Shown here in pieces: positions 1 to 64,000 of a stretch of 64,000 nucleotides of DNA. A program made the position numbers and the translations under genes. The stretch's first letter is position 1; the number at the start of each line of letters is the position of its first letter. Origin of the DNA: Hyphomicrobiales bacterium (GTDB lineage: Bacteria > Pseudomonadota > Alphaproteobacteria > Rhizobiales > Xanthobacteraceae); NCBI GenBank assembly GCA_017305715.1, contig JAFKKG010000011.1, forward strand, positions 62,001 through 126,000, read 5' to 3'. The notes beneath the pieces were generated by a model that made no database searches, was not told the origin of the DNA, and saw nothing but the letters and a program-made list of their open reading frames with translations.

Positions 1-355
1 TAGCGGCGGCAATGCCGAGTTCCGCCAGCGCGGCCATCGTCGCGGCGTAGAAACTGGCAACGGATTGTCCTGGAAGCGCGAACTGGCGCTGCGCGCCGTC
101 GCTGGTCGAGATGCGCAGGACGTGATCGATGAAGTCGAAATCGACCTGGAACGTCCGTGTGCCGTCCGGCACCGGCGACGTCGTCAGGCCGCGTGGCGTG
201 ACATAGAGCGTCACGTGCCAGGAATGATTGAGCCAGGGCGCTTTCGTCAACCGGATCTTGCCGACGATCTGGGTCCACAAATGCAGCGTGGCATAGCTGT
301 CGCGCCACGCCGCGGTCGGCAATTCCGGCCAGGGAGTTTGCGCGATGTTGCTCAT
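1..355 (-). CDS. DUF5996 family protein, partial (3' end off the window)
   Basis: The minus strand reads from an ATG at 355 to the left edge with no stop, giving about 118 residues that begin MSNIAQTPWPELPTAAW. Early residues TLHLWTQIVGKIRL and the following WLNHSWHVTLYVTPRGL match what I recall of the DUF5996 family, whose function is unknown. The frame is open throughout, while the overlapping plus-strand frame looks like a shadow. The gene stands alone upstream of wrbA with a 138-bp gap that holds a hairpin. The family call rests on recognition of the N-terminal motifs only, and the C-terminal half is not in the window. Confidence 0.75.
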   Translation of the reverse strand, partial: MSNIAQTPWPELPTAAWRDSYATLHLWTQIVGKIRLTKAPWLNHSWHVTLYVTPRGLTTSPVPDGTRTFQVDFDFIDHVLRISTSDGAQRQFALPGQSVASFYAATMAALAELGIAAA

Positions 356-442
356 GGCTGGACTCCGTGTCGCGGAAAAGTGGATCGGCGACTTCGTAGC
401 ACGAAACGTTTCGTATCTCGATGCAGTCAGGCGATAGCAACC

Positions 443-474
443 GGAGCGGCATTCCGGAATGGGAATGCCGCTCC
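443..474 (-). terminator. Inverted repeat downstream of wrbA, possible terminator
   Basis: Two 13-base arms (GGAGCGGCATTCC and its exact complement) are separated by a 6-base loop, 20 bases past the wrbA stop. There is no T-run after the stem, so Rho-independent termination is plausible but not certain. Confidence 0.45.
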
Positions 475-493
475 GATCATGTCAGCCATGGAG

Positions 494-1093
494 TTAGCCA
501 TGGAGTTTTTTGGCGGTCTCGGCGATCACGCGTCCTTGATATCGCGCACCCGCCAGTTCGTTCTCGCTGGGCTGGCGGCTGCCGTCGCCGCCGGTGATCG
601 TGGTGGCGCCATAGGGCGCGCCGCCGGTCACCTCATCGAGCTTCATCTGGCCGGCAAAGCCGTAATTGAGGCCGACGATGGTCATGCCAAAATGGAGGAG
701 GTTGGTGATGATCGAAAACAGCGTGGTCTCCTGGCCGCCATGTTGCGTGGCGGTCGCGGTGAAGGCGCCGCCGACCTTGCCGTGCAACGCGCCCTTGGCC
801 CAGAGGCCGCCGGCCTGATCGAGGAAGTTCGCCATCTGCGATGACATGCGGCCGAAGCGGGTGCCGGTGCCGACGATGATGGCGTCGTAATTGGCAAGCT
901 CCTCCACCTTCGCGACCGGGGCCGCCTGATCGACCTTGTAATAGGATGCCTTGGCGACTTCCGCGGGCACCAGCTCGGGTACGCGCTTGATATCGACGGT
1001 GGCGCCGGCTTCGCGCGCGCCTTCGGCGACGGCGTTCGCCATGGTTTCGATGTGACCGTAAGCGGAATAATAGAGCACGAGTACTTTGGCCAT
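494..1093 (-). CDS. wrbA: NAD(P)H:quinone oxidoreductase, type IV (WrbA)
   Basis: This 199-residue flavodoxin-like protein matches the usual length of WrbA, an FMN-dependent NAD(P)H:quinone oxidoreductase that reduces quinones by two electrons in the cytoplasm. The N-terminus [19 protein letters not shown] contains the FMN phosphate-binding loop. [18 protein letters not shown] (about residues 76-93) and the [14 protein letters not shown] segment (about 113-126) are the other flavin-contacting loops. A purine-rich ribosome site lies before the ATG at 1093. It is a single gene and is followed by a hairpin. The assignment is secure at family level. Confidence 0.95.
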
Positions 1094-1145
1094 GATGGTT
1101 CTCCTGTGAGTTTGGGTTTGAGGTGAGGTGTTCGAGAAAAATCAG

Positions 1146-1230
1146 CCGTCATGCCCGGCCTTGTGCCGGGTATCCACGTCTTTCTTCGCGGCCAAGGCGT
1201 GGATGGCCGGGACGAGCCCGGCCATGACGG
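1146..1230. repeat. REP-like intergenic palindrome (GTCATGCCCGG family)
   Basis: Arms of about 34 bases (CCGTCATGCCCGGCCTTGTG... on the left, and the complement ending GGCCATGACGG on the right) form an imperfect inverted repeat between wrbA and the pirin gene. The same core GTCATGCCCGGGCTTG recurs at 50905-50986. Elements of this look are common between genes in Bradyrhizobium-type genomes (general knowledge, not searched here). Confidence 0.7.
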
Positions 1231-1246
1231 GGGGGGAGCTGGACGA

Positions 1247-1945
1247 CTACGCCGCGTCGACCAGCACCAGTTCGCTGTCTTCCAGCGCGGTGATCGTCAG
1301 TTTTCCCTCGTCGCGGATCGCCGCACCGTCGCGGGCGTTGACGCGCACACCGTTGACTTCGACGCTGCCGGCCGCCGGCACCAGATAGAGGTTGCGCGTC
1401 TTGCCGGCCGCATATTCCGCGCTCTCACCGGCCTTCAGCGTGGTGGCGAGCACACGGGCATCGGCGCGGATCGGCAGCGCATCCTGGTCGCCGGCGATGC
1501 CGCTGGCGATGGTGACGAGCTTGCCGGAGCGATCCGACTTCGGAAACGGCTTGGCGCCCCAGGTCGGCTGGCCACCCTTGGTGGTCGGCTCGATCCAGAT
1601 CTGGAAGATCCGCGTATTGGTCGGCTCCAGATTATACTCGGAGTGACGAATACCGGATCCCGCGCTCATCACCTGCACGTCGCCCGCCTCGGTGCGTCCC
1701 TTGTTGCCAAGCGAGTCCTGATGGGTGATCGCGCCTTCGCGGACATAGGTGATGATTTCCATGTTGGCGTGGGGATGGGCGGGAAAGCCGGTGTTCGGGG
1801 CGATCTCGTCGTCGTTCCACACCCGCAATGCGCCGTGACCCATATTGTCGGGGTCGTAATGGCTGCCGAACGAGAAGTGGTGCTTCGCCTTCAGCCAGCC
1901 ATGGTCGGCGCCGCCGAGTTTTGCAAAGGGCCTGAGTTCGATCAT
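1247..1945 (-). CDS. Pirin family protein
   Basis: The 232-residue product starts MIELRPFAKLGGADHGWLKA and contains the pirin metal site in the N-terminal cupin: PHANMEIITYVREGAITHQDS (two His and one Glu ligand) followed by GSGIRHSEYN. Pirins are bicupin, Fe-binding proteins; some have quercetinase activity and others act as redox sensors. The C-terminal cupin is shorter and lacks an obvious ligand set. The gene is divergent from a LysR regulator starting at 2059 with 113 bp between them, the usual layout when the regulator controls its neighbour. The substrate cannot be told from sequence. Confidence 0.9.
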   Translation of the reverse strand: MIELRPFAKLGGADHGWLKAKHHFSFGSHYDPDNMGHGALRVWNDDEIAPNTGFPAHPHANMEIITYVREGAITHQDSLGNKGRTEAGDVQVMSAGSGIRHSEYNLEPTNTRIFQIWIEPTTKGGQPTWGAKPFPKSDRSGKLVTIASGIAGDQDALPIRADARVLATTLKAGESAEYAAGKTRNLYLVPAAGSVEVNGVRVNARDGAAIRDEGKLTITALEDSELVLVDAA

Positions 1946-2058
1946 GGGATTTCTCCGTTGCTTGAATTCCGTTGACCCTTGGATATGCCTCCCGATGTGG
2001 TATAGAAATAGAAACTATTGAAACTCATTGTTTCCAAAATGGCTCTGAGGAGTTCCGA

Positions 2059-2970
2059 ATGGCAAAACTCCCGGATTTCGAGGCGCTCGCGATTTTCGCG
2101 AAAGTCGTGGAACTGCGCTCGTTTGCATCAGCCGCGACCGAACTGGCGTTGTCCAAGGCCACGGTGTCCAAAGCGGTCAGCCGGCTCGAGCAACGGCTCG
2201 GCGCGCGGCTGTTCAACCGCACCTCGCGGCGGCTGGCGCTGACCGACGCCGGGCAGAAGCTGGCCGAGCGCGCCACGCAATTATTGGTCGACGGCGAGGC
2301 GGCAGAGAGCGAGGCGCTGTCGCAATCGACGGCGCCGCGCGGGCTGGTACGGCTGGCGGTGCCGATGACCTTCGGGGTCAAGGCGGTGGCGCCGCTATTG
2401 CCGGAATTTCTGGAGCGCTATCCCGAAGTTTCGATCGACCTGCATCTCAGCGATGCAACGGTGGATCTGATCGGCGAGGGGTTCGACGCCGGGCTGCGCA
2501 TCGCGCGGCTGCCGGATTCGTCGTTGATCGCGCGGCGGCTCTGCGCGATGCCGCGCTACACGGTGGCCGCCCCCTCCTATCTCAAGCGCCACGGCCGCCC
2601 GACGCATCCGATGCATCTCGCGCAGCATCAATGCTTCGGCTACGCCTATCTTTCGACCGCCGGCGTCTGGCACTACACCAACGCGTCGGGCGAACAGGCC
2701 AGCGTGCGGCCCGCAGGGCAACTGCGCGTCAACAATGGCGAGGCGGTATTGCCGTCGGTCATCGCCGGGCTCGGCATTGCCGATCTGCCCGACTTCATCG
2801 TCGGCGATGCGATCGCCTCCGGCGAGGTCGAAGTGATCCTCAAGGGCTGGAAGCAGCCGGAAGGCGCCGTGCATCTGGTAACCCCGCCCGGCGGCCCGCG
2901 CCCCGCCCGCGTCGAGGTGCTGGCGGAGTTCTTGATGAAGCATTTTGCCAAGGCGAAGAAGGGAAAGTGA
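2059..2970 (+). CDS. LysR family transcriptional regulator
   Basis: The 303-residue protein has an N-terminal winged helix (DFEALAIFAKVVELRSF, SKATVSKAVSRLEQRLG, residues 4-60) and a periplasmic-binding-like effector domain (VRLAVPMTFG onward). The ATG at 2059 is chosen over the in-frame ATG at 1972 because GAGGAG sits at 2047-2052 and because the family starts just before the first helix. Its divergent position suggests it regulates the pirin gene at 1247-1945. The effector is unknown. Confidence 0.92.
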   Translation: MAKLPDFEALAIFAKVVELRSFASAATELALSKATVSKAVSRLEQRLGARLFNRTSRRLALTDAGQKLAERATQLLVDGEAAESEALSQSTAPRGLVRLAVPMTFGVKAVAPLLPEFLERYPEVSIDLHLSDATVDLIGEGFDAGLRIARLPDSSLIARRLCAMPRYTVAAPSYLKRHGRPTHPMHLAQHQCFGYAYLSTAGVWHYTNASGEQASVRPAGQLRVNNGEAVLPSVIAGLGIADLPDFIVGDAIASGEVEVILKGWKQPEGAVHLVTPPGGPRPARVEVLAEFLMKHFAKAKKGK

Positions 2971-2979
2971 GTCCGTATT

Positions 2980-3041
2980 TCGTAGGGTGGGCAAAGCGTC
3001 CGCCATAGCTCGAAGAGCGAAGGCGGAAGCGTGCCCACCAT
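2980..3041 (+). repeat. Left REP palindrome of the RAYT unit
   Basis: This 62-bp element has outer GTAG at 2982-2985 and arms GGTGGGCAAAGCGTCCGCC and GGCGGAAGCGTGCCCACC that pair imperfectly around GCTCGAAGAGC. It is the inverted copy of 3594-3655 with three mismatches. Confidence 0.85.
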
Positions 3042-3065
3042 GTTCTGGCGTGATATAAGCTGTTC

Positions 3066-3593
3066 ATGCCGCAATACCGACGTGCGAAGATAAGTGGCTT
3101 CACCTTCTTTTTCACGGTCGTCCTTGCAGACCGATCGAGCGCATTGCTCGTCGAGCAGATCGACCGTCTGAGAACGGCCTATCGGCTTACCCGCGAACGG
3201 CGTCCGTTTAAAACCATCGCGATCTGTGTTCTGCCAGATCACATTCATGCGATCTGGAGTCTCCCTGAAGGCGATGCTGACTTCTCAACTCGGTGGAGCT
3301 TGATCAAGAGTGGCTTCTCGCGCGGCCTTCAGGATCGGTCACGATCGCCGAGCAAAATCGTGAAGCGCGAAAAGGGAATCTGGCAACGCCGATTTTGGGA
3401 ACACGCAATCCGTGACGCCGCCGATCTCGAGCGACACGTCGATTACATTCACTTTAATCCGGTCAAGCACGGACACGTGAAGCGAGTCGTGGATTGGCCG
3501 CACAGCAGTTTCCATCGCTATGTTGCTCGTGGCGAGTTGACCGCTGATTGGGGCGGAGACATGAAGGAAATCCAGGGGTCGTTCGGCGAATGA
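3066..3593 (+). CDS. REP-associated tyrosine transposase (RAYT, Y1_Tnp family)
   Basis: The 175-residue protein shows the Y1 HUH fold motifs. LPDHIHAIW (about residues 58-66) is the metal-binding HxH, and HVDYIHFNPVKHG (about 122-134) carries the single catalytic tyrosine region typical of RAYTs. IWQRRFWEHAIRD is the usual conserved block before it. RAYTs cut single-stranded REP DNA at a GTAG signal, and the gene is bracketed by such REPs. No frameshift or missing motif is seen, so the enzyme may be active. It probably uses a weak ribosome site, since none is obvious before the ATG. Confidence 0.92.
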   Translation: MPQYRRAKISGFTFFFTVVLADRSSALLVEQIDRLRTAYRLTRERRPFKTIAICVLPDHIHAIWSLPEGDADFSTRWSLIKSGFSRGLQDRSRSPSKIVKREKGIWQRRFWEHAIRDAADLERHVDYIHFNPVKHGHVKRVVDWPHSSFHRYVARGELTADWGGDMKEIQGSFGE

Positions 3594-3655
3594 ATGGTGG
3601 GCACGCTTCCGCCTTCGCTCTTCGAGCTGCGGCGGATGCTTTGCCCACCCTACGA
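3594..3655 (-). repeat. Right REP palindrome of the RAYT unit
   Basis: This is the inverted copy of the left REP, 59 of 62 bases identical, with GTAG (read on the minus strand) at its outer end. It begins one base after the transposase stop codon. Confidence 0.85.
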
Positions 3656-3708
3656 TTTCGGCTAGGCTATCTCCAACAACCAAAACAAAAACTCCGGGGG
3701 AGATACCA

Positions 3709-4698
3709 ATGAATCGTCGCGAACTTCTCAAGGCGGCCGCCGCGCTGCCGCTGGCGCAATCAGTGTTCGCCAACACGGCCTTCGCGCAAGCCGCCTATCC
3801 CAACCGCAACATCACCATGATCGTGCCGTTTCCGCCGGGCGGGCAGGCCGACCTCGCGGCGCGGCCGGTGGCGCAGGCGCTGGAAAAGATTCTCGGCAAG
3901 CCCGTGATCGTCGACAACCGCGCCGGGGGCGGCGGCGGATCGGTCGGCAATGCGGCAGCCGCCCGCGCTGAGCCCGATGGGCACACGCTGCTGATGACGC
4001 TGTCGTCGCTGGCGGTGTTGCCGGAAGCCGACCGGCTGTTCGACCGGCCGGTGGCTTATGAAGTCTCGCAATTCGCGCCGGTCGCGCGCGTGCTCGCCGA
4101 TCCGACGCTGCTGGCGGTGCCGGCTTCCGCGCCGTGGAAGACGTTGCAGGATTTTGTCGACGACGCCAAAAAACGCCCCGGCGAAATTCCCTATGGCTCG
4201 TCGGGTCCCTACGGCACGCTGCATGTGGCGATGGAAATGTTCGCGGCCAGCGCCGGCATCAAGCTGCTGCATGTGCCGTTCCGCGGCGCCGGTCCGGCGT
4301 TGACGGCGTTGCTCAGTGGCACGGTGCAGGCGCTGGCTTCGGCGCCGGGCACGCTGAAGCAGCAGGTCGATGACGGCAAGATGCGCGTGCTGGCGAACTG
4401 GGGGGCGGCGCGCATCGCCAGTTTTCCCGATCTGCCGACCTTCAGGGAACTCGGCTACAAGGACGTCGAATTCTATATCTGGGCCGGTGTGTTCGCGCAG
4501 AGCGCGCTGCCGGCGCCGATCATGACGCAGCTGCGCCAGGCGATCGGGCAGGCGGTGAAGGCGCCCGAGGTCATAAAAGTGTTCGAGACCGCGGGCAGCC
4601 CGGTGGCCTATCTGGACGCGCCGGATTTTTCCAGGTTCGTCACGGAGGACAGCGCGCGGCTGGTCGCTGCCGTGAAGAAGATCGGCAAGGTGGAGTAG
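3709..4698 (+). CDS. Bug/TctC family tripartite tricarboxylate transporter substrate-binding protein
   Basis: The 329-residue protein has an export signal with a twin-Arg-like start (MNRRELLKAAAALPLAQSVF) and then AYPNRNITMIVPFPPGGQAD, the hallmark of Bug/TctC periplasmic binding proteins. VIVDNRAGGGGGSVGNAAAA is the carboxylate-binding loop. These proteins deliver organic acids or related small molecules to TctAB permeases or to sensors. No tctA/tctB lies nearby. A GGGGGAG ribosome site precedes the ATG. Two paralogues are at 34745 and 38136. The ligand is unknown. Confidence 0.92.
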   Translation: MNRRELLKAAAALPLAQSVFANTAFAQAAYPNRNITMIVPFPPGGQADLAARPVAQALEKILGKPVIVDNRAGGGGGSVGNAAAARAEPDGHTLLMTLSSLAVLPEADRLFDRPVAYEVSQFAPVARVLADPTLLAVPASAPWKTLQDFVDDAKKRPGEIPYGSSGPYGTLHVAMEMFAASAGIKLLHVPFRGAGPALTALLSGTVQALASAPGTLKQQVDDGKMRVLANWGAARIASFPDLPTFRELGYKDVEFYIWAGVFAQSALPAPIMTQLRQAIGQAVKAPEVIKVFETAGSPVAYLDAPDFSRFVTEDSARLVAAVKKIGKVE

Positions 4699-4835
4699 GG
4701 AACTCCATTCACATTTTTTTGCACATTTTTTATCTTGGCGAACGTCGCGTGGCCGCATTCCTTTGACAGGCTTTCGCCCCGACGCCGCGCGGAGTTTTCG
4801 CGTTATCTTAAATGTCGAACGAAGGGGACCCATCC

Positions 4836-5183
4836 ATGCGCACGCAGCGGATCGTCCTGAGCTTTGCCATCGCAGTCGGCACAATGGCGGTTATCGCCCC
4901 CGCCTCATCGCAGGAGTACCGCGGAACCTGGGAGCAGCAAATGGCCTGCACGCCCGACGTCTGGCGCCTCTGCAGCGATCAGGTGCCGGATGTCGGCCGG
5001 ATCGTGGCGTGTCTGCGGCAGAACACGCCGCAACTATCCAACAATTGCCGCGCCGTGTTCGAATCGCAGGCGAACGCGCAGCAGCAGCAACAGCAGCAAA
5101 TGGCGCCGCGCGGCCGGGCGGTGCCTCATGTTCAGCAGCCTCAGCCGCCGCAGCCCAGACCCGATCAGGACGATGACGAATAG
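4836..5183 (+). CDS. Small exported protein with paired cysteines, unknown function
   Basis: The 115-residue product has a signal peptide ending near PASSQ (residues 1-26), a short domain with four cysteines (MACTPDVWRLCSDQVPD and ACLRQNTPQLSNNC), a poly-Gln stretch and an acidic DQDDDE tail. The start at 4836 is chosen over the ATG at 4812 because GAAGGGGAC lies at 4821-4829 and the signal peptide then starts MRTQR. The paired-Cys layout resembles small periplasmic cysteine-rich-repeat proteins of rhizobia. Its 3' end overlaps the convergent YbaK-type gene by 19 bp. Confidence 0.8.
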   Translation: MRTQRIVLSFAIAVGTMAVIAPASSQEYRGTWEQQMACTPDVWRLCSDQVPDVGRIVACLRQNTPQLSNNCRAVFESQANAQQQQQQQMAPRGRAVPHVQQPQPPQPRPDQDDDE

Positions 5184-5665
5184 GTCGGCGCTTCCTGTGC
5201 CGGCCTGACCTCGCAGACATCGACCCATTCGGCCGAGGTCAATTCGGCCATGCGTTCGGGCGTGATGCGCACCGCGCTATGGGTGGAGCCCGCGGCCGGC
5301 ACCACCACGTCGAACGCCTTCAATGAGATATCGCAATAGACCGGCAGCGGCGTCTTCAGTCCGAACGGACAGACGCCGCCGACTTCATGACCGGTGATTT
5401 CGGCGACCTCGTCGACCCCGAGCATTTTCGGTTTTCCGCCGAACTGCGCCTTCACCTTCTTGTTGTCCATCCGCGAGGTGCCGGCGGCCACGATCAGCAC
5501 CACGCGCTCGCCGATCCGCAAGCTGAGCGTCTTGGCGATCCGCGCCGGCTCAACGCCATAGGCTTCGGCGGCCAGCGTCACCGTTGCCGAACTCATGGTG
5601 GATTCGATCACCGCGATGTCGGGCGCCTTCTCGGCGAAGAAGGCGCGAACGGATTCGATGCTCAT
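5165..5665 (-). CDS. YbaK/EbsC-type aminoacyl-tRNA deacylase
   Basis: The 166-residue protein is the length of stand-alone YbaK/ProX-type editing domains, which hydrolyse mischarged aminoacyl-tRNAs in the cytoplasm. Conserved features are the lysine in ARIAKTLSLRIGERVVL (about residues 42-56), GTSRMDNKKVKAQFGG and the GGVCPFGLKTPLPVYCD block (about 96-112). The C-terminus ends in four serines. The specific tRNA substrate (Cys-tRNAPro, Ala-tRNAPro or other) is not determinable. It is convergent with the preceding small exported protein gene. Confidence 0.9.
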   Translation of the reverse strand: MSIESVRAFFAEKAPDIAVIESTMSSATVTLAAEAYGVEPARIAKTLSLRIGERVVLIVAAGTSRMDNKKVKAQFGGKPKMLGVDEVAEITGHEVGGVCPFGLKTPLPVYCDISLKAFDVVVPAAGSTHSAVRITPERMAELTSAEWVDVCEVRPAQEAPTYSSSS

Positions 5666-5734
5666 GGGTCAGGACTTTCGGACAGGGCGTTTTCCAGCGG
5701 AGGGGACACCGGTTCGCGTCAAGAAAACTGCAAA

Positions 5735-6478
5735 TCAAGAATCTGCAGCGACCAGCGCGGGCAATTCGGCGAGTGCGTGGATGCGATAGTCGGGCGCCAG
5801 CCCGAGTTCGTCCATCTGGGTGCGGAGCGCCTTGAACATCGTGAGCGGCGGGACGAGGTCGGCTTTCACGCAGGCCAAGGCCATCGCCTCCGGCGTCACC
5901 CGCTCGATCCAGGCGACGTTGAGGCCGAACGCCTTGGCGCCGCAGGCGTCCCACGGGTTCGAGGAGATGAACAGCACGTCCTGCGGCGGAATGTGAAGCG
6001 TGCTTTCGATCAGGCTGTAGGCGTCCGGGCTCGGCTTGAATATCTTGTTGGCGTCGACGCTGATGGTGGCGTCGAGCACGCGGTCGAGGCCGGTATTCTT
6101 CACCAGCGCACCCAGCATCTGCGGACTGCCATTGGAGAGGATGGCGAGCTTGTTGCCTTTCATCGCCGCAAGCGAAGCAAGCGCATCGGGATAGAGATCG
6201 AGATGCAGATACTTGTCCATGATGCGCGCAAACGCCGCCTCATCATATTTCAGGCCGAGGCAGCGCAGCGTGTAGGCCAGCGACTCCCGCGTCACGACCG
6301 AGAAATCCTCATAGCGCCGCATCAGCGAACGCAGCCAGGTATATTCCAGCTGCTTGATGCGCCAGACCTGCGTGATGATTTCGCCGTAACCGGGAAACGC
6401 CTGTTCGGTGACCGAAGCCACCGACTGGATGTCGTAGAGCGTGCCATAGGCATCGAACACGACGGCTTTGATGCTCAC
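5735..6478 (-). CDS. Haloacid dehalogenase type II (HAD superfamily)
   Basis: The 247-residue enzyme shows all HAD motifs: the nucleophile region VFDAYGTLYD (residues 6-15), ILSNGSP, the lysine in NKIFKPSPDAY, and SSNPWDACGAKAFG, which is the type II dehalogenase version of motif IV. It would hydrolyse L-2-haloacids to D-2-hydroxyacids, although many such proteins have other phosphatase-like roles. The start is taken as GTG at 6478, which gives MSIKAVVFDAYG. The frame remains open upstream only because it shadows the next gene. The upstream hydrolase gene ends 5 bp before it, so the two are probably co-transcribed. Confidence 0.9.
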   Translation of the reverse strand: MSIKAVVFDAYGTLYDIQSVASVTEQAFPGYGEIITQVWRIKQLEYTWLRSLMRRYEDFSVVTRESLAYTLRCLGLKYDEAAFARIMDKYLHLDLYPDALASLAAMKGNKLAILSNGSPQMLGALVKNTGLDRVLDATISVDANKIFKPSPDAYSLIESTLHIPPQDVLFISSNPWDACGAKAFGLNVAWIERVTPEAMALACVKADLVPPLTMFKALRTQMDELGLAPDYRIHALAELPALVAADS

Positions 6479-6483
6479 TGTAC

Positions 6484-7308
6484 TTACTCTCTCCTGCCAA
6501 TCGTTGCGTCGAGGAATTCGCGCAAGGCGACGATCGATTGGTCCGTTGCGGATTGGTTGAATTCGAGATGATGGCCCAAAACCGTCCTCGGCGTCGTGAG
6601 GTTGGATACGTCGAAGGCATGATGGGCGCCGGGATAGACCACGAGTTTCATCGGAATGCCCTGATCCCTTTGCCTGGATATCCCCCAGTCGTCCCGGCCC
6701 TCTACCATATTGCGACACTCCTTTGCCAATGACCAATCGTCGAGTTCGCCGATCAGGATCAGCGTCGGCACCGTCATCTGGCCCTTGAAACCAAGGCAAT
6801 GGGGATAGAACGCAATCGCGGCATGAAACTTGTTCGGAGAAGTCTGCTCCATGGTGCCCTGTTCGACCGACATCAGCGCGACCCGGCCGCCATGGGCAAA
6901 ACCCAATACCGCGACACGCGCCGGATCGACCAAAGGATCGCGCGCGAGAAAATTCAAAGCCCGGTAGGCATCCAGGGTCAGATCGGCAGGAGCGCCATCG
7001 CCGCAGTTCGTCAGGCCGCGCGGACCGAGGCTGTCTACCGTCAACGCGACATAGCCCCACGACGCGATCCGCTTTCCCCAGCGCTCGTCGAGGCGCTGCC
7101 AGTTTCCGCTGCAACCATGCAACAGGACGACGGCGGGGGAGGGGCCTGCGTTGCCGCCTTGCCGCAGGTAACCCTGCAGCGGATGCGGACTGGCAAGCGG
7201 GCTCTCGATCTCGACGATGATCGGGGGCGATTCAGCCGCTGGGCATTCGGCCGGATTTCCGGCCAGCCATGCGGCAATCAAGGCAGCGATCTTGGCGCGG
7301 TTCTGCAC
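6484..7308 (-). CDS. Dienelactone hydrolase-like alpha/beta hydrolase, exported, nucleophile replaced by Ala
   Basis: The 274-residue protein has a signal peptide (through about PAECPAAES) and an alpha/beta hydrolase core. Conserved blocks are VVLLHGCSGNW, GYVALTVDSLGPRG, ARVAVLGFAHGGRVAL, LILIGELDDW and VVYPGAHHAFD, which carries the catalytic Asp and His. At the nucleophile elbow the residue between GF and HGG is alanine where the family has Cys or Ser. This was confirmed in the DNA as codon GCC. It may therefore be catalytically dead or use other chemistry. It is probably co-transcribed with the HAD gene 5 bp downstream. Confidence 0.85.
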   Translation of the reverse strand: MQNRAKIAALIAAWLAGNPAECPAAESPPIIVEIESPLASPHPLQGYLRQGGNAGPSPAVVLLHGCSGNWQRLDERWGKRIASWGYVALTVDSLGPRGLTNCGDGAPADLTLDAYRALNFLARDPLVDPARVAVLGFAHGGRVALMSVEQGTMEQTSPNKFHAAIAFYPHCLGFKGQMTVPTLILIGELDDWSLAKECRNMVEGRDDWGISRQRDQGIPMKLVVYPGAHHAFDVSNLTTPRTVLGHHLEFNQSATDQSIVALREFLDATIGRRE

Positions 7309-7356
7309 GGACCACCATCTCGCTCAACCGTCCGCCAGCGCGCGGCGAACGCCTCC

Positions 7357-8241
7357 TTATATACCCAAAATCCTCCGCGCGTTGGCCTTCAACACCTTGG
7401 GCCGGATCTCCTCGCGGATGTCGAGCTTGGCAAAATCCGCCAGCCAGCGGTCCGGCGTGATGACAGGCCAGTCCGAGCCGAACAGCATCTTGTCCTGCAA
7501 AATGGAGTTGATGTAGCGCACCAGGATCGGCGGGAAATATTTCGGCGACCAGCCGGACAGGTCGATATAGACGTTGGGCTTGTGGGTCGCGACCGACAGC
7601 GCCTCTTCCTGCCACGGGAAGGAGGGATGGGCGAGGATGATCTTGAGGTCGGGGAAATCCGCCGCCACGTCGTCCATGTACATCGGGTTGGAATATTTCA
7701 GGCGCATGCCCATGCCGCCGGGCATGCCGCTGCCGACGCCGGTCTGGCCGGTGTGGAACAGCGCGATCGCGCCGCCCTCGTTGATCGCCTCATAGAGCGG
7801 ATAGGCCATGCGGTCGTTGGCGTAGAAGCCCTGCATGGTGGGATGGAATTTGAAGCCGCGGACGCCGTATTCCTCGATCAGTTTGCGTGCCTCGCGCACG
7901 CCGAGCTTGCCCTTGTGCGGGTCGATGGACACGAACGGGATCAGGACGTCGAGATGGTCGGAGGCGACTTCCAGCATCTCGTAATTGTTGTAGCGGCGGA
8001 AGCCGGTCTCGCGTTCGGCGTCGACCGGGAAGATCACGGCGGCGATGTTCTTGGAGCGGTAATAGGCCGCGGTCTCCGGCACGGTCGGCGGATGCTTGTG
8101 CGGCGACTTGAAGTAGTCGGCCATCTGCGCCTGGAAATCGTCATAGCCGTCGTCGCCGTGCATGCCGCAGGGCTCTTCGGCGTGGGTGTGGATGTCGATC
8201 GCTGTGACTTTTTCGATATCGGGCAGCTTGAGCTTGGCCAT
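7357..8241 (-). CDS. Amidohydrolase family protein (metal-dependent, ACMSD/resorcylate decarboxylase-like)
   Basis: The 294-residue TIM-barrel protein has the metal motif IDIHTHAEEP (residues 15-24), a mid-chain GFKFHPTMQGF, an IALFHTGQTG histidine, ILAHPSFPWQEEAL and LFGSDWPVITPDRW with the catalytic aspartate. This set is typical of amidohydrolase-2 enzymes (ACMSD, gamma-resorcylate decarboxylase, 2-pyrone hydrolases). It is divergent from two MaoC hydratases and an FAH-like hydrolase across 108 bp, suggesting one catabolic route with ring or CoA-thioester intermediates. The substrate is not known. Confidence 0.88.
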   Translation of the reverse strand: MAKLKLPDIEKVTAIDIHTHAEEPCGMHGDDGYDDFQAQMADYFKSPHKHPPTVPETAAYYRSKNIAAVIFPVDAERETGFRRYNNYEMLEVASDHLDVLIPFVSIDPHKGKLGVREARKLIEEYGVRGFKFHPTMQGFYANDRMAYPLYEAINEGGAIALFHTGQTGVGSGMPGGMGMRLKYSNPMYMDDVAADFPDLKIILAHPSFPWQEEALSVATHKPNVYIDLSGWSPKYFPPILVRYINSILQDKMLFGSDWPVITPDRWLADFAKLDIREEIRPKVLKANARRILGI

Positions 8242-8349
8242 TTGGGGTTCCCGGCGGCTTGATTTTTCGCTTCCGTAAATTGATTATACTATATAACAAA
8301 TTCCGCAAGGCGGCAGCAACAAGATCGCGGAAAACAGGGAGGAAATACG

Positions 8350-8826
8350 ATGGCGCCGGGGCAAGCCTTCGAGACCGATTTCTGGAAAGACGCCAATCTG
8401 CGCAAGGTTTGGGACGATATCGTCCCCGGCGCGCCGCGCAAAACCATCCCCTACACGCTGACAAGGGCGGCGATCGAACTGTATTGCAGATCGGTCGGCG
8501 AGGATCATCCGATCTATTTCGACGAGGCTTATGCAAAAACCACCCGCTATGGCGGGCTGATCGCGCCGCCCTCGATCCATATCCTCTTGATGTTTTCCTG
8601 CACGCCGGCGGATGACTGGATGCGCTCGCCCGGCACCGTCAATGCCGGGCAGTCCTGGAGCTACAACATTCCGGCGCGGCCGAACGACGTCATCCGCCTC
8701 GAGGCCCGCGCGCTCGACAAATTCATCAAGCGCGAGCGCTTGTTCGTGGTGCATGACAACGTTTTCTTCAACCAGCATGGCGACGTGATCTGTTCCGGCC
8801 GCGGCTGGACCATCCGGCCGGAATGA
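8350..8826 (+). CDS. MaoC family dehydratase, N-terminal-type hotdog (FAS1-like)
   Basis: The 158-residue single hotdog protein contains the motif YTLTRAAIELYCRSVGEDHPIYFD followed by YGGLIAPPSIHILLMF, which places it among MaoC_dehydrat_N proteins, the half-domain of enoyl-CoA/hydroxyacyl hydratases. Such proteins often pair with a second MaoC subunit, and here the next gene encodes one. Its stop overlaps an ATG at 8823 and the likely start of the partner is 15 bp downstream. Together they probably form a heteromeric hydratase acting on a CoA thioester. Confidence 0.88.
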   Translation: MAPGQAFETDFWKDANLRKVWDDIVPGAPRKTIPYTLTRAAIELYCRSVGEDHPIYFDEAYAKTTRYGGLIAPPSIHILLMFSCTPADDWMRSPGTVNAGQSWSYNIPARPNDVIRLEARALDKFIKRERLFVVHDNVFFNQHGDVICSGRGWTIRPE

Positions 8827-8840
8827 GGGGAGTGCACGCC

Positions 8841-9275
8841 ATGACAACGACGTTTGAAACCCTGACTGCCGGCGACATCATCGACGGGCCGAAATTCGCG
8901 GTGTCGCGCGAATCCATCCGCCTGTTCTGCGATGCCTCGCTCGACTACAACCCGCTGCATCTCGACGACGACTACATGAAGGGCAATTTCGGCAAGACCC
9001 ATTTCGGCGGCATCATCATGCATGGCATGAACAATTTCGGGCTGATCTCCCGAATGATCACCGACTGGGCCTATCCGGCCGGCGCCATCCACCGCCGGCT
9101 GGAAACGCGATGGGTCAAGCCCGTAAAGCCCGGCGACACCATCCAGCCGACCGGAATCGTCAAGTCCAAGCAGGTGACGAAGAACGCGCGCTGGGTCCTG
9201 ATCGACGTCATGGTGCGCAACCAGAACGATGAGAAGGTCGCCACCGGCGAGGCGATGGTAGAGTTTCCGAACTAA
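8841..9275 (+). CDS. MaoC family hydratase (partner subunit)
   Basis: The 144-residue hotdog protein has the hydratase-2 like motif LFCDASLDYNPLHLDDDYMK (the Asp/His pair that activates water) followed by FGGIIMHGMNNFGLI. It is complete and in tandem with the preceding MaoC-N protein. The ATG at 8841 is preferred over 8823 because AGGGGAG at 8826-8832 is correctly spaced for it. It likely supplies the catalytic half of a two-subunit hydratase. The gene is followed 83 bp later by an FAH-like hydrolase. Confidence 0.88.
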   Translation: MTTTFETLTAGDIIDGPKFAVSRESIRLFCDASLDYNPLHLDDDYMKGNFGKTHFGGIIMHGMNNFGLISRMITDWAYPAGAIHRRLETRWVKPVKPGDTIQPTGIVKSKQVTKNARWVLIDVMVRNQNDEKVATGEAMVEFPN

Positions 9276-9358
9276 AGCGGGATAGGATTGGGCGGCGACC
9301 GGCCACGGTAATCGACACTCTTGGCCGCATGCTCGACACAATGGGCGAGGAGCACACG

Positions 9359-10306
9359 ATGAAGTTACTTTATTTCGATGATTTCAAGCTCGGCGTGCTG
9401 AAGAACAACGCCGTGGTCGATGTCAGCGCCGAGGTTAGGGACATTCCACATACCGGCCCGGGCGATTTGATGAACGGCCTGATCGAGCGTTGGGACAGCT
9501 ACAGGCCGCGGCTCGAGGAGGCGGCGGCGCGCGGCGCGGGGGTGCCGGTGTCTGGCGTGCGCATCCGTCCGCCGGTGCCGGGTCCGCGCACGATCGACTG
9601 CATGGCGGTCAACTACATGGAAGATGGCACGCGCAGCGCGCCGGCGCCGATCAACGCCTTTCACAAATCGCCGAGCGCGATCATTGGACATGGCGACACG
9701 ATGGTCCTGCCGGACGTGCCGGCCACGGTCTTCGAAGGCGAGGCCGAGATCGCCATCGTCATCGGCAAGAAGTGCAGCCATGTCAGCGAAGCCGAGGCCA
9801 TGAGCTACGTCTTTGGCTATATGAACTTCATCGACGGTTCGGCGCGCGGCTTGCCGCCGCCGGGAAACGTGTTCTTCCAGATGAAAAGCCGTGACACATT
9901 CGCGCCGATTGGCCCCTATCTCGTCACGTCAGACGAGATCAAGGACCCGCAGAAGCTGCAAATCAGGCTATGGAACAACGGCGTGCTGATGCAGGACTTC
10001 AACACCGACGACATGGGCCACAAGATGGCCAAGTGCATCGCCTGGCTGTCGACCATCCATACGCTGCACCCCGGCGACATCGTCGCCACCGGCACCAATC
10101 ACCGGGGTCTCAATCCATTCATGGACGGCGACACGATCGAGCTGGAAACCGAAGGGCTCGGCCGGTTGAAGTTCGGCATTAGGGACGATCTCAAGCGTAG
10201 CTGGGCGCGCAAAACCCGCCTCCAGATGCATGAAGAGGCCAAGGAGAAGACCCCCGGTGCTTACCCGGACCTTACCCCGCAGCTTTCGGGCAAATACGCG
10301 AAGTAA
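9359..10306 (+). CDS. Fumarylacetoacetate hydrolase family protein
   Basis: The 315-residue protein has the FAH fold signatures. PRTIDCMAVNYMEDG leads into the domain, VFEGEAEIAIVIGKKCSHVSEAEA carries the acidic metal ligands, and GTNHRGLNPFMDGDTIELE lies near the C-terminus. Members cleave C-C bonds of beta-diketo acids or hydrate/decarboxylate ring-cleavage products with Mg or Mn. The start at 9359 is supported by GAGGAG at 9347-9352. The in-frame ATGs at 9329 and 9341 lack such a site. It ends the MaoC-MaoC-FAH operon and is followed by a clear terminator. Confidence 0.9.
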   Translation: MKLLYFDDFKLGVLKNNAVVDVSAEVRDIPHTGPGDLMNGLIERWDSYRPRLEEAAARGAGVPVSGVRIRPPVPGPRTIDCMAVNYMEDGTRSAPAPINAFHKSPSAIIGHGDTMVLPDVPATVFEGEAEIAIVIGKKCSHVSEAEAMSYVFGYMNFIDGSARGLPPPGNVFFQMKSRDTFAPIGPYLVTSDEIKDPQKLQIRLWNNGVLMQDFNTDDMGHKMAKCIAWLSTIHTLHPGDIVATGTNHRGLNPFMDGDTIELETEGLGRLKFGIRDDLKRSWARKTRLQMHEEAKEKTPGAYPDLTPQLSGKYAK

Positions 10307-10342
10307 GCCCTGCTTGCATCCAACGCGGCACACGCAAACCGG

Positions 10343-10374
10343 CCCCATGCCATCTTTGTGCATGGGGTTATTTT
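10343..10374 (+). terminator. Rho-independent terminator after the MaoC-MaoC-FAH operon
   Basis: The 8-base arm CCCCATGC pairs exactly with GCATGGGG across a 9-base loop and is followed by TTATTTT. It lies between the FAH gene and the convergent desaturase gene. Confidence 0.8.
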
Positions 10375-10393
10375 CGCGATTTTGCGTCAGGGT

Positions 10394-11419
10394 CTATTCC
10401 GGCACGCCCGTCGAGCCCCGCGTGGTCAGCTTGCTTCCCGCAGGTCGCTTGGCGAGGTGCGCGCTCGGCGCCACGACGTCGGTGGCGAGGCCCAGCCGCT
10501 CCAAAACGCGGATGGTCAGCCAGGTGTTGTCCATCTCCCACCAGCGATGACCATGGCGCGCCGAGCGGGGATCGGCGTGGTGGTTGTTGTGCCAGCCTTC
10601 GCCGTTCGAGATCAGGCCGACGATCATGTTGTTGCGGCTGTCCTCGTCTGTCTCGTAGTTCCGGTAGCCCCAGACATGGGTCACCGAATTGACCGCCCAG
10701 GTGATGTGCCAGACCAGCACGGTGCGCACGAAGACGCCGAACAAGAGAATGCTGAGGCCGGTCTGCGCCGCTTCGGCCGGCGTCGCGCCAAACAGCCAGG
10801 CCACGGCGAATCCGGCAGCGAAGAACAGCGGCATCTGGATGAGGTTGATCCAGACCAGCCAGTTGTGGCGTTCGAGCGCGACATAGAAGCGGTCGCGCAA
10901 GATATCCTTGGCGTAACGTTCGTAGATCCCGAGCCGCGACAGTTCCGGCTGATGCACCAGGATCCAGCCGATATGGGCCCAGAAGAAACTGGCCAGCGGG
11001 CTATGCGGGTCCGGCTGCTGGTCGGCGAATTGGTGATGCCGGCGGTGGATCGCGACCCAGCGCGCCGGCGTCTCCTGCAGGCACGACATCGCGATCACCA
11101 CCATCGCGTGCTCCAGCCATTTCGGGCATTTCAAGCCGCGATGGGTGAGCAGCCGGTGGTAGCAAAGGTTGATCCCGAACAGCCCGCACAGATGGGTGCC
11201 GACGATCGCAACCAGCAGGCCGCCCCAACTGAAATAGCCGGGCATGAAGGCCAGCAGCGCGAGGCCATGATAGGCTGCGATCCCGAGGATGTAGGGCCAG
11301 TTGAGTTGATAGGGCAGCACGCCGGCCGGCAGCAGCAGCCTGCCGCTTGCGGGAAGGTTGGTAGGCTCGTCTGGGTTCAGTACCGCAGTCTTGATGGTCG
11401 GCCGGGGAGCGGTCGTCAT
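10394..11419 (-). CDS. Acyl-CoA/acyl-lipid fatty acid desaturase (membrane, stearoyl-CoA desaturase type)
   Basis: The 341-residue membrane protein has the three histidine boxes of the diiron desaturases: HRLLTH (about residue 88), HRRHH (about 125) and HNNHH (about 279). Hydrophobic pairs lie at about 45-80 and 190-240. It would insert a cis double bond, most often delta-9, into fatty acyl chains in the cytoplasmic membrane. The final 30 residues are unrelated to the family core. The gene is convergent with the FAH operon and divergent from rpmJ. A specific regiochemistry cannot be read from sequence. Confidence 0.92.
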   Translation of the reverse strand: MTTAPRPTIKTAVLNPDEPTNLPASGRLLLPAGVLPYQLNWPYILGIAAYHGLALLAFMPGYFSWGGLLVAIVGTHLCGLFGINLCYHRLLTHRGLKCPKWLEHAMVVIAMSCLQETPARWVAIHRRHHQFADQQPDPHSPLASFFWAHIGWILVHQPELSRLGIYERYAKDILRDRFYVALERHNWLVWINLIQMPLFFAAGFAVAWLFGATPAEAAQTGLSILLFGVFVRTVLVWHITWAVNSVTHVWGYRNYETDEDSRNNMIVGLISNGEGWHNNHHADPRSARHGHRWWEMDNTWLTIRVLERLGLATDVVAPSAHLAKRPAGSKLTTRGSTGVPE

Positions 11420-11612
11420 AAGGAGGTCGGTTCCAGGCTGCGGGGGAGGCGTCGCCGGCGACGCAAAGGGAGCGATTCCTCATATACGGTTCGCAGCCGC
11501 GCCGGGGTTCAAATTCTGAGGCTAATTGACGCTCTTGTTTTGGAGAAAATCGCTGGAAAATCAGCCAGGTAGCGGTTCCCTCGGGCGGATTGGCCGGATT
11601 TCGCGGACTTGA

Positions 11613-11641
11613 TTGACATTCTCCCCTGCGATGGCTTAGAA
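11613..11641 (+). promoter_or_regulatory. Putative sigma70-type promoter upstream of rpmJ
   Basis: TTGACA at 11613-11618 is separated by exactly 17 bases from TTAGAA at 11636-11641. The -35 is perfect and the -10 is weak. It points toward rpmJ, 112 bp away, and is followed by a GC-rich hairpin in the leader. Confidence 0.5.
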
Positions 11642-11661
11642 ACCGCCCCGTCCCGGGCGGT
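11642..11661 (+). other. GC-rich hairpin in the rpmJ leader
   Basis: ACCGCCC pairs with GGGCGGT across a 6-base loop just downstream of the putative -10 box. No T-run follows, so it is not a standard terminator. It could stabilise the leader or be a regulatory structure. The rest of the 11420-11753 gap shows nothing else I can support. Confidence 0.4.
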
Positions 11662-11753
11662 ATGGCCGCTGGCGGGAAAAATCTCATTTTGCCACTTTCG
11701 GGTAGCGCAGGTTCGGCCTTCATCACGGCCTTTCAACGCATCAGGATTGTCCC

Positions 11754-11879
11754 ATGAAGGTCCGTAACTCGCTGAAATCGCTGCGCGGTCGCCACCGCAA
11801 CAACCGTCTGGTCCGTCGCAAGGGCCGGGTTTACGTGATCAACAAGGTGCAGCGCCGCTTCAAGGCCCGTCAGGGCTGA
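11754..11879 (+). CDS. rpmJ: 50S ribosomal protein L36 (bL36), zinc-free type
   Basis: The 41-residue, strongly basic protein begins [18 protein letters not shown] and ends [11 protein letters not shown], matching bL36. The zinc-binding cysteines and histidine of the C+ form are absent, so this is the C- (zinc-independent) form. It completes the large ribosomal subunit near the peptidyl-transferase arm. It is a stand-alone gene, not in a ribosomal operon, with its own probable promoter upstream. It was found by direct reading because it is very short. Confidence 0.95.
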
Positions 11880-11972
11880 GGCTGGCTTTTAACCTCGCGA
11901 TTTCGTTTCGCTTCACAGGTCTTTGACGAGTTGCTGCTTTGCAGCTGGATTTCGCGCGTCTAGACTTCGCGC

Positions 11973-12632
11973 ATGGCCTTGAGATTCCTGCAACCCCGCA
12001 CCTGCCGGATCGCGCTCGTCGTCGCCGCTGTCATGACGGCGGTGCCGGTCATGGCGTTCGCCCAGAACAATCCCAGGGTCATCCCGCCGCCCAAGGGCCA
12101 GAAGAAGCTTCCGGAAGCGCCGAGCAAACTGCCCAAGGTCGCCGCCGATCGGACCCGTGGCCTCGACTTCCTGTTCGGCGCGCTGAAGGCGGCTCCCGAT
12201 GAAGCCAGCGCCAAGCATGTCGAGGCGCGGATCTGGGCGCAGTGGCTGCAGACCCCGAGCGACACCGCCGCGTTGTTGATGGTGCGCGCCAAGGCGGCGA
12301 TCGACGCGAACAAACCCGACGTCGCGCTGAAGCTGCTGGATGCCGTGGTCAAACTGCGGCCGGATTATATCGAGGGCTGGAACCGGCGCGCGACGCTCTA
12401 TTACCTGAAGAACGACTACGTCCATTCGCTCGAGGACATTCAGCAGGTGCTGGCCCGCGAACCCCGCCATTTTGGCGCGCTGGCCGGCCTCGGCATGATC
12501 ATGCAGGACCTCGGCGAGGAAAAGCGTGCGCTGGAGGCCTTCCGCAAGGCGCTCGCGGTCAACCCGTACCTCGAAAAGGTACCGGAACTGGTCAAGTCGC
12601 TGGCCGAAAAGGTCGAAGGCCGCGATATCTGA
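11973..12632 (+). CDS. Exported tetratricopeptide-repeat protein
   Basis: The 219-residue protein has a signal peptide ending near VMAFAQN and then at least three TPR-like helices pairs. RAKAAIDANKPDVALKLLDAV, KLRPDYIEGWNRRATLYY and PRHFGALAGLGMIMQDLGEE with LEAFRKALAVNPY show the alternating W/Y, G, A and P positions. TPRs mediate protein contacts, so it is probably a periplasmic adaptor. It sits downstream of rpmJ with its own start (ATG at 11973). Function beyond that is unknown. Confidence 0.85.
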   Translation: MALRFLQPRTCRIALVVAAVMTAVPVMAFAQNNPRVIPPPKGQKKLPEAPSKLPKVAADRTRGLDFLFGALKAAPDEASAKHVEARIWAQWLQTPSDTAALLMVRAKAAIDANKPDVALKLLDAVVKLRPDYIEGWNRRATLYYLKNDYVHSLEDIQQVLAREPRHFGALAGLGMIMQDLGEEKRALEAFRKALAVNPYLEKVPELVKSLAEKVEGRDI

Positions 12633-12742
12633 TTCAATCAGAACCGATCGGCTGTGGCGGCATTAACCGTGATTTCCGACAGGCCGGAACGTATCCCGGC
12701 AACGGCTTATTGTCGGCTGGCCAATGGATCAGGAGCGAAGCC

Positions 12743-13018
12743 ATGAAATCATTGCTGCTGGCCGGCGCGATGGTCGTCGCGGCCGGTACTCACGCTGACG
12801 CGCAAAGCGGCTATTGGGTGGTCGGCAATGGCGCGACCAGCAAGTGCGATATCGTCACCAGCAATCCCGTCATCAATTCGCAGGTCGGCGGCAACACCAC
12901 GTTTGGCAGTGGACCGTATCGATCGCTCGACGACGCCAAACTCGCGCGTTCGACCATCAGCGCGTGCCCGAAGGTAGAAGAGCCACCCCCCGCTGAGCCG
13001 GCGGGCGAGGACAAATAG
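12743..13018 (+). CDS. Small exported protein of unknown function
   Basis: The 91-residue protein starts at an ATG preceded by AGGAGCG, with a signal peptide MKSLLLAGAMVVAAGTHADA followed by QSGYWVVGNGATSKCDIV. The mature part contains two cysteines (CDIV and SACP) and a proline/acidic tail. This looks like a family of short periplasmic proteins I recall from Bradyrhizobium. No function is known to me. The longer frame upstream is a shadow of the TPR gene. Confidence 0.8.
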   Translation: MKSLLLAGAMVVAAGTHADAQSGYWVVGNGATSKCDIVTSNPVINSQVGGNTTFGSGPYRSLDDAKLARSTISACPKVEEPPPAEPAGEDK

Positions 13019-13067
13019 AGCGTTTTCGATAGCGGTTCGCGTCAGGCAGACGCGTCAGAACGAGCGT

Positions 13068-13247
13068 CTAATGCAGCGCATTGCTGCCGCGGGCCATGCC
13101 GTCGAGCCCCGCTGCCGCATAGAACTGCGCCAGTTCGGCTTCCAACTGCTCGTTGACGAGCAGCAGCGCCTTCAGCGCGCCGCGGATGTCGCCATTGCAG
13201 GTCGCCACGATCTGGTCGATGGCCGCTTCGCTGGTGTCGGAAATCAT
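13068..13247 (-). CDS. Small hypothetical protein (59 aa), helical
   Basis: A complete frame runs from ATG at 13247 to TAG at 13068, with a strong GGAGGAAG ribosome site 6 bases before the start. The product MISDTSEAAIDQIVATCNGD... is predominantly helical and amphipathic (LKALLLVNEQLEAELAQFYAAAG) with no export signal or membrane segment. The strong ribosome site and balanced composition favour a real gene, though I do not recognise the family. It is convergent with the small exported protein before it. Confidence 0.65.
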   Translation of the reverse strand: MISDTSEAAIDQIVATCNGDIRGALKALLLVNEQLEAELAQFYAAAGLDGMARGSNALH

Positions 13248-13439
13248 GGACTCTTCCTCCGATGGTACGCTGGAACAACTTTCTGGTTCCCGTCCGCGTT
13301 CCTGTGGATGTTGGGTACAAGCTGCGGCGTCGACCAGGCCCGATCAGACACGGTGGCACATGGCGAAAGTGCTAGTGTGACTGTATAAAAGGCCCGATGA
13401 CATCAGTATGACCCCGCTATCCACAGGGCAGCGGCGGCT

Positions 13440-14477
13440 GTGGACAAGCCCGAAACCGGCACCCACCACGGCCGTATCTCGTTGGTGCCAAATATCATTC
13501 GGACATTTTCAATGGTGATGGCGATCGTCGTGGCGGCGCTGGCGATCCTGGCGCTGGTCACGCAGGCCGGGGCTTGGCTGACGCAGCGTGCCCATCCTCC
13601 CCAAGGGCGGATGGTCGAGGTCGCCGGGGCGAGGCTTCATGTCGTCGATCTCGGGCCGCGCGATATAGCCACGCCTCCCATCGTGATGCTGCACGGTGCG
13701 AGTTCCAACCTCGGGGCGATGCGGCAGCCGGTTGGCGAGCGGCTTGCGACAAGCCATCGCGTCATCCTGATCGATCGGCCGGGGCATGGCTGGAGCACGC
13801 GCACCAATCCCTGGGATTCGACGCCCGCGATACAGGGCCGGATGATCGCGGAGGCGCTGGCCAAACTCGGTGTCAACAGGGCGATCCTCGTGGTGCATTC
13901 CTGGGCCGGCGCGCTCGGCGCACGGATGGCGCTGGATTATCCGCAAGCCGTTGCCGGCATGGTGATGCTGGCGCCGGTCGCCTATCCATGGCCGGGCGGC
14001 GTCGGCCGCTACAACAGGATCATCGCCACGCCGGTGATCGGTCCGCTGCTGGCTTATACGATCACGCTGCCGCTCGGTACGTTCCTCATCGGCCCCGGCG
14101 TCCGCGGCGTGTTCGCGCCGCAGCTCGCCCCGGACGGATACGTCGAAAACACCGCCACCTCCTTGCTGCTGCGCCCGCGCGAATTTCTCGCCAATGCGCG
14201 CGATCTGGTGACGCTGAAGGCGGCCGTCGCCGAGCAGGCGCCTCGCTATGCAAATATCAAGGCCCCGATCACGATCATCTCGGGCGACCAAACCGACAAG
14301 ACCGTGTCGACCAACATCCATTCACGGCCGCTGGCGGCGACCGCGTCGAGCGCCAAACTGATCGTGTTGCCGGGCGTCGGTCACATGGTGCAGAACGCGG
14401 CGCCTGATCTCGTGATCGCGGAGATCGAGGCGATGATCGGCGCAATGGCGCGAAGCACCGCGGCGGCCGCGAGATAG
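13440..14477 (+). CDS. Alpha/beta hydrolase, membrane-anchored
   Basis: The protein (345 residues from GTG at 13440, or 321 from ATG at 13512) has an N-terminal hydrophobic segment (MVMAIVVAALAILALVTQAGAWL). The hydrolase fold follows: IVMLHGASSNLGAM (oxyanion region), VILIDRPGHGWSTR, VVHSWAGALGARMALDYP with the nucleophile serine, ISGDQTD and LPGVGHMVQN with the catalytic His. It resembles haloperoxidase/epoxide-hydrolase type enzymes. Neither start has a convincing ribosome site, so the start is unsure. No operon partners are apparent. Confidence 0.85.
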   Translation: MDKPETGTHHGRISLVPNIIRTFSMVMAIVVAALAILALVTQAGAWLTQRAHPPQGRMVEVAGARLHVVDLGPRDIATPPIVMLHGASSNLGAMRQPVGERLATSHRVILIDRPGHGWSTRTNPWDSTPAIQGRMIAEALAKLGVNRAILVVHSWAGALGARMALDYPQAVAGMVMLAPVAYPWPGGVGRYNRIIATPVIGPLLAYTITLPLGTFLIGPGVRGVFAPQLAPDGYVENTATSLLLRPREFLANARDLVTLKAAVAEQAPRYANIKAPITIISGDQTDKTVSTNIHSRPLAATASSAKLIVLPGVGHMVQNAAPDLVIAEIEAMIGAMARSTAAAAR

Positions 14478-14563
14478 GACGCGCTGTTGCGGACGGTCAT
14501 GCGAATGCAGAGGCGTCCGCGCAGCGGCGATGCATGTCATTTCCCGGTCGAGCGTCCGACACG

Positions 14564-14656
14564 TTCGAAGTCGCCATCAATCTCAAGATTGCCAAGGCGC
14601 CTGGGTTGAGGCTCCCGACCAGCCTGCTGCTGCGCGCGGACGAAGCGATCGAATGA
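14564..14656 (+). pseudogene. Remnant of an ABC_sub_bind-type substrate-binding protein (C-terminus only)
   Basis: A 30-residue reading ending in TGA gives FEVAINLKIAKAPGLRLPTS and then LLLRADEAIE. This closely follows the conserved C-terminal tail of ABC transporter substrate-binding proteins common in Bradyrhizobium (..VINLKTAKALGL..PP.LLARADEVIE). No start or upstream part of such a gene remains; the frame is closed before it. It is best read as a gene relic between the hydrolase and cytochrome genes. Confidence 0.65.
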
Positions 14657-14680
14657 GGCCTGGGCCGGTGCCTGCCGGCG

Positions 14681-15073
14681 CTACTTCGTCTTGCCGTCCT
14701 TGTCGTATTGCGCGAGGAACGCCCAGAGGTCGTTGGCTTCTTTCTCGTTCTTGATCCCGGCGAACACCATTTTGGTACCGGGAATCTTCGCCTTCGGCTC
14801 CTTGATGTATTCGAGGAAGACGTCCTTGCCCCAGGTAATGCCCGAGTTCTTGTTGGCCTCCGAGTAGGAATAGCCTTCGGCGGTGCCGGACTTGCGGCCG
14901 TCGAGTCCGTTGAGCTCCGGGCCGACCTTGTTCTTGGCGCCTTCGCCGATCGCATGGCAGGCCATGCATTTGTTGAATGAGGACTTGCCGGCGGCGGCGT
15001 CCTGCGCCAGCGCGCCCGACACGGATATCAACGAGGTGGCGACAACCAGCGAACTCAGAATCGGTGTTTTCAT
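14681..15073 (-). CDS. Class I cytochrome c (c2/c550-like), periplasmic
   Basis: The 130-residue precursor starts MKTPILSSLVVATSLISVSG, with signal cleavage after ALA-Q. The haem site CMACH follows (about residue 35), then the VGPELNGLDGRKSG loop. GTKMVFAG carries the axial methionine. It is a soluble electron carrier between membrane complexes in the periplasm. The ATG at 15073 gives a canonical signal peptide, and the upstream in-frame ATG at 15142 would add an unneeded extension. It is divergent from glcD. Confidence 0.93.
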   Translation of the reverse strand: MKTPILSSLVVATSLISVSGALAQDAAAGKSSFNKCMACHAIGEGAKNKVGPELNGLDGRKSGTAEGYSYSEANKNSGITWGKDVFLEYIKEPKAKIPGTKMVFAGIKNEKEANDLWAFLAQYDKDGKTK

Positions 15074-15298
15074 GTGGTGCTCTTCGTCTCTTCCCAAGGG
15101 GTCGGTTGCTTTTGGCAGGCTCGCCCGGATTGGACAAGCCACGAAACTTTGACAGGTTCCGCCATGGCGGGCTTGTCCGAGAGCGAACTCAGCCTTTGGA
15201 GGACGGCCATCCAGCGCCGGTGTGGCCTACCCAAATGCGTCCAGACGTGCTTGATTTGCCACGGAAAATCAATCACGCGCCAGGCCCGGAGGACACGC

Positions 15299-16792
15299 AT
15301 GGCCATTATGATGCCGGCTTCCGACCAGGCCGTTCTGGATCGCCGCGACGCCATCGTGGCGGCGCTTCGCGCGATCGTGCCGGGCGAGGGCGTGATCGAC
15401 AGCGCGGCCGAAATGATTCCTTACGAGTCCGATGGCCTGATGGCCTATCGCCAGCCGCCGATGGTCGTGGTGCTGCCCGACACGACCGAACAGGTTTCGA
15501 GGGTCCTGAAATACTGCGGCGAGCAGGGCATCAAGGTGGTGCCGCGCGGCTCCGGCACCTCGCTATCCGGCGGCGCGCTGCCGCTGGCCGACGGCGTGTT
15601 GCTGGGCCTCGGCAAATTCAAGCGCATCCGTGAGATCGATTTCGACAACCGGGTCGTCGTGACCGAACCCGGGGTGACCAATCTGGCCATCAGCCAGGCG
15701 GTGGCGCATGCGGGATTCTATTACGCGCCCGATCCGTCCTCGCAGATCGCCTGCTCGATCGGCGGCAATGTCGCGGAAAATTCCGGCGGCGTGCATTGCC
15801 TGAAATACGGCATGACCACCAACAACGTGCTCGGTTGCGAAATCGTGCTGATGTCAGGCGAAATCCTGCGTATCGGCGGCAAGTCGGCCGAGAACGCCGG
15901 CTACGATCTGATGGGGATCATCACTGGCTCCGAAGGCCTGCTCGGCGTCATCACCGAGATCACGGTGCGGATCCTGCAGAAGCCCGAGACCGCCCGCGCG
16001 CTGATGGTCGGTTTTGCCGAGGTCGAGGCCGCCGGCGAATGCGTCGCCCGCATCATCGGCGCCGGCATCATTCCGGGCGGCATGGAGATGATGGACAAAC
16101 CGGCGATCCACGCCGCCGAGGCCTTTGTCCATGCCGGCTATCCGCTCGACGTCGAGGCGCTCCTGATCATCGAGCTCGATGGACCCGGCGTCGAGGTCGA
16201 CGAATTGATCCGGCGGGTCGAGGCGATCGCGCAGGGCTGCGGCTCGACGACCTGCCAGATTTCCACCTCGGAGGCCGAGCGCAATCTGTTCTGGGCCGGC
16301 CGCAAGGCGGCATTTCCGGCGGTGGGCCGGATTTCGCCGGATTATCTGTGCATGGACGGCACCATTCCGCGCGGCGCGCTGCCCAAGGCCCTGGCGCGCA
16401 TCCGCGACCTCTCGGCCAAATACGATCTGCGGGTCGCCAACGTGTTTCATGCCGGGGACGGCAATCTGCATCCCCTGATCCTCTACGACGCCAACCAGCC
16501 CGGCGAGATGGAGCGGGCCGAGGCGTTCGGCGCCGACATCCTGCGCTGCTGCGTCGAACTCGGCGGCGTGCTGACCGGCGAACACGGCGTCGGCATCGAG
16601 AAGCGCGACCTGATGCCGGAAATGTTCAGCGAGATCGACCTCAACCAGCAGCAGCGGCTGAAATGCGCCTTCGACGCGCAAGGCCTGCTCAATCCCGGCA
16701 AGGTGTTTCCGACCCTGCACCGCTGCGCCGAACTCGGCCGCGTCCATGTCCACGGCGGCAAGCTGGCGTTTCCCGAATTGCCGCGGTTCTGA
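15299..16792 (+). CDS. glcD: Glycolate oxidase subunit GlcD (FAD-linked)
   Basis: The 497-residue flavoprotein has the PCMH FAD-binding domain (VVPRGSGTSLSGGALPL, about residues 80-96; CSIGGNVAENSGGVHCLKYG) and the FAD-oxidase C-terminal domain with VFHAGDGNLHPL and LTGEHGVGIEKRDLMPEMF. It oxidises glycolate (and possibly D-lactate) to glyoxylate in a membrane-associated complex with GlcE and GlcF. GGAGGA at 15288-15293 fixes the start. The operon order here is glcD, a short acyltransferase-like frame, glcE, glcF. Confidence 0.95.
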   Translation: MAIMMPASDQAVLDRRDAIVAALRAIVPGEGVIDSAAEMIPYESDGLMAYRQPPMVVVLPDTTEQVSRVLKYCGEQGIKVVPRGSGTSLSGGALPLADGVLLGLGKFKRIREIDFDNRVVVTEPGVTNLAISQAVAHAGFYYAPDPSSQIACSIGGNVAENSGGVHCLKYGMTTNNVLGCEIVLMSGEILRIGGKSAENAGYDLMGIITGSEGLLGVITEITVRILQKPETARALMVGFAEVEAAGECVARIIGAGIIPGGMEMMDKPAIHAAEAFVHAGYPLDVEALLIIELDGPGVEVDELIRRVEAIAQGCGSTTCQISTSEAERNLFWAGRKAAFPAVGRISPDYLCMDGTIPRGALPKALARIRDLSAKYDLRVANVFHAGDGNLHPLILYDANQPGEMERAEAFGADILRCCVELGGVLTGEHGVGIEKRDLMPEMFSEIDLNQQQRLKCAFDAQGLLNPGKVFPTLHRCAELGRVHVHGGKLAFPELPRF

Positions 16793-16809
16793 GGACCCGG
16801 GGGGCGTGC

Positions 16810-17256
16810 ATGACCGACATCTCGATCATCGAACTGCCCGGGCGGGTTTGTATCCGTGGGGCTACGCTTGCACTGGCCCTTGCAATCCCGCTATTTGCCG
16901 GGCTCATCCTGTTTGGTGGTGGCTTGCAGGGTGAAACCGCGCAATATGCCGGCGGGTGCAATCCGGTGAGCGCCGGAAAATGCCTGTGGGAAGCGCTGGT
17001 CTGCGTGGGAATGGGTCTTTTGATGCTTGCACTCTACCGGCGCTATGTCGACGAGCAGGGACCGCTCGCGCGGTGGCTTTCCGACGATGCGCTCGGCGCC
17101 TACCTGATCCATCCGCCGATCCTGCTGCATCCGGTCGCATGGGGCGCGGCGGCGAAAGCCATGTTGCTGACTGCTGTTGCCGCTACCGGCCGTTTCGCGG
17201 CGTCCGCCTTGGTGCTGCGGAAGTCACCGCTGCGCGCAATCGTCCAGAGCTTGTGA
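16810..17256 (+). CDS. Short membrane protein resembling the C-terminus of an acyltransferase-3 protein
   Basis: The 148-residue product has hydrophobic segments at about residues 19-38 (TLALALAIPLFAGLILFGG), 60-76 and 98-130. WLSDDALGAYLIHPPILL resembles the C-terminal helix region of acyltransferase-3 (OafA/NodX) proteins, which are normally 350 or more residues. The N-terminal catalytic His region is missing, so it is either a gene fragment or a small integral membrane protein. It lies 17 bp after glcD, and its stop overlaps the glcE ATG (TGATG), which implies translational coupling. Confidence 0.65.
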   Translation: MTDISIIELPGRVCIRGATLALALAIPLFAGLILFGGGLQGETAQYAGGCNPVSAGKCLWEALVCVGMGLLMLALYRRYVDEQGPLARWLSDDALGAYLIHPPILLHPVAWGAAAKAMLLTAVAATGRFAASALVLRKSPLRAIVQSL

Positions 17257-18494
17257 TGGACACCCTCAGGATACGAGACGCCCAGGACGTCGAGGACGCG
17301 GTACGCGCGGCGATCGCCAGCGAGCAGCCGCTGGAGATCGTCGGCCATGGCTCCAGACGCCTGATCGGCCAGCCGATGGCGACCAATGCCGTGCTCGAGC
17401 TGTCGGCGCTGAACGCCGTCACCGCCTATGAGCCGAACGAACTGATCATCACGGTCGAGGCCGGCGCGCCGCTGGCCGATGTGCAGTCGCTGATCGACAG
17501 CAAGAACCAGCAATTCGCCTTCGAGCCGATGGATACCTCCGTGCTGCTCGGCGTCTCCGGCGCCGGCACCATCGGCGGCATGATCGGCGCGGGTCTCGCC
17601 GGTCCGCGCCGCATCCGGGCCGGCGGCGCCCGCGATCATCTGCTGGGGGCGCATGCGGTGTCCGGCTTCGGCGACAGTTTCAAGACCGGGGGCCGGGTGG
17701 TGAAGAACGTCACCGGTTACGATCTCTGCAAATTGCTGGCGGGCTCGTGGGGCACGCTCGCTGTTATGACGGAAGTGACCTTGAAGGTGATGCCCAAGCC
17801 CGAGAGCGAACGCACGCTGGTGCTGCGCGGCCTCGATGATATCGCTGCCGTCAGGGCGATGACGGCAGCACTTGGCTCGCCGTACGACGTGTCGGGCGCG
17901 GCGCATCTGCCAAATTCGGCGTTCCGGGCCGCCGCAGGCGCATTCTCCGGCCTCGGTGCGCCGGGCCAGGCGGTCACCCTGTTGCGGCTGGAAGGCATCG
18001 CGGCCTCTGCCGCCGACCGTGGCCACTCGCTCGGCAAGACGCTCGCGCCGTTTGGCGCCGTTGAAATCCTGCAGGACGCGACCTCGGCGGCGGTCTGGAG
18101 TTCGATCCGCGACGTGCTGCCGTTTGCCGCCGATGGGGCGCTGGGGGCGTGGCCGGTGTGGCGGATCGTGTGTCCGCCCGCGGCGGGCGGCGCGCTCGGT
18201 CAGCAGCTTGCGCGCGACACCGGCGGCGACGTGATCTACGACTGGGCCGGCGGCCTGATCTGGGCGGCATTGCCGCCCAGGCCCGATGCGCAGGCGGCAC
18301 TGGTTCGGCAGCGTGTCGAAGCGGCCGGGGGACACGCCATGCTGGTTCGGGCGTCCGAACTGGTGCGGCGCAACGTGGACGTGTTTCATCCGCAATCCGC
18401 CGGCGTGGCCGCTTTGAGCGAACGGGTCCGTTCGAGCTTCGATCCCAAAAACATCCTCAACCGGGGCCGCCTGCTGCGGGCGGTCGCGCCATGA
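17256..18494 (+). CDS. glcE: Glycolate oxidase subunit GlcE (FAD-binding)
   Basis: The 412-residue protein has a PCMH-type FAD domain: LEIVGHGSRRLIGQPM near the start, ITVEAGAPLADVQ, GTIGGMIGAGLAGPRRIRAG, and TGGRVVKNVTGYDLCKLL with LLAGSWGTLAVMTEVTLKV. It is the second flavin subunit of the glycolate oxidase complex. Its ATG overlaps the stop of the preceding membrane frame, and its TGA overlaps the glcF ATG by four bases (ATGA), so the three are translationally linked. Length is slightly longer than the E. coli protein. Confidence 0.95.
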   Translation: MDTLRIRDAQDVEDAVRAAIASEQPLEIVGHGSRRLIGQPMATNAVLELSALNAVTAYEPNELIITVEAGAPLADVQSLIDSKNQQFAFEPMDTSVLLGVSGAGTIGGMIGAGLAGPRRIRAGGARDHLLGAHAVSGFGDSFKTGGRVVKNVTGYDLCKLLAGSWGTLAVMTEVTLKVMPKPESERTLVLRGLDDIAAVRAMTAALGSPYDVSGAAHLPNSAFRAAAGAFSGLGAPGQAVTLLRLEGIAASAADRGHSLGKTLAPFGAVEILQDATSAAVWSSIRDVLPFAADGALGAWPVWRIVCPPAAGGALGQQLARDTGGDVIYDWAGGLIWAALPPRPDAQAALVRQRVEAAGGHAMLVRASELVRRNVDVFHPQSAGVAALSERVRSSFDPKNILNRGRLLRAVAP

Positions 18495-19837
18495 AAACCG
18501 AATTCTCGCTCGCCCAACTGGCCGACCCCGATATCGCCGAAGCCGACAAGATCCTGCGCGCCTGCGTGCATTGCGGGTTCTGCACCGCGACCTGTCCGAC
18601 CTATGTGCTGCTCGGCGACGAACTCGATAGCCCGCGCGGCCGGATCTATCTCATCAAGGAAATGCTGGAGAAGGACCGCCCGCCCACGGCCGAGGTGGTC
18701 AAGCATATCGACCGCTGCCTGTCGTGCCTCGCCTGCATGACGACCTGCCCGTCGGGTGTGAACTACATGCATCTGGTCGATCAGGCGCGGGTCAGGATCG
18801 AACGGGATTATTCCAGGCCGTTGCCGGAGCGGGTTTTGCGCGCGGTGCTGGCTTTTGTGCTGCCGCGGCCCGGCCTGTTCCGCCTCAGCATGATCATGGC
18901 GCGGCTGGGGCGGCCATTGGCGGCGCTGTTGCCGTCGCCCAAAACCGCTTCGTCGACGCCCGGCCTGCTGCGGCGGATCAAGGCGATGCTGGCGCTGGCG
19001 CCCGGCCGCCTGCCGGCGCCGGGACCTGCCGGTGGCAGCGTTTTTCCGGCGATCGGGAAGCGGCGCGGGCGGGTCGCGCTGTTGCAGGGCTGCGCCCAGC
19101 AGGTGCTGGCGCCGCGGATCAACCAGGCCGCCATCAATCTGTTGACGCGCCACGGCGTCGAGGTGGTGCTGGTCAGGGACGAGCAATGCTGCGGCGCGCT
19201 CACCCATCACCTCGGCCGGGACGGCGACGCCCTGGCGCGCGCCCGCGCCAACATCAAAGTGTGGCAAAGCGAAGCGGAACGAGGCGGGCTCGACGCCATC
19301 CTGGTGACGGCGTCGGGCTGCGGCACGGTGATCAAGGACTATGGTTTCATGCTGCGCGAGGACCGCGAATTCGCCGCTCCCGCCGCGCGGATCTCCGCGC
19401 TGGCAAAGGATATCACCGAGTATCTCGCCGGGATCGATCTCAATCCGTCGCGCCAGCAAGGCGACGTCACCATCGCCTATCACTCGGCATGTTCGCTGCA
19501 GCACGGACAGAAAATCACGCACGCGCCGAAAGAATTGCTTTCCAAGAATGGATTCGTGGTGAAAGATGTACCCGAGAGCCATTTGTGTTGCGGTTCGGCG
19601 GGGACCTACAACATTCTCCAGCCCGACATTGCGAGCAGGTTGCGCGATCGCAAGATCGCCAACATTGCGACAGTCAAGCCGGACATGATCGCTGCGGGCA
19701 ATATTGGGTGCATGGTGCAAATTGCCGGCGGTACGTCTGTTCCTGTGGTGCACACGATTGAGCTTCTCGATTGGGCGACAGGCGGTCCAAAACCTGAATT
19801 GAAAGGGCCTGGACCGGCAAGGCCGGCATCGAACTGA
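18491..19837 (+). CDS. glcF: Glycolate oxidase iron-sulfur subunit GlcF
   Basis: The 448-residue protein carries two 4Fe-4S clusters at CVHCGFCTATCPTY (about residues 21-34) and CLSCLACMTTCPSGV (about 76-90). Two CCG domains follow, with EQCCGALTHHLG and LCCGSAGTYNILQP. It passes electrons from GlcDE to the respiratory chain at the membrane. The ATG overlaps the glcE stop. The gene ends the operon; the next gene starts 71 bp later with its own ribosome site. Confidence 0.95.
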   Translation: MKTEFSLAQLADPDIAEADKILRACVHCGFCTATCPTYVLLGDELDSPRGRIYLIKEMLEKDRPPTAEVVKHIDRCLSCLACMTTCPSGVNYMHLVDQARVRIERDYSRPLPERVLRAVLAFVLPRPGLFRLSMIMARLGRPLAALLPSPKTASSTPGLLRRIKAMLALAPGRLPAPGPAGGSVFPAIGKRRGRVALLQGCAQQVLAPRINQAAINLLTRHGVEVVLVRDEQCCGALTHHLGRDGDALARARANIKVWQSEAERGGLDAILVTASGCGTVIKDYGFMLREDREFAAPAARISALAKDITEYLAGIDLNPSRQQGDVTIAYHSACSLQHGQKITHAPKELLSKNGFVVKDVPESHLCCGSAGTYNILQPDIASRLRDRKIANIATVKPDMIAAGNIGCMVQIAGGTSVPVVHTIELLDWATGGPKPELKGPGPARPASN

Positions 19838-19908
19838 CTGCATTGAATTGACCGGCCGGCACTTCGAAGCGCTCGACGGACACGACCAGCGGCAACAGGA
19901 GGACCACG

Positions 19909-20292
19909 ATGGCTAAAGCGAAGAAGGCTAAGAAAAGCAAGAAGGCCAAAAAGGCCAAGAAGGCGGTAGCAGCGAAGAAGAAGTCAGCGAAGAAGTCGTC
20001 GAAGAAGGCCGCCAAGAAGTCGGCAAAGAAGGCTTCGAAGAAAGCCGCCAAGAAGTCGGCAAAGAAATCAGCCAAGAAGGCAGCGCCGAAAAAGGCTGCC
20101 AAGAAAGCCGCGAAGAAGAGTCCGGCCAAGAAAAAGAAAGCCGCTGCCAAGCCTGCTGCGCCGAAGCCTGCAGCCCCGGTGGCGGCTCCTGCGCCGGAGC
20201 CCGAACCCGCGCCGAGCTGGGCAACGCCGAGTTCGGAGCCGTCCACCCCGTCCTGGGGATCCGGCTCCGCCAATGGTGGCGATCAGCATTAG
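19909..20292 (+). CDS. Lys/Ala-rich histone H1-like protein
   Basis: The 127-residue protein is about 75 residues of Lys-Ala-Ser repeats (KKAKKAKK, KKSAKKSSKKAAKKSAKK) followed by an Ala/Pro-rich hinge (PKPAAPVAAPAPEPEPAP) and a Ser/Gly/Pro tail. The composition matches bacterial H1-like nucleoid proteins of the AlgP/Hc1 type that bind DNA through the basic part. No folded domain is visible. CAGGAGGAC before the ATG is a strong ribosome site, and a terminator follows 22 bp after the stop, so it is a monocistronic, well-expressed gene. Confidence 0.85.
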   Translation: MAKAKKAKKSKKAKKAKKAVAAKKKSAKKSSKKAAKKSAKKASKKAAKKSAKKSAKKAAPKKAAKKAAKKSPAKKKKAAAKPAAPKPAAPVAAPAPEPEPAPSWATPSSEPSTPSWGSGSANGGDQH

Positions 20293-20313
20293 CCAACGAC
20301 CATCCTTCAGAAA

Positions 20314-20342
20314 GCCGCAGCGTTCACCGCTGCGGCTTTTTT
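20314..20342 (+). terminator. Rho-independent terminator after the H1-like gene
   Basis: The 9-base arms GCCGCAGCG and CGCTGCGGC are separated by a 5-base loop and followed by six T residues. Confidence 0.92.
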
Positions 20343-20705
20343 CGTGAGCGCCGGTTTTTCGCGAAGCGGTCTGACCGGCTGCACCACGGGTTTTTACGGA
20401 GGCGGTTGATTCGGCCTCGATGCCGGTTGCCGTACCGCCGGCCCCTGTTGGCCTGCCCCGGATGCCGCCTGGCAGGCGCCAAAGACCGCCTAGATTGTTG
20501 TGGGAATGCAACACCCGCTGACAACATTTTCCGAAACGGCAAGAACGCCTAAAAAGGCGGCAGATGATCGACATTTTGGCTTCACGCCCGTGACGCCAGG
20601 TCGCAGATTGCAATCACGTTACTGAATTTGGTTGCAGTCGGTTATCGCTTGCCCTCGGGGGGCCATCGGAACGGGGCTGTTCTGGAAGGTGAAATGGGGA
20701 TCGTC
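20343..20705. other. Intergenic leader of the porin gene
   Basis: The 363-base gap holds no convincing gene in any frame. A short hairpin CGCCT-AAAAA-GGCG lies near 20548. The AT-richer stretch 20560-20640 is the likely porin promoter area, but no clear -35/-10 pair could be fixed. Confidence 0.5.
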
Positions 20706-21737
20706 ATGAAGAAACTGGCTTTGTTGGCAACGGCGCTGACAATGGTATCGGGCTCGGCTCTCGCGGCCGACATGTACGTCAAGGCCGCAAAGGCCCCGCC
20801 GCCGGTCGCGTTCGATCCCTGGGACGTCGCCTTCGGCAGCGCCATCATGAGCGACTACGTCTTCCGCGGTATCACCCAGTCCAACCACAAGCCTTCGGTC
20901 TCGGCCTATTTCGAGCCGCGCTACAACGTGACCAAGGACCTGCAGCTCTATGTCGGCGCCGCCGGCGAGAGCATTTCGTTCCCCAACCGCGCTGCCGCTG
21001 AAATCGACATCTACGGCGGTATCCGCCCGACCTTCGGCGCCTTTGCCTTCGACTTCGGTGTCTGGGGCTACCTGTATCCCGGCGGGACCTGCCAATACGG
21101 TGCGGCCTTCGATACGGCCGGCAAGCCGCTCGGAGCCGAATGCGCGACCAACTTCCTGGTCAACGGCAACGTCCTCAAGAAGAACGTGAGCTTCTTTGAA
21201 GGCTACGCCAAGGTCAATTACACCATCAACGACAACTGGCAGTTCGGCCTCAACGAATACTACACCCCGAGCTACCTGAACTCCGGCGCCTGGGGCAACT
21301 ACGCCTCGATCACCGGCAAGTACACCGCGCCCTCCACCACCTTCGGCTCCAGCGGCGTCGGCATGTACGTCTCGGGCGAGTTTGGCCGTCAGTGGCTCGG
21401 AACCTCCGATTCGTTCTACGGCACCGGCTTCACCAATCCCGGCTTTGCCGGTCCGTTCCCGAACGGCATCAAGTACGCCGATTACAACACCTGGAACATC
21501 GGCGTCGGCTTCACCTACAAGGTGTTCACGCTCGATCTGCGCTACTCCGACACCAACCTGTCGAAGGGTGACTGCAACGCCTTCACCAGCGATTTCGCAG
21601 CCCGCGGCAACATCACTTTGGCTTCCGGAACCAGCATCACCGCGATCAATCCGTCCGGCGTTGGCTCCAACTGGTGCGGCGCGGCCGGCATCGTCAAGCT
21701 CTCGGCTGACCTGACCGCGATGACCAACCTGAAGTAA
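20706..21737 (+). CDS. TorF family putative outer-membrane porin
   Basis: The 343-residue precursor has a signal peptide (MKKLALLATALTMVSGSALA-AD) and then a beta-barrel pattern with alternating aromatic strands: DPWDVAFGSAIMSDYVFRGITQSNHKPS is the signature of TorF/Gcw_chp proteins (TIGR02001-like). The later strands GFTYKVFTLDLRYSDTNLSKGDC fit a barrel with Cys-containing loops. It is predicted to lie in the outer membrane. An alternative ATG at 20694, with GGAAGGTG before it, adds four residues. A hairpin terminator follows. Confidence 0.88.
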   Translation: MKKLALLATALTMVSGSALAADMYVKAAKAPPPVAFDPWDVAFGSAIMSDYVFRGITQSNHKPSVSAYFEPRYNVTKDLQLYVGAAGESISFPNRAAAEIDIYGGIRPTFGAFAFDFGVWGYLYPGGTCQYGAAFDTAGKPLGAECATNFLVNGNVLKKNVSFFEGYAKVNYTINDNWQFGLNEYYTPSYLNSGAWGNYASITGKYTAPSTTFGSSGVGMYVSGEFGRQWLGTSDSFYGTGFTNPGFAGPFPNGIKYADYNTWNIGVGFTYKVFTLDLRYSDTNLSKGDCNAFTSDFAARGNITLASGTSITAINPSGVGSNWCGAAGIVKLSADLTAMTNLK

Positions 21738-21759
21738 GTCCTTCGCTTTCGAATATCAG

Positions 21760-21788
21760 GGGGCGGCAGAGCGATCTGCCGCCCCTTT
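21760..21788 (+). terminator. Probable terminator after the porin gene
   Basis: Arms of 11 bases (GGGGCGGCAGA and TCTGCCGCCCC) close a 4-base loop and are followed by a short TTT run, 16 bp before the start of the HPP gene. Confidence 0.75.
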
Positions 21789-21803
21789 GCTTTGGGGGCA
21801 CCC

Positions 21804-22322
21804 GTGGCGCTTTTGAAACGGGATTGGCGGCGCGCCGCGCGCGCGATCTTGCGCAACGACCATCGCAATGTCCGGGCGGGCGCGGTCGCGGGCCTCGGTG
21901 GTGCGCTTGCGATCGGCATCATGGAATGGTTTTCCATCGCCGCGCATTATCCGCTGGCCGTCATTCCCTTTGCGACATCGATCGTGCTGGTGATCGGATC
22001 GCCGGACGCCGAGCCGGCGCAGCCGCGCGCCTTGATCGGCGGCCATGTGGTCAGCGCGCTGGTCGGTCTTGCCGTGCTGAAGCTGACCGGCCCGCAGGCC
22101 TGGGCGGCGGCCGCTGCCGTCGGCCTTGCCATTCTCGCGATGTATGTGACCGGGACCTTTCATCCGCCGGCGGGGATCAATCCGCTGCTGGTGGTGTCCG
22201 GCCATCTGCCCTGGACGTTCCTGTTCGTGCCGGTGCTGGCGGGCGCGATGCTCCTGACCGCGTTTGCGCTGCTGTGGCATCGCTGGGTTCGCCGCCAGCC
22301 CTGGCCACGCCGCTGGCTGTAG
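21804..22322 (+). CDS. HPP family integral membrane protein
   Basis: The 172-residue membrane protein contains four hydrophobic helices and the conserved TGTFHPPAGINPLL motif that names the HPP family, plus SPDAEPAQPRALIGGHVVSALVG. HPP proteins include nitrite transporters of cyanobacteria and chloroplasts, but most are uncharacterised. A GTG start at 21804 preceded by a run of G residues is chosen; a TTG at 21792 is the alternative. The gene is convergent with the ABC exporter, with 9 bp between stops. Confidence 0.85.
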   Translation: MALLKRDWRRAARAILRNDHRNVRAGAVAGLGGALAIGIMEWFSIAAHYPLAVIPFATSIVLVIGSPDAEPAQPRALIGGHVVSALVGLAVLKLTGPQAWAAAAAVGLAILAMYVTGTFHPPAGINPLLVVSGHLPWTFLFVPVLAGAMLLTAFALLWHRWVRRQPWPRRWL

Positions 22323-22331
22323 CCGGCGCCG

Positions 22332-24074
22332 TTAGGCCTTGACGCCGACGACGTCCTGCAATGTGAAGCGGTCGCCGTCACGGACCACCGCGACATGGCG
22401 CTGGTGGAAGGCTTCGAGCGTCGAGCGATGGCCGATCGAGACGATGGTGGTTTGCGGCAGTTTCGAGCCGAGCAGATCATACAGCGCGGCCTCGGAAGGC
22501 TCGTCGAGCGAGGCCGTCGCCTCATCGAGGAACAGATATTGCGGGGCGTGCAACAGCGCGCGCGCCAGCCCGAGGCGCTGCTGCTCGCCAAGCGAGAGCA
22601 TCCGGTTCCAATGCGCGTGCTCCTGCAACCGGTCCGCCAGCTTGGGCAGGCCAACCGATATCAGCGCTTCCCGGACCTGGTTGGCGCTGAAGCTTTCGGT
22701 TTCGCCGGGATAGGCGATCGCACCATGCAGCGATCCGATCGGGAAATAAGGCCGCTGCGGCAGCATCAGCAGCGACGCCTCGGCGGGAATGGCGATCGAG
22801 CCGCTGCCGAACGGCCAGATGCCCGCGATGGCGCGGAACAACGTCGACTTGCCGGAGCCCGACGGGCCCGTGAGCAGGGTGCGCTCGCCGCCGCGAAGGC
22901 TGAGCCCATCGGCCGAGAGCAGCGGCGTGCCGTTCGGCAGCTGCAGCTTGAGCTGGCGCAGGTCGATCGCCTTGCCGCCCTTCGATGCCACGACGCCGAT
23001 CGAGTCGCGCGATTTCTCCAGCGCCATGGCGTCGGCGATCGCCGATTCAAATCCGTCGAGCCGGGCGACGATGGCGCGCCAGTCGGCCAGCGTGCGATAG
23101 ATCGTGACGAAGATCGACAGCGCCGTCTGCACGCTGCCGAAAGCACCCGCGGTCTGCGTCAGGCCGCCAAGCAGGACCTTTTTTTCGAAATAGGCCGGCG
23201 CCACCAGGATGTATGGGAAGATCACCGCGGCTTGCGAGTAGCTCCTGGTGAACGCGGTCAGCCGCTTGGTCCGGCTCATGATGCCGTACCAGTTTTCGAT
23301 CACGTGGCTGAAACGCCCCCACAGCCCGAGGCGCTCCGCGCGCTCGCCCTGCAACAGCGCGATCTGCTCGGAGTTCTCCCGGGCCCGAACCAGGTTGAAG
23401 CGGAAATCGGCCTCGAATTGCTGCTGCTTGAAATCAAGCCGCACCAACGGCGAGCCGATCCACTGCGTCAGCGCCGTACCGATGACGGCGTAGATCAGCG
23501 CGGCCCAGACTAGGTAGCCCGGGATGGCGTATTCCTTGCCGAACAGGTGCAAGGGTGCTTCTGCAGACAGTCCCCACAGGATGACGACAAAAGAACAGAG
23601 CGTCACCACCGAACTCAAAAGGGTCAGCCCGATATAGAGCGTCCGCTCGACAAACAGGTTGACGTCCTCGGCGATGCGCTGGTCCGGATTGTCGGCGGCG
23701 TCGCCTTGCAATTGCATGCGGTAGTGATTGGCGCCGTGCAGCCATTCGCCGAGATAGTGTTGGGTCAGCCAGCGCCGCCAGCGGATCTGCAGCCATTGAT
23801 TGAGGTAGAGCTGGTAGACCGAGAGCACGACGAAGCTCGTTGCAATCAAGCAAAAGACCCCGATCTCCCTGACGAAGACGTCCCAATTATATTCCTGCAG
23901 CGCGTTGAAGAAGCGAGCCTGCCACTGGTTCAGCAGCACGTCGATCGCGACCAGCGCCAGTTCGATCGCGATGACAGCGGCGAGCAGCGCGCGGCCGGCC
24001 CATTTGTCTTCGGAACTGAAATAGGGAGCAGCGATCCGCCATACGGTCGCAAGCGTCGAGCGGATGCTGTTCAC
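22332..24074 (-). CDS. ABC transporter with fused permease and ATPase (SbmA/YddA-like, ABC_membrane_2)
   Basis: The 580-residue protein has about six hydrophobic segments in residues 20-320, with the family block NPDQRIAEDVNLFVERTLY. An ATPase domain follows: Walker A TGPSGSGKSTLFRAIAG (about 412-428), signature LSLGEQQRLGLARAL and Walker B YLFLDEATASLD. It belongs to the group that includes E. coli YddA and, by its membrane part, SbmA/BacA, which move peptides or cobalamin-like molecules. Direction and substrate cannot be told. It is a single gene, convergent with HPP. Confidence 0.9.
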   Translation of the reverse strand: MNSIRSTLATVWRIAAPYFSSEDKWAGRALLAAVIAIELALVAIDVLLNQWQARFFNALQEYNWDVFVREIGVFCLIATSFVVLSVYQLYLNQWLQIRWRRWLTQHYLGEWLHGANHYRMQLQGDAADNPDQRIAEDVNLFVERTLYIGLTLLSSVVTLCSFVVILWGLSAEAPLHLFGKEYAIPGYLVWAALIYAVIGTALTQWIGSPLVRLDFKQQQFEADFRFNLVRARENSEQIALLQGERAERLGLWGRFSHVIENWYGIMSRTKRLTAFTRSYSQAAVIFPYILVAPAYFEKKVLLGGLTQTAGAFGSVQTALSIFVTIYRTLADWRAIVARLDGFESAIADAMALEKSRDSIGVVASKGGKAIDLRQLKLQLPNGTPLLSADGLSLRGGERTLLTGPSGSGKSTLFRAIAGIWPFGSGSIAIPAEASLLMLPQRPYFPIGSLHGAIAYPGETESFSANQVREALISVGLPKLADRLQEHAHWNRMLSLGEQQRLGLARALLHAPQYLFLDEATASLDEPSEAALYDLLGSKLPQTTIVSIGHRSTLEAFHQRHVAVVRDGDRFTLQDVVGVKA

Positions 24075-24375
24075 AGATCGTCGTCTCCGGGGGTGGGCCT
24101 TAAAGGCCTGAAAGAACGGAAGAATCCAGAATTAGACTAAAGTCGTATATTTCCTCGCCTGCGGCGGCTTGTCGCGGCGTCCGGGCAGACCCTAGCATGG
24201 CTTCACGGAGAAGGGCGGGGGACCTCCGGACTTCGCGAGGTTGTGAGAGGTTTTCGGCGTAAGCCGGACCAGCAGTCGAATTCGCGCATTCATACGACGA
24301 CGCTTCCGCATCAGCAGGCATGACTGACCGTCGATGCGGCCGGGTGCCCAATAATAATCCGGGGAGAATCCGCTC
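24075..24375. other. Divergent intergenic region between the ABC transporter and lactate permease
   Basis: No gene is supported in these 301 bases. The segment about 24190-24330 translates on the minus strand as a short frame ending KSGGPPPFSVKPC, a sequence I recall as a recurrent spurious frame in Bradyrhizobium genomes. It is therefore probably a dispersed repeat or degenerate element rather than a gene. No clear promoter boxes were fixed. Confidence 0.4.
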
Positions 24376-26040
24376 ATGTGGAATCAAATCTATGATCCGC
24401 TCAACAACACGACATTGTCGACGCTGGCCGCTGCCGTACCTGTTGTCACGCTGCTGGTCTTGATCGCCAGCGGCAAGGTCAAGGCGCATATCGCGGCCAT
24501 CATCGCGCTGGTCGTCGCCAACATCATCACCATCGCGGTGTACCACATGCCCACCAACATGTCGGTGCGGGCATCGCTGCTCGGCGTGGTGGCCGGATTT
24601 TTCCCGATCGGCTGGATCGTGCTGAACGTGATCTTTCTCTATCAGGTCACGGTGTCGACCGGCCGCTTCGAATTGCTGAAGCGCGCGGTCGGCGGCGTCA
24701 CCGAAGACCGGCGGCTGCAACTGCTGCTGATCGCGTTTTCCTTCGGCGCGTTCTTCGAGGGGGCGTCGGGATTCGGTACTCCCGTCGCGATCACCGGATC
24801 CATCCTGATCGGCCTCGGCTTCTCGCCGCTGGCGGCCTCCGGCCTGTCGCTGATCGCCAACACGGCGCCGGTGGCTTACGGCGCGCTCGGCACGCCGATC
24901 CAGGGACTGGCCTCGGTCACCGGCCTCGATCCCTATATCCTCGGCGCGATGGTCGGCCGGCAATTGCCGGTGTTCTCGCTGATCGTGCCGTTCTGGGTGG
25001 TGTGGGCCTTTGCCGGCTGGAAGGGCATGAAGGACGTGTGGCCGGCCATTCTGGTCACCGGGGTCACGTTCGCGATTCCGCAATTCGTGATCTCGAACTA
25101 CATCAACCCCTGGATCGTCGACATCGGCGCCTCGCTGATCTCGATGGGCTGCCTGATCCTGTTCCTGAAGGTGTGGCAGCCGAAGGTGCTGTGGCTGTCG
25201 CCCGCCTTGCGCGGCAGGGACGAATCGGCGGCGACCATGACGACGCCGAAGCCGATGGACAAGACGCCGCTCACGCAAGGCGAATTGTGGAGCGCGCTGC
25301 TGCCATGGATCATCGTCTGCATCGTGATGCTGATCTGGGGCAATGGGGCGTTCAAGACCTGGGCCAACGCCAACTTCGTCTGGAACTATCCGGTCCCCGA
25401 ACTGCACAACATGATCAACAAGGTGCCGCCGGTCGCCGCCAAGCCGACGCCGGAAGGCGCGGTGTTCGGGTTCACCTATCTGTCGTTCACCGGGACCGGC
25501 ATGCTGATCGCGGCGATCATCTCCGGCTTCCTGATGGGGGTCGGGCCGGGCCGGCTGATCGGCGAATATGGCCGCACCATCAAGCTGTGCGCGATCTCGC
25601 TGATCACGATCTCGGCGATGCTTGCGATCGGCACGCTGACGCGGCTCTCCGGCGTCGACGCTACGCTCGGCCTCGCGTTCGCCGCCACCGGCGTGCTCTA
25701 TCCCTTCTTCGGCACCTTGCTCGGTTGGCTCGGCGTGGCGCTGACGGGATCGGACACCGCCTCCAACGTGCTGTTCGGCAATCTGCAGAAGATCACGTCC
25801 GAACAACTCGGCCTGTCGCCGATCCTGATGAGTGCCGCCAACTCCTCGGGCGGCGTCATGGGCAAGATGATCGACGCGCAATCGATCGTCGTCGCCTCCA
25901 CCGCGACCAACTGGTACGGCCACGAAGGCTCCATCCTTCGCTACGTGTTCCTGCATTCGATCGTGCTGGCGTGCCTCGTCGGCCTGCTCGTGACGCTGCA
26001 GGCCTACGTCTATCCGTTCACCCTGATGGTCCTGAAATAA
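24376..26040 (+). CDS. lctP: L-lactate permease (LctP family)
   Basis: The 554-residue polytopic protein matches LctP length and motifs: AFFEGASGFGTPVAITGSILIGLG, NTAPVAYGALGTPIQGLASVTGLDP and the late NSSGGVMGKMIDAQSIVVA. About twelve to fourteen hydrophobic segments are present. It would import lactate (and possibly glycolate) with protons across the inner membrane. The glcDEF oxidase 5 kb upstream could use the same substrate class, though the two are not in one operon. GGGGAGAA precedes the ATG. Confidence 0.93.
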   Translation: MWNQIYDPLNNTTLSTLAAAVPVVTLLVLIASGKVKAHIAAIIALVVANIITIAVYHMPTNMSVRASLLGVVAGFFPIGWIVLNVIFLYQVTVSTGRFELLKRAVGGVTEDRRLQLLLIAFSFGAFFEGASGFGTPVAITGSILIGLGFSPLAASGLSLIANTAPVAYGALGTPIQGLASVTGLDPYILGAMVGRQLPVFSLIVPFWVVWAFAGWKGMKDVWPAILVTGVTFAIPQFVISNYINPWIVDIGASLISMGCLILFLKVWQPKVLWLSPALRGRDESAATMTTPKPMDKTPLTQGELWSALLPWIIVCIVMLIWGNGAFKTWANANFVWNYPVPELHNMINKVPPVAAKPTPEGAVFGFTYLSFTGTGMLIAAIISGFLMGVGPGRLIGEYGRTIKLCAISLITISAMLAIGTLTRLSGVDATLGLAFAATGVLYPFFGTLLGWLGVALTGSDTASNVLFGNLQKITSEQLGLSPILMSAANSSGGVMGKMIDAQSIVVASTATNWYGHEGSILRYVFLHSIVLACLVGLLVTLQAYVYPFTLMVLK

Positions 26041-26128
26041 AGGGCGCGCCCGAATTGGCGGCCAACAATCGCCGCGGCCGGGAACAAGTCCAGCTTCCTG
26101 GCCGCGGTCAGCGCCGCTGCGGGCCTGA

Positions 26129-26908
26129 TCAGCGGTCCTGGTAAGTCGGTTCGCGCTTCTCGACGAATGCGCGCATGCCCTCTTTCCGATCGTTCAGGGC
26201 GAATGCGGCATGAAGACTTCGTCGTTCATAGCGCAAGCCCTCCGAGAGCGGAGTTTCATAGGCGCGATCGACGCATTCCTTGATCATCATCACGACGGGC
26301 TGCGACAGGCGCGCAATCCTGGCTGCGGTGCGTATCGCCTCGTCGACCAGCTCGTTGTCGGCGACGACGCGGCTGACCAGACCCGAACGCTCGGCCTCGG
26401 CCGCATCCATCATGCGACCCGAGAGACACATCTCCATCGCTTTCGATTTTCCGATGAAGCGGGGCAGGCGCTGCGTTCCGCCGCCGCCCGGCGGTATTCC
26501 CACCGTCACTTCGAGTTGGCCGAACTTTGCGGAGGCGGATGCGATGATGAAGTCGCACATCATCGCCAGTTCGCATCCGCCGCCGAGGGCGTATCCGGCA
26601 ACGGCCGCGATGACCGGCTTCCGGCACCGCGTCAATCGAATCCAGTCGCCGGCATTGAAGTCGTCCCGGTAGACGTCGGCGAAGGTCTCCATCGCGGCCA
26701 TTTCGCCGATATCGGCGCCGGCTGCAAATGCGCGATCGTCGCCCGTCAGCACGATCGCCTTGATGTCAGTCGATTCCTCGAACGTATCGAGCGCATGCGC
26801 CAGTTCCTTGATCACGGCGCCGCACAGGGCATTGCGCACATGCGGTCGATTGAACCGTATCAGTGCAACTGCGTCGTGTCGTTCGGTCGACAGGTATTGA
26901 TACGTCAT
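26129..26908 (-). CDS. Enoyl-CoA hydratase/isomerase family protein
   Basis: The 259-residue crotonase-fold protein has the oxyanion-hole segments AFAAGADIGEM (about residues 63-73) and ALGGGCELAMMCDFIIAS (about 107-124), then GQLEVTVGIPPGGGGTQRLPRFIG with the catalytic glutamate region. It would hydrate trans-2-enoyl-CoA in fatty-acid or aromatic-acid breakdown. The start at 26908 gives the family's normal N-terminus (MTYQYLSTERHDAVALIRFNRP). It is divergent from a LysR regulator starting at 27015, which likely controls it. Confidence 0.93.
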   Translation of the reverse strand: MTYQYLSTERHDAVALIRFNRPHVRNALCGAVIKELAHALDTFEESTDIKAIVLTGDDRAFAAGADIGEMAAMETFADVYRDDFNAGDWIRLTRCRKPVIAAVAGYALGGGCELAMMCDFIIASASAKFGQLEVTVGIPPGGGGTQRLPRFIGKSKAMEMCLSGRMMDAAEAERSGLVSRVVADNELVDEAIRTAARIARLSQPVVMMIKECVDRAYETPLSEGLRYERRSLHAAFALNDRKEGMRAFVEKREPTYQDR

Positions 26909-27014
26909 GATCTGATCCTTCGAGGCCAATGGCGGATGCCGCTGGTTCAGACTAACGATCGGATGTACCATTTGTATAATAGATTAGGTTGACGACAACC
27001 CATAGGAAATATCG

Positions 27015-27863
27015 ATGAAGATGCAGCACTTGCGTTTTCTGGTTGCGGTCGTTGATGCCGGCGGCGTCGGCAAGGCGGCGGACCGCTTGCGCCTGGCGCA
27101 GCCGACCGTATCGGCCGGACTCAAGGCGTTGGAGATAGAACTGGGCCAGCCCTTGTTCGAGCGCACGGGTGGCCGGCGGCTTAGTCCGACGCCGCGCGCG
27201 CTGGAATTCTGCAGGAGCGCCACCGATATTCTTCAGCGGTGCGACGAGGCACGGCGGCAGTTTCGCAGAACGGACACCAGGCCCGCAAGGCTGCGGGTCG
27301 GTGTGCTGCCGACCATCTCCAGCCAGCGCGTGGGTGCGTTCGTTTCGGCTCTGGCCGGCAACGAGGCGGCCGATCGCTTGCAATTGTGGGAGGGCAATCC
27401 AAGCCGGCTTGCCGACTGGATGCGTGACGGACGTATCGATGCATGTTGGACGACGGTCGTCGAGGATGGCCGGTTCGCGAAGGTTCTATGGCGCGAGCCG
27501 TTTGTCGCGCTGGTTTCGCCGAAGCATCGCTTCTGCCGGGAATCGACGATTTCGCTCGCGGACCTCGACCGCGAGCCGATCGTTCTGCGCGGCAGTTGCG
27601 AAATGCCGCGGGGGCGCCTGTGGTCCGAGAAGGTCAAGCCGAGAATCGTGGCCCGTATCGATCGCGACGAAATGGCACTGAGGCTCGTGGCATCCGGGGT
27701 CGGTCTTGCCGTTGCGCCCAAAAGCCTTGCGACGAAAGACGTCGTCGCGCGAACAATTCGTGATCTCAGGACCGTTCGCTGCATCGGATTGAAATGGCGA
27801 CCGGAGCTGCGGGATGACGCGCTGCGGCTACTGATCGCAGCCGTTGAGGCGGGAGGGTCATGA
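27015..27863 (+). CDS. LysR family transcriptional regulator
   Basis: The 282-residue protein has the LysR helix-turn-helix (MQHLRFLVAVVDAGGVGKAADRLRLAQPTVSAGLKALEIELG pattern at residues 3-45) and an effector domain (ARLRVGVLPTISS onward). It is divergent from the enoyl-CoA hydratase gene across 106 bp. That gap contains TTGTATAAT, probably part of the shared promoter/operator. The effector is unknown, but a CoA-ester or acid of the pathway is likely by context. Confidence 0.9.
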   Translation: MKMQHLRFLVAVVDAGGVGKAADRLRLAQPTVSAGLKALEIELGQPLFERTGGRRLSPTPRALEFCRSATDILQRCDEARRQFRRTDTRPARLRVGVLPTISSQRVGAFVSALAGNEAADRLQLWEGNPSRLADWMRDGRIDACWTTVVEDGRFAKVLWREPFVALVSPKHRFCRESTISLADLDREPIVLRGSCEMPRGRLWSEKVKPRIVARIDRDEMALRLVASGVGLAVAPKSLATKDVVARTIRDLRTVRCIGLKWRPELRDDALRLLIAAVEAGGS

Positions 27864-28029
27864 TTTGCGCGCTGCTGGCACCGCGCCGTTGCGGAAGCTG
27901 AGTTTCGGTTCTCGATGCGGCAGTTTTTGCCGCGAACAAGCATCTGCGCGCTCGAAAAGACTCTAGCCAATGACATGCTTGTTGAATAGAACCGCGCCAT
28001 AAGAACGTCGGCATATTTTGAGAGGATGC

Positions 28030-28449
28030 ATGATTTCATTCGCAGGCATGGCGAAGCGCGCAGGCATGGCAGCGGTGCTGGTTGCAATCGCCCATCCCGA
28101 TGCCGGTCATGCCCAGGCCGACACCGGCTTTCCGTTCGGCATGGAAATGACCATGGATGTGAGGCCGATGCCGGGATCGAAACGAATCCCGAACCTGGAG
28201 ATCGGCGATGCCGGCGAAGTGGTGCTCGAACTCTGGTGCAAGGGCGGCAAGGGGCAGTTTTCGGTGGCGGGCAACACCGTGATTTTCGTCGCCGGCGCGA
28301 TGGAAAACCGCACCTGCGCGCCGGATCGCGCCCGGGCCGACGACGAACTGATGGCTGCGCTGGCCGATGCCGCGACCTGGACCAGGCAGGGCGATGCCAT
28401 CTCGTTCATCGGCAGCAAGACGCTGCGGTTCCGGCTCAATACGAATTAG
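28030..28449 (+). CDS. Exported META-domain-like protein
   Basis: The 139-residue protein has a signal peptide ending near GHAQA and a C-terminal region that fits the META/HslJ fold. VVLELWCKGGKGQFSVAGNTV precedes a cysteine-containing stretch, then DELMAALADAATWTRQGDAISFIGSKTLRFRL. META proteins include heat-inducible and inhibitor-like periplasmic proteins. The ATG at 28030 is chosen, with AGAGGA just upstream; a TTG at 28018 is also in frame. The gene is convergent with the double-glycine peptide at 28486. Confidence 0.75.
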   Translation: MISFAGMAKRAGMAAVLVAIAHPDAGHAQADTGFPFGMEMTMDVRPMPGSKRIPNLEIGDAGEVVLELWCKGGKGQFSVAGNTVIFVAGAMENRTCAPDRARADDELMAALADAATWTRQGDAISFIGSKTLRFRLNTN

Positions 28450-28485
28450 GCCGCGATTTCATCACGCGGCAGGCCGCGGCCGCAA

Positions 28486-28659
28486 TCAGCGGCCGAATGA
28501 GAAAATCCCCGGCGGAAGCGGCTGCGGGTTGAGGGCGACCCGCTCGAGCGCAGACGTAAACTGGCGCTGAAGGCCGCTCACGATGATGATGCCACCCGCG
28601 ACACGATCGAGTTCGTCGGAAGTCAATTCTTCGTTCTTGATGGGCGTGAAATCGGTCAT
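28486..28659 (-). CDS. Double-glycine-leader peptide with NPQPLPP tail (RiPP/bacteriocin-like precursor), copy 1
   Basis: The 57-residue peptide starts MTDFTPIKNEELTSDELDRV and continues AGG. The segment ELTSDELDRVAGG is a typical double-glycine leader (residues 11-23), as used by C39 peptidase transporters for bacteriocins and other peptides. The presumed core then reads IIIVSGLQRQFTS, LERVALNPQPLPPGIF. A near-identical paralogue sits at 40029-40217. AAGGGGAC is the ribosome site. The upstream 90 bases are homologous in both copies and contain a CRP-like palindrome. No peptidase or modifying enzyme lies nearby. The role is unknown. Confidence 0.8.
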   Translation of the reverse strand: MTDFTPIKNEELTSDELDRVAGGIIIVSGLQRQFTSALERVALNPQPLPPGIFSFGR

Positions 28660-28734
28660 GGTCGGGTCCCCTTGGTTCGGCACGGCATGATGCCTGCGCC
28701 GAACGGGACATTGCCTGCGCCGGTCCGGCTTGTT

Positions 28735-28750
28735 TGTGATCGAGGTCACT
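28735..28750 (-). promoter_or_regulatory. CRP-like palindrome upstream of double-glycine peptide 1
   Basis: TGTGATCGAGGTCACT follows the CRP consensus TGTGA-N6-TCACA with one mismatch. It lies 75 bases upstream of the peptide ATG. The same position is occupied by a similar site before the paralogue at 40029, and related sites lie before 44977 and 45873. Confidence 0.65.
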
Positions 28751-28861
28751 TAGGCCAAGGCCGGCGGCTCGGCGTCGGGCCCCCGCCCATAGCGCTTGAG
28801 CGCCTTGAGCATCTCCAGCATGTCGTTTCGTAGGCGATCGCGCTTCAAGGCGATCGTGTCG
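28750..28861 (-). pseudogene. Possible remnant of a LysR regulator C-terminus
   Basis: The minus strand after the kinase stop codon reads RDRLRNDMLEMLKALKRYGR before a stop at 28750. This resembles the C-terminal residues of the LysR protein at 33723-34628 ([19 protein letters not shown]). No upstream part is left in frame. It may be a relic of a regulator gene once located here, or a small spurious frame. Confidence 0.4.
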
Positions 28862-30187
28862 TCAATTCGAAAATTCGAGCCGCGCTTCCAATCCGCCGCC
28901 GTTGCGATTGGCGAGCGTGAGCGTCCCGCGAAGCGCGCTGGCAAGTTGCTGGGCGATGGCAAGGCCGAGCCCGGTGCCACCGGTTTCGCGACTGCGCGAA
29001 GCCTCGACCCGGTAAAACGGTAAGAACACCGACTTCAGATGCTCGTCGGGAATACCGGGGCCGCGGTCCGATACGGTGATCGTGATGCCGTTCGAGCGTT
29101 GCGCATCGATGGCGACTTCGACATCCTCGCCGAACTTCAGCCCGTTATCGATCAGGTTGATCATGATGCGGCGCAAGGCCTGCGGGTGCGTGAGAATCGT
29201 CACCCCGCGTTCTCCGGCAAAGCGAAGCGATTTTCCGGCGTCGGAATAGTCGCAGACGAGGCTGTCGATAAGGGCATGCAGGTCGGTCTGGCACCGCTGC
29301 TTGCTGACCTCGTCGCGTCCGCGGGCCAGGGCAAGACCCTGCTTGACGAGCGTTTGCATTTCCTGCAGGTCACCCTGCAGCTTTTCCTTGGCGTCGCTCT
29401 CCCCCAGGAAATCAGCGCGCAGCCGCATGCGCGTGATCGGATTCTGAAGACGGCGCGAGATTCCCGCCAGGATCTGGATCCGCTCCACAGCCTGCTCGGC
29501 AATGCGTCGCTGCATGGCGTTGAAGGCGGTAGCGGCGCGCGCCACTTCCTTCGGACCATCCTCCGGGAGCAACTCGCCGCGCAGATCCGAACCCAGGTTG
29601 TTGGCCGCGCGCTCGAGGCGCGCCAGCGGTCGTGTCGCGAGCTTCACGGCAACCCAGGTGAAGAATGCGAGAAGACAGAGCTGAACGGCGAGCGCCGCGG
29701 GCAACCAGGGCGAACTCACCCTCCTCGGCGCGCGGTATTCGATCGTCACCGGACTGCCGTCCTCAAGGCGAATGAGCATGCCTCTTTTCGATCGCTCCGG
29801 TGGATCGAGGTAGACATAGTTCACGTCGTGGCCGGCTCCAAGCTCGGCCCTGAGGGCCGCCAAAAACACTTTCCCTCGAGGTCTGAGCGGCTCATGTGCC
29901 TCGCCGCCGCCCTTGAGAACGTATCGATATGCAGGTTTGGCGAAGCGATCCAGCCATGCGGGTCTTTCTTCGGGCTTGACCCGGTCGAGGATAGCGACTT
30001 CCGTCGCGACGCTCCTCATGAAGTAGTCATCCGACTGCTCGTTGCTGGGGCTGAAGACATTAAGGGCGACCAGACCAAAGGACAGCAGATGCGCAGCCAG
30101 CAGACCGGCGAACAGGATGATCGCCAGCCGGCGGAACAGTGAGTCCGGCCAAAGACGCGCCGCCATACGTCGAAGGTGGGCGCTCAT
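28862..30187 (-). CDS. Sensor histidine kinase paralogue 2: ATPase domain intact, phosphoacceptor His replaced by Arg
   Basis: The 441-residue protein has two hydrophobic segments (about residues 20-42 and 170-190) around a periplasmic domain, then HAMP and a DHp region. The H-box reads LAGISRRLQNPITRMRLR, so the histidine expected after IS is arginine (confirmed in the DNA as CGC). The ATPase domain is complete: N box NLIDNGLKF, G1 DRGPGIPDEH and G2 GTGLGLAIAQQLA. Its ATG overlaps the stop of the upstream kinase (ATGA). It cannot autophosphorylate in the usual way and could instead phosphorylate the paralogue in trans. It is the last gene of the three-gene operon. Confidence 0.9.
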   Translation of the reverse strand: MSAHLRRMAARLWPDSLFRRLAIILFAGLLAAHLLSFGLVALNVFSPSNEQSDDYFMRSVATEVAILDRVKPEERPAWLDRFAKPAYRYVLKGGGEAHEPLRPRGKVFLAALRAELGAGHDVNYVYLDPPERSKRGMLIRLEDGSPVTIEYRAPRRVSSPWLPAALAVQLCLLAFFTWVAVKLATRPLARLERAANNLGSDLRGELLPEDGPKEVARAATAFNAMQRRIAEQAVERIQILAGISRRLQNPITRMRLRADFLGESDAKEKLQGDLQEMQTLVKQGLALARGRDEVSKQRCQTDLHALIDSLVCDYSDAGKSLRFAGERGVTILTHPQALRRIMINLIDNGLKFGEDVEVAIDAQRSNGITITVSDRGPGIPDEHLKSVFLPFYRVEASRSRETGGTGLGLAIAQQLASALRGTLTLANRNGGGLEARLEFSN

Positions 30188-31116
30188 GACGGCTCCCGCG
30201 ATGCTTCGACGACGACATGCATGGAGTCCGACGGGCCAATGTCGCACTCCCGCGCCAGGGCAAGCCCCTGCTTGACGAGCGTCTGCATTTCCTGCAGGTC
30301 GCCCTGCAGCTTTTCCCTGGCGTCGCTGTCGCCCAGGAAATCAGCGCGCAGCCGCATCCGCGTGATCGGGGTCTGAAGATCGTGCGAGATTGCCGCCAGA
30401 ATCTGGATTCGTTCGGCGACCTGCTCGGCAATGCGTCGCTGCATGGCGTTGAGCGCGGCAGCGGTGCGCGCCACCTCCTTCGGACCATCCTCCGGGAGCG
30501 GCTCGCCGCGCAAATCCGAGCCCAGGCCGTTCGCCGCGCGCTCGAGGCGCGCCAGCGGTTGCGTCGCGAGCTTTACGGCAACCCAGACAAAGAATGCGAT
30601 GATACAGAGTTGAAGGGCGAGCGCCGCCGGCAACCAGGGCGAAATGATTTCCTTCGGCGGAAAGACTGCGATCGTCACGGGGCTACCGTCCTTCAGGTGC
30701 ATGCGTATGCCCCGCCGCAGTCGCTGCGGTGGATCGAAGTAGACAAAATTTGCGTCGTGGTCGGGCCCCAGCGCGGCCCGCAAACGCGCGATATTCGCTT
30801 GCCGTCGTTTGGGTGTCTCCGCCTCCAGCTCTCCCTCATCGCTGAGAATGTATCGCCAATGGCGTCGAGAGAGGCGGTCGAGCCAGGCGGGTCTTTCTTC
30901 AGGCTTGAGGTAGTCGAGGAAAGCGACCGCTTCCGCGATGTCCGCAGCAGCATATTTACTCCCCAGTTCGTCTTCGATAGCGATGCGGTCGAGGGCGATC
31001 AAAACGAAGGCCAGCACATGTGCAACCACAAGGCCGGAAAACAGGATCATCGCCAGCCGGCCGAACAGGGAGTCCGGCCAAAGACGCCACGCCACGGGCC
31101 GAAAACAAGCGCTCAT
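30184..31116 (-). CDS. Sensor histidine kinase paralogue 1: phosphoacceptor His present, ATPase domain missing
   Basis: The 310-residue protein is a close paralogue of the downstream kinase, with the same TM-periplasmic-TM-HAMP-DHp layout. Its H-box AAISHDLQTPITRMRLR keeps the phosphoacceptor histidine (about residue 249). It stops after the second DHp helix (QTLVKQGLALAREC) plus 20 unrelated residues, with no N, G1 or G2 box. It therefore cannot bind ATP itself. The ATG overlaps the response-regulator stop, and its own stop overlaps the second kinase start, both as ATGA, which implies coupled translation and 1:1 production. Confidence 0.9.
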   Translation of the reverse strand: MSACFRPVAWRLWPDSLFGRLAMILFSGLVVAHVLAFVLIALDRIAIEDELGSKYAAADIAEAVAFLDYLKPEERPAWLDRLSRRHWRYILSDEGELEAETPKRRQANIARLRAALGPDHDANFVYFDPPQRLRRGIRMHLKDGSPVTIAVFPPKEIISPWLPAALALQLCIIAFFVWVAVKLATQPLARLERAANGLGSDLRGEPLPEDGPKEVARTAAALNAMQRRIAEQVAERIQILAAISHDLQTPITRMRLRADFLGDSDAREKLQGDLQEMQTLVKQGLALARECDIGPSDSMHVVVEASREPS

Positions 31117-31853
31117 GTCGGACCCTGCAATGCCTCGACGGCGGCCGTAAAGACGTAGCCTTCGCTGCGCACCGTCTTGATATAGGACGGCTCCCGGGCG
31201 TCTTCGCGCAATCGCTGGCGAAGGCGGCTGACGAGAAGGTCTATCGACCGATCGAAGACTTCGGCCTCACGACCTTGCGTCAGGTCGAGCAGTTGATCGC
31301 GATTGAGGACATGCTGAGGGTGATCGAGAAACACGCGCAACAATCGGTATTCGGCGCCGCTCAGCGAGACCACGGTCTCGTTGGAGTCGACCAGGCAACG
31401 CCCGGCCGTATCGAGCTTCCATTCGCCGAACCGGAACAGGCGGGCCTTCTCCGACGCCGCAAGGTTGCGGGGCAGCATCTCGGCCCTGCGCAAGACCGAG
31501 CGGATTCGTGCGAGCAGCTCGCGCGGCGCAAACGGCTTCGTGAGATAGTCGTCCGCCCCCATCTCAAGGCCGACGATGCGGTCCGCCTCATCGCCGCGCG
31601 CCGTCAGCATCAGGATCGGAATCTCATAGGGTTGATTTGCGCGCAAGTTGCGGCAGAGCGTGAGGCCGTCGTCCCCCGGCAGCATGAGGTCAAGCACGAT
31701 CAGATCGATCCGGTGGCTTGCGAGAACCTCGCGCATCTGCCGCCCGTTGGCTACCGTAGTGACCCGATAGCCGTGGCCGGCAAAGTATCGGTCCAGCAGT
31801 TCGCGCAGACCCAGGTCATCGTCGACGACAAGAATGTGGTCCGAATTCCCCAT
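31113..31853 (-). CDS. OmpR/PhoB family response regulator
   Basis: The 246-residue protein has a receiver domain (LVVDDDLGL acidic pocket, IVLDLMLPGDDG phosphoacceptor Asp, LTARG, DYLTKPFAPREL lysine) and a winged-helix DNA-binding domain (VSLSGAEYRLLRVFLDHPQHVLNRDQLLD). The start is ATG at 31853 (MGNSDHILVVDDDLG); the open frame further upstream has no family match. It is the first gene of an operon with two complementary sensor kinases and is presumably their partner. The target genes are unknown. Confidence 0.93.
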   Translation of the reverse strand: MGNSDHILVVDDDLGLRELLDRYFAGHGYRVTTVANGRQMREVLASHRIDLIVLDLMLPGDDGLTLCRNLRANQPYEIPILMLTARGDEADRIVGLEMGADDYLTKPFAPRELLARIRSVLRRAEMLPRNLAASEKARLFRFGEWKLDTAGRCLVDSNETVVSLSGAEYRLLRVFLDHPQHVLNRDQLLDLTQGREAEVFDRSIDLLVSRLRQRLREDAREPSYIKTVRSEGYVFTAAVEALQGPT

Positions 31854-32024
31854 ACACGCCAGAGTACCCAACCGCCGGGGCAAGCGACATCCTATTTTGT
31901 AACATAATGTATCGTTCTGGCGGCCCGACACAGAAAATTTCAAAATGGTCAGCCTCGGAAATTCGCGAGATACATCGGACACTTCCAGTGATGCTTCGCT
32001 TCCTTTCGGACGAAAGCGGTGTCG
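31854..32024. other. Upstream region of the response-regulator operon
   Basis: No gene is supported here. The AT-rich stretch 31890-31915 (read on the minus strand as TACATTATGTTACAAAAT) is the probable promoter of the response-regulator operon. No further element could be fixed. Confidence 0.4.
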
Positions 32025-32324
32025 ATGAACCCGGACAAGGATATGCTCTCCTTGCCAGCCGAGGCCAGATTGGGTGGCCCAGAAATGCCGTCCCCGCCGC
32101 CCGGCTACAGCGACGCGGGATGGCTGTAATGGCCCGACGACGAGACTTGGTCGTTTCAGTTCGTGCGGGTGCCCGGTGCGGCACAGGAGAGCGCGGGCAC
32201 CGTCTCGCAATGCTTTTCCGACCCTTGCAAAGCAATCGTATTCGATTGGCTGCAACGAAAGCTCGGCTCGGCCGAATGCATTGTCGCGAGCGCAGAAAAT
32301 GCATGCGGCTGCGCCGGAGCATGA
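32025..32324 (+). pseudogene. Possible degenerate small gene with one in-frame stop
   Basis: Reading from ATG at 32025 gives MNPDKDMLSLPAEARLGGPE and on to DAGWL, then TAA. The same frame continues for 64 further codons (WPDDETWSFQFVRVPGAAQE, ... ENACGCAGA) to TGA at 32322. The sequence across the stop looks protein-like, with Cys and Trp spacing not expected of random DNA. It could be a decayed gene or chance. I do not recognise a family. Confidence 0.3.
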
Positions 32325-32412
32325 TGCCCGACCGAACGGAATGGCCGCTTGGATATGTGCGACGGTATCCGTACCGGGACGGCGTTTATTTTCGGATTTG
32401 GGAGAACGGGTC

Positions 32413-32964
32413 ATGAGAATCCTATCAAGCCTTGTCGCGCCCTCGGCTGTTGCTATCCTTTCAACCGCATTGCTATGCGCGCTCGGTGGCCCGGCCGCGC
32501 CGCAAACGGCCAGCACGCTTCCCAGCGTCACCGTCGACGCGCCAAGGGAACTGGCAAGACCGCAACGGCCGGAGGTAACGCCACGAGGCTCCGGTCGGGT
32601 AGCACACCGAGCGGGCCGGACATCGCGATCCACTCAAATGGCGAATGGGACGTCGACCGGGGCTGCGCGGGGTCCTATCATGGTGAAGCTTGCCCGGCTC
32701 GAGAGGGAGGCCAGCAGTTGCAACGATGGTTGCGAGTCAAGCTTCAGGCGCGGCAAGGATCCTTGGGTTGGATGCAGCGAGTCGGGAGGGTATTACTCCG
32801 TTTTCTCAGCGACCTGCAAAGACACACTCACTCACAGGGACTACGTGCAATGCGTGGAGACCAAAATGTTTCTGGGTTGGGACCGACAACGATCCTGGTG
32901 GTATTGCACCGGTATGCTGGCTGGAGGGAAATTTCGGGTCACCGCGGAGAATCGAAACAGGTAG
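32413..32964 (+). CDS. Exported Cys-rich protein, tandem paralogue A
   Basis: The 183-residue protein has a signal peptide (MRILSSLVAPSAVAILSTAL, cleavage near PAAPQ) followed by a basic, Pro/Arg-rich linker. A C-terminal domain contains SCNDGC, then PWVGCSESGG, SATCK, YVQCVETKMFLGW and SWWYCTGMLAGGKF. Six cysteines suggest disulfide bonds in the periplasm. The next gene encodes a paralogue with the same layout. GGGAGAACGG precedes the ATG. The family is not recognised and no function is assigned. Confidence 0.75.
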   Translation: MRILSSLVAPSAVAILSTALLCALGGPAAPQTASTLPSVTVDAPRELARPQRPEVTPRGSGRVAHRAGRTSRSTQMANGTSTGAARGPIMVKLARLEREASSCNDGCESSFRRGKDPWVGCSESGGYYSVFSATCKDTLTHRDYVQCVETKMFLGWDRQRSWWYCTGMLAGGKFRVTAENRNR

Positions 32965-33096
32965 TGCATGCGTATCGAGGCTCGATGCCGGGCAGCTGAA
33001 CGGCGTCTGTGATTTGTCTTCGGAAGTGCTGGTTGGATGCGTGACATGGTGTTCGCACCGGGGCGGCATCTATGTCCGGATTTGGGGGAGCATGTC

Positions 33097-33693
33097 GTGA
33101 GGTTGCCATCAAGCGTTGTCGCGCCTTCAGCTATCGCTATCCTCTCAACTGCATTGCTGTGCGGCCTGAGCGGCACGGCAGCCTCGCAAACCGCAACAGG
33201 TCCCGGCAACCAGCTTCCCAGCATCACGGTCCTGGCACCGAAGCAAGTGGCCAGGCCGCGCCGGGCGGAGCCGGCGGCAAGGCCACAAAGGCGGACGCCG
33301 CCGGTGGCAAACAGGATTGCAGCCCGCCCGACATCGCCAGCGCCTCAAACGCAACCGGCAACCGCTCAAAAGCCGGCGCCCGGTTCAGTGATGGCAAGGA
33401 TTGCTGCGCTTGAGAAGACCTCCGGCAGTTGCAACGACGGTTGCCAAACAAGCTTCAAATACGGCAACCAACCGTGGAACGGATGCTCCGTGTCGGCCGG
33501 GGATTTTACGTTATCGGCAACGTGCAAAAACGGACGCAACTACAAAACCTACCAGGAGTGCCACGAGACCGGAATGTTTTTGGGCGCGAGACAATTTGAA
33601 GTCTGGTGGTATTGCAGCAGCCTGCACGCCGGGGGCAAGCTTTCCGGGGAGAAGGTTCAGCTCGCCGAACTCAAGCGATCAAGACGTCGCTAG
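33097..33693 (+). CDS. Exported Cys-rich protein, tandem paralogue B
   Basis: This 198-residue paralogue of the preceding gene has a matching signal peptide (VRLPSSVVAPSAIAILSTAL, cleavage near TAASQ), a longer Ala/Pro/Arg-rich linker and the same cysteine domain: SCNDGCQTSF, PWNGCSVSAGDF, SATCKNG, YQECHETGMFLG and WWYCSSLHAGGKLSG. The start is GTG at 33097 with GGGGGAG at 33084-33090. The DNA upstream of both starts is similar, so the duplication included the leader. Confidence 0.75.
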   Translation: MRLPSSVVAPSAIAILSTALLCGLSGTAASQTATGPGNQLPSITVLAPKQVARPRRAEPAARPQRRTPPVANRIAARPTSPAPQTQPATAQKPAPGSVMARIAALEKTSGSCNDGCQTSFKYGNQPWNGCSVSAGDFTLSATCKNGRNYKTYQECHETGMFLGARQFEVWWYCSSLHAGGKLSGEKVQLAELKRSRRR

Positions 33694-33722
33694 TCGATGC
33701 GAGCTCGGCTTCATGCCGTGCA

Positions 33723-34628
33723 TCACGCCTCTTTTGCGTAGCGCTTGAGCGACGCCTTGAGCATATCGAGCATGTCGTCCCGCACGGCATCGCGGGTGCC
33801 GCGCGCCCAGGCCGCCGCCAGCGGCAACCGCTTCATGTCGGTCGTGGTCAGCGGGACATAGCGCACCCCGCGCACGGCCATTCGCGACGTCCATCGCGGG
33901 ACGATGGCGACCCCCAATCCGGCGGCGACGAGGTTCACGATGGTCTGCTTTTCATCGGCGAGCTGCACCACCCGCGCCTGCAATCCGGCCTGCGCAAACA
34001 GTTTCATGGTCAGATCGTGACTGTGCGGGCGCGAGCGGCGCTCCGGCACGATCAGCGGCTGCTCGGCGACGTCGGCGATCGATACGCGCTTTCGTGAAGC
34101 GAGGGGATGGCGGTCGGCGACGGCGACCACCGGCGTCTCGTGCAGCAGAAACAGAAATTCGAGCCTTCGGTCCGGCTTCTCGGGCGGACGCACCAAAGCA
34201 AGGTCGAGGCGGCCGGACAGCAGCCGCGGCAGCAGCCGGATGGTTTTCTCCTCGGTCAGCTTCACCGTGACGTCCGGCCGCCGCTTGCGAAAATCCTGCA
34301 GCAGCATCGGCAGCAATCCGGCGGCCGCGCTGTCGATCGCACCGACCCGGATGGTGGCGGCCTCGCGCCGGCCGCGCGAGCGGAGTCGCGCCGCGACGCC
34401 GTCGGCCTGCGCCAATAGATTTCGCGCCTCCCGGAGCAGCACCGCGCCGTCGTCGGTCAGCGCGACGCTGCGGGTGGTGCGCGTCATCAGCCGGGTGCCG
34501 AGATCGTCCTCCAGCAGGCGGATGGTGCGTCCGAGCGCCGAGGGCAGCATGTCCAGCCGCTGCGCCGCGCGTCCGAAATGCAGTTCCTCGGCCGCGGCCA
34601 CGAAGCAGCGGAGCTGGTTCAATTCCAT
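33723..34628 (-). CDS. LysR family transcriptional regulator
   Basis: The 301-residue regulator starts [25 protein letters not shown], with the helix-turn-helix in residues 15-50, and has a LysR effector domain ([16 protein letters not shown] onward). It is divergent from a Bug/TctC protein, tartrate dehydrogenase and MBL-fold gene set starting at 34745. A near-palindrome in the 116-bp gap is a good operator candidate. It probably activates that set in response to a carboxylate. Confidence 0.93.
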
Positions 34629-34647
34629 GCGTCCTCCTTGCGGCTTA

Positions 34648-34668
34648 TTATATCAAATATTTGTATAA
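34648..34668. promoter_or_regulatory. Candidate LysR operator between the divergent genes
   Basis: A 21-base near-palindrome is centred on the perfect CAAATATTTG and flanked by TTATA and TATAA. It fits the T-N11-A pattern of LysR boxes, and the right half overlaps a TATAAT box. It lies between the LysR start and the Bug/TctC start. Confidence 0.6.
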
Positions 34669-34744
34669 TCATATGCCGATTGAAGGCGCGGGACACTTGG
34701 CCCTAGCCTGGTCGCCAACCAACACGTTCCAAAGGGAGTGGCCC

Positions 34745-35734
34745 ATGCGCTTCAATCGCCGCACGATGCTGTCCGGTGCCATCGCGGCGGCGTCGATCTG
34801 GGCGTCACAGGCGGCCATCGCGCAGACCGCCTTTCCGGCCAAGCCGATCACGATCATCGTTCCGGCGGCGGCGGGAGGCCCGACCGACACCGTGGCCCGC
34901 CTGATCGCGGAATCGATGGGCCGCAGCCTTGGCCAGACCATCCTGGTCGAGAATGCCGGCGGCGCCGGCGGCACGCTCGGCATGGCCCGCGTTTCCAAGT
35001 CCGCCCCTGACGGTTACACGCTCGCGGTCTGGCACATCGCGCACGCGACCGCGCCGGCGCTCTATGATTCCATCAAATACGACGTCGTCGACGATTTCGA
35101 TCACATCGGCCGCATCACCGACGTGCCGATGACGCTGGTGTCGAAGTCGGCGCTGGCTGCCAATGATGTGACCGAATATCTGGCCTGGATTCGCGGCAGC
35201 GGCGAAAAGGCCGTCTACGGACATGCCGGGATCGGTTCCGCCTCGCATCTGTGCATGCTGATGCTGATGAAGGAGCTTGGCGTGCAGATGAACGGGATTC
35301 CCTATCGCGGCACGGCGCCGGCGATGAACGATTTGCTCAGCGGCCAGTTCGACGTGATGTGCGACCAGACCACCGGCACCACCAACCAGATCAAGGAAGG
35401 CAAGATCAAGGGCTTTGCGGTCACGACCAAGACCAGGGTCTCGTCCTTGCCCGATTTGCCGACGCTGGATAGCGGCGCCATCAAGGGTTTCGAGGTTTCG
35501 GCCTGGCACGCGATGTGGGCGCCGAAGGGATTGCCGCAGGAGGCCACCGACAAGCTCGTCGCAGCCCTGCAAGCGGCGCTCAGGGATCCCAAGGTGATCG
35601 AGCGGTTTGCCAGCCTCGGCACCGAGCCGGTCCAGGCGGAGCTGGCGACGCCGGCAGCGCTCAAGGCGCATCTGGCCGCCGAAGTGCCGCGCTGGGGCGC
35701 CGTGATCAAGGCTGCCGGCGCCAAGGGAAACTGA
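34745..35734 (+). CDS. Bug/TctC family tripartite tricarboxylate transporter substrate-binding protein
   Basis: The 329-residue exported protein has a twin-Arg-like signal (MRFNRRTMLSGAIAAASIWA) and then AFPAKPITIIVPAAAGGPTD, followed by ILVENAGGAGGTLGMARVSK and the GIPYRGTAPAMNDLLSGQFD block. It likely binds a C4 dicarboxylate or tartrate, because the next gene is a tartrate dehydrogenase. The start is at 34745 with AAAGGGAGTGG before it. No membrane permease is present in the cluster, so an orphan permease elsewhere would be needed. Confidence 0.92.
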   Translation: MRFNRRTMLSGAIAAASIWASQAAIAQTAFPAKPITIIVPAAAGGPTDTVARLIAESMGRSLGQTILVENAGGAGGTLGMARVSKSAPDGYTLAVWHIAHATAPALYDSIKYDVVDDFDHIGRITDVPMTLVSKSALAANDVTEYLAWIRGSGEKAVYGHAGIGSASHLCMLMLMKELGVQMNGIPYRGTAPAMNDLLSGQFDVMCDQTTGTTNQIKEGKIKGFAVTTKTRVSSLPDLPTLDSGAIKGFEVSAWHAMWAPKGLPQEATDKLVAALQAALRDPKVIERFASLGTEPVQAELATPAALKAHLAAEVPRWGAVIKAAGAKGN

Positions 35735-35796
35735 CTTCGAAATCGAGTCCGGCCGCCTGCCGGACACGGCCATCATTCGCAATCCGGAGACGACCG

Positions 35797-36873
35797 ATGA
35801 AGACATACGCCATAGCCGCCATCCCGGGCGACGGGATCGGCACCGAAGTCATTGCCGCGGGGGTCGAGGTGCTGCACGCGCTGGCGCAGCGCGACGGCAA
35901 TTTCAAGTTCAAGGTCGACCATTTCGACTGGGGGTCCGAATACTACAAGAAGCACGGCGTCATGATGCCGGAGGATGGCCGCGACCGGATCAGGAATCAC
36001 GACGCCATCCTGTTCGGCTCGGCGGGCGCGCCCGATGTGCCCGACCACATCACGCTGTGGGGACTGCGGCTTGCGATCTGCCAGCCGTTCGACCAATACG
36101 CCAATGTCCGTCCGACCCGCATCCTGCCGGGCATCACCAGCCCGTTGCGCAACGTTCACGGCAAGGAGCTCGACTGGGTGATCGTGCGCGAGAATTCGGA
36201 AGGCGAATATGCCGGGGTCGGTGGCCGCGTCCACAAGGGCCTGCCGCTCGAAGTCGCAACCGACGTCTCGATCCTGACCCGCCCCGGCGTCGAGCGCATC
36301 ATGCGCTTTGCCTTCCAGCTCGCCCGCTCGCGGCCGCGCAAGCTACTCACCGTCGTCACCAAATCCAACGCCCAGCGCCACGCCATGGTGATGTGGGACG
36401 AGATCGCCACCGAGATCGCGGCCGAGTTCAAGGACGTGAGGTGGGACAAGATGCTGGTCGACGCCATGACCATGCGCATGGTGATGAAGCCGGAAACCAT
36501 CGATACGGTGGTGGCGACCAACCTGCACGCCGACGTGCTGTCGGATCTCGCGGCGGCGCTGGCCGGCTCGCTCGGCATCGCGCCGACCGCAAACCTCAAT
36601 CCGGAGCGGACATATCCCTCGATGTTCGAGCCGATCCACGGTTCGGCCTTCGACATCATCGGCAAGGGCATCGCCAATCCCGTCGGCACGTTCTGGTCGT
36701 CGGTGATGATGCTGGAGCATCTCGGCGAGCCGGCGGCCGCGACGCGCCTGATGCAGGCGATCGAGCGCGTCACCGCCGACCCCCGCTTTCACACGCCGGA
36801 CCTCGGCGGCAAGGCCCGGACCGACGAAGTTACTGCCGCGGTGGTCGCCTCCATCCACGGCGCCAACGACTGA
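35797..36873 (+). CDS. ttuC: Tartrate dehydrogenase/decarboxylase (isocitrate/isopropylmalate dehydrogenase family)
   Basis: The 358-residue NAD-dependent enzyme begins AIAAIPGDGIGTEVIAAGVE, shares IVRENSEGEYAGVGG, has the family DAMTMRMVMKPETIDTVVATNLHADVLSDLAA metal/substrate loop and ends with FEPIHGSAFDIIGKGIANPVG. Members act on tartrate, malate and similar hydroxyacids with Mn. The closest look is the TtuC subgroup, though 3-isopropylmalate-like activity cannot be excluded. It follows the Bug/TctC gene at 62 bp. Confidence 0.9.
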   Translation: MKTYAIAAIPGDGIGTEVIAAGVEVLHALAQRDGNFKFKVDHFDWGSEYYKKHGVMMPEDGRDRIRNHDAILFGSAGAPDVPDHITLWGLRLAICQPFDQYANVRPTRILPGITSPLRNVHGKELDWVIVRENSEGEYAGVGGRVHKGLPLEVATDVSILTRPGVERIMRFAFQLARSRPRKLLTVVTKSNAQRHAMVMWDEIATEIAAEFKDVRWDKMLVDAMTMRMVMKPETIDTVVATNLHADVLSDLAAALAGSLGIAPTANLNPERTYPSMFEPIHGSAFDIIGKGIANPVGTFWSSVMMLEHLGEPAAATRLMQAIERVTADPRFHTPDLGGKARTDEVTAAVVASIHGAND

Positions 36874-36969
36874 GACGCCCGCGTTCCTGCTTGCGGAAGG
36901 CCTGGAAATCGGGACTATTCACCTCAATTCGGGAGCCAGGATCCCGGCACGAAATTGAGGGAGACGCCC

Positions 36970-37965
36970 ATGACGACGTTCACGCGACGCGATCTGTTGT
37001 CGGTTGCCGCCGGTGCTGCGGCGGCCACGGCCCTGCCATTCAATCACCCGGTTCGCGCCGCCACGCCACCGGCGGGCAAGCAGACCGCCGGCTGGTACCG
37101 CTACAAGGTCGGCAGCATCGAGGTGACGGTCGCCACCGACGGCGTTGCCCGGTTCAAGATGGCGGAGGATCACGTCACCAACATCAAGCAGGATGTCGTC
37201 AACGCCGCGCTCGCCGAGGTCTTCATGGAAAAGGACATGATGACCACGCCGTTCAACCCGATCGCCGTCAACACGGGATCGAAGCTTGCGGTGATCGACA
37301 CCGGCACCGGTGAGAGCAATTACAAGAAGAGCAACGGCACCGCCGGCCAGTTCGTCACCAACCTCGCAGCCGCAGGCATCGACCGCAACGCCGTCGATGT
37401 CGTGATCATCTCGCACTACCACGGCGATCACATGAACGGCTTGCTGATGGACGACAATTCACTGACCTATCCGAACGCCGAGATACTGGTGCCGGCCACG
37501 GAGCACCAGTACTGGATGGATGACGGCGAGATGAGCCGCGCCCCCAAGGGCCGTATCGAGGGCAACTTCAGGAACGTGCGGCGCGTCTTCACGCCGGAGG
37601 CCCTGAAGCGCGTGAAAACCTATGAATGGGGCAAGGAGATCCTTCCCGGCGTCACTGCGCAGGGCACGCCCGGGCACACGCCCGGCCATAGCTCCTTCGT
37701 GATCGCCTCGGGGCCGGAGTCCGTCTACATCCAGTCCGACGTCACCCACGTGCCGTTCCTGTTCGTCCGCCACCCCGACTGGCACGCCTTCTACGATCAG
37801 GACGGCGCCATGGCCGAAGCCACCCGCCGCAAGGTCTACGACATGCTGGTGGCCGACAGGATGCGGGTCCAGGGTTTCCATTATCCGTTCCCGTCGCTGG
37901 CGCATGTCGAGAAATACGGCAGCGGCTACCGCGAGATTCCGGTGATGTGGAATCCGAATATTTGA
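36970..37965 (+). CDS. MBL-fold metallo-hydrolase, exported
   Basis: The 331-residue protein has a twin-Arg type signal (MTTFTRRDLLSVAAGAAAAT) and the metallo-beta-lactamase motif ISHYHGDHMNG (about residues 141-151), later HTPGHSSFVI and QSDVTHVP. These supply two-zinc ligands. The fold includes lactonases and arylsulfatase-like enzymes. It is the last gene of the LysR-linked Bug-TtuC-MBL cluster and may open a lactone or ester on the way to tartrate-like acids (inference). A palindromic repeat follows it. Confidence 0.88.
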   Translation: MTTFTRRDLLSVAAGAAAATALPFNHPVRAATPPAGKQTAGWYRYKVGSIEVTVATDGVARFKMAEDHVTNIKQDVVNAALAEVFMEKDMMTTPFNPIAVNTGSKLAVIDTGTGESNYKKSNGTAGQFVTNLAAAGIDRNAVDVVIISHYHGDHMNGLLMDDNSLTYPNAEILVPATEHQYWMDDGEMSRAPKGRIEGNFRNVRRVFTPEALKRVKTYEWGKEILPGVTAQGTPGHTPGHSSFVIASGPESVYIQSDVTHVPFLFVRHPDWHAFYDQDGAMAEATRRKVYDMLVADRMRVQGFHYPFPSLAHVEKYGSGYREIPVMWNPNI

Positions 37966-37988
37966 TGCGGGGGCGATGGTTTGGGTCA

Positions 37989-38119
37989 CCTCGCCCCGCT
38001 TGCGGGGAGAGGTCGGATCGCTCTTGCGATCCGGGTGAGGGGGTACAGGTCCATCGATAGACTGCGATGGCCGAGAGAGCCCCTCACCCCGACCCTCTCC
38101 CCGCAAGCGCGGGGCGAGG
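37989..38119. repeat. REP-like intergenic inverted repeat (CCTCGCCCCGC family)
   Basis: Two arms, CCTCGCCCCGCTTGCGGGG at the left and its complement at the right, with matching AGAGG-TCGG and GGGTGAGGGG segments, form a large imperfect hairpin of about 130 bases. It lies between two convergent genes. Repeats with this sequence look occur in many Bradyrhizobium-type genomes (general knowledge). Confidence 0.7.
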
Positions 38120-38135
38120 GAGAAGTAGCTAGGCG

Positions 38136-39128
38136 CTACTCCACCTTCAGCCCGAGCTGATGCACGAGCTTGCTCCATTTCCTTTCCTCCCGGTCGATGT
38201 CGTCGGCGTATTCGGCCGCCATCGAGCTCAGGGGATCGCCGCCTTCGAGGTGGATGCGTTTCTGCACCTCCGGGTCGCTCCCCAGCTTGCGCAGTTCGGC
38301 GCTGAGGGTCTCGACGATATCAGGCGGCGTGCCATGGGGGGCCAGCAGCCCGTAATGCAGCACGGCTTCGAAGCCGGGCAGTCCGGATTCGTCGAAGGTC
38401 GGCACGTCAGGCAACAGCGAGAAGCGCTGCTTGCTGGTGACGGCGATGGCGCGCAGTTGCCCGGCCGCGATATTGCCGAGCGCCGGCGGCAGCACCCCGA
38501 AAGCAATCGGCACATGGCCGCCGAGCAGGTCGTTCATGACGGGCGCCGTGCCCTTGTAGGGGATGATGGCGATATCGACCCCCGCTTCGACCTTGAACAG
38601 TTCCGCGCACATGTAACCGCCGGTGCCGACGGAGGAGGTGCCGAGATTGAGTTTACCCGGCTCCTTCCTGGCAAGCGCGATGAAGTCGGCGACCGTTTTG
38701 GCGGCGAACGACGGATGCGCGAGCAAGGCGACCGGCATCGATGCGACGAGGCCGATCGGCGCAAAATCCGTGCGCGGGTCCATGCCGAGCCTGTTGTAGA
38801 GGCTGGGGTTGATCGAGATGGTTCCGGTATGGCCGAGCAACAGCGTGTAGCCGTCGGGCGCGGCGCGTGCGACCGCGCGGGTGCCGACCGTTCCGCCGCC
38901 ACCGCCGCGGTTATCGACGTTCACGGGCTGACGAAATGCGTCGGACAGTTTTTGCGCCACCACGCGGGCCATGGCGTCGACTCCGCCGCCGGCCGGATAG
39001 GGCACCACCAGCGTGATGGCGCGCGCCGGAAAATCCGCGGCATCGGCAGGCGTCACAAGCGGGCTCATGATGGCGATGGCCGATGCGAGCATGCCCATGA
39101 CACCGCGGCGACGCGACAGTGTGACCAC
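38136..39128 (-). CDS. Bug/TctC family tripartite tricarboxylate transporter substrate-binding protein
   Basis: The exported binding protein (330 residues from GTG at 39128) begins MVTLSRRRGVMGMLASAIAI and then AADFPARAITLVVPYPAGGGVDAM, followed by VNVDNRGGGGGTVGTRAVAR. A GTG at 39128 with GGAGG 7 bases before it is chosen; an ATG at 39161 would add 11 residues. It is the third such protein in the window and again has no TctA/TctB neighbours. The ligand is unknown. It is convergent with the MBL-fold gene. Confidence 0.88.
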   Translation of the reverse strand: MVTLSRRRGVMGMLASAIAIMSPLVTPADAADFPARAITLVVPYPAGGGVDAMARVVAQKLSDAFRQPVNVDNRGGGGGTVGTRAVARAAPDGYTLLLGHTGTISINPSLYNRLGMDPRTDFAPIGLVASMPVALLAHPSFAAKTVADFIALARKEPGKLNLGTSSVGTGGYMCAELFKVEAGVDIAIIPYKGTAPVMNDLLGGHVPIAFGVLPPALGNIAAGQLRAIAVTSKQRFSLLPDVPTFDESGLPGFEAVLHYGLLAPHGTPPDIVETLSAELRKLGSDPEVQKRIHLEGGDPLSSMAAEYADDIDREERKWSKLVHQLGLKVE

Positions 39129-39313
39129 CAGATGGCCTCCGTTCAGGCGATGTCGATCCATGTTCTCAATGGAGTGCCTCGTTCCGCATCGCGGTGGCTG
39201 GCAGCGCCAGCATGAGGGTCCTTTGGCATCTTCGCAATCATCGCTGCAACGTGAGGCCCGCCGGTGTGAACCGGCGGGTCAATTTGAATCAGCCGTTGCG
39301 GACGCTTCGAATA

Positions 39314-39709
39314 TCAATCGTCGTCGTCCGGGCAAACGCGCTCGTCGTCCTGATTGTAGTAGCAGCCGCTGCTGTAGCCACCGCCATAGCCGTATCCGCG
39401 GCTGTAGCCGTAACCGCGACCGCGGCTATAGCCGTAACCCCGACCGCGGCCCCAGCCGCGACCACGGCCACCACGACCACGGCCTCGACCACCACGTCCT
39501 CGACCACCGCGACCACGGCCACCACGGCCGCGTCCGCCACCACGGCCGCGTCCACCGCCACGACCACCACGGCCGCCGCCGCGTCCACCGCGCGCAAACG
39601 CGGAGTCGGTGGTTGCACCTACCAGAATAGCTGACGTGTTAAAGACGTAGATGAACATCAACGCAAGCGCTGCCAGGCAGCGCGTCAGGGCACTGTACCG
39701 TTTGGTCAT
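39314..39709 (-). CDS. Exported Gly/Arg-rich repeat protein
   Basis: The 131-residue precursor has a signal region (LALMFIYVFNTSAILVGATT) and then about 60 residues of Arg-Gly repeats (RGGRGGGRGRGG, RGRGWGRGRGYGYSRG) followed by a Tyr/Gly stretch, two cysteines (SGCYYNQDDERVC) and an acidic tail. The low-complexity DNA reads as genuine codons in one frame. RGG-type repeats can bind nucleic acid or polyanions; an envelope role is only a guess. The start is taken at ATG 39709, close to the signal. Confidence 0.75.
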   Translation of the reverse strand: MTKRYSALTRCLAALALMFIYVFNTSAILVGATTDSAFARGGRGGGRGGRGGGRGRGGGRGRGGRGRGGRGRGGRGRGRGGRGRGWGRGRGYGYSRGRGYGYSRGYGYGGGYSSGCYYNQDDERVCPDDDD

Positions 39710-40028
39710 AACAATCTCCCGATTACTTTCAGTATAAATCCGGGGCCCACCGTCGGGTGGCGCTAAAACGATAATTATATTCAAGGTTCTCCGGCAGGCG
39801 GGACTTTATGGTCGGTCCGGCGGACAGGTCAAGTTGCAGTGCGGCTTGCGCCCCGCGAGATGGAAGCCCCGGCGCGGACCGGGAGGGTGGCGCCGAGGCC
39901 TTCGGCCCGTATCAATTTCCGAAGAAGCTGCCGGCAGCATCCAGCAAGCGAGCGACAGCGTGCCTCGCGTGCCCTTGTCCTGTTCGGCAAGGGCACGGAA
40001 GCGCGCGTGACGGCGTGAACGTCGGCGA

Positions 40029-40217
40029 TCAGAAGCCGAACATGATCTTCGGTGGCAGCGGCTGCGGATTGATGGCGACGCGGTCCAGCGGAGACGTAAA
40101 GCGCTGCTGGAGCCCGACAAGCTGCTGAATTCCGCCGACGATGATGATGCCGCCCGCGACATTGTCGAGTTCGTCGGACGTCAGCGCTGCTTCCTTGATC
40201 GGAGTAAAACCGGTCAT
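40029..40217 (-). CDS. Double-glycine-leader peptide with NPQPLPP tail, copy 2
   Basis: The 62-residue peptide is a clear paralogue of the one at 28486. It starts MTGFTPIKEAALTSDELDNV and continues AGG with IIIVGG. Then comes an insertion of a few residues (IQQLVG), then LQQRFTSPLDRVAINPQPLPP and KIMFGF. The double-glycine leader ELD-VAGG is kept. The ribosome site is AAAAGGAAA. Its ATG overlaps the stop of the deaminase-like gene (ATGA). The homologous promoter region, with a CRP-like palindrome, lies inside that gene's 3' end. The function is unknown. Confidence 0.8.
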   Translation of the reverse strand: MTGFTPIKEAALTSDELDNVAGGIIIVGGIQQLVGLQQRFTSPLDRVAINPQPLPPKIMFGF

Positions 40218-40819
40218 GGTCGTTTCCTTTTGCCTGGGCGCGGCACAATGCCTGCGCGATAGGCGGACGATGCCCTGTTCGGCCGGGTTTGTTTGTGATT
40301 CATGTCACTGTCGGATCTGGCGCCGGCTTCGTTTGCCGTCTCCTCGGTGGCGTCGGGCAGTTCGGCGAGCCGGGGAATCAGCCGGACCTCGATACTGGCT
40401 TCCTTCAGCATCTGCCCGGAGATGGAAAAGTCCTCGGCCCAGTTCGAGTTGGGCCGGTCGGGCGCGTAGGCCACGAGCCCGGTGATGCCACACTGGATGA
40501 TGGCCTTGGTGCACTCGACGCAGGGAAACCAGGGCACGTAGATCGTGCAGCCCTTGAGGGCGACGCCGATGCGGGCCGCATTGAAGATCGCGTTCTGCTC
40601 GGCGTGGCAGCTCCAGATATATTTGGCGCCGGTGACGCGGGAATGGCGCTCCTCGAGATCATCGCGAACGCCGCGCGGCAACCCGTTGAAACCGGTCGAG
40701 CGGATTTCGTGATCAGGCCCGACGATAACCGCGCCGACGCGCCGCCCTTTCTCGATACTCCAGGTCGCCAGATGATGCGCCAGGAGCATGAACCGCTCGT
40801 CCCATTTCGGATCCTGCAA
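40214..40819 (-). CDS. Deoxycytidylate/cytidine deaminase family protein with 3' extension
   Basis: The 201-residue protein has the zinc deaminase motifs CHAEQNAIFNAAR (about residues 71-83) and PWFPCVECTKAII (about 95-107), with an upstream GFNGLPRGVRDDLEERHSR, so it resembles ComE/dCMP deaminases. The family normally ends after about 150-170 residues. Here about 33 extra residues (SDSDMNHKQTRPNRASSAYR and so on) run through DNA homologous to the non-coding leader of peptide copy 1 and end by overlapping the peptide start. The tail is probably not part of the original enzyme. Confidence 0.85.
   Translation of the reverse strand: MQDPKWDERFMLLAHHLATWSIEKGRRVGAVIVGPDHEIRSTGFNGLPRGVRDDLEERHSRVTGAKYIWSCHAEQNAIFNAARIGVALKGCTIYVPWFPCVECTKAIIQCGITGLVAYAPDRPNSNWAEDFSISGQMLKEASIEVRLIPRLAELPDATEETANEAGARSDSDMNHKQTRPNRASSAYRAGIVPRPGKRKRP
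40294..40309 (-). promoter_or_regulatory. CRP-like palindrome upstream of double-glycine peptide 2
   Basis: TGTGATTCATGTCACT lies 76 bases before the peptide ATG, almost exactly as in copy 1. It is inside the 3' end of the deaminase-like reading frame. The match to TGTGA-N6-TCACA is one base short. Confidence 0.65.
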
Positions 40820-41001
40820 TATCGTTCCCTCAAAAAATCAGTGCGGCTTATGCGGCAATGTTCCACCATCGGCCATCGCGAGACAACAGCGAGAGCATCA
40901 ACATCCCGTTAATGCCGCGCCGTCTGCACGGGCGCCTGACGGATGTGCGACCGGCGATGAGCCACATTGCCCGGTTTGTGAGCATGGGCGTATGAAATCG
41001 T

Positions 41002-41916
41002 TCACTCCTCATCCGCGCCGGGTGTCTGCCGCAGCATGAAATGCCCGAACGCCGAAGCGATCGGCTTGCTGCGGTCGTCCTGCCAGGCCTGCGCCTCGAA
41101 GGCGACGACGCGCCGGCCCTGCTTGACGATCGACACGGTGGCGTAGCTGTCCAGCGCGCGGCCGGAGCGCAGATAGTTGACCGTCAGGCCGATCGGCTTC
41201 GGCGGCGCGACGCCGAGTTCGCGCGTCACGCCGACGATCGCGGTGGTTTCGAGAAAGGCGCCGGTGATGCCGCCATGGATCGCCGGCAGCAGCGGGTTGC
41301 CGATGATCTGTTGCGAGAACGGCATCACCAGCGTGCCGTCCTCGCTGACGCGGATGCCGAGGCAGCGCGCGAACGGGCTTTGCGCGAACGGGCCTGTGGG
41401 ATCGTCCGGCGCTTCAAGCACCGGCAGCGTGAGATCATTCCGCGACCGGCCCTTGAGCATGTTGGTGCGGTTCGCGCCGACCATGAAACAGGCGGTCGCG
41501 GTCGCGACCGGATCGTCCTCGGATTCCTGATAGGCCGTCGCGCGCACGAAGGCGATCGAGCGGGTGGTGCGATAGCAGACCGCATGGGCCTTGATTTCGA
41601 GGCCGGGCGTTGCCGGCTTCAGATAGTCAATCCGCAGATCGAGCGTTGCGATCGCGCGCGTGCCGTCGAGCGCGAGTTGGGCGGCCATGCCGCAGGCCTC
41701 ATCGAGCATCGCGGTGACGACGCCGCCATGCAGCACCCCGGTTCCGGTGTCGCCGACGAAGACCGGGCGATGGGGCAGGCTTGCCCAGGATTCGCCGGGG
41801 GCGGCGTGATCGAGCCGCAGGCCACTGATATGCCCATAGACGGAGCGATGGCTCCGGATGGCGTCAACCAGTTGGTCAAACGGCAGCGGCGTAGCGACTG
41901 TTGGTGTTTCGGACAT
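41002..41916 (-). CDS. PaaI-type thioesterase with two hotdog domains
   Basis: The 304-residue protein contains two hotdog domains. The first has VLHGGVVTAMLDEACGMAA and LDLRIDYLKPATPG (about residues 60-110), and the second has AIHGGITGAFLETTAIVGV with LTVNYLRSGRALDSYA (about 215-265). Single-domain PaaI enzymes hydrolyse aryl- or acyl-CoA; a tandem form is less common. It is cytoplasmic. It is 53 bp downstream of an amidase on the same strand, so the two may be co-transcribed. Confidence 0.85.
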   Translation of the reverse strand: MSETPTVATPLPFDQLVDAIRSHRSVYGHISGLRLDHAAPGESWASLPHRPVFVGDTGTGVLHGGVVTAMLDEACGMAAQLALDGTRAIATLDLRIDYLKPATPGLEIKAHAVCYRTTRSIAFVRATAYQESEDDPVATATACFMVGANRTNMLKGRSRNDLTLPVLEAPDDPTGPFAQSPFARCLGIRVSEDGTLVMPFSQQIIGNPLLPAIHGGITGAFLETTAIVGVTRELGVAPPKPIGLTVNYLRSGRALDSYATVSIVKQGRRVVAFEAQAWQDDRSKPIASAFGHFMLRQTPGADEE

Positions 41917-41969
41917 ACCGATGTTCTAGACCATATTGCCGCGGGTGCCAAAGGTGGCGCAGCGACGGC

Positions 41970-43445
41970 TCAACCGCTGGTCGCGTGCACCGCGGGCTTC
42001 CGTCCCGAGTTCCACCTGCCGCCGAGCGCGCGTTCGATCTGGGCTGCCAGTTGCAGCAGCAGCCCGTCATTGGCCTGCCTGGCCTGGGCCTGGATGCCGA
42101 GCGGCAGGCCATGCTCGTGCCACGCCATCGGCAGCGAGATCGCGGGAATTCCGCAGAGATTGGCGAGCGGCGTGAAAGCAAAATTGCGCCACAGATTGCC
42201 GAACCAGTCCAGCACGGATGGGTTGTCGGAAATGGTCAGATATTCCTTTGTGCCGACCTTGGGCGTCGGCAATGCCGTGATCGGCGTCAGGATGATATCC
42301 CACTCCTCGAAGAACGCGCCGAAGCCGCGCGACGTCGTGTTGAACACCGCCTGCATGCGCGCCCGCTCGGCGAATGTGGTGTGCCGGCCGGCTTCCCAGA
42401 TCCGGATATTGACCGGTTCGATCAGATCCGCCGGCGGCCGCTCCAGGGCGCGCGCCGCGAGCATGTTGCTGATCACGACCGCAAAATTGCTGATGTAGCA
42501 GGTTGTCTGCGCATCGAAGGCGGCGCGATAATCGACGTCAGGCAGCGCGTAATCGACGTGATGGCCGAGGCCTTCGAGGAAGCGTCCGGCTTTTTCCAGT
42601 TCGGATACGATGTGCGGCGTCGCGCGATAATCGCCCCATTGGTGCGAAAGCGCGATCCTGAGCCTTGCCGGATCGCGCTTGATCATGTCCTGATAAGGCT
42701 CCGGCGCGGTCCAGAACGGCATCAATTCGCCGGGCGCCGGACCGCGGCAGGCATCGACGAAGGCGGCGGTGTCGCGCACCGTGCGCGACTGGCAGCCCTG
42801 GATCGACACCAGCCCGCTCAGGTCGGACAGGTGCGGGGCCAGCGAGAACACGCCGCGCGAAACCTTCAGACCAATATTGCCGTTGACGCCGGCCGGAATC
42901 CGGATCGAGCCGCCGCCGTCGGTGGCATGCGCAATCGGCACCGCGCCCGCCGCGACCATGGCGGCAGAGCCGGCCGACGATCCGCAGGTCGTGTAGTCGG
43001 TATTCCAGGGGTTGCGCGTGACGTAGACGGCGGGATTGTCGGCCGAACTGCAAACACCGAATTCCGGTGTCGTGGTCCGCCCGATCAAATTGAGGCCGGC
43101 CCCGCGCATCTTCGAGGTCAGGAACGTATCGGATGTAGCGCGATTGCCGCGCATCAGGAGCGAGCCCATTTCCTGCAGCCGCCCGTTCATGGTCGGGCCC
43201 AGATCCTTCATCAGGAACGGCAAGCCGGCAAACGGTCCCGCCAGATTGGCGCCGGCTCCGGCGGGATCGGCAACCGCGTCCTCGAACACTTCGACCACGG
43301 CCGACAGCGCCGGATCGACCTTCGCGATGGCGGCGCTCGCCTGACGCGCCAGATCCTGCGCCGTCAGTTCGCCCTTGCGGACGCGCGCCGCCAGCGCCAC
43401 GCCATCGTGCTGCGCCCATTCGTTCCAGCTCATCGGCAGGGTCAT
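41970..43445 (-). CDS. Amidase (amidase signature family)
   Basis: The 491-residue enzyme has the Ser-Ser-Lys triad segments: LPFLMKDLGP (catalytic lysine, about residue 80), TTCGSSAGSAAMVAAG (the first serine of the GSS turn) and ATDGGGSIRIPAGVNG with the catalytic serine (about 176-191). Members hydrolyse aryl or aliphatic amides and related esters. The substrate is unknown. The start at 43445 gives the typical N-terminal helix (MSWNEWAQHDGVALAARV). A thioesterase gene follows 53 bp downstream. Confidence 0.93.
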   Translation of the reverse strand: MTLPMSWNEWAQHDGVALAARVRKGELTAQDLARQASAAIAKVDPALSAVVEVFEDAVADPAGAGANLAGPFAGLPFLMKDLGPTMNGRLQEMGSLLMRGNRATSDTFLTSKMRGAGLNLIGRTTTPEFGVCSSADNPAVYVTRNPWNTDYTTCGSSAGSAAMVAAGAVPIAHATDGGGSIRIPAGVNGNIGLKVSRGVFSLAPHLSDLSGLVSIQGCQSRTVRDTAAFVDACRGPAPGELMPFWTAPEPYQDMIKRDPARLRIALSHQWGDYRATPHIVSELEKAGRFLEGLGHHVDYALPDVDYRAAFDAQTTCYISNFAVVISNMLAARALERPPADLIEPVNIRIWEAGRHTTFAERARMQAVFNTTSRGFGAFFEEWDIILTPITALPTPKVGTKEYLTISDNPSVLDWFGNLWRNFAFTPLANLCGIPAISLPMAWHEHGLPLGIQAQARQANDGLLLQLAAQIERALGGRWNSGRKPAVHATSG

Positions 43446-43738
43446 GTCAGTCCTTTTCTTACGCGGCGAAGTCGGATCGAATAGTCGCGGCGACGGGAAT
43501 GCGCTCTCCCATCCGCCGCACCCTGGCGCGCAATTGCGCTGCCGAGCGCGTCGACCCAGGAGCGAGATTCACTCGCCTCGACCCCCGCAAGCGGGCGAAG
43601 TGAAGCGAGCCAACTTATAGACGGATTGAGCCGACGGCGTAATCCGCCATCCGCGACTTTGCCCGGGGATGCCTGCCTTGCTCCCCAGATCAGCCAGGGG
43701 AGAGGGCGGGAGCGTTTTCCGTTTGGTGCCAGGAAGAG
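43446..43738. other. Intergenic region, no gene supported
   Basis: These 293 bases upstream of the amidase gene contain no frame with an export signal, family motif or good ribosome site. The segment 43562-43620 contains short G+C-rich, partly inverted stretches but no clear hairpin. Confidence 0.4.
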
Positions 43739-44428
43739 CTAGCTTGCGCCCGAGCCCAGGGCCGGCGCGGGACTCAGCGGAGCGCCCCCTACCGAGACAG
43801 GGCCGGCAGGCTTGGGAAGCAAGGGAAGCGTTGCAGGAAGCGTTGCGGGAATTACTGGCGGGAGTACTTTTCGCGACGCCTGGATGACCCGCGCGCGGGG
43901 ATTTGGACGTCGGATGCTGGACGTCATCGGGGGCAGGATGCTCGAAGTCGTCAGCGGCGGCGCCTGATTCTGCAGGGAGCTCACCTGCGCCGTCAGCAAG
44001 GAGAGTTGACGGGTTATTCTTTTCAAATCCGCCTGTTGAGCTGCGGAGCCCTGCATGAGCGACATCAGCACATCGGCGTGTTGGTCCTGCGACGTCTGAA
44101 CGTCCCGCAGTCCCGCCCTGACAACGGGATCCGGTACGAGGACTGGAGCCGGGTTAGGCGGCGGAAGTGCAGCGACGCGATTGGAATTCGGCGGGGAGAA
44201 CCGGCCGAAGTCCGGCAAGGAGAACCGATCGATGCTCGGCAAGGAGAGCTGATTGAATTCCGACAGGGAGAAGCGAGCGAAACCCGACAAGGAATTGGCG
44301 GTGGCGGCACCAATGACGGCCAGTGCGGCGAGGGACACGGCTATCACTGTCGCGCGGTTCGAGGCCACCTGCGGTGCCGCGTCGGGCTGTTTGTCCCCTT
44401 GCGCTTCCCTGTCCAGTGCTTCGGTCAC
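43739..44428 (-). CDS. Membrane-anchored protein of unknown function, Ser/Phe/Pro-rich repeat
   Basis: The 229-residue product (GTG start at 44428 preceded by TAGGAACGCAG) has one membrane segment (ATVIAVSLAALAVIGAATA, about residues 26-44). A short serine-rich run with repeated RFSL/SLP motifs follows (FARFSLSEFNQLSLPSIDRF), then a heptad-like stretch (QQADLKRITRQLSLLTAQVSSL) and a Pro-rich tail. An ATG at 44494 would add 22 residues. The composition is unlike a shadow frame. I do not recognise the family. Confidence 0.6.
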   Translation of the reverse strand: MTEALDREAQGDKQPDAAPQVASNRATVIAVSLAALAVIGAATANSLSGFARFSLSEFNQLSLPSIDRFSLPDFGRFSPPNSNRVAALPPPNPAPVLVPDPVVRAGLRDVQTSQDQHADVLMSLMQGSAAQQADLKRITRQLSLLTAQVSSLQNQAPPLTTSSILPPMTSSIRRPNPRARVIQASRKVLPPVIPATLPATLPLLPKPAGPVSVGGAPLSPAPALGSGAS

Positions 44429-44632
44429 CTGCGTTCCTATCTCAGCACAGTCGCGAGATTCTTCCCACCGCCGGTCAACAAAACAAAGAGCCATCGCGGC
44501 GACAAACCGGCAATGGCTCGCGCGCGCTTGCCCACCCGAATTCGGCTCAAATCATGAGCTCTTATGGTTAATAATCGGTTATTCGCGGGATCAGCCGACC
44601 TCACTCCGGGCCAGAAGCCATCGATCCCGCCG

Positions 44633-44827
44633 CTATCGCGGCTCCGAGGGAGTGATCGTCGCACCTGCCCTGAGAACAGCCTGCGCGGTTATCGTGCCTG
44701 CCGACTGCTGCTCCGGTTCGTTCGCGACGGTAATGACGACACATCCCATCGTGCCGATCAGCGCAACAATGGCCGTGATGGCGGCAGGAAGAAATCTTTC
44801 CGGTCGCTCGTTTCCAACAGGCGACAT
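44633..44827 (-). CDS. Small single-pass membrane protein, unknown
   Basis: The 64-residue product has a positively charged start (MSPVGNERPERFLP), one membrane helix (AAITAIVALIGTMGCVVITVA, about residues 15-35) and a polar C-terminus. A GGAG-type ribosome site precedes the ATG. The topology is typical of small inner-membrane proteins. No partner is visible, and it could still be spurious. Confidence 0.5.
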   Translation of the reverse strand: MSPVGNERPERFLPAAITAIVALIGTMGCVVITVANEPEQQSAGTITAQAVLRAGATITPSEPR

Positions 44828-44976
44828 CCCGCCGACTCCAGGTTTTGAAATTCAGATCTTTGAAATGGTTTTTGAGAAGCTCCGCATAGCCAGTAGAGGC
44901 GTCCGCACGGGATGGATGTGCGGAGCGTCACACGGGGGACGGCTTCACCCGAATTGGTCGGGGGCGTATTTTCCGT

Positions 44977-45195
44977 TCAGGGCAGAACTTTACTTTCTGT
45001 CTGTTTTGACCAACCGATCAGCGCGCTCAGATGGCTTTTGAGGCGGGAGCAGATTCCCGCGGCTCGCAGCTCTTGCGGATGGTGGGCGCTGTACAATTCT
45101 TGCTGAAATTGGCCGAGCAGCACGGTGCCCGGAGTCCAGTCGGCGTTTGCTGCGGTACTGAAAAGCACGAATGCCAGAACGATAATGTGTTTCAT
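44977..45195 (-). CDS. Small exported protein with CRP-like upstream site
   Basis: The 72-residue precursor starts MKHIIVLAFVLFSTAANADW with likely cleavage after ANA. The mature 53 residues (DWTPGTVLLGQFQQELYSAH then HPQELRAAGICSRLKSHLSA) contain one cysteine and are weakly basic. A perfect palindrome of the CRP type lies 49 bases before the ATG. I do not recognise a family. Related upstream elements suggest co-regulation with the double-glycine peptides. Confidence 0.7.
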   Translation of the reverse strand: MKHIIVLAFVLFSTAANADWTPGTVLLGQFQQELYSAHHPQELRAAGICSRLKSHLSALIGWSKQTESKVLP

Positions 45196-45244
45196 CTCTA
45201 CCCCCAATTTGTAGGGAGACTTTATCGGGATGGCCGGCTCGCTC

Positions 45245-45260
45245 TGTGGCGTACGTCACA
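45245..45260 (-). promoter_or_regulatory. CRP-like palindrome upstream of the small exported protein at 44977
   Basis: TGTGGCGTACGTCACA is part of the 18-base palindrome CTGTGGCGTACGTCACAG. It shares the GTAC core and the TGTG/CACA arms with the site at 46123-46138. Confidence 0.65.
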
Positions 45261-45339
45261 GAGAACGGTTCAGCGCCAGAGCCCTGGAATTATTTTCCGA
45301 ATTACAGAAATTTTGCTTGACGGCGACCCCGACTCACCG

Positions 45340-45840
45340 GTTGTATCCATCCCGTCTCATCCCTTCACGAGGGGCGTATCGCGATCGTCACGGACGTGGG
45401 GTGGGATGCGGTGGACGCTGGTAGCGCCGAAGACGAACGGCGCGAGAGCGTACGGCGAAGTCGTGTGGTCCTGACGTCGCGTTGCTGGCGTCCATGCACC
45501 TGGAGGCGTTCGACTTCCCAGGGCGCAACGGAGGCAAAAGAGCCGTTCTCCGGGGAGAGCACGTTATAAGCTGTAAAGCCATTGCGCAGGGAATGTCGGA
45601 TGTTCTCCGCTGCCCTGTATGCTCATGTGCGCACTTCCTTGTGCACATTGCACATGAGATCGCGGGTGCAGCGCGCATCCGGCATTCCCTGCTCCCTTGT
45701 TTTGGGGAGAAACGACATCAACCCCTCGGGCGCATCGCGTCGCGGGATCGCGGATTTGCGTTCTGTTGCAAACACCGTTCTGGCGAGCGGAGCGAAGAGG
45801 CGAAGAAGCAGCGAAAGAGGCCGCCAACTCGGGCGGCCTC
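45340..45840. repeat. Probable dispersed Bradyrhizobium-type repeat with spurious frames
   Basis: Reading the minus strand gives short frames such as AISCAMCTRKCAHEHTG and SNATSGPHDFAVRSRAVRLR, sequences I recall as recurring many times in Bradyrhizobium genomes with no function. The plus-strand partner reads CRMFSAALYAHVRTSLCT. The region contains no good ribosome site or export signal, and I treat it as a multi-copy repeat, not a gene. Copy number was not checked. Confidence 0.4.
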
Positions 45841-45872
45841 GAACGGGGTTAATCGGATGGCAAGCCTATTGG

Positions 45873-46040
45873 TTAAAGTCCAAAAATGCTCTTCACCGCG
45901 CCGACGATTTCGCCACCGAGGCGGCGGAGCCAACCCAGGCCATCGCCCTTGCCGGTACCCGTGCCATTGCCATCGCCATCCTTGCCGCCGCACGCAATAT
46001 CAAGCTGGTCCATCGACAGTTCGTCTTTCAGATTCGTCAT
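45873..46040 (-). CDS. Double-glycine-leader peptide with Gly-rich, amphipathic C-terminus (bacteriocin-like)
   Basis: The 55-residue peptide starts MTNLKDELSMDQLDIACGG, a double-glycine leader in form (ELSMDQLDIACGG). A Gly/Asp/Thr-rich segment (KDGDGNGTGTGKGDG) and an amphipathic cationic tail (LGWLRRLGGEIVGAVKSIFG) follow. This resembles class II bacteriocins or pore-forming peptides. The tail is unrelated to the NPQPLPP peptides. GGGAG is the ribosome site. A CRP-like palindrome lies 82 bases upstream. No transporter or immunity gene is near, so a secreted role is inference. Confidence 0.7.
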   Translation of the reverse strand: MTNLKDELSMDQLDIACGGKDGDGNGTGTGKGDGLGWLRRLGGEIVGAVKSIFGL

Positions 46041-46122
46041 AGTCATCTCCCATTTGCAGATTGGGGCGAGACTATTCTCGCCAGCCATGATCAGGGGAAT
46101 AGGCGGGACTCAGGCGGGCCGC

Positions 46123-46138
46123 TGTGTCGTACATCACA
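46123..46138 (-). promoter_or_regulatory. CRP-like palindrome upstream of the amphipathic double-glycine peptide
   Basis: TGTGTCGTACATCACA fits TGTGN-N6-TCACA and belongs to the 18-base near-palindrome CTGTGTCGTACATCACAC. It shares the CGTAC core with the site at 45245-45260. A second TCACA half-site lies 11 bases further upstream. Confidence 0.65.
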
Positions 46139-46202
46139 CAGACGTCACACAAGCCGGGCGGCCTGCAGGCGAAGCAAGTTTGAAATTGAAATCGGAACGT
46201 AT

Positions 46203-47741
46203 TTACGTCGTCTCGCGCAGGATCATATCCGCGCAGATACCGGCCGATTGCACGACGCCGGTGTAGCCGCCAAAACCGGCATAGGCAGAGGCGAGATAAA
46301 GTCCGGATACCGCCGTGCGCGGCGAGCGGAACGGGTTGCTCCGGAGCGTCGGCGGCGGGCCTGGCGCGAAACCGTAGACGGCGCCGTCGGGCGCGTTGAG
46401 ATATTGCCGGACCGACAGCGCGCTGTTGAACGAGGATGCGACCACGGCTTCATCAAGCCCGGGATAGATCGCGCCGAGATAGCGCACGATCGCCGCCTGC
46501 CAGCGCCCGCGCTTCTCGCGATAGGCGTCCATGTCGGAGGCGTCCCAGTTCGACAACAGGTCAGGACCGAGGATCGACAGCACAAAAGGCGGCGCCGGCA
46601 CGCCGGAATCGATCGCGGCATAATCCACCACCGACATCGGCGGCATGCGTTTGCCGGGCTCCTCCGCCATCAGCGCCGCGCCTTGCGCGTAATCGGTCAG
46701 GCGCTTCATCCAGGGCGGCAGCAATTGCGTGGAATAGGCGGCGATGCCGAATTCGCGCGGCGGTCTTGCAAGACCGAGCGTCAGTGCGAACAGCGATGTC
46801 GACGGAGTCTGCTGCGCATAACCCTGGCGCAGCCGTTCGGCAGCCGCTGCCGGCATCAGCGGCGCGAGGGCGGCGGGCGCGGCGTTGCCGATAATATCAG
46901 CGCATTGCACGGTCTTGGGGTCGCTGCCGTCCCTGGCGGAGTGGGTGATGCTGTTGGCATCATCGCCGAGCGCGATCGAACTCACGATGCGGCGCACCAG
47001 CACCTCGCCGCCGGCGACCTTGATCGCGCGGGCGAGCGCGCTCGACAGCCGCTGCGAGCCGCCCTGCACATAGCGGCCGCCGCTCTGCAAATAGCAGCCC
47101 TGCGCCATCGCGAAATAAATCCACCACAGCGTGGCGGGGTCGTCGTGAAAATAGGACAGATTGGCGGCGAGCGCGCATTTCACCGCTTCATGGTCGCCGA
47201 AGACGCGGTCGAGCTTTTGCGACAACGACAGCGGCCAGTCCGCGGCTTCCGGCAAGCGCTGGATCAGGGCGTCCAGACTGCCGCGCGTTTCCGTCGCAGC
47301 GTCGCTTTGCGACAACTGGCGCATGGCGGCGACGATATGCTGCATCTCGCCGAGCAGTTGATCGATGCCCGCGCGGGCTTCGGGGAAACGCTCGGTCAGC
47401 GCGCGCCGCGCGGCGCCGAAATCGTCGGGCATCAGGAACGGGCGATCGAGCGGGCCGCCGCGCGCCTGATAGAACGTGCCCGACGGAATCCATTTCACGG
47501 CGTCGATCACGCCGGCGCGCGTCAGCACGTCATGCTTGGGATCGCGCGGGTCGTGCGGATCGCTGGTCTCGTGCAGCGATCCCTCGACGAACAGTTCGCC
47601 GGATTTGTAGCTCGACGCCGCACCGCCGACCGAATTGCTGCGCTCGACCACCAGCACCCTGCGGCCGGCGCGCGCCAGGATCGCACCCGCGGTGAGGCCG
47701 CCAAGCCCGGCGCCGACAATCACGACATCATAGCGCGCCAT
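46203..47741 (-). CDS. FAD-dependent oxidoreductase, phytoene desaturase (CrtI)-like
   Basis: The 512-residue flavoprotein starts with the dinucleotide-binding motif DVVIVGAGLGGLTAGAILARAG (about residues 4-25), then VVERSNSVGGAASSYKSG, and has the C-terminal FAD contact SGLYLASAYAGFGGYTGVVQSAG. These fit the CrtI/phytoene-dehydrogenase-like and all-trans-retinol saturase superfamily. Other carotenoid genes are not present, so it may act on a different isoprenoid or polyketide. It is a single gene. Confidence 0.85.
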   Translation of the reverse strand: MARYDVVIVGAGLGGLTAGAILARAGRRVLVVERSNSVGGAASSYKSGELFVEGSLHETSDPHDPRDPKHDVLTRAGVIDAVKWIPSGTFYQARGGPLDRPFLMPDDFGAARRALTERFPEARAGIDQLLGEMQHIVAAMRQLSQSDAATETRGSLDALIQRLPEAADWPLSLSQKLDRVFGDHEAVKCALAANLSYFHDDPATLWWIYFAMAQGCYLQSGGRYVQGGSQRLSSALARAIKVAGGEVLVRRIVSSIALGDDANSITHSARDGSDPKTVQCADIIGNAAPAALAPLMPAAAAERLRQGYAQQTPSTSLFALTLGLARPPREFGIAAYSTQLLPPWMKRLTDYAQGAALMAEEPGKRMPPMSVVDYAAIDSGVPAPPFVLSILGPDLLSNWDASDMDAYREKRGRWQAAIVRYLGAIYPGLDEAVVASSFNSALSVRQYLNAPDGAVYGFAPGPPPTLRSNPFRSPRTAVSGLYLASAYAGFGGYTGVVQSAGICADMILRETT

Positions 47742-47882
47742 TCAGCGGGGAACCCTGGACCTGTTGCACGGTGTTCATTGCCGCTGGGGCGCGGCGAGTC
47801 AAATGCGCTGACCGCATGGCGCGGTGCGCGGAAAGCCGCCGGGAAGATGAGAAGCGATCATGAAGGGACCGGCGGGAAACCG

Positions 47883-49085
47883 CTATTTCCAGGCCGCCTT
47901 GTCGACGTCCCAGCGCTGGCCCTTGAACTCTTTGGCGAGCGCCTCGACCGAGCCATTGTCGTCCTCCGGCTCGCCGCCTTCCTCCTCGCCAGCGGCGCCT
48001 TCGGACAGGTTCAGTTTGGGGCCGGCACCTTCATCGACCGTCGATGTTACCGGGCTCGAGATCCACAGCATCAGCCGGTCCGTGGCGCCGGGCCTGTCCG
48101 GCGAGACCAGCGCGGTGACCTCGACGCTGTCGGTCAGCGCGAGTGCAGGATAGATCTGGCTCGGCCGCTTGAAGGTGAGTTTGAGCTTTCCGGTGCTGGC
48201 GCTCCACACCGCCGCGGCGGGCTTGGCCGCCAGCGTCCTGGCCAGCACGCCGGAGATCGCGGCTGCGATCTTGTCCTTGTTGACCTTGTCGCCATCGCGC
48301 CAGTCGGCGGCGGCAAACCGGATGGTGCGGTCCATCTCGACGCTGCCGGTGGTCCACCCCGCGGCGACCACACCCGGTGTCGCCTTGGCCTTGGCGATCA
48401 GCGCCGGCGCGTAGGCGGGATCGGCGGTCAGGCTGATGGTCTGCTCGCCGGCGCGCAGCGCGTCGCAGGAAACCGAGAGGCTGTTCAGGCCGACCTCGAC
48501 TGGCTCGCCCTTCAGGCTTTTGAGGAAATCCAGCGCGGCCTCGAGCTTCACCCGCACGCCGATCGATTCCGGCGACACTTCGGTAAAATCCTTCGGCGCC
48601 GGCGTGATGCCGTCGTCGGTGGTCTGGTTCTCCAGAAACTCCTTCTCGCTGAGATCGGAATTGTCCGTGGATGCCACTTCGGTCACGGTCTGGCCGACGG
48701 TGATCTGGCCGCGGAACTCGTAACTGTCGCCGCTTCCCTTGCGCGCGAGCTTTACGGTGACCGGTTGCTTGTCATTGATGGTCTGCGCCGTGCCAGTCAT
48801 GTTCGCGCCGTTGACGGTGAGGTCGGCGACGAAGCGGTCCTTGCGGTCGGAGCCTTTTTCGACGGGGTAGCAGACGTCGAGCACGGCCGACGTGACGGTT
48901 CTGCCGGCCCGGGTCTCCTTGAGGATGACGTCGGCGTTGCCGTTCATCAGGCCGTCGATCGAGGTGAAATACCGCACTTCGTTGCCGGTGGGTGCCGGCG
49001 CTGCCTTGGAGGGGAGTTTCATCTGGGCCAAGGCGAGGCCGGGAGCCGTCACCAGACCGAGCAGGCAGAGCAGGAGCGCGCGCAT
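47883..49085 (-). CDS. Exported protein of unknown function, 400 aa
   Basis: The precursor starts MRALLLCLLGLVTAPGLALA with cleavage near ALA-Q. The mature part is beta-rich with no cysteine clusters beyond CYP and SCDA. It has repeated motifs such as VRYFTSIDGLMNGNADVILK and ends in an acidic linker (GAAGEEEGGEPEDDNG). GAGGAAT precedes the ATG at 49085. It lies downstream of groEL with a terminator between. I do not recognise a family with confidence. Confidence 0.7.
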   Translation of the reverse strand: MRALLLCLLGLVTAPGLALAQMKLPSKAAPAPTGNEVRYFTSIDGLMNGNADVILKETRAGRTVTSAVLDVCYPVEKGSDRKDRFVADLTVNGANMTGTAQTINDKQPVTVKLARKGSGDSYEFRGQITVGQTVTEVASTDNSDLSEKEFLENQTTDDGITPAPKDFTEVSPESIGVRVKLEAALDFLKSLKGEPVEVGLNSLSVSCDALRAGEQTISLTADPAYAPALIAKAKATPGVVAAGWTTGSVEMDRTIRFAAADWRDGDKVNKDKIAAAISGVLARTLAAKPAAAVWSASTGKLKLTFKRPSQIYPALALTDSVEVTALVSPDRPGATDRLMLWISSPVTSTVDEGAGPKLNLSEGAAGEEEGGEPEDDNGSVEALAKEFKGQRWDVDKAAWK

Positions 49086-49148
49086 ATGAAATTCCTCGCG
49101 AAGCAGAATCGGTAATGCCGTAAGTAGCAAACCCAAATGTCATTGGCC

Positions 49149-49177
49149 AAAAAGAAGGCCGCCCGGAGGCGGCCTTC
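49149..49177 (-). terminator. Rho-independent terminator of the groESL operon
   Basis: GAAGGCCGCC and GGCGGCCTTC pair across a 4-base loop. On the minus strand the stem is followed by five T residues. It lies 29 bases after the groEL stop. Confidence 0.9.
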
Positions 49178-49205
49178 GATCATTGTTGACGGTGGCTGGC
49201 GGGGC

Positions 49206-50986
<1,781 letters not shown>

Positions 50987-51015
50987 AAAGTGCATGCGGC
51001 AGCAGGGCTGCGTGC

Positions 51016-51312
51016 TTAAACCAGCACGCCCATGATGTCGGATTCCTTCATGATGAGGAGTTCCTCACCGTCGAGCTTGACCTCGGTGCCCGACCATTTG
51101 CCGAACAGCACGCGGTCGCCGACCTTGAGGTCGATCGGGATCAGCTTGCCGGCCTCGTCCCGGCCGCCCGGGCCGACGGCGGTGATTTCGCCCTGCGAGG
51201 GCTTTTCCTTGGCGCTGTCGGGAATGATGATGCCGCCCTTGGTCTTTTCTTCGGCGTCGATACGCTTGACGACGACGCGGTCATGCAGCGGGCGGAATTT
51301 GGATTTGGCCAT
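51016..51312 (-). CDS. groES: 10 kDa co-chaperonin GroES
   Basis: The 98-residue protein starts [20 protein letters not shown], has the mobile loop [21 protein letters not shown] and ends [16 protein letters not shown], all typical of GroES. It caps GroEL rings. AAGAGGAAA precedes the ATG at 51312. It is the first gene of the groESL operon, downstream of a CIRCE element and a good sigma70-type promoter. Confidence 0.98.
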
Positions 51313-51426
51313 GAGGTTTCCTCTTGGAAGCTTGGTTTCGGGTCTGGTTGCCATCAAAATGGCAGGTAATGCCGGGGTTTCGACACCGTCCCGGGCGGGA
51401 CGGCCAATTCTTTCGCGATCCTAGCC

Positions 51427-51453
51427 TTAGCAATCGTCGTATTTGAGTGCTAA
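51427..51453 (-). promoter_or_regulatory. CIRCE element (HrcA operator) of groESL
   Basis: TTAGCAATC-N9-GAGTGCTAA has one mismatch to the canonical TTAGCACTC-N9-GAGTGCTAA. It lies just downstream of the -10 box of the groESL promoter, as expected for repression by HrcA. Confidence 0.9.
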
Positions 51454-51464
51454 TTGTGGGCCGG

Positions 51465-51493
51465 GAAATATGGCTTGGCGCCGATCCTGTCAA
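51465..51493 (-). promoter_or_regulatory. groESL promoter, sigma70-type
   Basis: On the minus strand TTGACA (51493-51488) is separated by 17 bases from TATTTC (51470-51465). The CIRCE element begins 11 bases further on. Transcription probably starts inside or next to CIRCE. Confidence 0.75.
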
Positions 51494-51647
51494 GCAAGGG
51501 GGTTAAGGCCTTGGTGAGGCCAATATAGGATGCTCCCTGGGAAACCAAATCGGAGCGGCGGCGTAATTTGATGGACGTCATTGCTCCGGCTGGCGTTTTA
51601 CGGTTGGCTGCAGGACGGGTGCGGCCAAAATTGCTTGGGGGAATGCG

Positions 51648-52163
51648 ATGATCGGGTCCGGTAATGCGCGCGTGGTTGCCAATCTGGCGATCGCCTCGGC
51701 GCTGACGATATTTCTGGGGGCGTGCAGCAGCATGAGCCTGCCGTCTTTGTCATCCAGTTCGGATGTTCCGCCCGAACCCGGCGTGGCCCCCGAAATGCCG
51801 GCCACCATCCGCTCCGACGAGATCGTCGGCCGCTGGGGTCTCGCGTCCTACCAGAATCCCAACGACCGGGCGCGCACCGAAGCTGCGGCGCGCGGACAGT
51901 GCAAGCAGCCTTATGTCATCAGCGCCGGCACCTCCGGCGGCGTGGTCATGCATCTGGCCGACCAGGCGACCCCGCAGGAATTGCGCCTCAAGGGCTCGCC
52001 GAGCGGCAAGAACTATATCGGCCCGGCCGGGCCGACCCCGGGCGAACAGGACCGCGAGATCGTCTCGTTCGACGGCCGCGTGCTGGTGACCCGCTTCGTC
52101 GACAAGGATGCCGCGGTCCGTTACGGCAACATGGTCTATGTCCGCTGCGCGCCCCGGGCCTGA
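51648..52163 (+). CDS. Putative lipoprotein of unknown function
   Basis: The 171-residue precursor has a signal ending in the lipobox FLGACSS (Cys about residue 26), then a Ser-rich linker. A domain with IVGRWGLASYQNPNDRARTEA and late cysteines (QCKQP, RCAP) follows. The start pattern of GRW plus a beta-rich remainder is reminiscent of protease-inhibitor-like or META-like lipocalins, but I do not assign a family. It is convergent with cheZ, and a terminator lies between them. Confidence 0.75.
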   Translation: MIGSGNARVVANLAIASALTIFLGACSSMSLPSLSSSSDVPPEPGVAPEMPATIRSDEIVGRWGLASYQNPNDRARTEAAARGQCKQPYVISAGTSGGVVMHLADQATPQELRLKGSPSGKNYIGPAGPTPGEQDREIVSFDGRVLVTRFVDKDAAVRYGNMVYVRCAPRA

Positions 52164-52193
52164 ACCGGGCAAAAGCCTTAACCTCATCCGCAA

Positions 52194-52224
52194 TAAAAAA
52201 CGCCGGCTTCGCGCCGGCGTTTTC
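52194..52224. terminator. Bidirectional Rho-independent terminator
   Basis: CGCCGGC and GCCGGCG pair across a 5-base loop, with A residues before the stem and TTTT after it. It serves both the lipoprotein gene and, on the other strand, cheZ. Confidence 0.9.
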
Positions 52225-52262
52225 ATATCCCGCATGGGCGCCCCTGGGGCGCCGCGCGAAAC

Positions 52263-53042
52263 CTAATCGAACAGCGCGTCGATGTCGTCCTGCGAGGCAT
52301 GGCCGATATCGCCGTCCAGCTTGGGGCCGTTGAGCAATCGGGCGTCGCCTTCGCGGGTGTCGACGATCGGAGCCGCATGCGCCTTGATCGCATCGACGCC
52401 ACCCCAGATATCCATCATCACGTTGATGTGGTTCTCGATGAACTTCATCGTGTTCATCACCTTGTTGATGCGCTGACCGGTGAGATCCTGGAAGTTGCAG
52501 GCCTCGAAAATCGAGATGACGCTTTCCTGGATTTCCTCGCTGAGCAGCTTTTGCTGATCCGGCGAGGTGTTCTTGGACAGCGCGGTCGCGGCCTGGTCGA
52601 TCGCCTCGGTGGCTTCGAGGATCTGCTGGGTGGCCTGTTCCGTGCCGCCGACGACGGCGCCGAGTTCGCCATTGACCTTGGCCATTTCGCCACCGTCAAA
52701 GCTCTTGCCGTGCAGCGTGGCGATTTCCCGCTTGGTGCGGTTGATGGCGTCGTGAATGAGGTCGAGCTCGACCTTGAGCTTTTCGCACTGTTCGATCTGG
52801 GCGCGATAGGTTTCCAGCAGCGCCTGCGCTTCGGCAACCTCGCGCGCCACGGCGCCTTCGGTCGATTCGGTCACGACGGCGCGGGCATGGCCGCCGGCGG
52901 CCATCTGGGCGCGGATCGAGCGCAGCTCGCTCATGATCTCGCGATGCATCGGGCCGATGTCGCCACCTTCGGCAACTGCGGACACCGGCACCTCGCCCAA
53001 AATGGCCTGCTCGATACGAAAACGCTTGCGACTAACCGACAT
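52263..53042 (-). CDS. cheZ: Protein phosphatase CheZ
   Basis: The 259-residue protein has a long helical hairpin and the CheZ signature ESVISIFEACNFQDLTGQRI (about residues 168-187), with the catalytic glutamine, and ends with the CheY-binding tail ASQDDIDALFD. It dephosphorylates CheY-P and so resets the flagellar motor. It stands alone, with no che operon in the window. The start at 53042 gives MSVSRKRFRIEQAILG, which fits the family length. Confidence 0.92.
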   Translation of the reverse strand: MSVSRKRFRIEQAILGEVPVSAVAEGGDIGPMHREIMSELRSIRAQMAAGGHARAVVTESTEGAVAREVAEAQALLETYRAQIEQCEKLKVELDLIHDAINRTKREIATLHGKSFDGGEMAKVNGELGAVVGGTEQATQQILEATEAIDQAATALSKNTSPDQQKLLSEEIQESVISIFEACNFQDLTGQRINKVMNTMKFIENHINVMMDIWGGVDAIKAHAAPIVDTREGDARLLNGPKLDGDIGHASQDDIDALFD

Positions 53043-53348
53043 GATGAAATTCCCGCCCCTTCACTTTCGTGTCCTGTTTTAGACAGACGCGATTTAACGT
53101 GAGGTTCACGCGGGGAACACCGGCATAACGGCTTCCGTCGTGCCGCGCACACCAGGGATTAACCATGTGCGGCCGGCGTTCACGCAAAATAAACGCTACC
53201 GGAAAAATCACCGCTCGATCGGCGACGTGGTGAATCCAAGCGCCGCTTCTGTTTACCAAACCGATGTGGTTTTGACCCTTTATTGACCACGTGCAACGGC
53301 GGCGCTTGCGGCGTCGCCAACAGTGACGAAACAGTACAGAGTACGTCC
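53043..53348. other. Divergent intergenic region cheZ / L,D-transpeptidase
   Basis: These 306 bases contain no supported gene. They must hold promoters for both genes. A TTGACC followed by TTTATTG near 53274 is a weak candidate for the transpeptidase. No repeat or hairpin of note was seen. Confidence 0.4.
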
Positions 53349-54194
53349 ATGTCCAGAAAAGTGTCTCTCGCGCTCCTTGCGGGCGTGTCGTGTGTTGGCT
53401 TCTCCGATTCCGCCTTTGCGATCGATGCTTCGCCGCTGTCCGAACCCGCGGTAATTTACGCGCGTGAGCCGGCCCAGCCGGCGCCGGTGCGCACCGCCTA
53501 TGCCGAACGTTCGCAAATGGGCGGCGGCTTCATCGAATTCCTGTTCGGCGATGGCCCGCAGCAGGGCGGCCGCTATCAGCAGCCGCCCGCCTATCAGCAG
53601 CAGCCGGCCTATCAGGCGCAACCCGACTACCAGCAGCAGCCCGGTTACGGATATGGCGGGCGGCGCGGGTACCTGCCGCCGATCGATCCGCAGCAATCGA
53701 TGCGCCAGCAGCAGCAGGAAGAAGCCGTCGATCCGGCCCAGCGCCCCTTTGATCCAAAATACAACAAGCAGGTTGTCGACTATTCCGGCAAGGAAAGCGC
53801 CGGCACCATCGTCGTCGATACGCCCAACAAGTTCCTGTTCCTGGTGCAGGGCGACGGCAAGGCGTTGCGTTACGGCATCGGCGTCGGCCGCCCCGGCTTT
53901 ACCTGGTCGGGCGTCAAGACGATTTCGGCGAAGAAGGAATGGCCGGCCTGGACCCCGCCGCCGGAAATGCTGGCGCGACGTCCCGATCTGCCGCGGCACA
54001 TGGAAGGCGGTCCGCAAAATCCGCTCGGCGCGCGCGCGATGTATCTGGGGTCGACGCTCTACCGCATCCATGGCTCCAACGAGCCCTGGACCATCGGCAC
54101 CAACGTCTCGTCCGGCTGTATCCGGATGCGCAACGAAGACGTGATCGATCTCTACGGCCGCGTCAGCGTCGGCGCCAGGGTCGTTGTGATCTGA
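53349..54194 (+). CDS. L,D-transpeptidase (YkuD domain), exported
   Basis: The 281-residue precursor has a signal peptide (MSRKVSLALLAGVSCVGFSD), a Gln/Tyr/Pro-rich low-complexity linker (YQQQPAYQAQPDYQQQPGYG) and a YkuD domain. That domain holds the active-site IHGSNEPWTIGTNVSSGC followed by IRMRNEDVIDLYGRV, with the catalytic cysteine in SSGC. It forms 3-3 cross-links in peptidoglycan or attaches proteins to it. It is a monocistronic gene with a clear terminator after it. Confidence 0.93.
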   Translation: MSRKVSLALLAGVSCVGFSDSAFAIDASPLSEPAVIYAREPAQPAPVRTAYAERSQMGGGFIEFLFGDGPQQGGRYQQPPAYQQQPAYQAQPDYQQQPGYGYGGRRGYLPPIDPQQSMRQQQQEEAVDPAQRPFDPKYNKQVVDYSGKESAGTIVVDTPNKFLFLVQGDGKALRYGIGVGRPGFTWSGVKTISAKKEWPAWTPPPEMLARRPDLPRHMEGGPQNPLGARAMYLGSTLYRIHGSNEPWTIGTNVSSGCIRMRNEDVIDLYGRVSVGARVVVI

Positions 54195-54216
54195 GAATCG
54201 GTGACTGCGAAAGCAA

Positions 54217-54244
54217 ACGGCCGCTCGATCGAGCGGCCGTTTTT
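54217..54244 (+). terminator. Rho-independent terminator of the L,D-transpeptidase gene
   Basis: A perfect 24-base palindrome (ACGGCCGCTCGA and its complement) is followed by TTTT; counting the last base of the stem gives a five-T run. Confidence 0.9.
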
Positions 54245-54264
54245 CATTTCAAGCCGGAAATGGC

Positions 54265-55170
54265 TCAGGCGTAATCGCTGTCGCCGTCACCATCGCTGTC
54301 GAAGCCGTCGGAATCATCATACTCGTCGTTCGACGAATTGTCGAAGAATCCGCCGCGCGAACTGTCGCCGCCATCATTGCTGCCAAACAGCCCGGTGCGC
54401 GAACTTCCGGATGAGCCGATGTCGTTGACTCCCGCCTGGCGCGCCAGATCGCTGTCGCCATCCGGCCGCCGGTCTTCGACACTGCCGCGATAGCCGCCGG
54501 CATCGCCGCCGGTATTGCCGAAGGCCTGCTGCTGGTGACCGCCGCCCATCATCGAGCGGATGCCGTTGAGCAGCATCGATCCACCAATCATGCCGGCCGC
54601 GGACGCGGCTGCGGTACCGAGGAACGAGCCGCCGCCACCGCCGAACGGACCCTGCTGCTGCGGCGGACCGCCGAAGGGCTGACCATAGCCACCCTGCTGA
54701 CCATAGCCGGGCTGGCCATAAGGCGGCTGGGGCGGCTGACCGGGTTGGCCATATGCACGCTGATCATATTGTCCGGGACCCTGATCATATTGTCCGCCGC
54801 GTTGCGTCTGATCCAGCACCTCGCCGCTGTTCCAGACCGGGCGGCTGCCTGCGCCGGGCGGACGAACGCTCGGCACCGAACCGTGCGACGGGTTCTGTCC
54901 GAACACCGCGCCGCGCATCGAATCGAGGAAACCGCCGGATTGATTTTGTTCGCCCGCGCGTCCGCTTTCCAACTGCTCGATACGGTCATTGGCACGCTTC
55001 AACGCCTCGTCCTGTACCAGCGCGGTCTGCACCAGTGCATAGACGGCGTTGGGCGCGTTGCGCAGTCCCTGCATGATCGCAGACATCGCGTCGGGATCGC
55101 GCGGGGTGTTCTCCAGCTTCGAAAGCCGGTCGAAAAGATCGTCGATCAGTTGGCGTTCTTGCGGTGTCAT
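54265..55170 (-). CDS. DUF2076 domain protein
   Basis: The 301-residue protein starts MTPQERQLIDDLFDRLSKLE, the usual start of DUF2076, with a helical N-terminal part (residues 1-75). A Gln/Gly/Pro/Tyr-rich middle (GQPGQPPQPPYGQPGYGQQG) follows, then a hydrophobic FLGTAAASAAGMIGGSMLLNG and an acidic Asp/Ser-rich tail ending DGDGDSDYA. The role of the family is unknown; some are periplasmic ligand-binding proteins. GGAGAACGCC precedes the chosen ATG. It is convergent with the transpeptidase gene. Confidence 0.88.
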   Translation of the reverse strand: MTPQERQLIDDLFDRLSKLENTPRDPDAMSAIMQGLRNAPNAVYALVQTALVQDEALKRANDRIEQLESGRAGEQNQSGGFLDSMRGAVFGQNPSHGSVPSVRPPGAGSRPVWNSGEVLDQTQRGGQYDQGPGQYDQRAYGQPGQPPQPPYGQPGYGQQGGYGQPFGGPPQQQGPFGGGGGSFLGTAAASAAGMIGGSMLLNGIRSMMGGGHQQQAFGNTGGDAGGYRGSVEDRRPDGDSDLARQAGVNDIGSSGSSRTGLFGSNDGGDSSRGGFFDNSSNDEYDDSDGFDSDGDGDSDYA

Positions 55171-55296
55171 GGCGTTCTCCATCGCATCGAGGGCCTCGAA
55201 GCGCGGGGGAGATGTAGGACGAGGTTTGTGTCGCAAGTAGTGGGCCGGCAGATTAAATTTCCGTATGCGACAAAACGACCGGTTTAGTCAGCAAAT

Positions 55297-56139
55297 TCAA
55301 GCCAGTGTAACATTGTTCAGCGCCAGCAGCGACGGCCATTGCGCGCCGGCGAGAAACGCATGCTCGCGTTCCCGCTGCGTGGTCAGGGGATCGAGGCTGA
55401 CGAGCGTTTCATCGACAAAGCCGGGGTGACACATCACCAGCCCGCCGTCCGGCAGGCCATCGAGGAACTCGCCCATCAGGACGCCGAAATCCGGCGCCTT
55501 CGAAAAATCATAGGCGCCGGCAAAGGCCGGGTTGAACGGGATGCCGGCTTTGGTGGCGAGCTTGCGAAACCGCGCGCTCAGGATATCGAGCAGCAGCGCC
55601 TTGGGCGCGCCGAGCCGCTTCGCCAGCGGTTGCAGGCGTCCGCCCTGGCGAACCCAGGCGTTGGGGGCGGCTTGTTTCACCGCCCGCAGAAAAGCCTCGC
55701 GCACCTGCGGGAACAGTTGCGCATGCTGATGGCCGTCGACGAAATCCGGCGCGCGGCCGAACAAATCCTGGAACGCCGCCAACTGATCGATCAGTTCGCC
55801 GTGGATCATCTCGGGATCGAGCCGCCGCAACAGGCCCGATCGCAGCATCGCCGGCAATGGCAGGAACATGCCGCCGTCCATGGGACGAAAATGCATCGTC
55901 AGCGGACGAAACGGCGCGGTGAGCGTGGCGTGCAGGCCGATGGCGCAGCGCGGGCTGCCGGCGGCGGCCTCCTGCAAGGCGGCGACGGCGTCGCGACCGA
56001 TCGCCGGACCGACCACCATCACCGAGGTTGCGTTGAGCCGGCCCTGGCCGATCAATTCGCGAATGGCGCGGTTGACGCCGTCGCTGATCCCGTAATCATC
56101 GGCGCACAGCCAGATCCGGCGCGGCGCGGCATCGTTCAT
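55297..56139 (-). CDS. ChbG/HpnK family carbohydrate deacetylase
   Basis: The 280-residue protein has the ChbG/YdjC metal motifs: LCADDYGISDGVNRAI (Asp pair, about residues 11-26), IGLHATLTAP, and VDGHQHAQLFPQVREAF (His pair, about 134-150), plus MCHPGFVDETL. It would deacetylate an N-acetylated sugar or hopanoid sugar. HpnK proteins work on hopanoid side chains. Its ATG overlaps the stop of the glycosyltransferase gene (ATGA), so the two work together, possibly adding and then deacetylating a sugar. Confidence 0.85.
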   Translation of the reverse strand: MNDAAPRRIWLCADDYGISDGVNRAIRELIGQGRLNATSVMVVGPAIGRDAVAALQEAAAGSPRCAIGLHATLTAPFRPLTMHFRPMDGGMFLPLPAMLRSGLLRRLDPEMIHGELIDQLAAFQDLFGRAPDFVDGHQHAQLFPQVREAFLRAVKQAAPNAWVRQGGRLQPLAKRLGAPKALLLDILSARFRKLATKAGIPFNPAFAGAYDFSKAPDFGVLMGEFLDGLPDGGLVMCHPGFVDETLVSLDPLTTQREREHAFLAGAQWPSLLALNNVTLA

Positions 56140-57188
56140 TCCGCGGCGGTCCGTTCAGGGCTGGAGGCGCTGGTCGCCGGATTGTCGTCGGCGTGCTTCT
56201 CGGAATGTTCGGCGACGAAATAGATCGGCCGCGCTTTCAGTTCCGACAGGATCTTGCCGATATACTCGCCGACGATGCCGATCATGATCAGCTGCACGCC
56301 GCCGATCGTCATCAGGCCGATCACCAGCGAGGGATAGCCGGGGACCTGTTTGCCGGTGGTCAGGACTTCCCAGAGAATGGTCAGGCCGAACAGGAAGGCG
56401 CCGACGGCGAGCAGCACGCCGAACAGGCTCGCAAAGCGCAGCGGCGCCACCGAGAACGACGTCAGCCCCTCGATCGACAGGCCGACCAGCCGGCCCGGGC
56501 TGAACGTGGTGACGCCGTGCGCGCGCGGCGCCGGTTCATAGTCGACACGGATCTGGCGGAACCCGATCCAGCTCGCCAGTCCCTTGAAGAAACGGTTGCG
56601 TTCGGGGAGCTGCTTCAGCGCGGCGGCGGCGCGCGGCGACAACAGGCGGAAGTCGCCGGCATCCTCGGGAATCTTCTGCCGCGCGCCATAATTGATCAAT
56701 GCGTAGAAGCCGCGCACGGACAGACGCCGCAGCGCCGATTCATTGTCGCGATGCGCCTTGGCCGTATAGACGACGTCATAGCCGTCATCGATCCAGTGGC
56801 TGACCAGTTTCTCGACCAGGCTCGGCGGGTGCTGGCCATCGCCGTCCATGAACAGCACCGCGCCGCGCCGTGCGTGGTCGAGCCCGGCCATCAAAGCGGC
56901 CTCCTTGCCGAAATTGCGCGACAGCGACACCACCTGGACGTCGAGCGCATCTGCCTTGAGCCCGCGTGCGATCGCAAGCGTGGCATCGGCGCTGCCGTCG
57001 TCGACATAGATCACTTCGCTGGCGAGGCCGTAGCGCTGGCGCAACGTCCTGGCGAGGCCGATCAGCCGCTCGTGCAGCGCCGCGAGCCCGGCGGCCTCGT
57101 TATAGACCGGCACGACAATCGACAGCCCGCGCGCCGCGGCGCTGGCCGCGGTGGTGGACAGGCCGGAAACATCAGAGCCAAGCGTCAT
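56136..57188 (-). CDS. Family 2 glycosyltransferase, membrane-bound (DPM1/ArnC-like)
   Basis: The 350-residue protein has the GT2 core: SIVVPVYNEAAGL (about residues 24-36), YVDDGSADAT, and MDGDGQHPPSLVEKL (metal-binding DGD), then the RNRFFKGLASWIGFR acceptor region. Two C-terminal membrane helices are present (FGVLLAVGAFLFGLTILWEV and GLMTIGGVQLIMIGIVG). Such enzymes transfer a sugar to a polyprenyl phosphate. Its stop overlaps the deacetylase start. Confidence 0.9.
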   Translation of the reverse strand: MTLGSDVSGLSTTAASAAARGLSIVVPVYNEAAGLAALHERLIGLARTLRQRYGLASEVIYVDDGSADATLAIARGLKADALDVQVVSLSRNFGKEAALMAGLDHARRGAVLFMDGDGQHPPSLVEKLVSHWIDDGYDVVYTAKAHRDNESALRRLSVRGFYALINYGARQKIPEDAGDFRLLSPRAAAALKQLPERNRFFKGLASWIGFRQIRVDYEPAPRAHGVTTFSPGRLVGLSIEGLTSFSVAPLRFASLFGVLLAVGAFLFGLTILWEVLTTGKQVPGYPSLVIGLMTIGGVQLIMIGIVGEYIGKILSELKARPIYFVAEHSEKHADDNPATSASSPERTAAE

Positions 57189-57269
57189 CGATCGGGTCCC
57201 AATTCATGGACAACAGCATATGTTACTCGCCGCCGGCTGTCGCTACGATGAACGAACACGAGGTTCGTC

Positions 57270-58247
57270 TTATTGTCGCAAGAACGCCTCGAGTTTGGCG
57301 AATAGCGGGTTTTCCCGGTCGAGTACATAATCGAGGGAAGCCACCGAAACCGTGTCGGCGCCGTGCTCGCGCAGGAAGCTGCCGAGCGCGTAGAGCTGTG
57401 ACGGTGGGCAGTGCAGCGTCAGCATGCCCGAGGAGGTCGGGCCGCCGAACGGGGCGACCACGCCGAAGCGGTTATGCGCCTCGGCGAGCAGCGTATCGTT
57501 GCAGCCGGCAAAACGGGTGCGGACTTCGCGATATTGGCTGGCGCGGGCTCTGGCTGCGATATGGTCGAGAATGACGCGAGCGGTCTCGCGGGCCGCGCTC
57601 GACCAGTCGGCGTCCTTTGACGCCACGAGGTTGGCGTGGCTGCGCAGGATGACGCCGTCGTCGAGCACCTTCAGGCCGTTGGCGACGAGGGTCGCGCCGG
57701 TGGTGGTGATATCGACGATCATCTCGGCGGTGCCGACCGCAGGCGCGCCTTCGGTGGCGCCGGCGCTTTCGACGATGCGGTAATCGACCACGCCATGGGT
57801 GGCAAAGAAGTTACGCGTCAGATTGATGTATTTGGTGGCCACCCGCATGCGCCGGTTATGCTGCGCGCGAAAGCCCGTGGTGACGTCGTCGAGGTCGGCC
57901 ATGGTGCGAACGTCGATCCAGGCTTGCGGCACCGCGACCACGACATTGGCGCCGCCGAAGCCGAGATTGTCGATCATCAGCACGCGCCGGTCGGCATCCG
58001 CGATGCTTTCGCGCACCAGATCTTCGCCGGTGACGCCGAGATGCACCATGCCGCGCGCGAGCTGCGAGGCGATCTCGCTCGCCGAGAGATAGGCGATCTC
58101 GACATTGTCGAGCCCGGAAATGGTGCCGCGATAATCGCGGGCGCCGCGCGGCTTGGCGAGGCTGAGGCCGGCGCGCGTGAAAAACGCTTCGGCCTGTTCC
58201 TGCAGGCGGCCCTTGGAGGGAACGGCGAGGACGAACGGTGCGGTCAT
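57270..58247 (-). CDS. hisG: ATP phosphoribosyltransferase HisG
   Basis: The 325-residue enzyme starts [20 protein letters not shown], has the PRPP-binding segment [33 protein letters not shown], and ends in a beta-rich extension ([20 protein letters not shown]). It catalyses the first step of histidine biosynthesis in the cytoplasm. It overlaps hisZ (ATGA at 58244-58247). Family knowledge: HisZ partners short HisG forms of about 210-230 residues, so this length with an adjacent hisZ is noteworthy. Confidence 0.95.
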
Positions 58248-59410
58248 GACGCGCTCCCGCGGCTGGTGGGTTTGCCGAGCTGCATCATGGTTTCGATCCA
58301 GACCGAGAAGCCGACCGCGGGGATCGGCGCCGCCGAGCCAAGCTGGGTCATCAGCCCGTCATAGCGGCCGCCGGCGACCAGCGGCTCGATGCCATTGCCT
58401 TTGCCGTGCAGTTCGAACTCGAAGCCGGTGTAGTAGTCGAGGCCGCGTCCGAACGAGGTCGAAAACCGCGTCAGGCTGGTGTCGATGCCGCGCGCGGCCA
58501 TGAAGCCGACGCGGCTTTCGAGCTGATCGATCGCGGCGGTGAGGTCGAGTCTGGTATCATCCGCGAGCGCGCGCAGTTGCGCCACCGCCTCGTCGGGGTC
58601 GCCGGCTATGGCCAGGAAGCGCTTGATGGTCGCGAGCGCGTCGCGCGGCAGCGCGCCGCTTTTCAGCGTCGATTGTTCGAGGAAGCGGTCGGCGATTTCG
58701 TCGACCGTGCGGCCGCCGACATTGGTGGTGCCGGCGATCGACATCAGGTCGGTGACCAGCGCCAGCGCCGCCTTGCGGTCGGAGCCGGCCAGTGCCGCGA
58801 GCACGCCTTCATATTCATTGCGGCCGGGGGCGGTCGCCAGCGTCAACCGCTCGATGTCGTCGATGAGGCTGACCTTGCGGTTGAAATCCTTGATCAGCCG
58901 CCGCCGCCAGACCGGATAAAGATCGAGCGCATCGATCAGCGCGGTGAACAGCGCGACGTCACCGGTGCGGATTTCGACGTCGCTCAAACCGAATGCCGAG
59001 GTCGCCTCCAGCGCCAGCGCCAGCATTTCGGCGTCGGCCGCGGCACGATCCTGCCGGCCAAAGGATTCGATGCCGGCCTGCAGGAATTGGCTCGGCTGGC
59101 CGCCGCGATAGCGGAACACCGGTCCGAGATAGCTGAAGCCGGCAGGCTGGCCGGCGCGGCCGGAGGCGAGGTAATCCCGCGCCACCGGAATGGTGAGGTC
59201 GGGACGCAGGCACAGCTCCTCGCCGCTGGCGTCGGTGGTCAGATAAAGGCTCTTGCGGATATCTTCGCCCGAAAGGTCGAGAAACGGCTCGGCCGGCTGC
59301 AGGATATCGGGCTCGGCCCTGCCGTAGCCCGCCTGCGCAAACGACAAAAGCAGCGCGTCCGCCCATGTGGCGGACCCGGCGGCACCACTGCTGGCGGCGG
59401 TTACGGTCAT
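58244..59410 (-). CDS. hisZ: ATP phosphoribosyltransferase regulatory subunit HisZ
   Basis: The 388-residue protein is a class II aminoacyl-tRNA-synthetase-like regulatory subunit with [18 protein letters not shown] (about residues 72-89), [27 protein letters not shown] and the late [18 protein letters not shown]. It activates HisG in the HisGZ complex. The ATG at 59410 is chosen because the frame upstream (MLRRPST...) lacks family match. It overlaps hisG by four bases. Confidence 0.93.
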
Positions 59411-59573
59411 TTCGCGTCCAAATATCCCGAAAAACGGGTTCCAAGGGTGAGTTAAGTGGTGTTCGAGGGTTGTTGAGGGACGCCTTAGCATGGCCCGCGC
59501 GGCGTTTCGACAGGGATTGGTGCCGTCGCTTAACGCCGGGTTCCATGAGGCTTAACGGCCTGACGGACCCAGC

Positions 59574-60323
59574 TTATCCCGGCGCGGCCCAGTCCCCGAG
59601 CGCGGCCTGCACCAGCGCCAGCGCGGCCACGCCAGCGGTATCCGCGCGCAAGATCCGGGGGCCGAGGGAAAGCCGCAGCGTTCGCGTCTGGCGCAGCAGC
59701 AGCGCGCGTTCTTCCCCGGCAAATCCGCCTTCGGGACCGATCAGGATGTCGATGCCATTGGCGCCGCCGCCGTCTTGCAGCGCCTGCAAGGGGGAAGCGG
59801 TTTCCGCCGCCTCGTCGCAGAACACCAGCAGGCGCTCCGGATCGCGTTGGCTCAGGAAGCGATCGAGCGGCACCGGCTCGGCGACATCGGCGAGCGTGAG
59901 GATGCCGCATTGCTCGGCGGCCTCGATGACGTTGGCGCGCATCCGCTCGCTGTTGACCCGCGAGACCTGGGTGAAGCGCGTCAATACCGGCTGCAGCCGT
60001 GCGGCGCCCATCTCGACCGCCTTCTGCACCATGTAATCAAGCCTTGCATGCTTGAGCGGCGCGAAGACGTAGGCGATGTCGGGCAACTGGTCCTGCGGCC
60101 GCCGCTGGTTGAGGATCTCGAGGCTGTCGGGCCGCTTGCGCCCCGCGATCCGCGCCTGCCATTCGCCGTCGCGGCCGTTGAACACCAGGACCTGTTCGCC
60201 GGCCGACAGGCGCAGCACATTGCCGAGATAATTGCTCTGGTTCCGCTCCAGCGGAACCAGTTGGCCCGCGCTCAAGGGCGCATCGACGAACAGGCGAGGG
60301 GCACGAAAATCGAGGTCAGGCAT
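59574..60323 (-). CDS. rsmE: 16S rRNA (uracil(1498)-N(3))-methyltransferase RsmE
   Basis: The 249-residue SPOUT methyltransferase begins with a PUA-like part (PRLFVDAPLSAGQLVPLERNQSNYLGNVLRL) and ends in the trefoil knot (DILIGPEGGFAGEERALLLR, LSLGPRILRADTAGVAAL) that binds S-adenosylmethionine. It methylates U1498 of 16S rRNA in the decoding site. The gene stands alone, divergent from 60532. Confidence 0.95.
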   Translation of the reverse strand: MPDLDFRAPRLFVDAPLSAGQLVPLERNQSNYLGNVLRLSAGEQVLVFNGRDGEWQARIAGRKRPDSLEILNQRRPQDQLPDIAYVFAPLKHARLDYMVQKAVEMGAARLQPVLTRFTQVSRVNSERMRANVIEAAEQCGILTLADVAEPVPLDRFLSQRDPERLLVFCDEAAETASPLQALQDGGGANGIDILIGPEGGFAGEERALLLRQTRTLRLSLGPRILRADTAGVAALALVQAALGDWAAPG

Positions 60324-60531
60324 CTGTGATTATTCCGTTGGGCGCCGCTTTCTAGCCTAAAGGGTTCAAATCCGGGGGTAATTTAATGAACCGGTGCGGC
60401 CCTGCGCCGCGCTGTCGCCCTAATCGACGGGTTGTTAAGGGTCCTCAGCAATCGTAAAAAGCCCTGTCGGAGTCGTGCTTCGATCGGACGACGCGGGGCC
60501 TAGCTGGACCTTTGCCGGAGAAACACCCTTG

Positions 60532-61191
60532 ATGATCCGCCGCCTGATTGTGCCGCTGACTATTGCCGTCGTAACCGTGCATGCGGGGCAGGCTTTTGCG
60601 CAGGGCGCATTTCCTGCACCCTTGCCCAATGGCCAGGCCGCTCCCGCCAGCAACGCCTCGCCGTTCCCGCCGGTCAATGGCGCGGCGCCGGCGGCGGTGG
60701 GGGCCGCCCCTTCGCCGTTTATCAATGGCGCCGCACCGATCGCAGGCGGAGGATTCGGCGCCCCGCCGCCGCCCTCGGGCGGCGCTGATGCCTGCATGAA
60801 GGGTTTCGTCCCCTTGCGTGAAGAGGCGGAGAAGCGCGGCAAAATGATCAAGGCCGCGAGCGAACGCAAAGCGCCGCCGGATGAGGCCTGCAAGCTGATC
60901 CGGAATTACGGTGCGGCCGAAGTCAAGATGCTCAAATATGTCGAGACCAATTCGGCGAAATGCGGAATTCCGCCGCAGATCGCCGATCAGCTCAAGAACG
61001 GCCACAAGAACACCGAGAAAATGCAGGCCCAGGTCTGCAACGCGGCGCAGCAGCAGGCCCAACAGCAACGGGCGGCCGCCCCCAGCCTCAGTGAAGCGCT
61101 GGGTTCGTCGGCGGCGCTGCCCGAGGCGCAATCCGTCAGGAAGGGCGGCAGCACCTTCGATACGCTGAACGGCAACGTTCTGACGCGATGA
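60532..61191 (+). CDS. Exported protein of unknown function with Ala/Pro-rich linker
   Basis: The 219-residue precursor (signal MIRRLIVPLTIAVVTVHAGQ, cleavage near AFA-Q) has a repetitive Ala/Pro/Gly-rich linker with three NGAAP motifs. A domain with paired cysteines (GADACMKGFVPLREEAEKRG, EACKLIRNYG, SAKCGIP, QVCNAAQ) and a Gln-rich stretch follow. The helical Cys region is conserved-looking but unidentified to me. It sits 11 bp before ubiA, so it may be co-transcribed. Confidence 0.8.
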   Translation: MIRRLIVPLTIAVVTVHAGQAFAQGAFPAPLPNGQAAPASNASPFPPVNGAAPAAVGAAPSPFINGAAPIAGGGFGAPPPPSGGADACMKGFVPLREEAEKRGKMIKAASERKAPPDEACKLIRNYGAAEVKMLKYVETNSAKCGIPPQIADQLKNGHKNTEKMQAQVCNAAQQQAQQQRAAAPSLSEALGSSAALPEAQSVRKGGSTFDTLNGNVLTR

Positions 61192-61201
61192 TGATCTTCC
61201 G

Positions 61202-62137
61202 ATGAGCGACGTGACGGCCCGCGTTGCCGATGCCACCGGCAACTGGGTCGATACGCATGCGCCGTCCTGGTCGCGGCCCTATTTGCGTCTTTCCCGTTTC
61301 GACCGGCCGATCGGCTCCTGGCTGCTGTTGATGCCGTGCTGGTGGTCGGCGGCGCTCGCCGCCGGCGTTGCGCGCGACGTCGGCCAATTGTGGCTCGTCA
61401 TCGTGCTGTTTTTCGTCGGCGCCTTCGTGATGCGCGGGGCGGGATGTACCTGGAACGACATCACCGACCGCGACCTCGACGGCAAGGTCGAGCGGACGCG
61501 GTCGCGGCCGATCCCGGCGGGCCAGGTCAGCGTGAAGCAGGCTTTTGCGTTCCTGGTGCTGCAGGCGCTGATCGGGCTTGCCGTGCTGCTGCAGTTCAAC
61601 CGCTTCGCGATCATGACCGGCATCGCCTCGCTGATCATCGTGGCGGTCTATCCCTTCATGAAGCGCATCACCTGGTGGCCGCAGGTCGTGCTCGGCCTCG
61701 CCTTCTCCTGGGGCGCGCTGATGGGTTTTGCGGTGACGCTGGGGCGGATCGATCTTGCCGCACTCGCGCTCTATCTGGGGTCGATTTCCTGGGTGATCGG
61801 CTACGACACCATCTACGCGCATCAGGACGCCGAGGACGATGCGCTGATCGGCATCAAATCGACCGCGCGCCTGTTCGGCGCCGCGACGCATCGGGCGCTG
61901 ATCGTGTTCTACACGCTGGCGGTGGTTCTGATCGGCACGGCGCTGGCGCTGGGCGGGGCGCGATGGCCGGCATGGATCGGACTGATCGCCTTTGCGCTTC
62001 ACCTCGTCTGGCAGATCCGGCGGCTCGACATTCGCGATGGCGCCTTGTGCCTGCGCATCTTCAAGTCCAACCGCGATGCGGGGCTGCTACTGTTTGCGGG
62101 ACTGCTGGCGGATGCGGTGATGCGGGCGGCGGGCTGA
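61202..62137 (+). CDS. ubiA: 4-hydroxybenzoate octaprenyltransferase UbiA
   Basis: The 311-residue polytopic enzyme has the prenyl-diphosphate motifs: GCTWNDITDRDLDGKVERTR (first NDxxDxxxD, about residues 82-101) and GYDTIYAHQDAEDDALIGIK (second DxxxD). About nine membrane segments are seen. It attaches the isoprenoid tail to 4-hydroxybenzoate in ubiquinone synthesis, in the inner membrane. The Asp residues are intact. A small exported protein gene lies 10 bp upstream. Confidence 0.95.
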   Translation: MSDVTARVADATGNWVDTHAPSWSRPYLRLSRFDRPIGSWLLLMPCWWSAALAAGVARDVGQLWLVIVLFFVGAFVMRGAGCTWNDITDRDLDGKVERTRSRPIPAGQVSVKQAFAFLVLQALIGLAVLLQFNRFAIMTGIASLIIVAVYPFMKRITWWPQVVLGLAFSWGALMGFAVTLGRIDLAALALYLGSISWVIGYDTIYAHQDAEDDALIGIKSTARLFGAATHRALIVFYTLAVVLIGTALALGGARWPAWIGLIAFALHLVWQIRRLDIRDGALCLRIFKSNRDAGLLLFAGLLADAVMRAAG

Positions 62138-62203
62138 CGGCATTTTGGGGTGCGCGTTCTTCACGCGCCTCGAAGGATGATGACGGCATGTGTGGTCCGA
62201 GAG

Positions 62204-62728
62204 CTAATCCCTCGCGATGATCTCGCGTTCGCCCGCATGAACATTCGCCGGGTTGAGCAGGTCGCCGGCGCGGCGGCGGACCAGGAATTTCGGGCGGCGG
62301 GCGCGGATGGCGTTGTGGCGGCGGCGGCGGACCGCCGGCTCGAAGCGCTTGGCTTCCGGCAATTGCGGCAGCGCGAAGATCTCGCTCCACATCTGCCAGG
62401 CGGAAGAAATTTCCTCGGGCTCGGAACTGACGCCAAGCGGAATGTTGAGCGAGGGATCGCGATGCACCAGCACCAGCATCTGTGCGTCATCGAGACCGCG
62501 TAAGGCAACGCCGAGGAAATCGCTGACGCGAACGTTGACGGCCATCTGCATGCCCTGGACGGCACGGCGCAGCACGACGCGTTCGCGGTGAAGTTCGATC
62601 TGCCGCACGCCGCCATCGGCGCGGCTGTCCTGCGCATCGAAGCGGAGCGGAAGGGAAAGAGGGTCGAGCCGCATGGCGCGGCCCGACCCGGCGGGATTGA
62701 TCCCGCTTGTTGCTGTTTGACGCCTCAC
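62204..62728 (-). CDS. DUF6101 family protein
   Basis: The 174-residue protein starts MRRQTATSGINPAGSGRAMR from a GTG with GGGGAG upstream and continues RQIELHRERVVLRRAVQGMQ and NVRVSDFLGVALRG. I recall this start from DUF6101 proteins of Bradyrhizobium. The alternative ATG at 62674 lacks a ribosome site. Function is unknown; the C-terminal part is Arg-rich (RRRRHNAIRARRP). It is convergent with ubiA. Confidence 0.8.
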   Translation of the reverse strand: MRRQTATSGINPAGSGRAMRLDPLSLPLRFDAQDSRADGGVRQIELHRERVVLRRAVQGMQMAVNVRVSDFLGVALRGLDDAQMLVLVHRDPSLNIPLGVSSEPEEISSAWQMWSEIFALPQLPEAKRFEPAVRRRRHNAIRARRPKFLVRRRAGDLLNPANVHAGEREIIARD

Positions 62729-63014
62729 GGCTCTAGTCTCCCCGCCGGAATTATGTTCCCGGTCGATGCGTGAGACCTTAGCCGAGCGGTTTCCGTTTGA
62801 GCTTAAAAAGGCTGGTTAACCCGACGTCACCAGCCCCGTCTCTGCCCGCATGATTGACAAGAGCTTGGCGTACATGATTGACGAGTTCTTGCGTTGAAGC
62901 CGAAAATGATTGGCTTTTGAGGCCGCAAAATGCTTGAAATCCCCATGAATCAGGCACATCTGATGGACCTGCTGATTTGCGTCCCAGCTCGCTACAACGT
63001 CAGGGATTTTGTTT

Positions 63015-64000
63015 GTGAACTCTTCACCATCCAACACGTCACAGCTTTCATCCACCGCGACCTCAGACCTGTTCGATCAGTCGGCGCTCTCGAGTTTGGC
63101 GCAGCGGCTGGTCGAAGCCGCCAAGCGCGCCGGCGCTGATGCGGCGGACGCGGTCGCGGTGCGCGGCGTCAGCCAGGGCGTCGAAGTGCGCGACGGCCGC
63201 GTCGAGGAATCCGAGCGGTCGGAAGGCGATGATGTCGGGTTGCGCGTGCTGGTCGGCCAGCGCCAGGCCGTGGTCTCGACCAACGATGTCACTGGCGACG
63301 GCATTTCAAAGCTGGCCGAGCGCGCGGTGGCGATGGCGAAGGTCGCGCCCGACGACAAATATGTCGGGCTTGCCGATCCCTCGCTGCTCGCGCGCGAGTT
63401 CGCCGATCTCGATCTGCTCGACCGCACGATTCCCACGACCGCCGAACTCGAACGCCGCGCCGTCGAGGCGGAAGCCGCAGCGCTGGCCGTGAAGGGCGTT
63501 TCGCGGTCCGGCGGCGCGTCGGCCTCGAGCGGCATCGGCGGCATGGTGCTGGTAACCTCGACCGGATTCCACGGCTCGTATCTGCGTTCGAGCCAGGGCA
63601 TCTCGATGACCGCGATTTCGGGGGAAGGCACCGGCATGGAGCGCGACTACGACTTCACGTCGGCGCCGCATGCCTCCGATCTGGCTTCCCCCGCCAGCGT
63701 CGGCCGCAAGGCCGGCGAGCGCACGGTGGCGCGTGCCAATCCGCGCAAGGTCGAAACGTGTAAAGTGCCGGTGGTGTTCGATCCCCGGGTGTCGGGTTCG
63801 CTGGTCGGCCATCTCGTCGGCGCCGTCAACGGCGCCTCGATCGCGCGCAAGACCAGTTTCCTGAAAGACCGCATGGGCGAGCAACTGTTCGCCAACAACA
63901 TCCGCATCATCGACGATCCCCTGCGGGTGCGCGGCCTGCGTTCGCAGACCTTCGATGCCGAAGGCGTCAGGGTGAAGAAGCTCGCGATCATCGACGAAGG
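63015..64000 (+). CDS. pmbA: TldE/PmbA family metallopeptidase-related protein, partial (3' end off the window)
   Basis: The frame runs from GTG at 63015 to the right edge without a stop, 328 residues so far. After a short N-terminal tail (SQLSSTATSDLFDQSALSSL) come TldD/PmbA features: VRGVSQGVEVRDGRVEESER, GLRVLVGQRQAVVSTND, the central MTAISGEGTGMERDYDFTSA and PRKVETCKVPVVFDPRVSG with the GHLVGAVNGASIARKTSFLK region. AGGGA lies 8 bases before the GTG. PmbA with TldD processes peptides such as microcins and CcdA. No tldD partner is in view, and its C-terminus is cut. Confidence 0.85.
   Translation, partial: MNSSPSNTSQLSSTATSDLFDQSALSSLAQRLVEAAKRAGADAADAVAVRGVSQGVEVRDGRVEESERSEGDDVGLRVLVGQRQAVVSTNDVTGDGISKLAERAVAMAKVAPDDKYVGLADPSLLAREFADLDLLDRTIPTTAELERRAVEAEAAALAVKGVSRSGGASASSGIGGMVLVTSTGFHGSYLRSSQGISMTAISGEGTGMERDYDFTSAPHASDLASPASVGRKAGERTVARANPRKVETCKVPVVFDPRVSGSLVGHLVGAVNGASIARKTSFLKDRMGEQLFANNIRIIDDPLRVRGLRSQTFDAEGVRVKKLAIIDE

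Follow-up and report, generated by a model that had tools for sequence, protein, structure and literature searches.

Tandem sensor kinases with complementary defects as a likely split, heterodimeric EnvZ-like histidine kinase

Histidine kinases are normally regarded as homodimers, and most of the heterodimers known to us were either built in the laboratory or are side reactions. The locus described here raises the question of how a response regulator could be served by two adjacent sensor kinase paralogues, one lacking the ATPase domain and the other the phosphoacceptor histidine. All coordinates are positions in the window, i.e., the whole 64,000-nt stretch of DNA that was analyzed:

31113..31853, minus strand: OmpR-type response regulator, 246 aa (Response_reg 5.2e-32, Trans_reg_C 6e-21)
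30184..31116, minus strand: HK1, two-TM sensor with HAMP and DHp, 310 aa, without CA (ATPase) domain
28862..30187, minus strand: HK2, two-TM sensor with HAMP, DHp and a complete CA domain, 441 aa
31113..31116, minus strand: ATGA overlap of regulator and HK1
30184..30187, minus strand: ATGA overlap of HK1 and HK2
30188..30220, minus strand: 3' end of HK1 (VVVEASREPS region), a repeat of the regulator gene 3' end
31898..31913, minus strand: direct repeat GATACA-N4-GTTACA upstream of the regulator
32413..32964, plus strand: divergent small secreted-type protein (this gene and/or the next lies near the regulator at 10/10 loci)
33037..33693, plus strand: second small secreted-type protein, paralogue of the 32413..32964 product

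A preliminary description had proposed the coordinates, strands, lengths and motifs of both kinases as well as the two ATGA overlaps joining regulator, HK1 and HK2, and all of these were recovered. HK1 carries the motif ISHDLQTPIT with the phosphoacceptor His at residue 245 (codon CAC). Its Pfam matches at E ≤ 1 are HAMP (25.4 bits, cut-off 25) and HisKA (29.2 bits, cut-off 26.9), with one other weak, unrelated match under its cut-off; HATPase_c was absent at this threshold. Together with the comparison of loci below, this agrees with the earlier reading of HK1 as a protein with an acceptor and without ATP-binding boxes. Among the 51 HisKA stretches in the genome to which the window belongs, only that of HK1 has no HATPase_c within 800 bp downstream. 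HK2, which starts at 30187 with the ATG of the overlap (a longer frame is open from a GTG at 30247), reads ISRRLQNPIT, with Arg-Arg in place of His-Asp (CGC CGT versus CAC GAT). Its CA domain boxes (N, G1, F, G2) are complete, and it matches HATPase_c (4.4e-24) and HAMP, with HisKA at 21.0 bits, under the cut-off of 26.9. Two marks of a split histidine kinase, the functional class of Amin, Porter and Soyer 2013, are found here: an acceptor domain on a protein without HATPase (HK1, HisKA over cut-off), and an HATPase on a protein without a usable acceptor (HK2). A third mark, autophosphorylation only as a complex of the two proteins, would be predicted for the pair. CheA proteins consist of P1 (Hpt), P3, P4 and P5 domains; over the cut-offs we found just HAMP and HisKA in HK1 and HAMP and HATPase_c in HK2, which does not place the pair in the CheA class. 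The receiver Asp/Lys motifs of the regulator are intact, and its closest NCBIfam model is OmpR (273.9 bits, cut-off 331), while EnvZ is the nearest model for HK1 and HK2 (77.3 and 178.8 bits, cut-off 415). With all scores under the cut-offs, the operon products are EnvZ/OmpR-like and not EnvZ/OmpR equivalogs.

We searched 265 Bradyrhizobium genomes (match E ≤ 1e-35, up to eight candidates scored per genome) and found the pair in nine of them, at 10 loci; every genome with such a match has the HK1–HK2 arrangement, including three one-contig assemblies (G095, G191 and G234). The pattern that the preliminary description had suggested looking for in related genomes was therefore present at 10/10 tandem loci. 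The outcome it had named as contrary, a single intact kinase in place of the pair, did not appear as a close homologue among these congeners: the nearest such kinase in the genus, by the best of up to eight candidates per genome, is merely 39% identical and occurs also in G234. Since the flanks are not conserved, the corresponding position in non-carriers is undefinable. By recA, placed for 30 selected genomes (22 without the pair and 8 with it; 29/30 matched), carriers are patchy among close relatives, and this, together with the low count, indicates that the genus can do without the system.

The anatomy is shared across the loci. At all ten, HK1 lacks the N, G1 and G2 boxes, ending soon after the DHp helices, and keeps the phosphatase motif HDxxT; its His is the operon's only intact HDxxT acceptor. 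The CA boxes of HK2 are likewise kept at 10/10 loci, so ATP is presumably spent on something. In HK2, Arg stands at every locus where an acidic residue would follow the His site, and the His itself is lost at nine. The exception is a contig of B. jicamae PAC68, where HK2 reads ISHRLQTP and HK1 has lost its HAMP domain. Hence the Arg-for-His exchange holds in the window (CGC) and at 9/10 loci, and the earlier statement that each half keeps exactly what the other lost is valid in general, with strict complementarity failing at this one locus, where HK2 has His with Arg at +1. Copying of this His from HK1 was rejected, as the codon is CAT (CAC in HK1) and the flanking HK2-type residues are retained; on the DNA tree, reversion and retention of the ancestral state each take two changes.

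How the pair arose is suggested by the end of HK1. Its final ~30 nt resemble the final ~30 nt of the regulator gene (20–26 of 33 nt identical across the 10 loci, 21/33 in the window), and identity drops to background upstream of this 33-nt tail. This tail probably derives from the last ~10 codons of the regulator, and a single tandem duplication of ~0.93 kb probably created HK1 already truncated, not by decay. The duplicated segment would have started at these codons and stopped a short way beyond the DHp of a single kinase ancestral to the pair; afterwards HK2 would have lost the acidic residue beside the His and, in most lineages, the His too. This scar is a new observation relative to the earlier claim of two complementary kinases. 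HK2 starts ~20 codons past the HK1 DHp helix end at every locus, a spacing that excludes a restoring frameshift, the other contrary outcome considered earlier. A frameshift or assembly error behind the truncation was also rejected on the likeness of the 10 loci and the lack of ATPase-coding DNA after HK1. As outgroups, we read 20 of 40 collected loci (L036–L044 and L067–L077), leaving out 20 weaker ones (L045–L064). All 20 kinases combine ISHDLQTPI, G1 and G2 on one protein, and a homologous regulator lies just upstream in the 9/9 outgroup loci read more widely.

The tree separates HK1s from HK2s (97/93 for the HK2 clade, a weaker 83/70 for the HK1 clade), which places the split before the divergence of these species. 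Between orthologues, dN/dS is 0.084 for the HK1 DHp, 0.099 for the HK2 DHp and 0.154 for the HK2 CA domain; the DHp and ATPase domains are thus under strong purifying selection (0.08–0.15). The sensors diverge fast (0.44 and 0.50). Constraint on the HK2 DHp, although it is His-less at 9/10 loci, is as expected for a dimer interface or regulator dock. Division of labor rather than decay, as proposed before, is supported by the values on exactly the retained parts, with the amendment that HK1 was likely born without its ATPase domain. Over a 60-residue DHp stretch, HK1 and HK2 have just four columns without a shared residue: 233, 242, 246 (the acidic residue beside the His, D in HK1 and R in HK2) and 290 (an edge residue); the overlap at column 245 is due to B. 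jicamae alone. Wholesale gene conversion as the cause of this likeness is unsupported, because mean synonymous divergence of the DHp is about the same between HK1 and HK2 within a genome (dS 0.42) as it is from one genome to another (0.44). Short conversion tracts are possible, e.g., in G157 (dS 0.20).

Taken together, we consider it likely that regulator, HK1 and HK2 constitute a split, obligately heterodimeric EnvZ-like kinase in which phosphate would pass from HK2 via HK1 to the regulator. HK1 and HK2 would dimerize via their HAMP and DHp helices, which are nearly identical. His245 of HK1 would be phosphorylated in trans by the HK2 ATPase domain, and HK1 would hand the phosphate to the OmpR-type regulator. 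Probable targets of the regulator are its own operon and the genes for the divergent secreted proteins. An HK2 homodimer would be without a usable phosphate acceptor. An HK1 homodimer, having HDxxT and no ATPase domain, may act as a phosphatase. Through the two fast-diverging periplasmic sensors, the heterodimer could be the meeting point of two inputs. EnvZ cut into separate HisKA and HATPase polypeptides stays active, according to the accessible part of PMC3591291. Conversely, two-hybrid analysis of a truncated ChrS kinase of Corynebacterium gave no clear heterodimer, as far as PMC9491836 is available, which counts against pairing of HK1 with HK2. The best solved match of HK1 is the EnvZ chimera 3zrw (1.9e-9, HAMP-DHp) and that of HK2 is CpxA; compared with the DHp loops of EnvZ and CpxA, the loop here is shorter by two and four residues, respectively. 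This loop decides between cis and trans autophosphorylation (Ashenberg 2013, as cited in the accessible portion of PMC5956149), so the trans geometry is a tentative assignment, and a kinase of the cis type could not reach across to its partner's His. AlphaFold models from six-row alignments had mean pLDDT values of 44 (HK1) and 50 (HK2), too low for use.

Regarding the promoter region, GATACA-N4-GTTACA has a 10-bp period and forms a conserved block in the 10 aligned regulator-upstream regions, with one match in the window at ≤ 1 mismatch against 0.01 expected. We regard 31898..31913 as a candidate regulator-binding site. Secreted-type homologues lie divergently 0.2–2.3 kb upstream of the regulator at 10/10 loci, the window included; the products of 32413..32964 and 33037..33693 have no Pfam match, and these small proteins may be targets or partners of the system. 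The true start of 33037..33693 is probably a few codons further downstream. An apparent stop inside the secreted gene of G157/G158 was discarded as it sits upstream of the likely start codon.

Among other explanations, it is unlikely, yet the best-placed rival, that HK1, with or without an ATP-sensing HK2, only dephosphorylates a regulator charged by another kinase or acetyl phosphate. The EnvZ DHp alone acts as a phosphatase and HK1 has HDxxT at 10/10 loci; however, such a brake leaves the HK1 His and its Asp at +1 (10/10) and the complete HK2 CA domain (dN/dS 0.15) without clear reason, and it can also be a second activity of the HK1–HK2 kinase pair. Still less probable is that HK2 acts as a DivL-like regulatory pseudokinase while another complete kinase phosphorylates the HK1 His. 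Partner-modulating pseudokinases are known in DivL and a laboratory-evolved ChrS variant (from the accessible part of PMC9491836), and the genome offers 61 HATPase_c stretches. DivL-type proteins, as far as the available sources describe them, resemble HK2 in lacking the acceptor His and keeping the CA domain; DivL, however, modulates the complete kinase CckA, whereas HK1, the operon partner of HK2, is incomplete, without an ATPase domain. Moreover, the HK2 CA boxes are intact and conserved, both kinases share one overlapping operon at 10/10 loci, and an outside kinase would require the same DHp interface. That the genes are two remnants of a decaying kinase is very improbable, and an artefact is already refuted: something essential is missing from each gene, the B. 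jicamae HK1 lacks its HAMP domain as well and few congeners carry the pair, but the anatomy is alike at 10 loci in nine genomes (three of these assembled as one contig each) with low dN/dS and open frames, no ATPase-coding DNA separates HK1 from HK2, and the duplication scar accounts for the truncation.

For the heterodimer, we tentatively consider, at somewhat below even chances, a route by constructive neutral evolution: duplication would have given an ATPase-less subunit, acceptor loss in HK2 would have locked the pair, and diverging sensors would have made it a two-input AND gate, with HK1-homodimer phosphatase activity lending a switch-like response.

In the laboratory, Yang and Inouye in 1991 and Park in 1998 reportedly found that two defective mutants of EnvZ or Taz can complement each other. 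HK1/HK2 mirrors the experiment with a His-minus and an ATPase-minus mutant; in contrast, this pair occurs naturally, is fixed in nine or more species, and has two diverging sensors. In the three-gene Rv0601c/Rv0600c–TcrA system of Mycobacterium tuberculosis, one HisKA-class kinase is cut into an N-terminal DHp protein and a C-terminal ATPase protein. Unlike these halves, HK1 and HK2 are two full sensors by tandem duplication, each with TM, HAMP and DHp. Both Rv0601c and Rv0600c cooperate with TcrA, according to the text available from PMC9274095. CheA3/CheA4 of Rhodobacter sphaeroides also separate the acceptor domain from a dimer-competent ATPase kinase, neither protein being complete, and the acceptor protein can carry a phosphatase, similar to our reading of HK1 (accessible part of PMC3591291); they are of the chemotaxis CheA class, whereas HK1/HK2 are HisKA-class membrane sensor paralogues, both with a whole HAMP-DHp. 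In Synechocystis, Hik36/Hik43 (PilL-N/PilL-C) and Rre6 likewise place one kinase function on two polypeptides with one regulator, by two-hybrid, but derive from a CheA-type gene cut in two and not from reciprocally disabled paralogues (PMC7656254, as far as accessible). A literature search covering few subscription journals, and hence weak evidence, returned no papers on heterodimeric histidine kinases. Split kinases are already known from CheA3/CheA4; what is new here is the paralogous membrane HisKA pair.

The duplication scar shows how a split pair can arise in one step, and it provides a search recipe for further pairs, i.e., a histidine kinase tail that repeats the 3' end of the regulator gene preceding it. 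If the proposed heterodimer is real, HK1/HK2 would test the prediction that a split bifunctional kinase yields ultrasensitivity and bistability (from the accessible part of PMC3591291), and this natural, conserved pair would open heterodimer signaling, cis/trans chemistry and sensor asymmetry to study without engineered mutants.

The operon comprises three genes, and re-reading of the DNA reproduced the coordinates, motifs and acceptor codons of the preliminary description as well as both ATGA overlaps, i.e., those at the regulator/HK1 and HK1/HK2 junctions.

31113–31853, minus strand: regulator (OmpR-type), first gene of the operon
30184–31116, minus strand: HK1, with HAMP and HisKA, without HATPase_c
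28862–30187, minus strand: HK2, with HAMP and HATPase_c

Pfam agreed with the reading of HK1 as lacking the ATPase boxes and of HK2 as carrying an ATPase domain: HAMP and HisKA exceeded the cut-offs in HK1, where HATPase_c was absent, and HK2 matched HATPase_c (4.4e-24) and HAMP, with HisKA under the cut-off. At the acceptor site, HK1 has CAC (His245) followed by GAT (Asp), and HK2 has CGC CGT (Arg-Arg). The window's own genome contains 51 HisKA stretches and 61 HATPase_c stretches, and HK1 was the only HisKA stretch without a same-strand HATPase_c ≤800 bp downstream.

The two-gene pattern, for which a search of related genomes had been proposed, recurs within Bradyrhizobium. Counting that of the window, 265 whole genomes of the genus were searched with HK1, no more than eight candidates being scored per genome. 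At E ≤ 1e-35 nine of them matched, and each of the nine has the HK1/HK2 tandem; with two tandems in the genome G095, this makes 10 loci. ISHDLQTPIT is present in all ten HK1s, with His, Asp and Thr at the acceptor, next and +4 places, and a pattern search found no N, G1 or G2 box in any of them. All ten HK2s have NLIDNG, DRGPGI and GTGLGL and an Arg after the acceptor position; their +4 residue is Thr at nine loci and Asn in the window. The claim that each half keeps exactly what the other lost is imperfect in B. jicamae (genome G062), whose HK2 has His (CAT) in the acceptor position, where the HK2s of the other nine loci have Arg. Among 30 chosen genomes, recA of the eight other carriers is 93–95% identical to that of the window's genome, and non-carriers such as G139, G039, G241, G041 and G160 also reach 94%. 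Close relatives thus differ in whether they have the system, through loss or transfer.

For comparison, 20 single outgroup kinases were read; they came from G234 and from searches at family and order level and were picked by score, with 20 weaker loci left out. ISHDLQTPI, G1 and G2 occur together on one protein in all 20, and the N-box pattern matched nine of them, leaving 11 unmatched. A regulator 67–70% identical adjoins the kinase upstream in all nine outgroup loci examined more widely. In a 40-row tree, HK1s and HK2s separate (with outgroups, HK2 clade 97/93, HK1 clade 83/70), and both jointly split from the single kinases at 100/100. Because HK1s and HK2s separate, the duplication is older than these species.

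The HK1 tail resembles that of the regulator. The 33 nt that precede the HK1/HK2 ATG and those that precede the regulator/HK1 ATG share 20–26 identical positions in the 10 loci, which are mutually related and therefore not ten independent tests, and the likeness is at background level beyond 30 nt upstream. Codon-aligned control comparisons elsewhere in regulator and HK1 reached a maximum of 20–22; none equalled the observed match in 9/10 loci, and in G234 (20/33) 14 of 59,706 did. The proteins end in AAVEALPEPS (regulator) and VAVEASPEPS (HK1), or similar in each case, and the ATG-to-ATG distance in the window is 929 bp. The simplest history would be one tandem duplication, whose unit began roughly ten codons before the end of the regulator and stopped shortly after the DHp (dimerisation/His helices) of a single kinase. 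This would yield, besides the regulator itself, a kinase truncated behind DHp, whose frame the final codons of the regulator close, and a complete kinase, which would later have lost its acceptor site as HK2. As the duplicated unit would end just past DHp, HK1 was probably born without an ATPase domain. A frameshift, named earlier as a possible cause of the HK1 truncation, is excluded because no ATPase-coding DNA is left behind HK1. Of the proposed duplication followed by complementary defects, the duplication, with its scar at the HK1 tail, and the acceptor loss in HK2 are retained, but HK1 was probably truncated from birth.

Orthologue dN/dS (Nei and Gojobori counting, mean over orthologue pairs of loci, 45 pairs per region, except that the G062 deletion leaves 36 for HK1 TM2-HAMP) was 0.084 and 0.099 in the DHp of HK1 and HK2, 0.154 in the HK2 ATPase domain, 0.19 and 0.23 in TM2-HAMP, and 0.44 and 0.50 in the sensor regions. 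Constraint on the HK2 DHp, which lacks the His in 9/10 loci, is nearly equal to that on the HK1 DHp. Across 20 proteins, 37 columns of a 60-residue DHp stretch are identical (G062 HK1 gaps ignored), and only columns 233, 242, 246 (Asp in HK1 vs. Arg in HK2) and 290 lack a residue common to both sets; column 245 overlaps through B. jicamae only. Disjoint columns number none in HAMP and 23 in the periplasmic region. Such a pattern would be expected of two subunits that must keep a common dimer interface and a common face for docking the regulator but read different inputs. Wholesale copying between the paralogues is not supported as an explanation, since HK1/HK2 divergence within genomes is about that between genomes.

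The B. jicamae locus (L035) is a natural variant of the pair. Its HK1 has lost HAMP by an in-frame deletion in the alignment, and its HK2 bears the acceptor-site His, for which regain and retention both cost two changes. The locus fits a partial escape, with HAMP-less HK1 and His-bearing HK2, yet with Arg replacing the acidic residue.

Two further features lie upstream of the operon.

32413–33693, plus strand: two tandem paralogous small secreted-type proteins, with homologues near the operon in 10/10 loci
31898–31913, minus strand: OmpR-like direct repeat GATACATTANGTTACA, in front of the regulator gene, 45 nt from its start

Each locus, the window counted, has one to three such secreted-type genes, divergent and 0.2–2.3 kb upstream of the regulator. 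Pfam matched neither of the two in the window, and no homologues at E ≤ 1e-3 were found at the nine outgroup loci. The family is broader than the kinase pair (129/265 genomes of the genus at E ≤ 1e-15). The repeat is exact in 9/10 loci, with G095B deviating in the spacer, and we infer that the regulator controls the secreted genes and its own operon. A second exact copy occurs in the G165 locus (L033) at 6681–6696, just upstream of the secreted genes there. G095 carries the whole module twice (L028 and L029; secreted genes, regulator, HK1 and HK2), with HK1 genes 10.8 kb apart whose identities to the window HK1 are 92% and 87%. Conservation at the loci does not extend to the other window neighbours tested (permease, enoyl-CoA hydratase, LysR genes and others, among them a double-glycine-like ORF), except for two weak family-level matches. 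This ORF (28486–28749, minus strand, 87 aa), directly downstream of HK2, has a double-glycine-like leader LTSDELDRVAGG and ALNPQPLPPG; it has no Pfam match, and the surroundings of the other nine loci held no match to it at E ≤ 1e-6.

In the favoured reading, HK1 and HK2 would form a heterodimer in which ATP bound to HK2 provides the phosphate for His245 of HK1, from where it would pass to the regulator; an HK1 homodimer could possibly act as phosphatase. The nearest NCBIfam model of both is EnvZ, which works by trans chemistry, with both scores under its cut-off. The nearest solved structures are EnvZ chimeras for HK1, and CpxA, then an EnvZ chimera, for HK2; the DHp loop is two residues shorter than in EnvZ, so that phosphorylation may run in cis or in trans. 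PMC3591291 describes EnvZ as functional when its two domains sit on different polypeptides and CheA3/CheA4 as an established split kinase, and PMC7656254 proposes Hik36/Hik43 as one from two-hybrid data; both pairs are CheA class. A mycobacterial regulator served by two kinases resembles regulator-HK1-HK2 in its number of genes (PMC9274095). HK1 belongs to an already foreseen class, because Amin et al. counted 1,556 HisKA proteins without HATPase among 42,417, 711 of them with a phosphatase motif. The literature covered, which leaves out most subscription journals, held no described pair of reciprocally disabled membrane-sensor paralogues.
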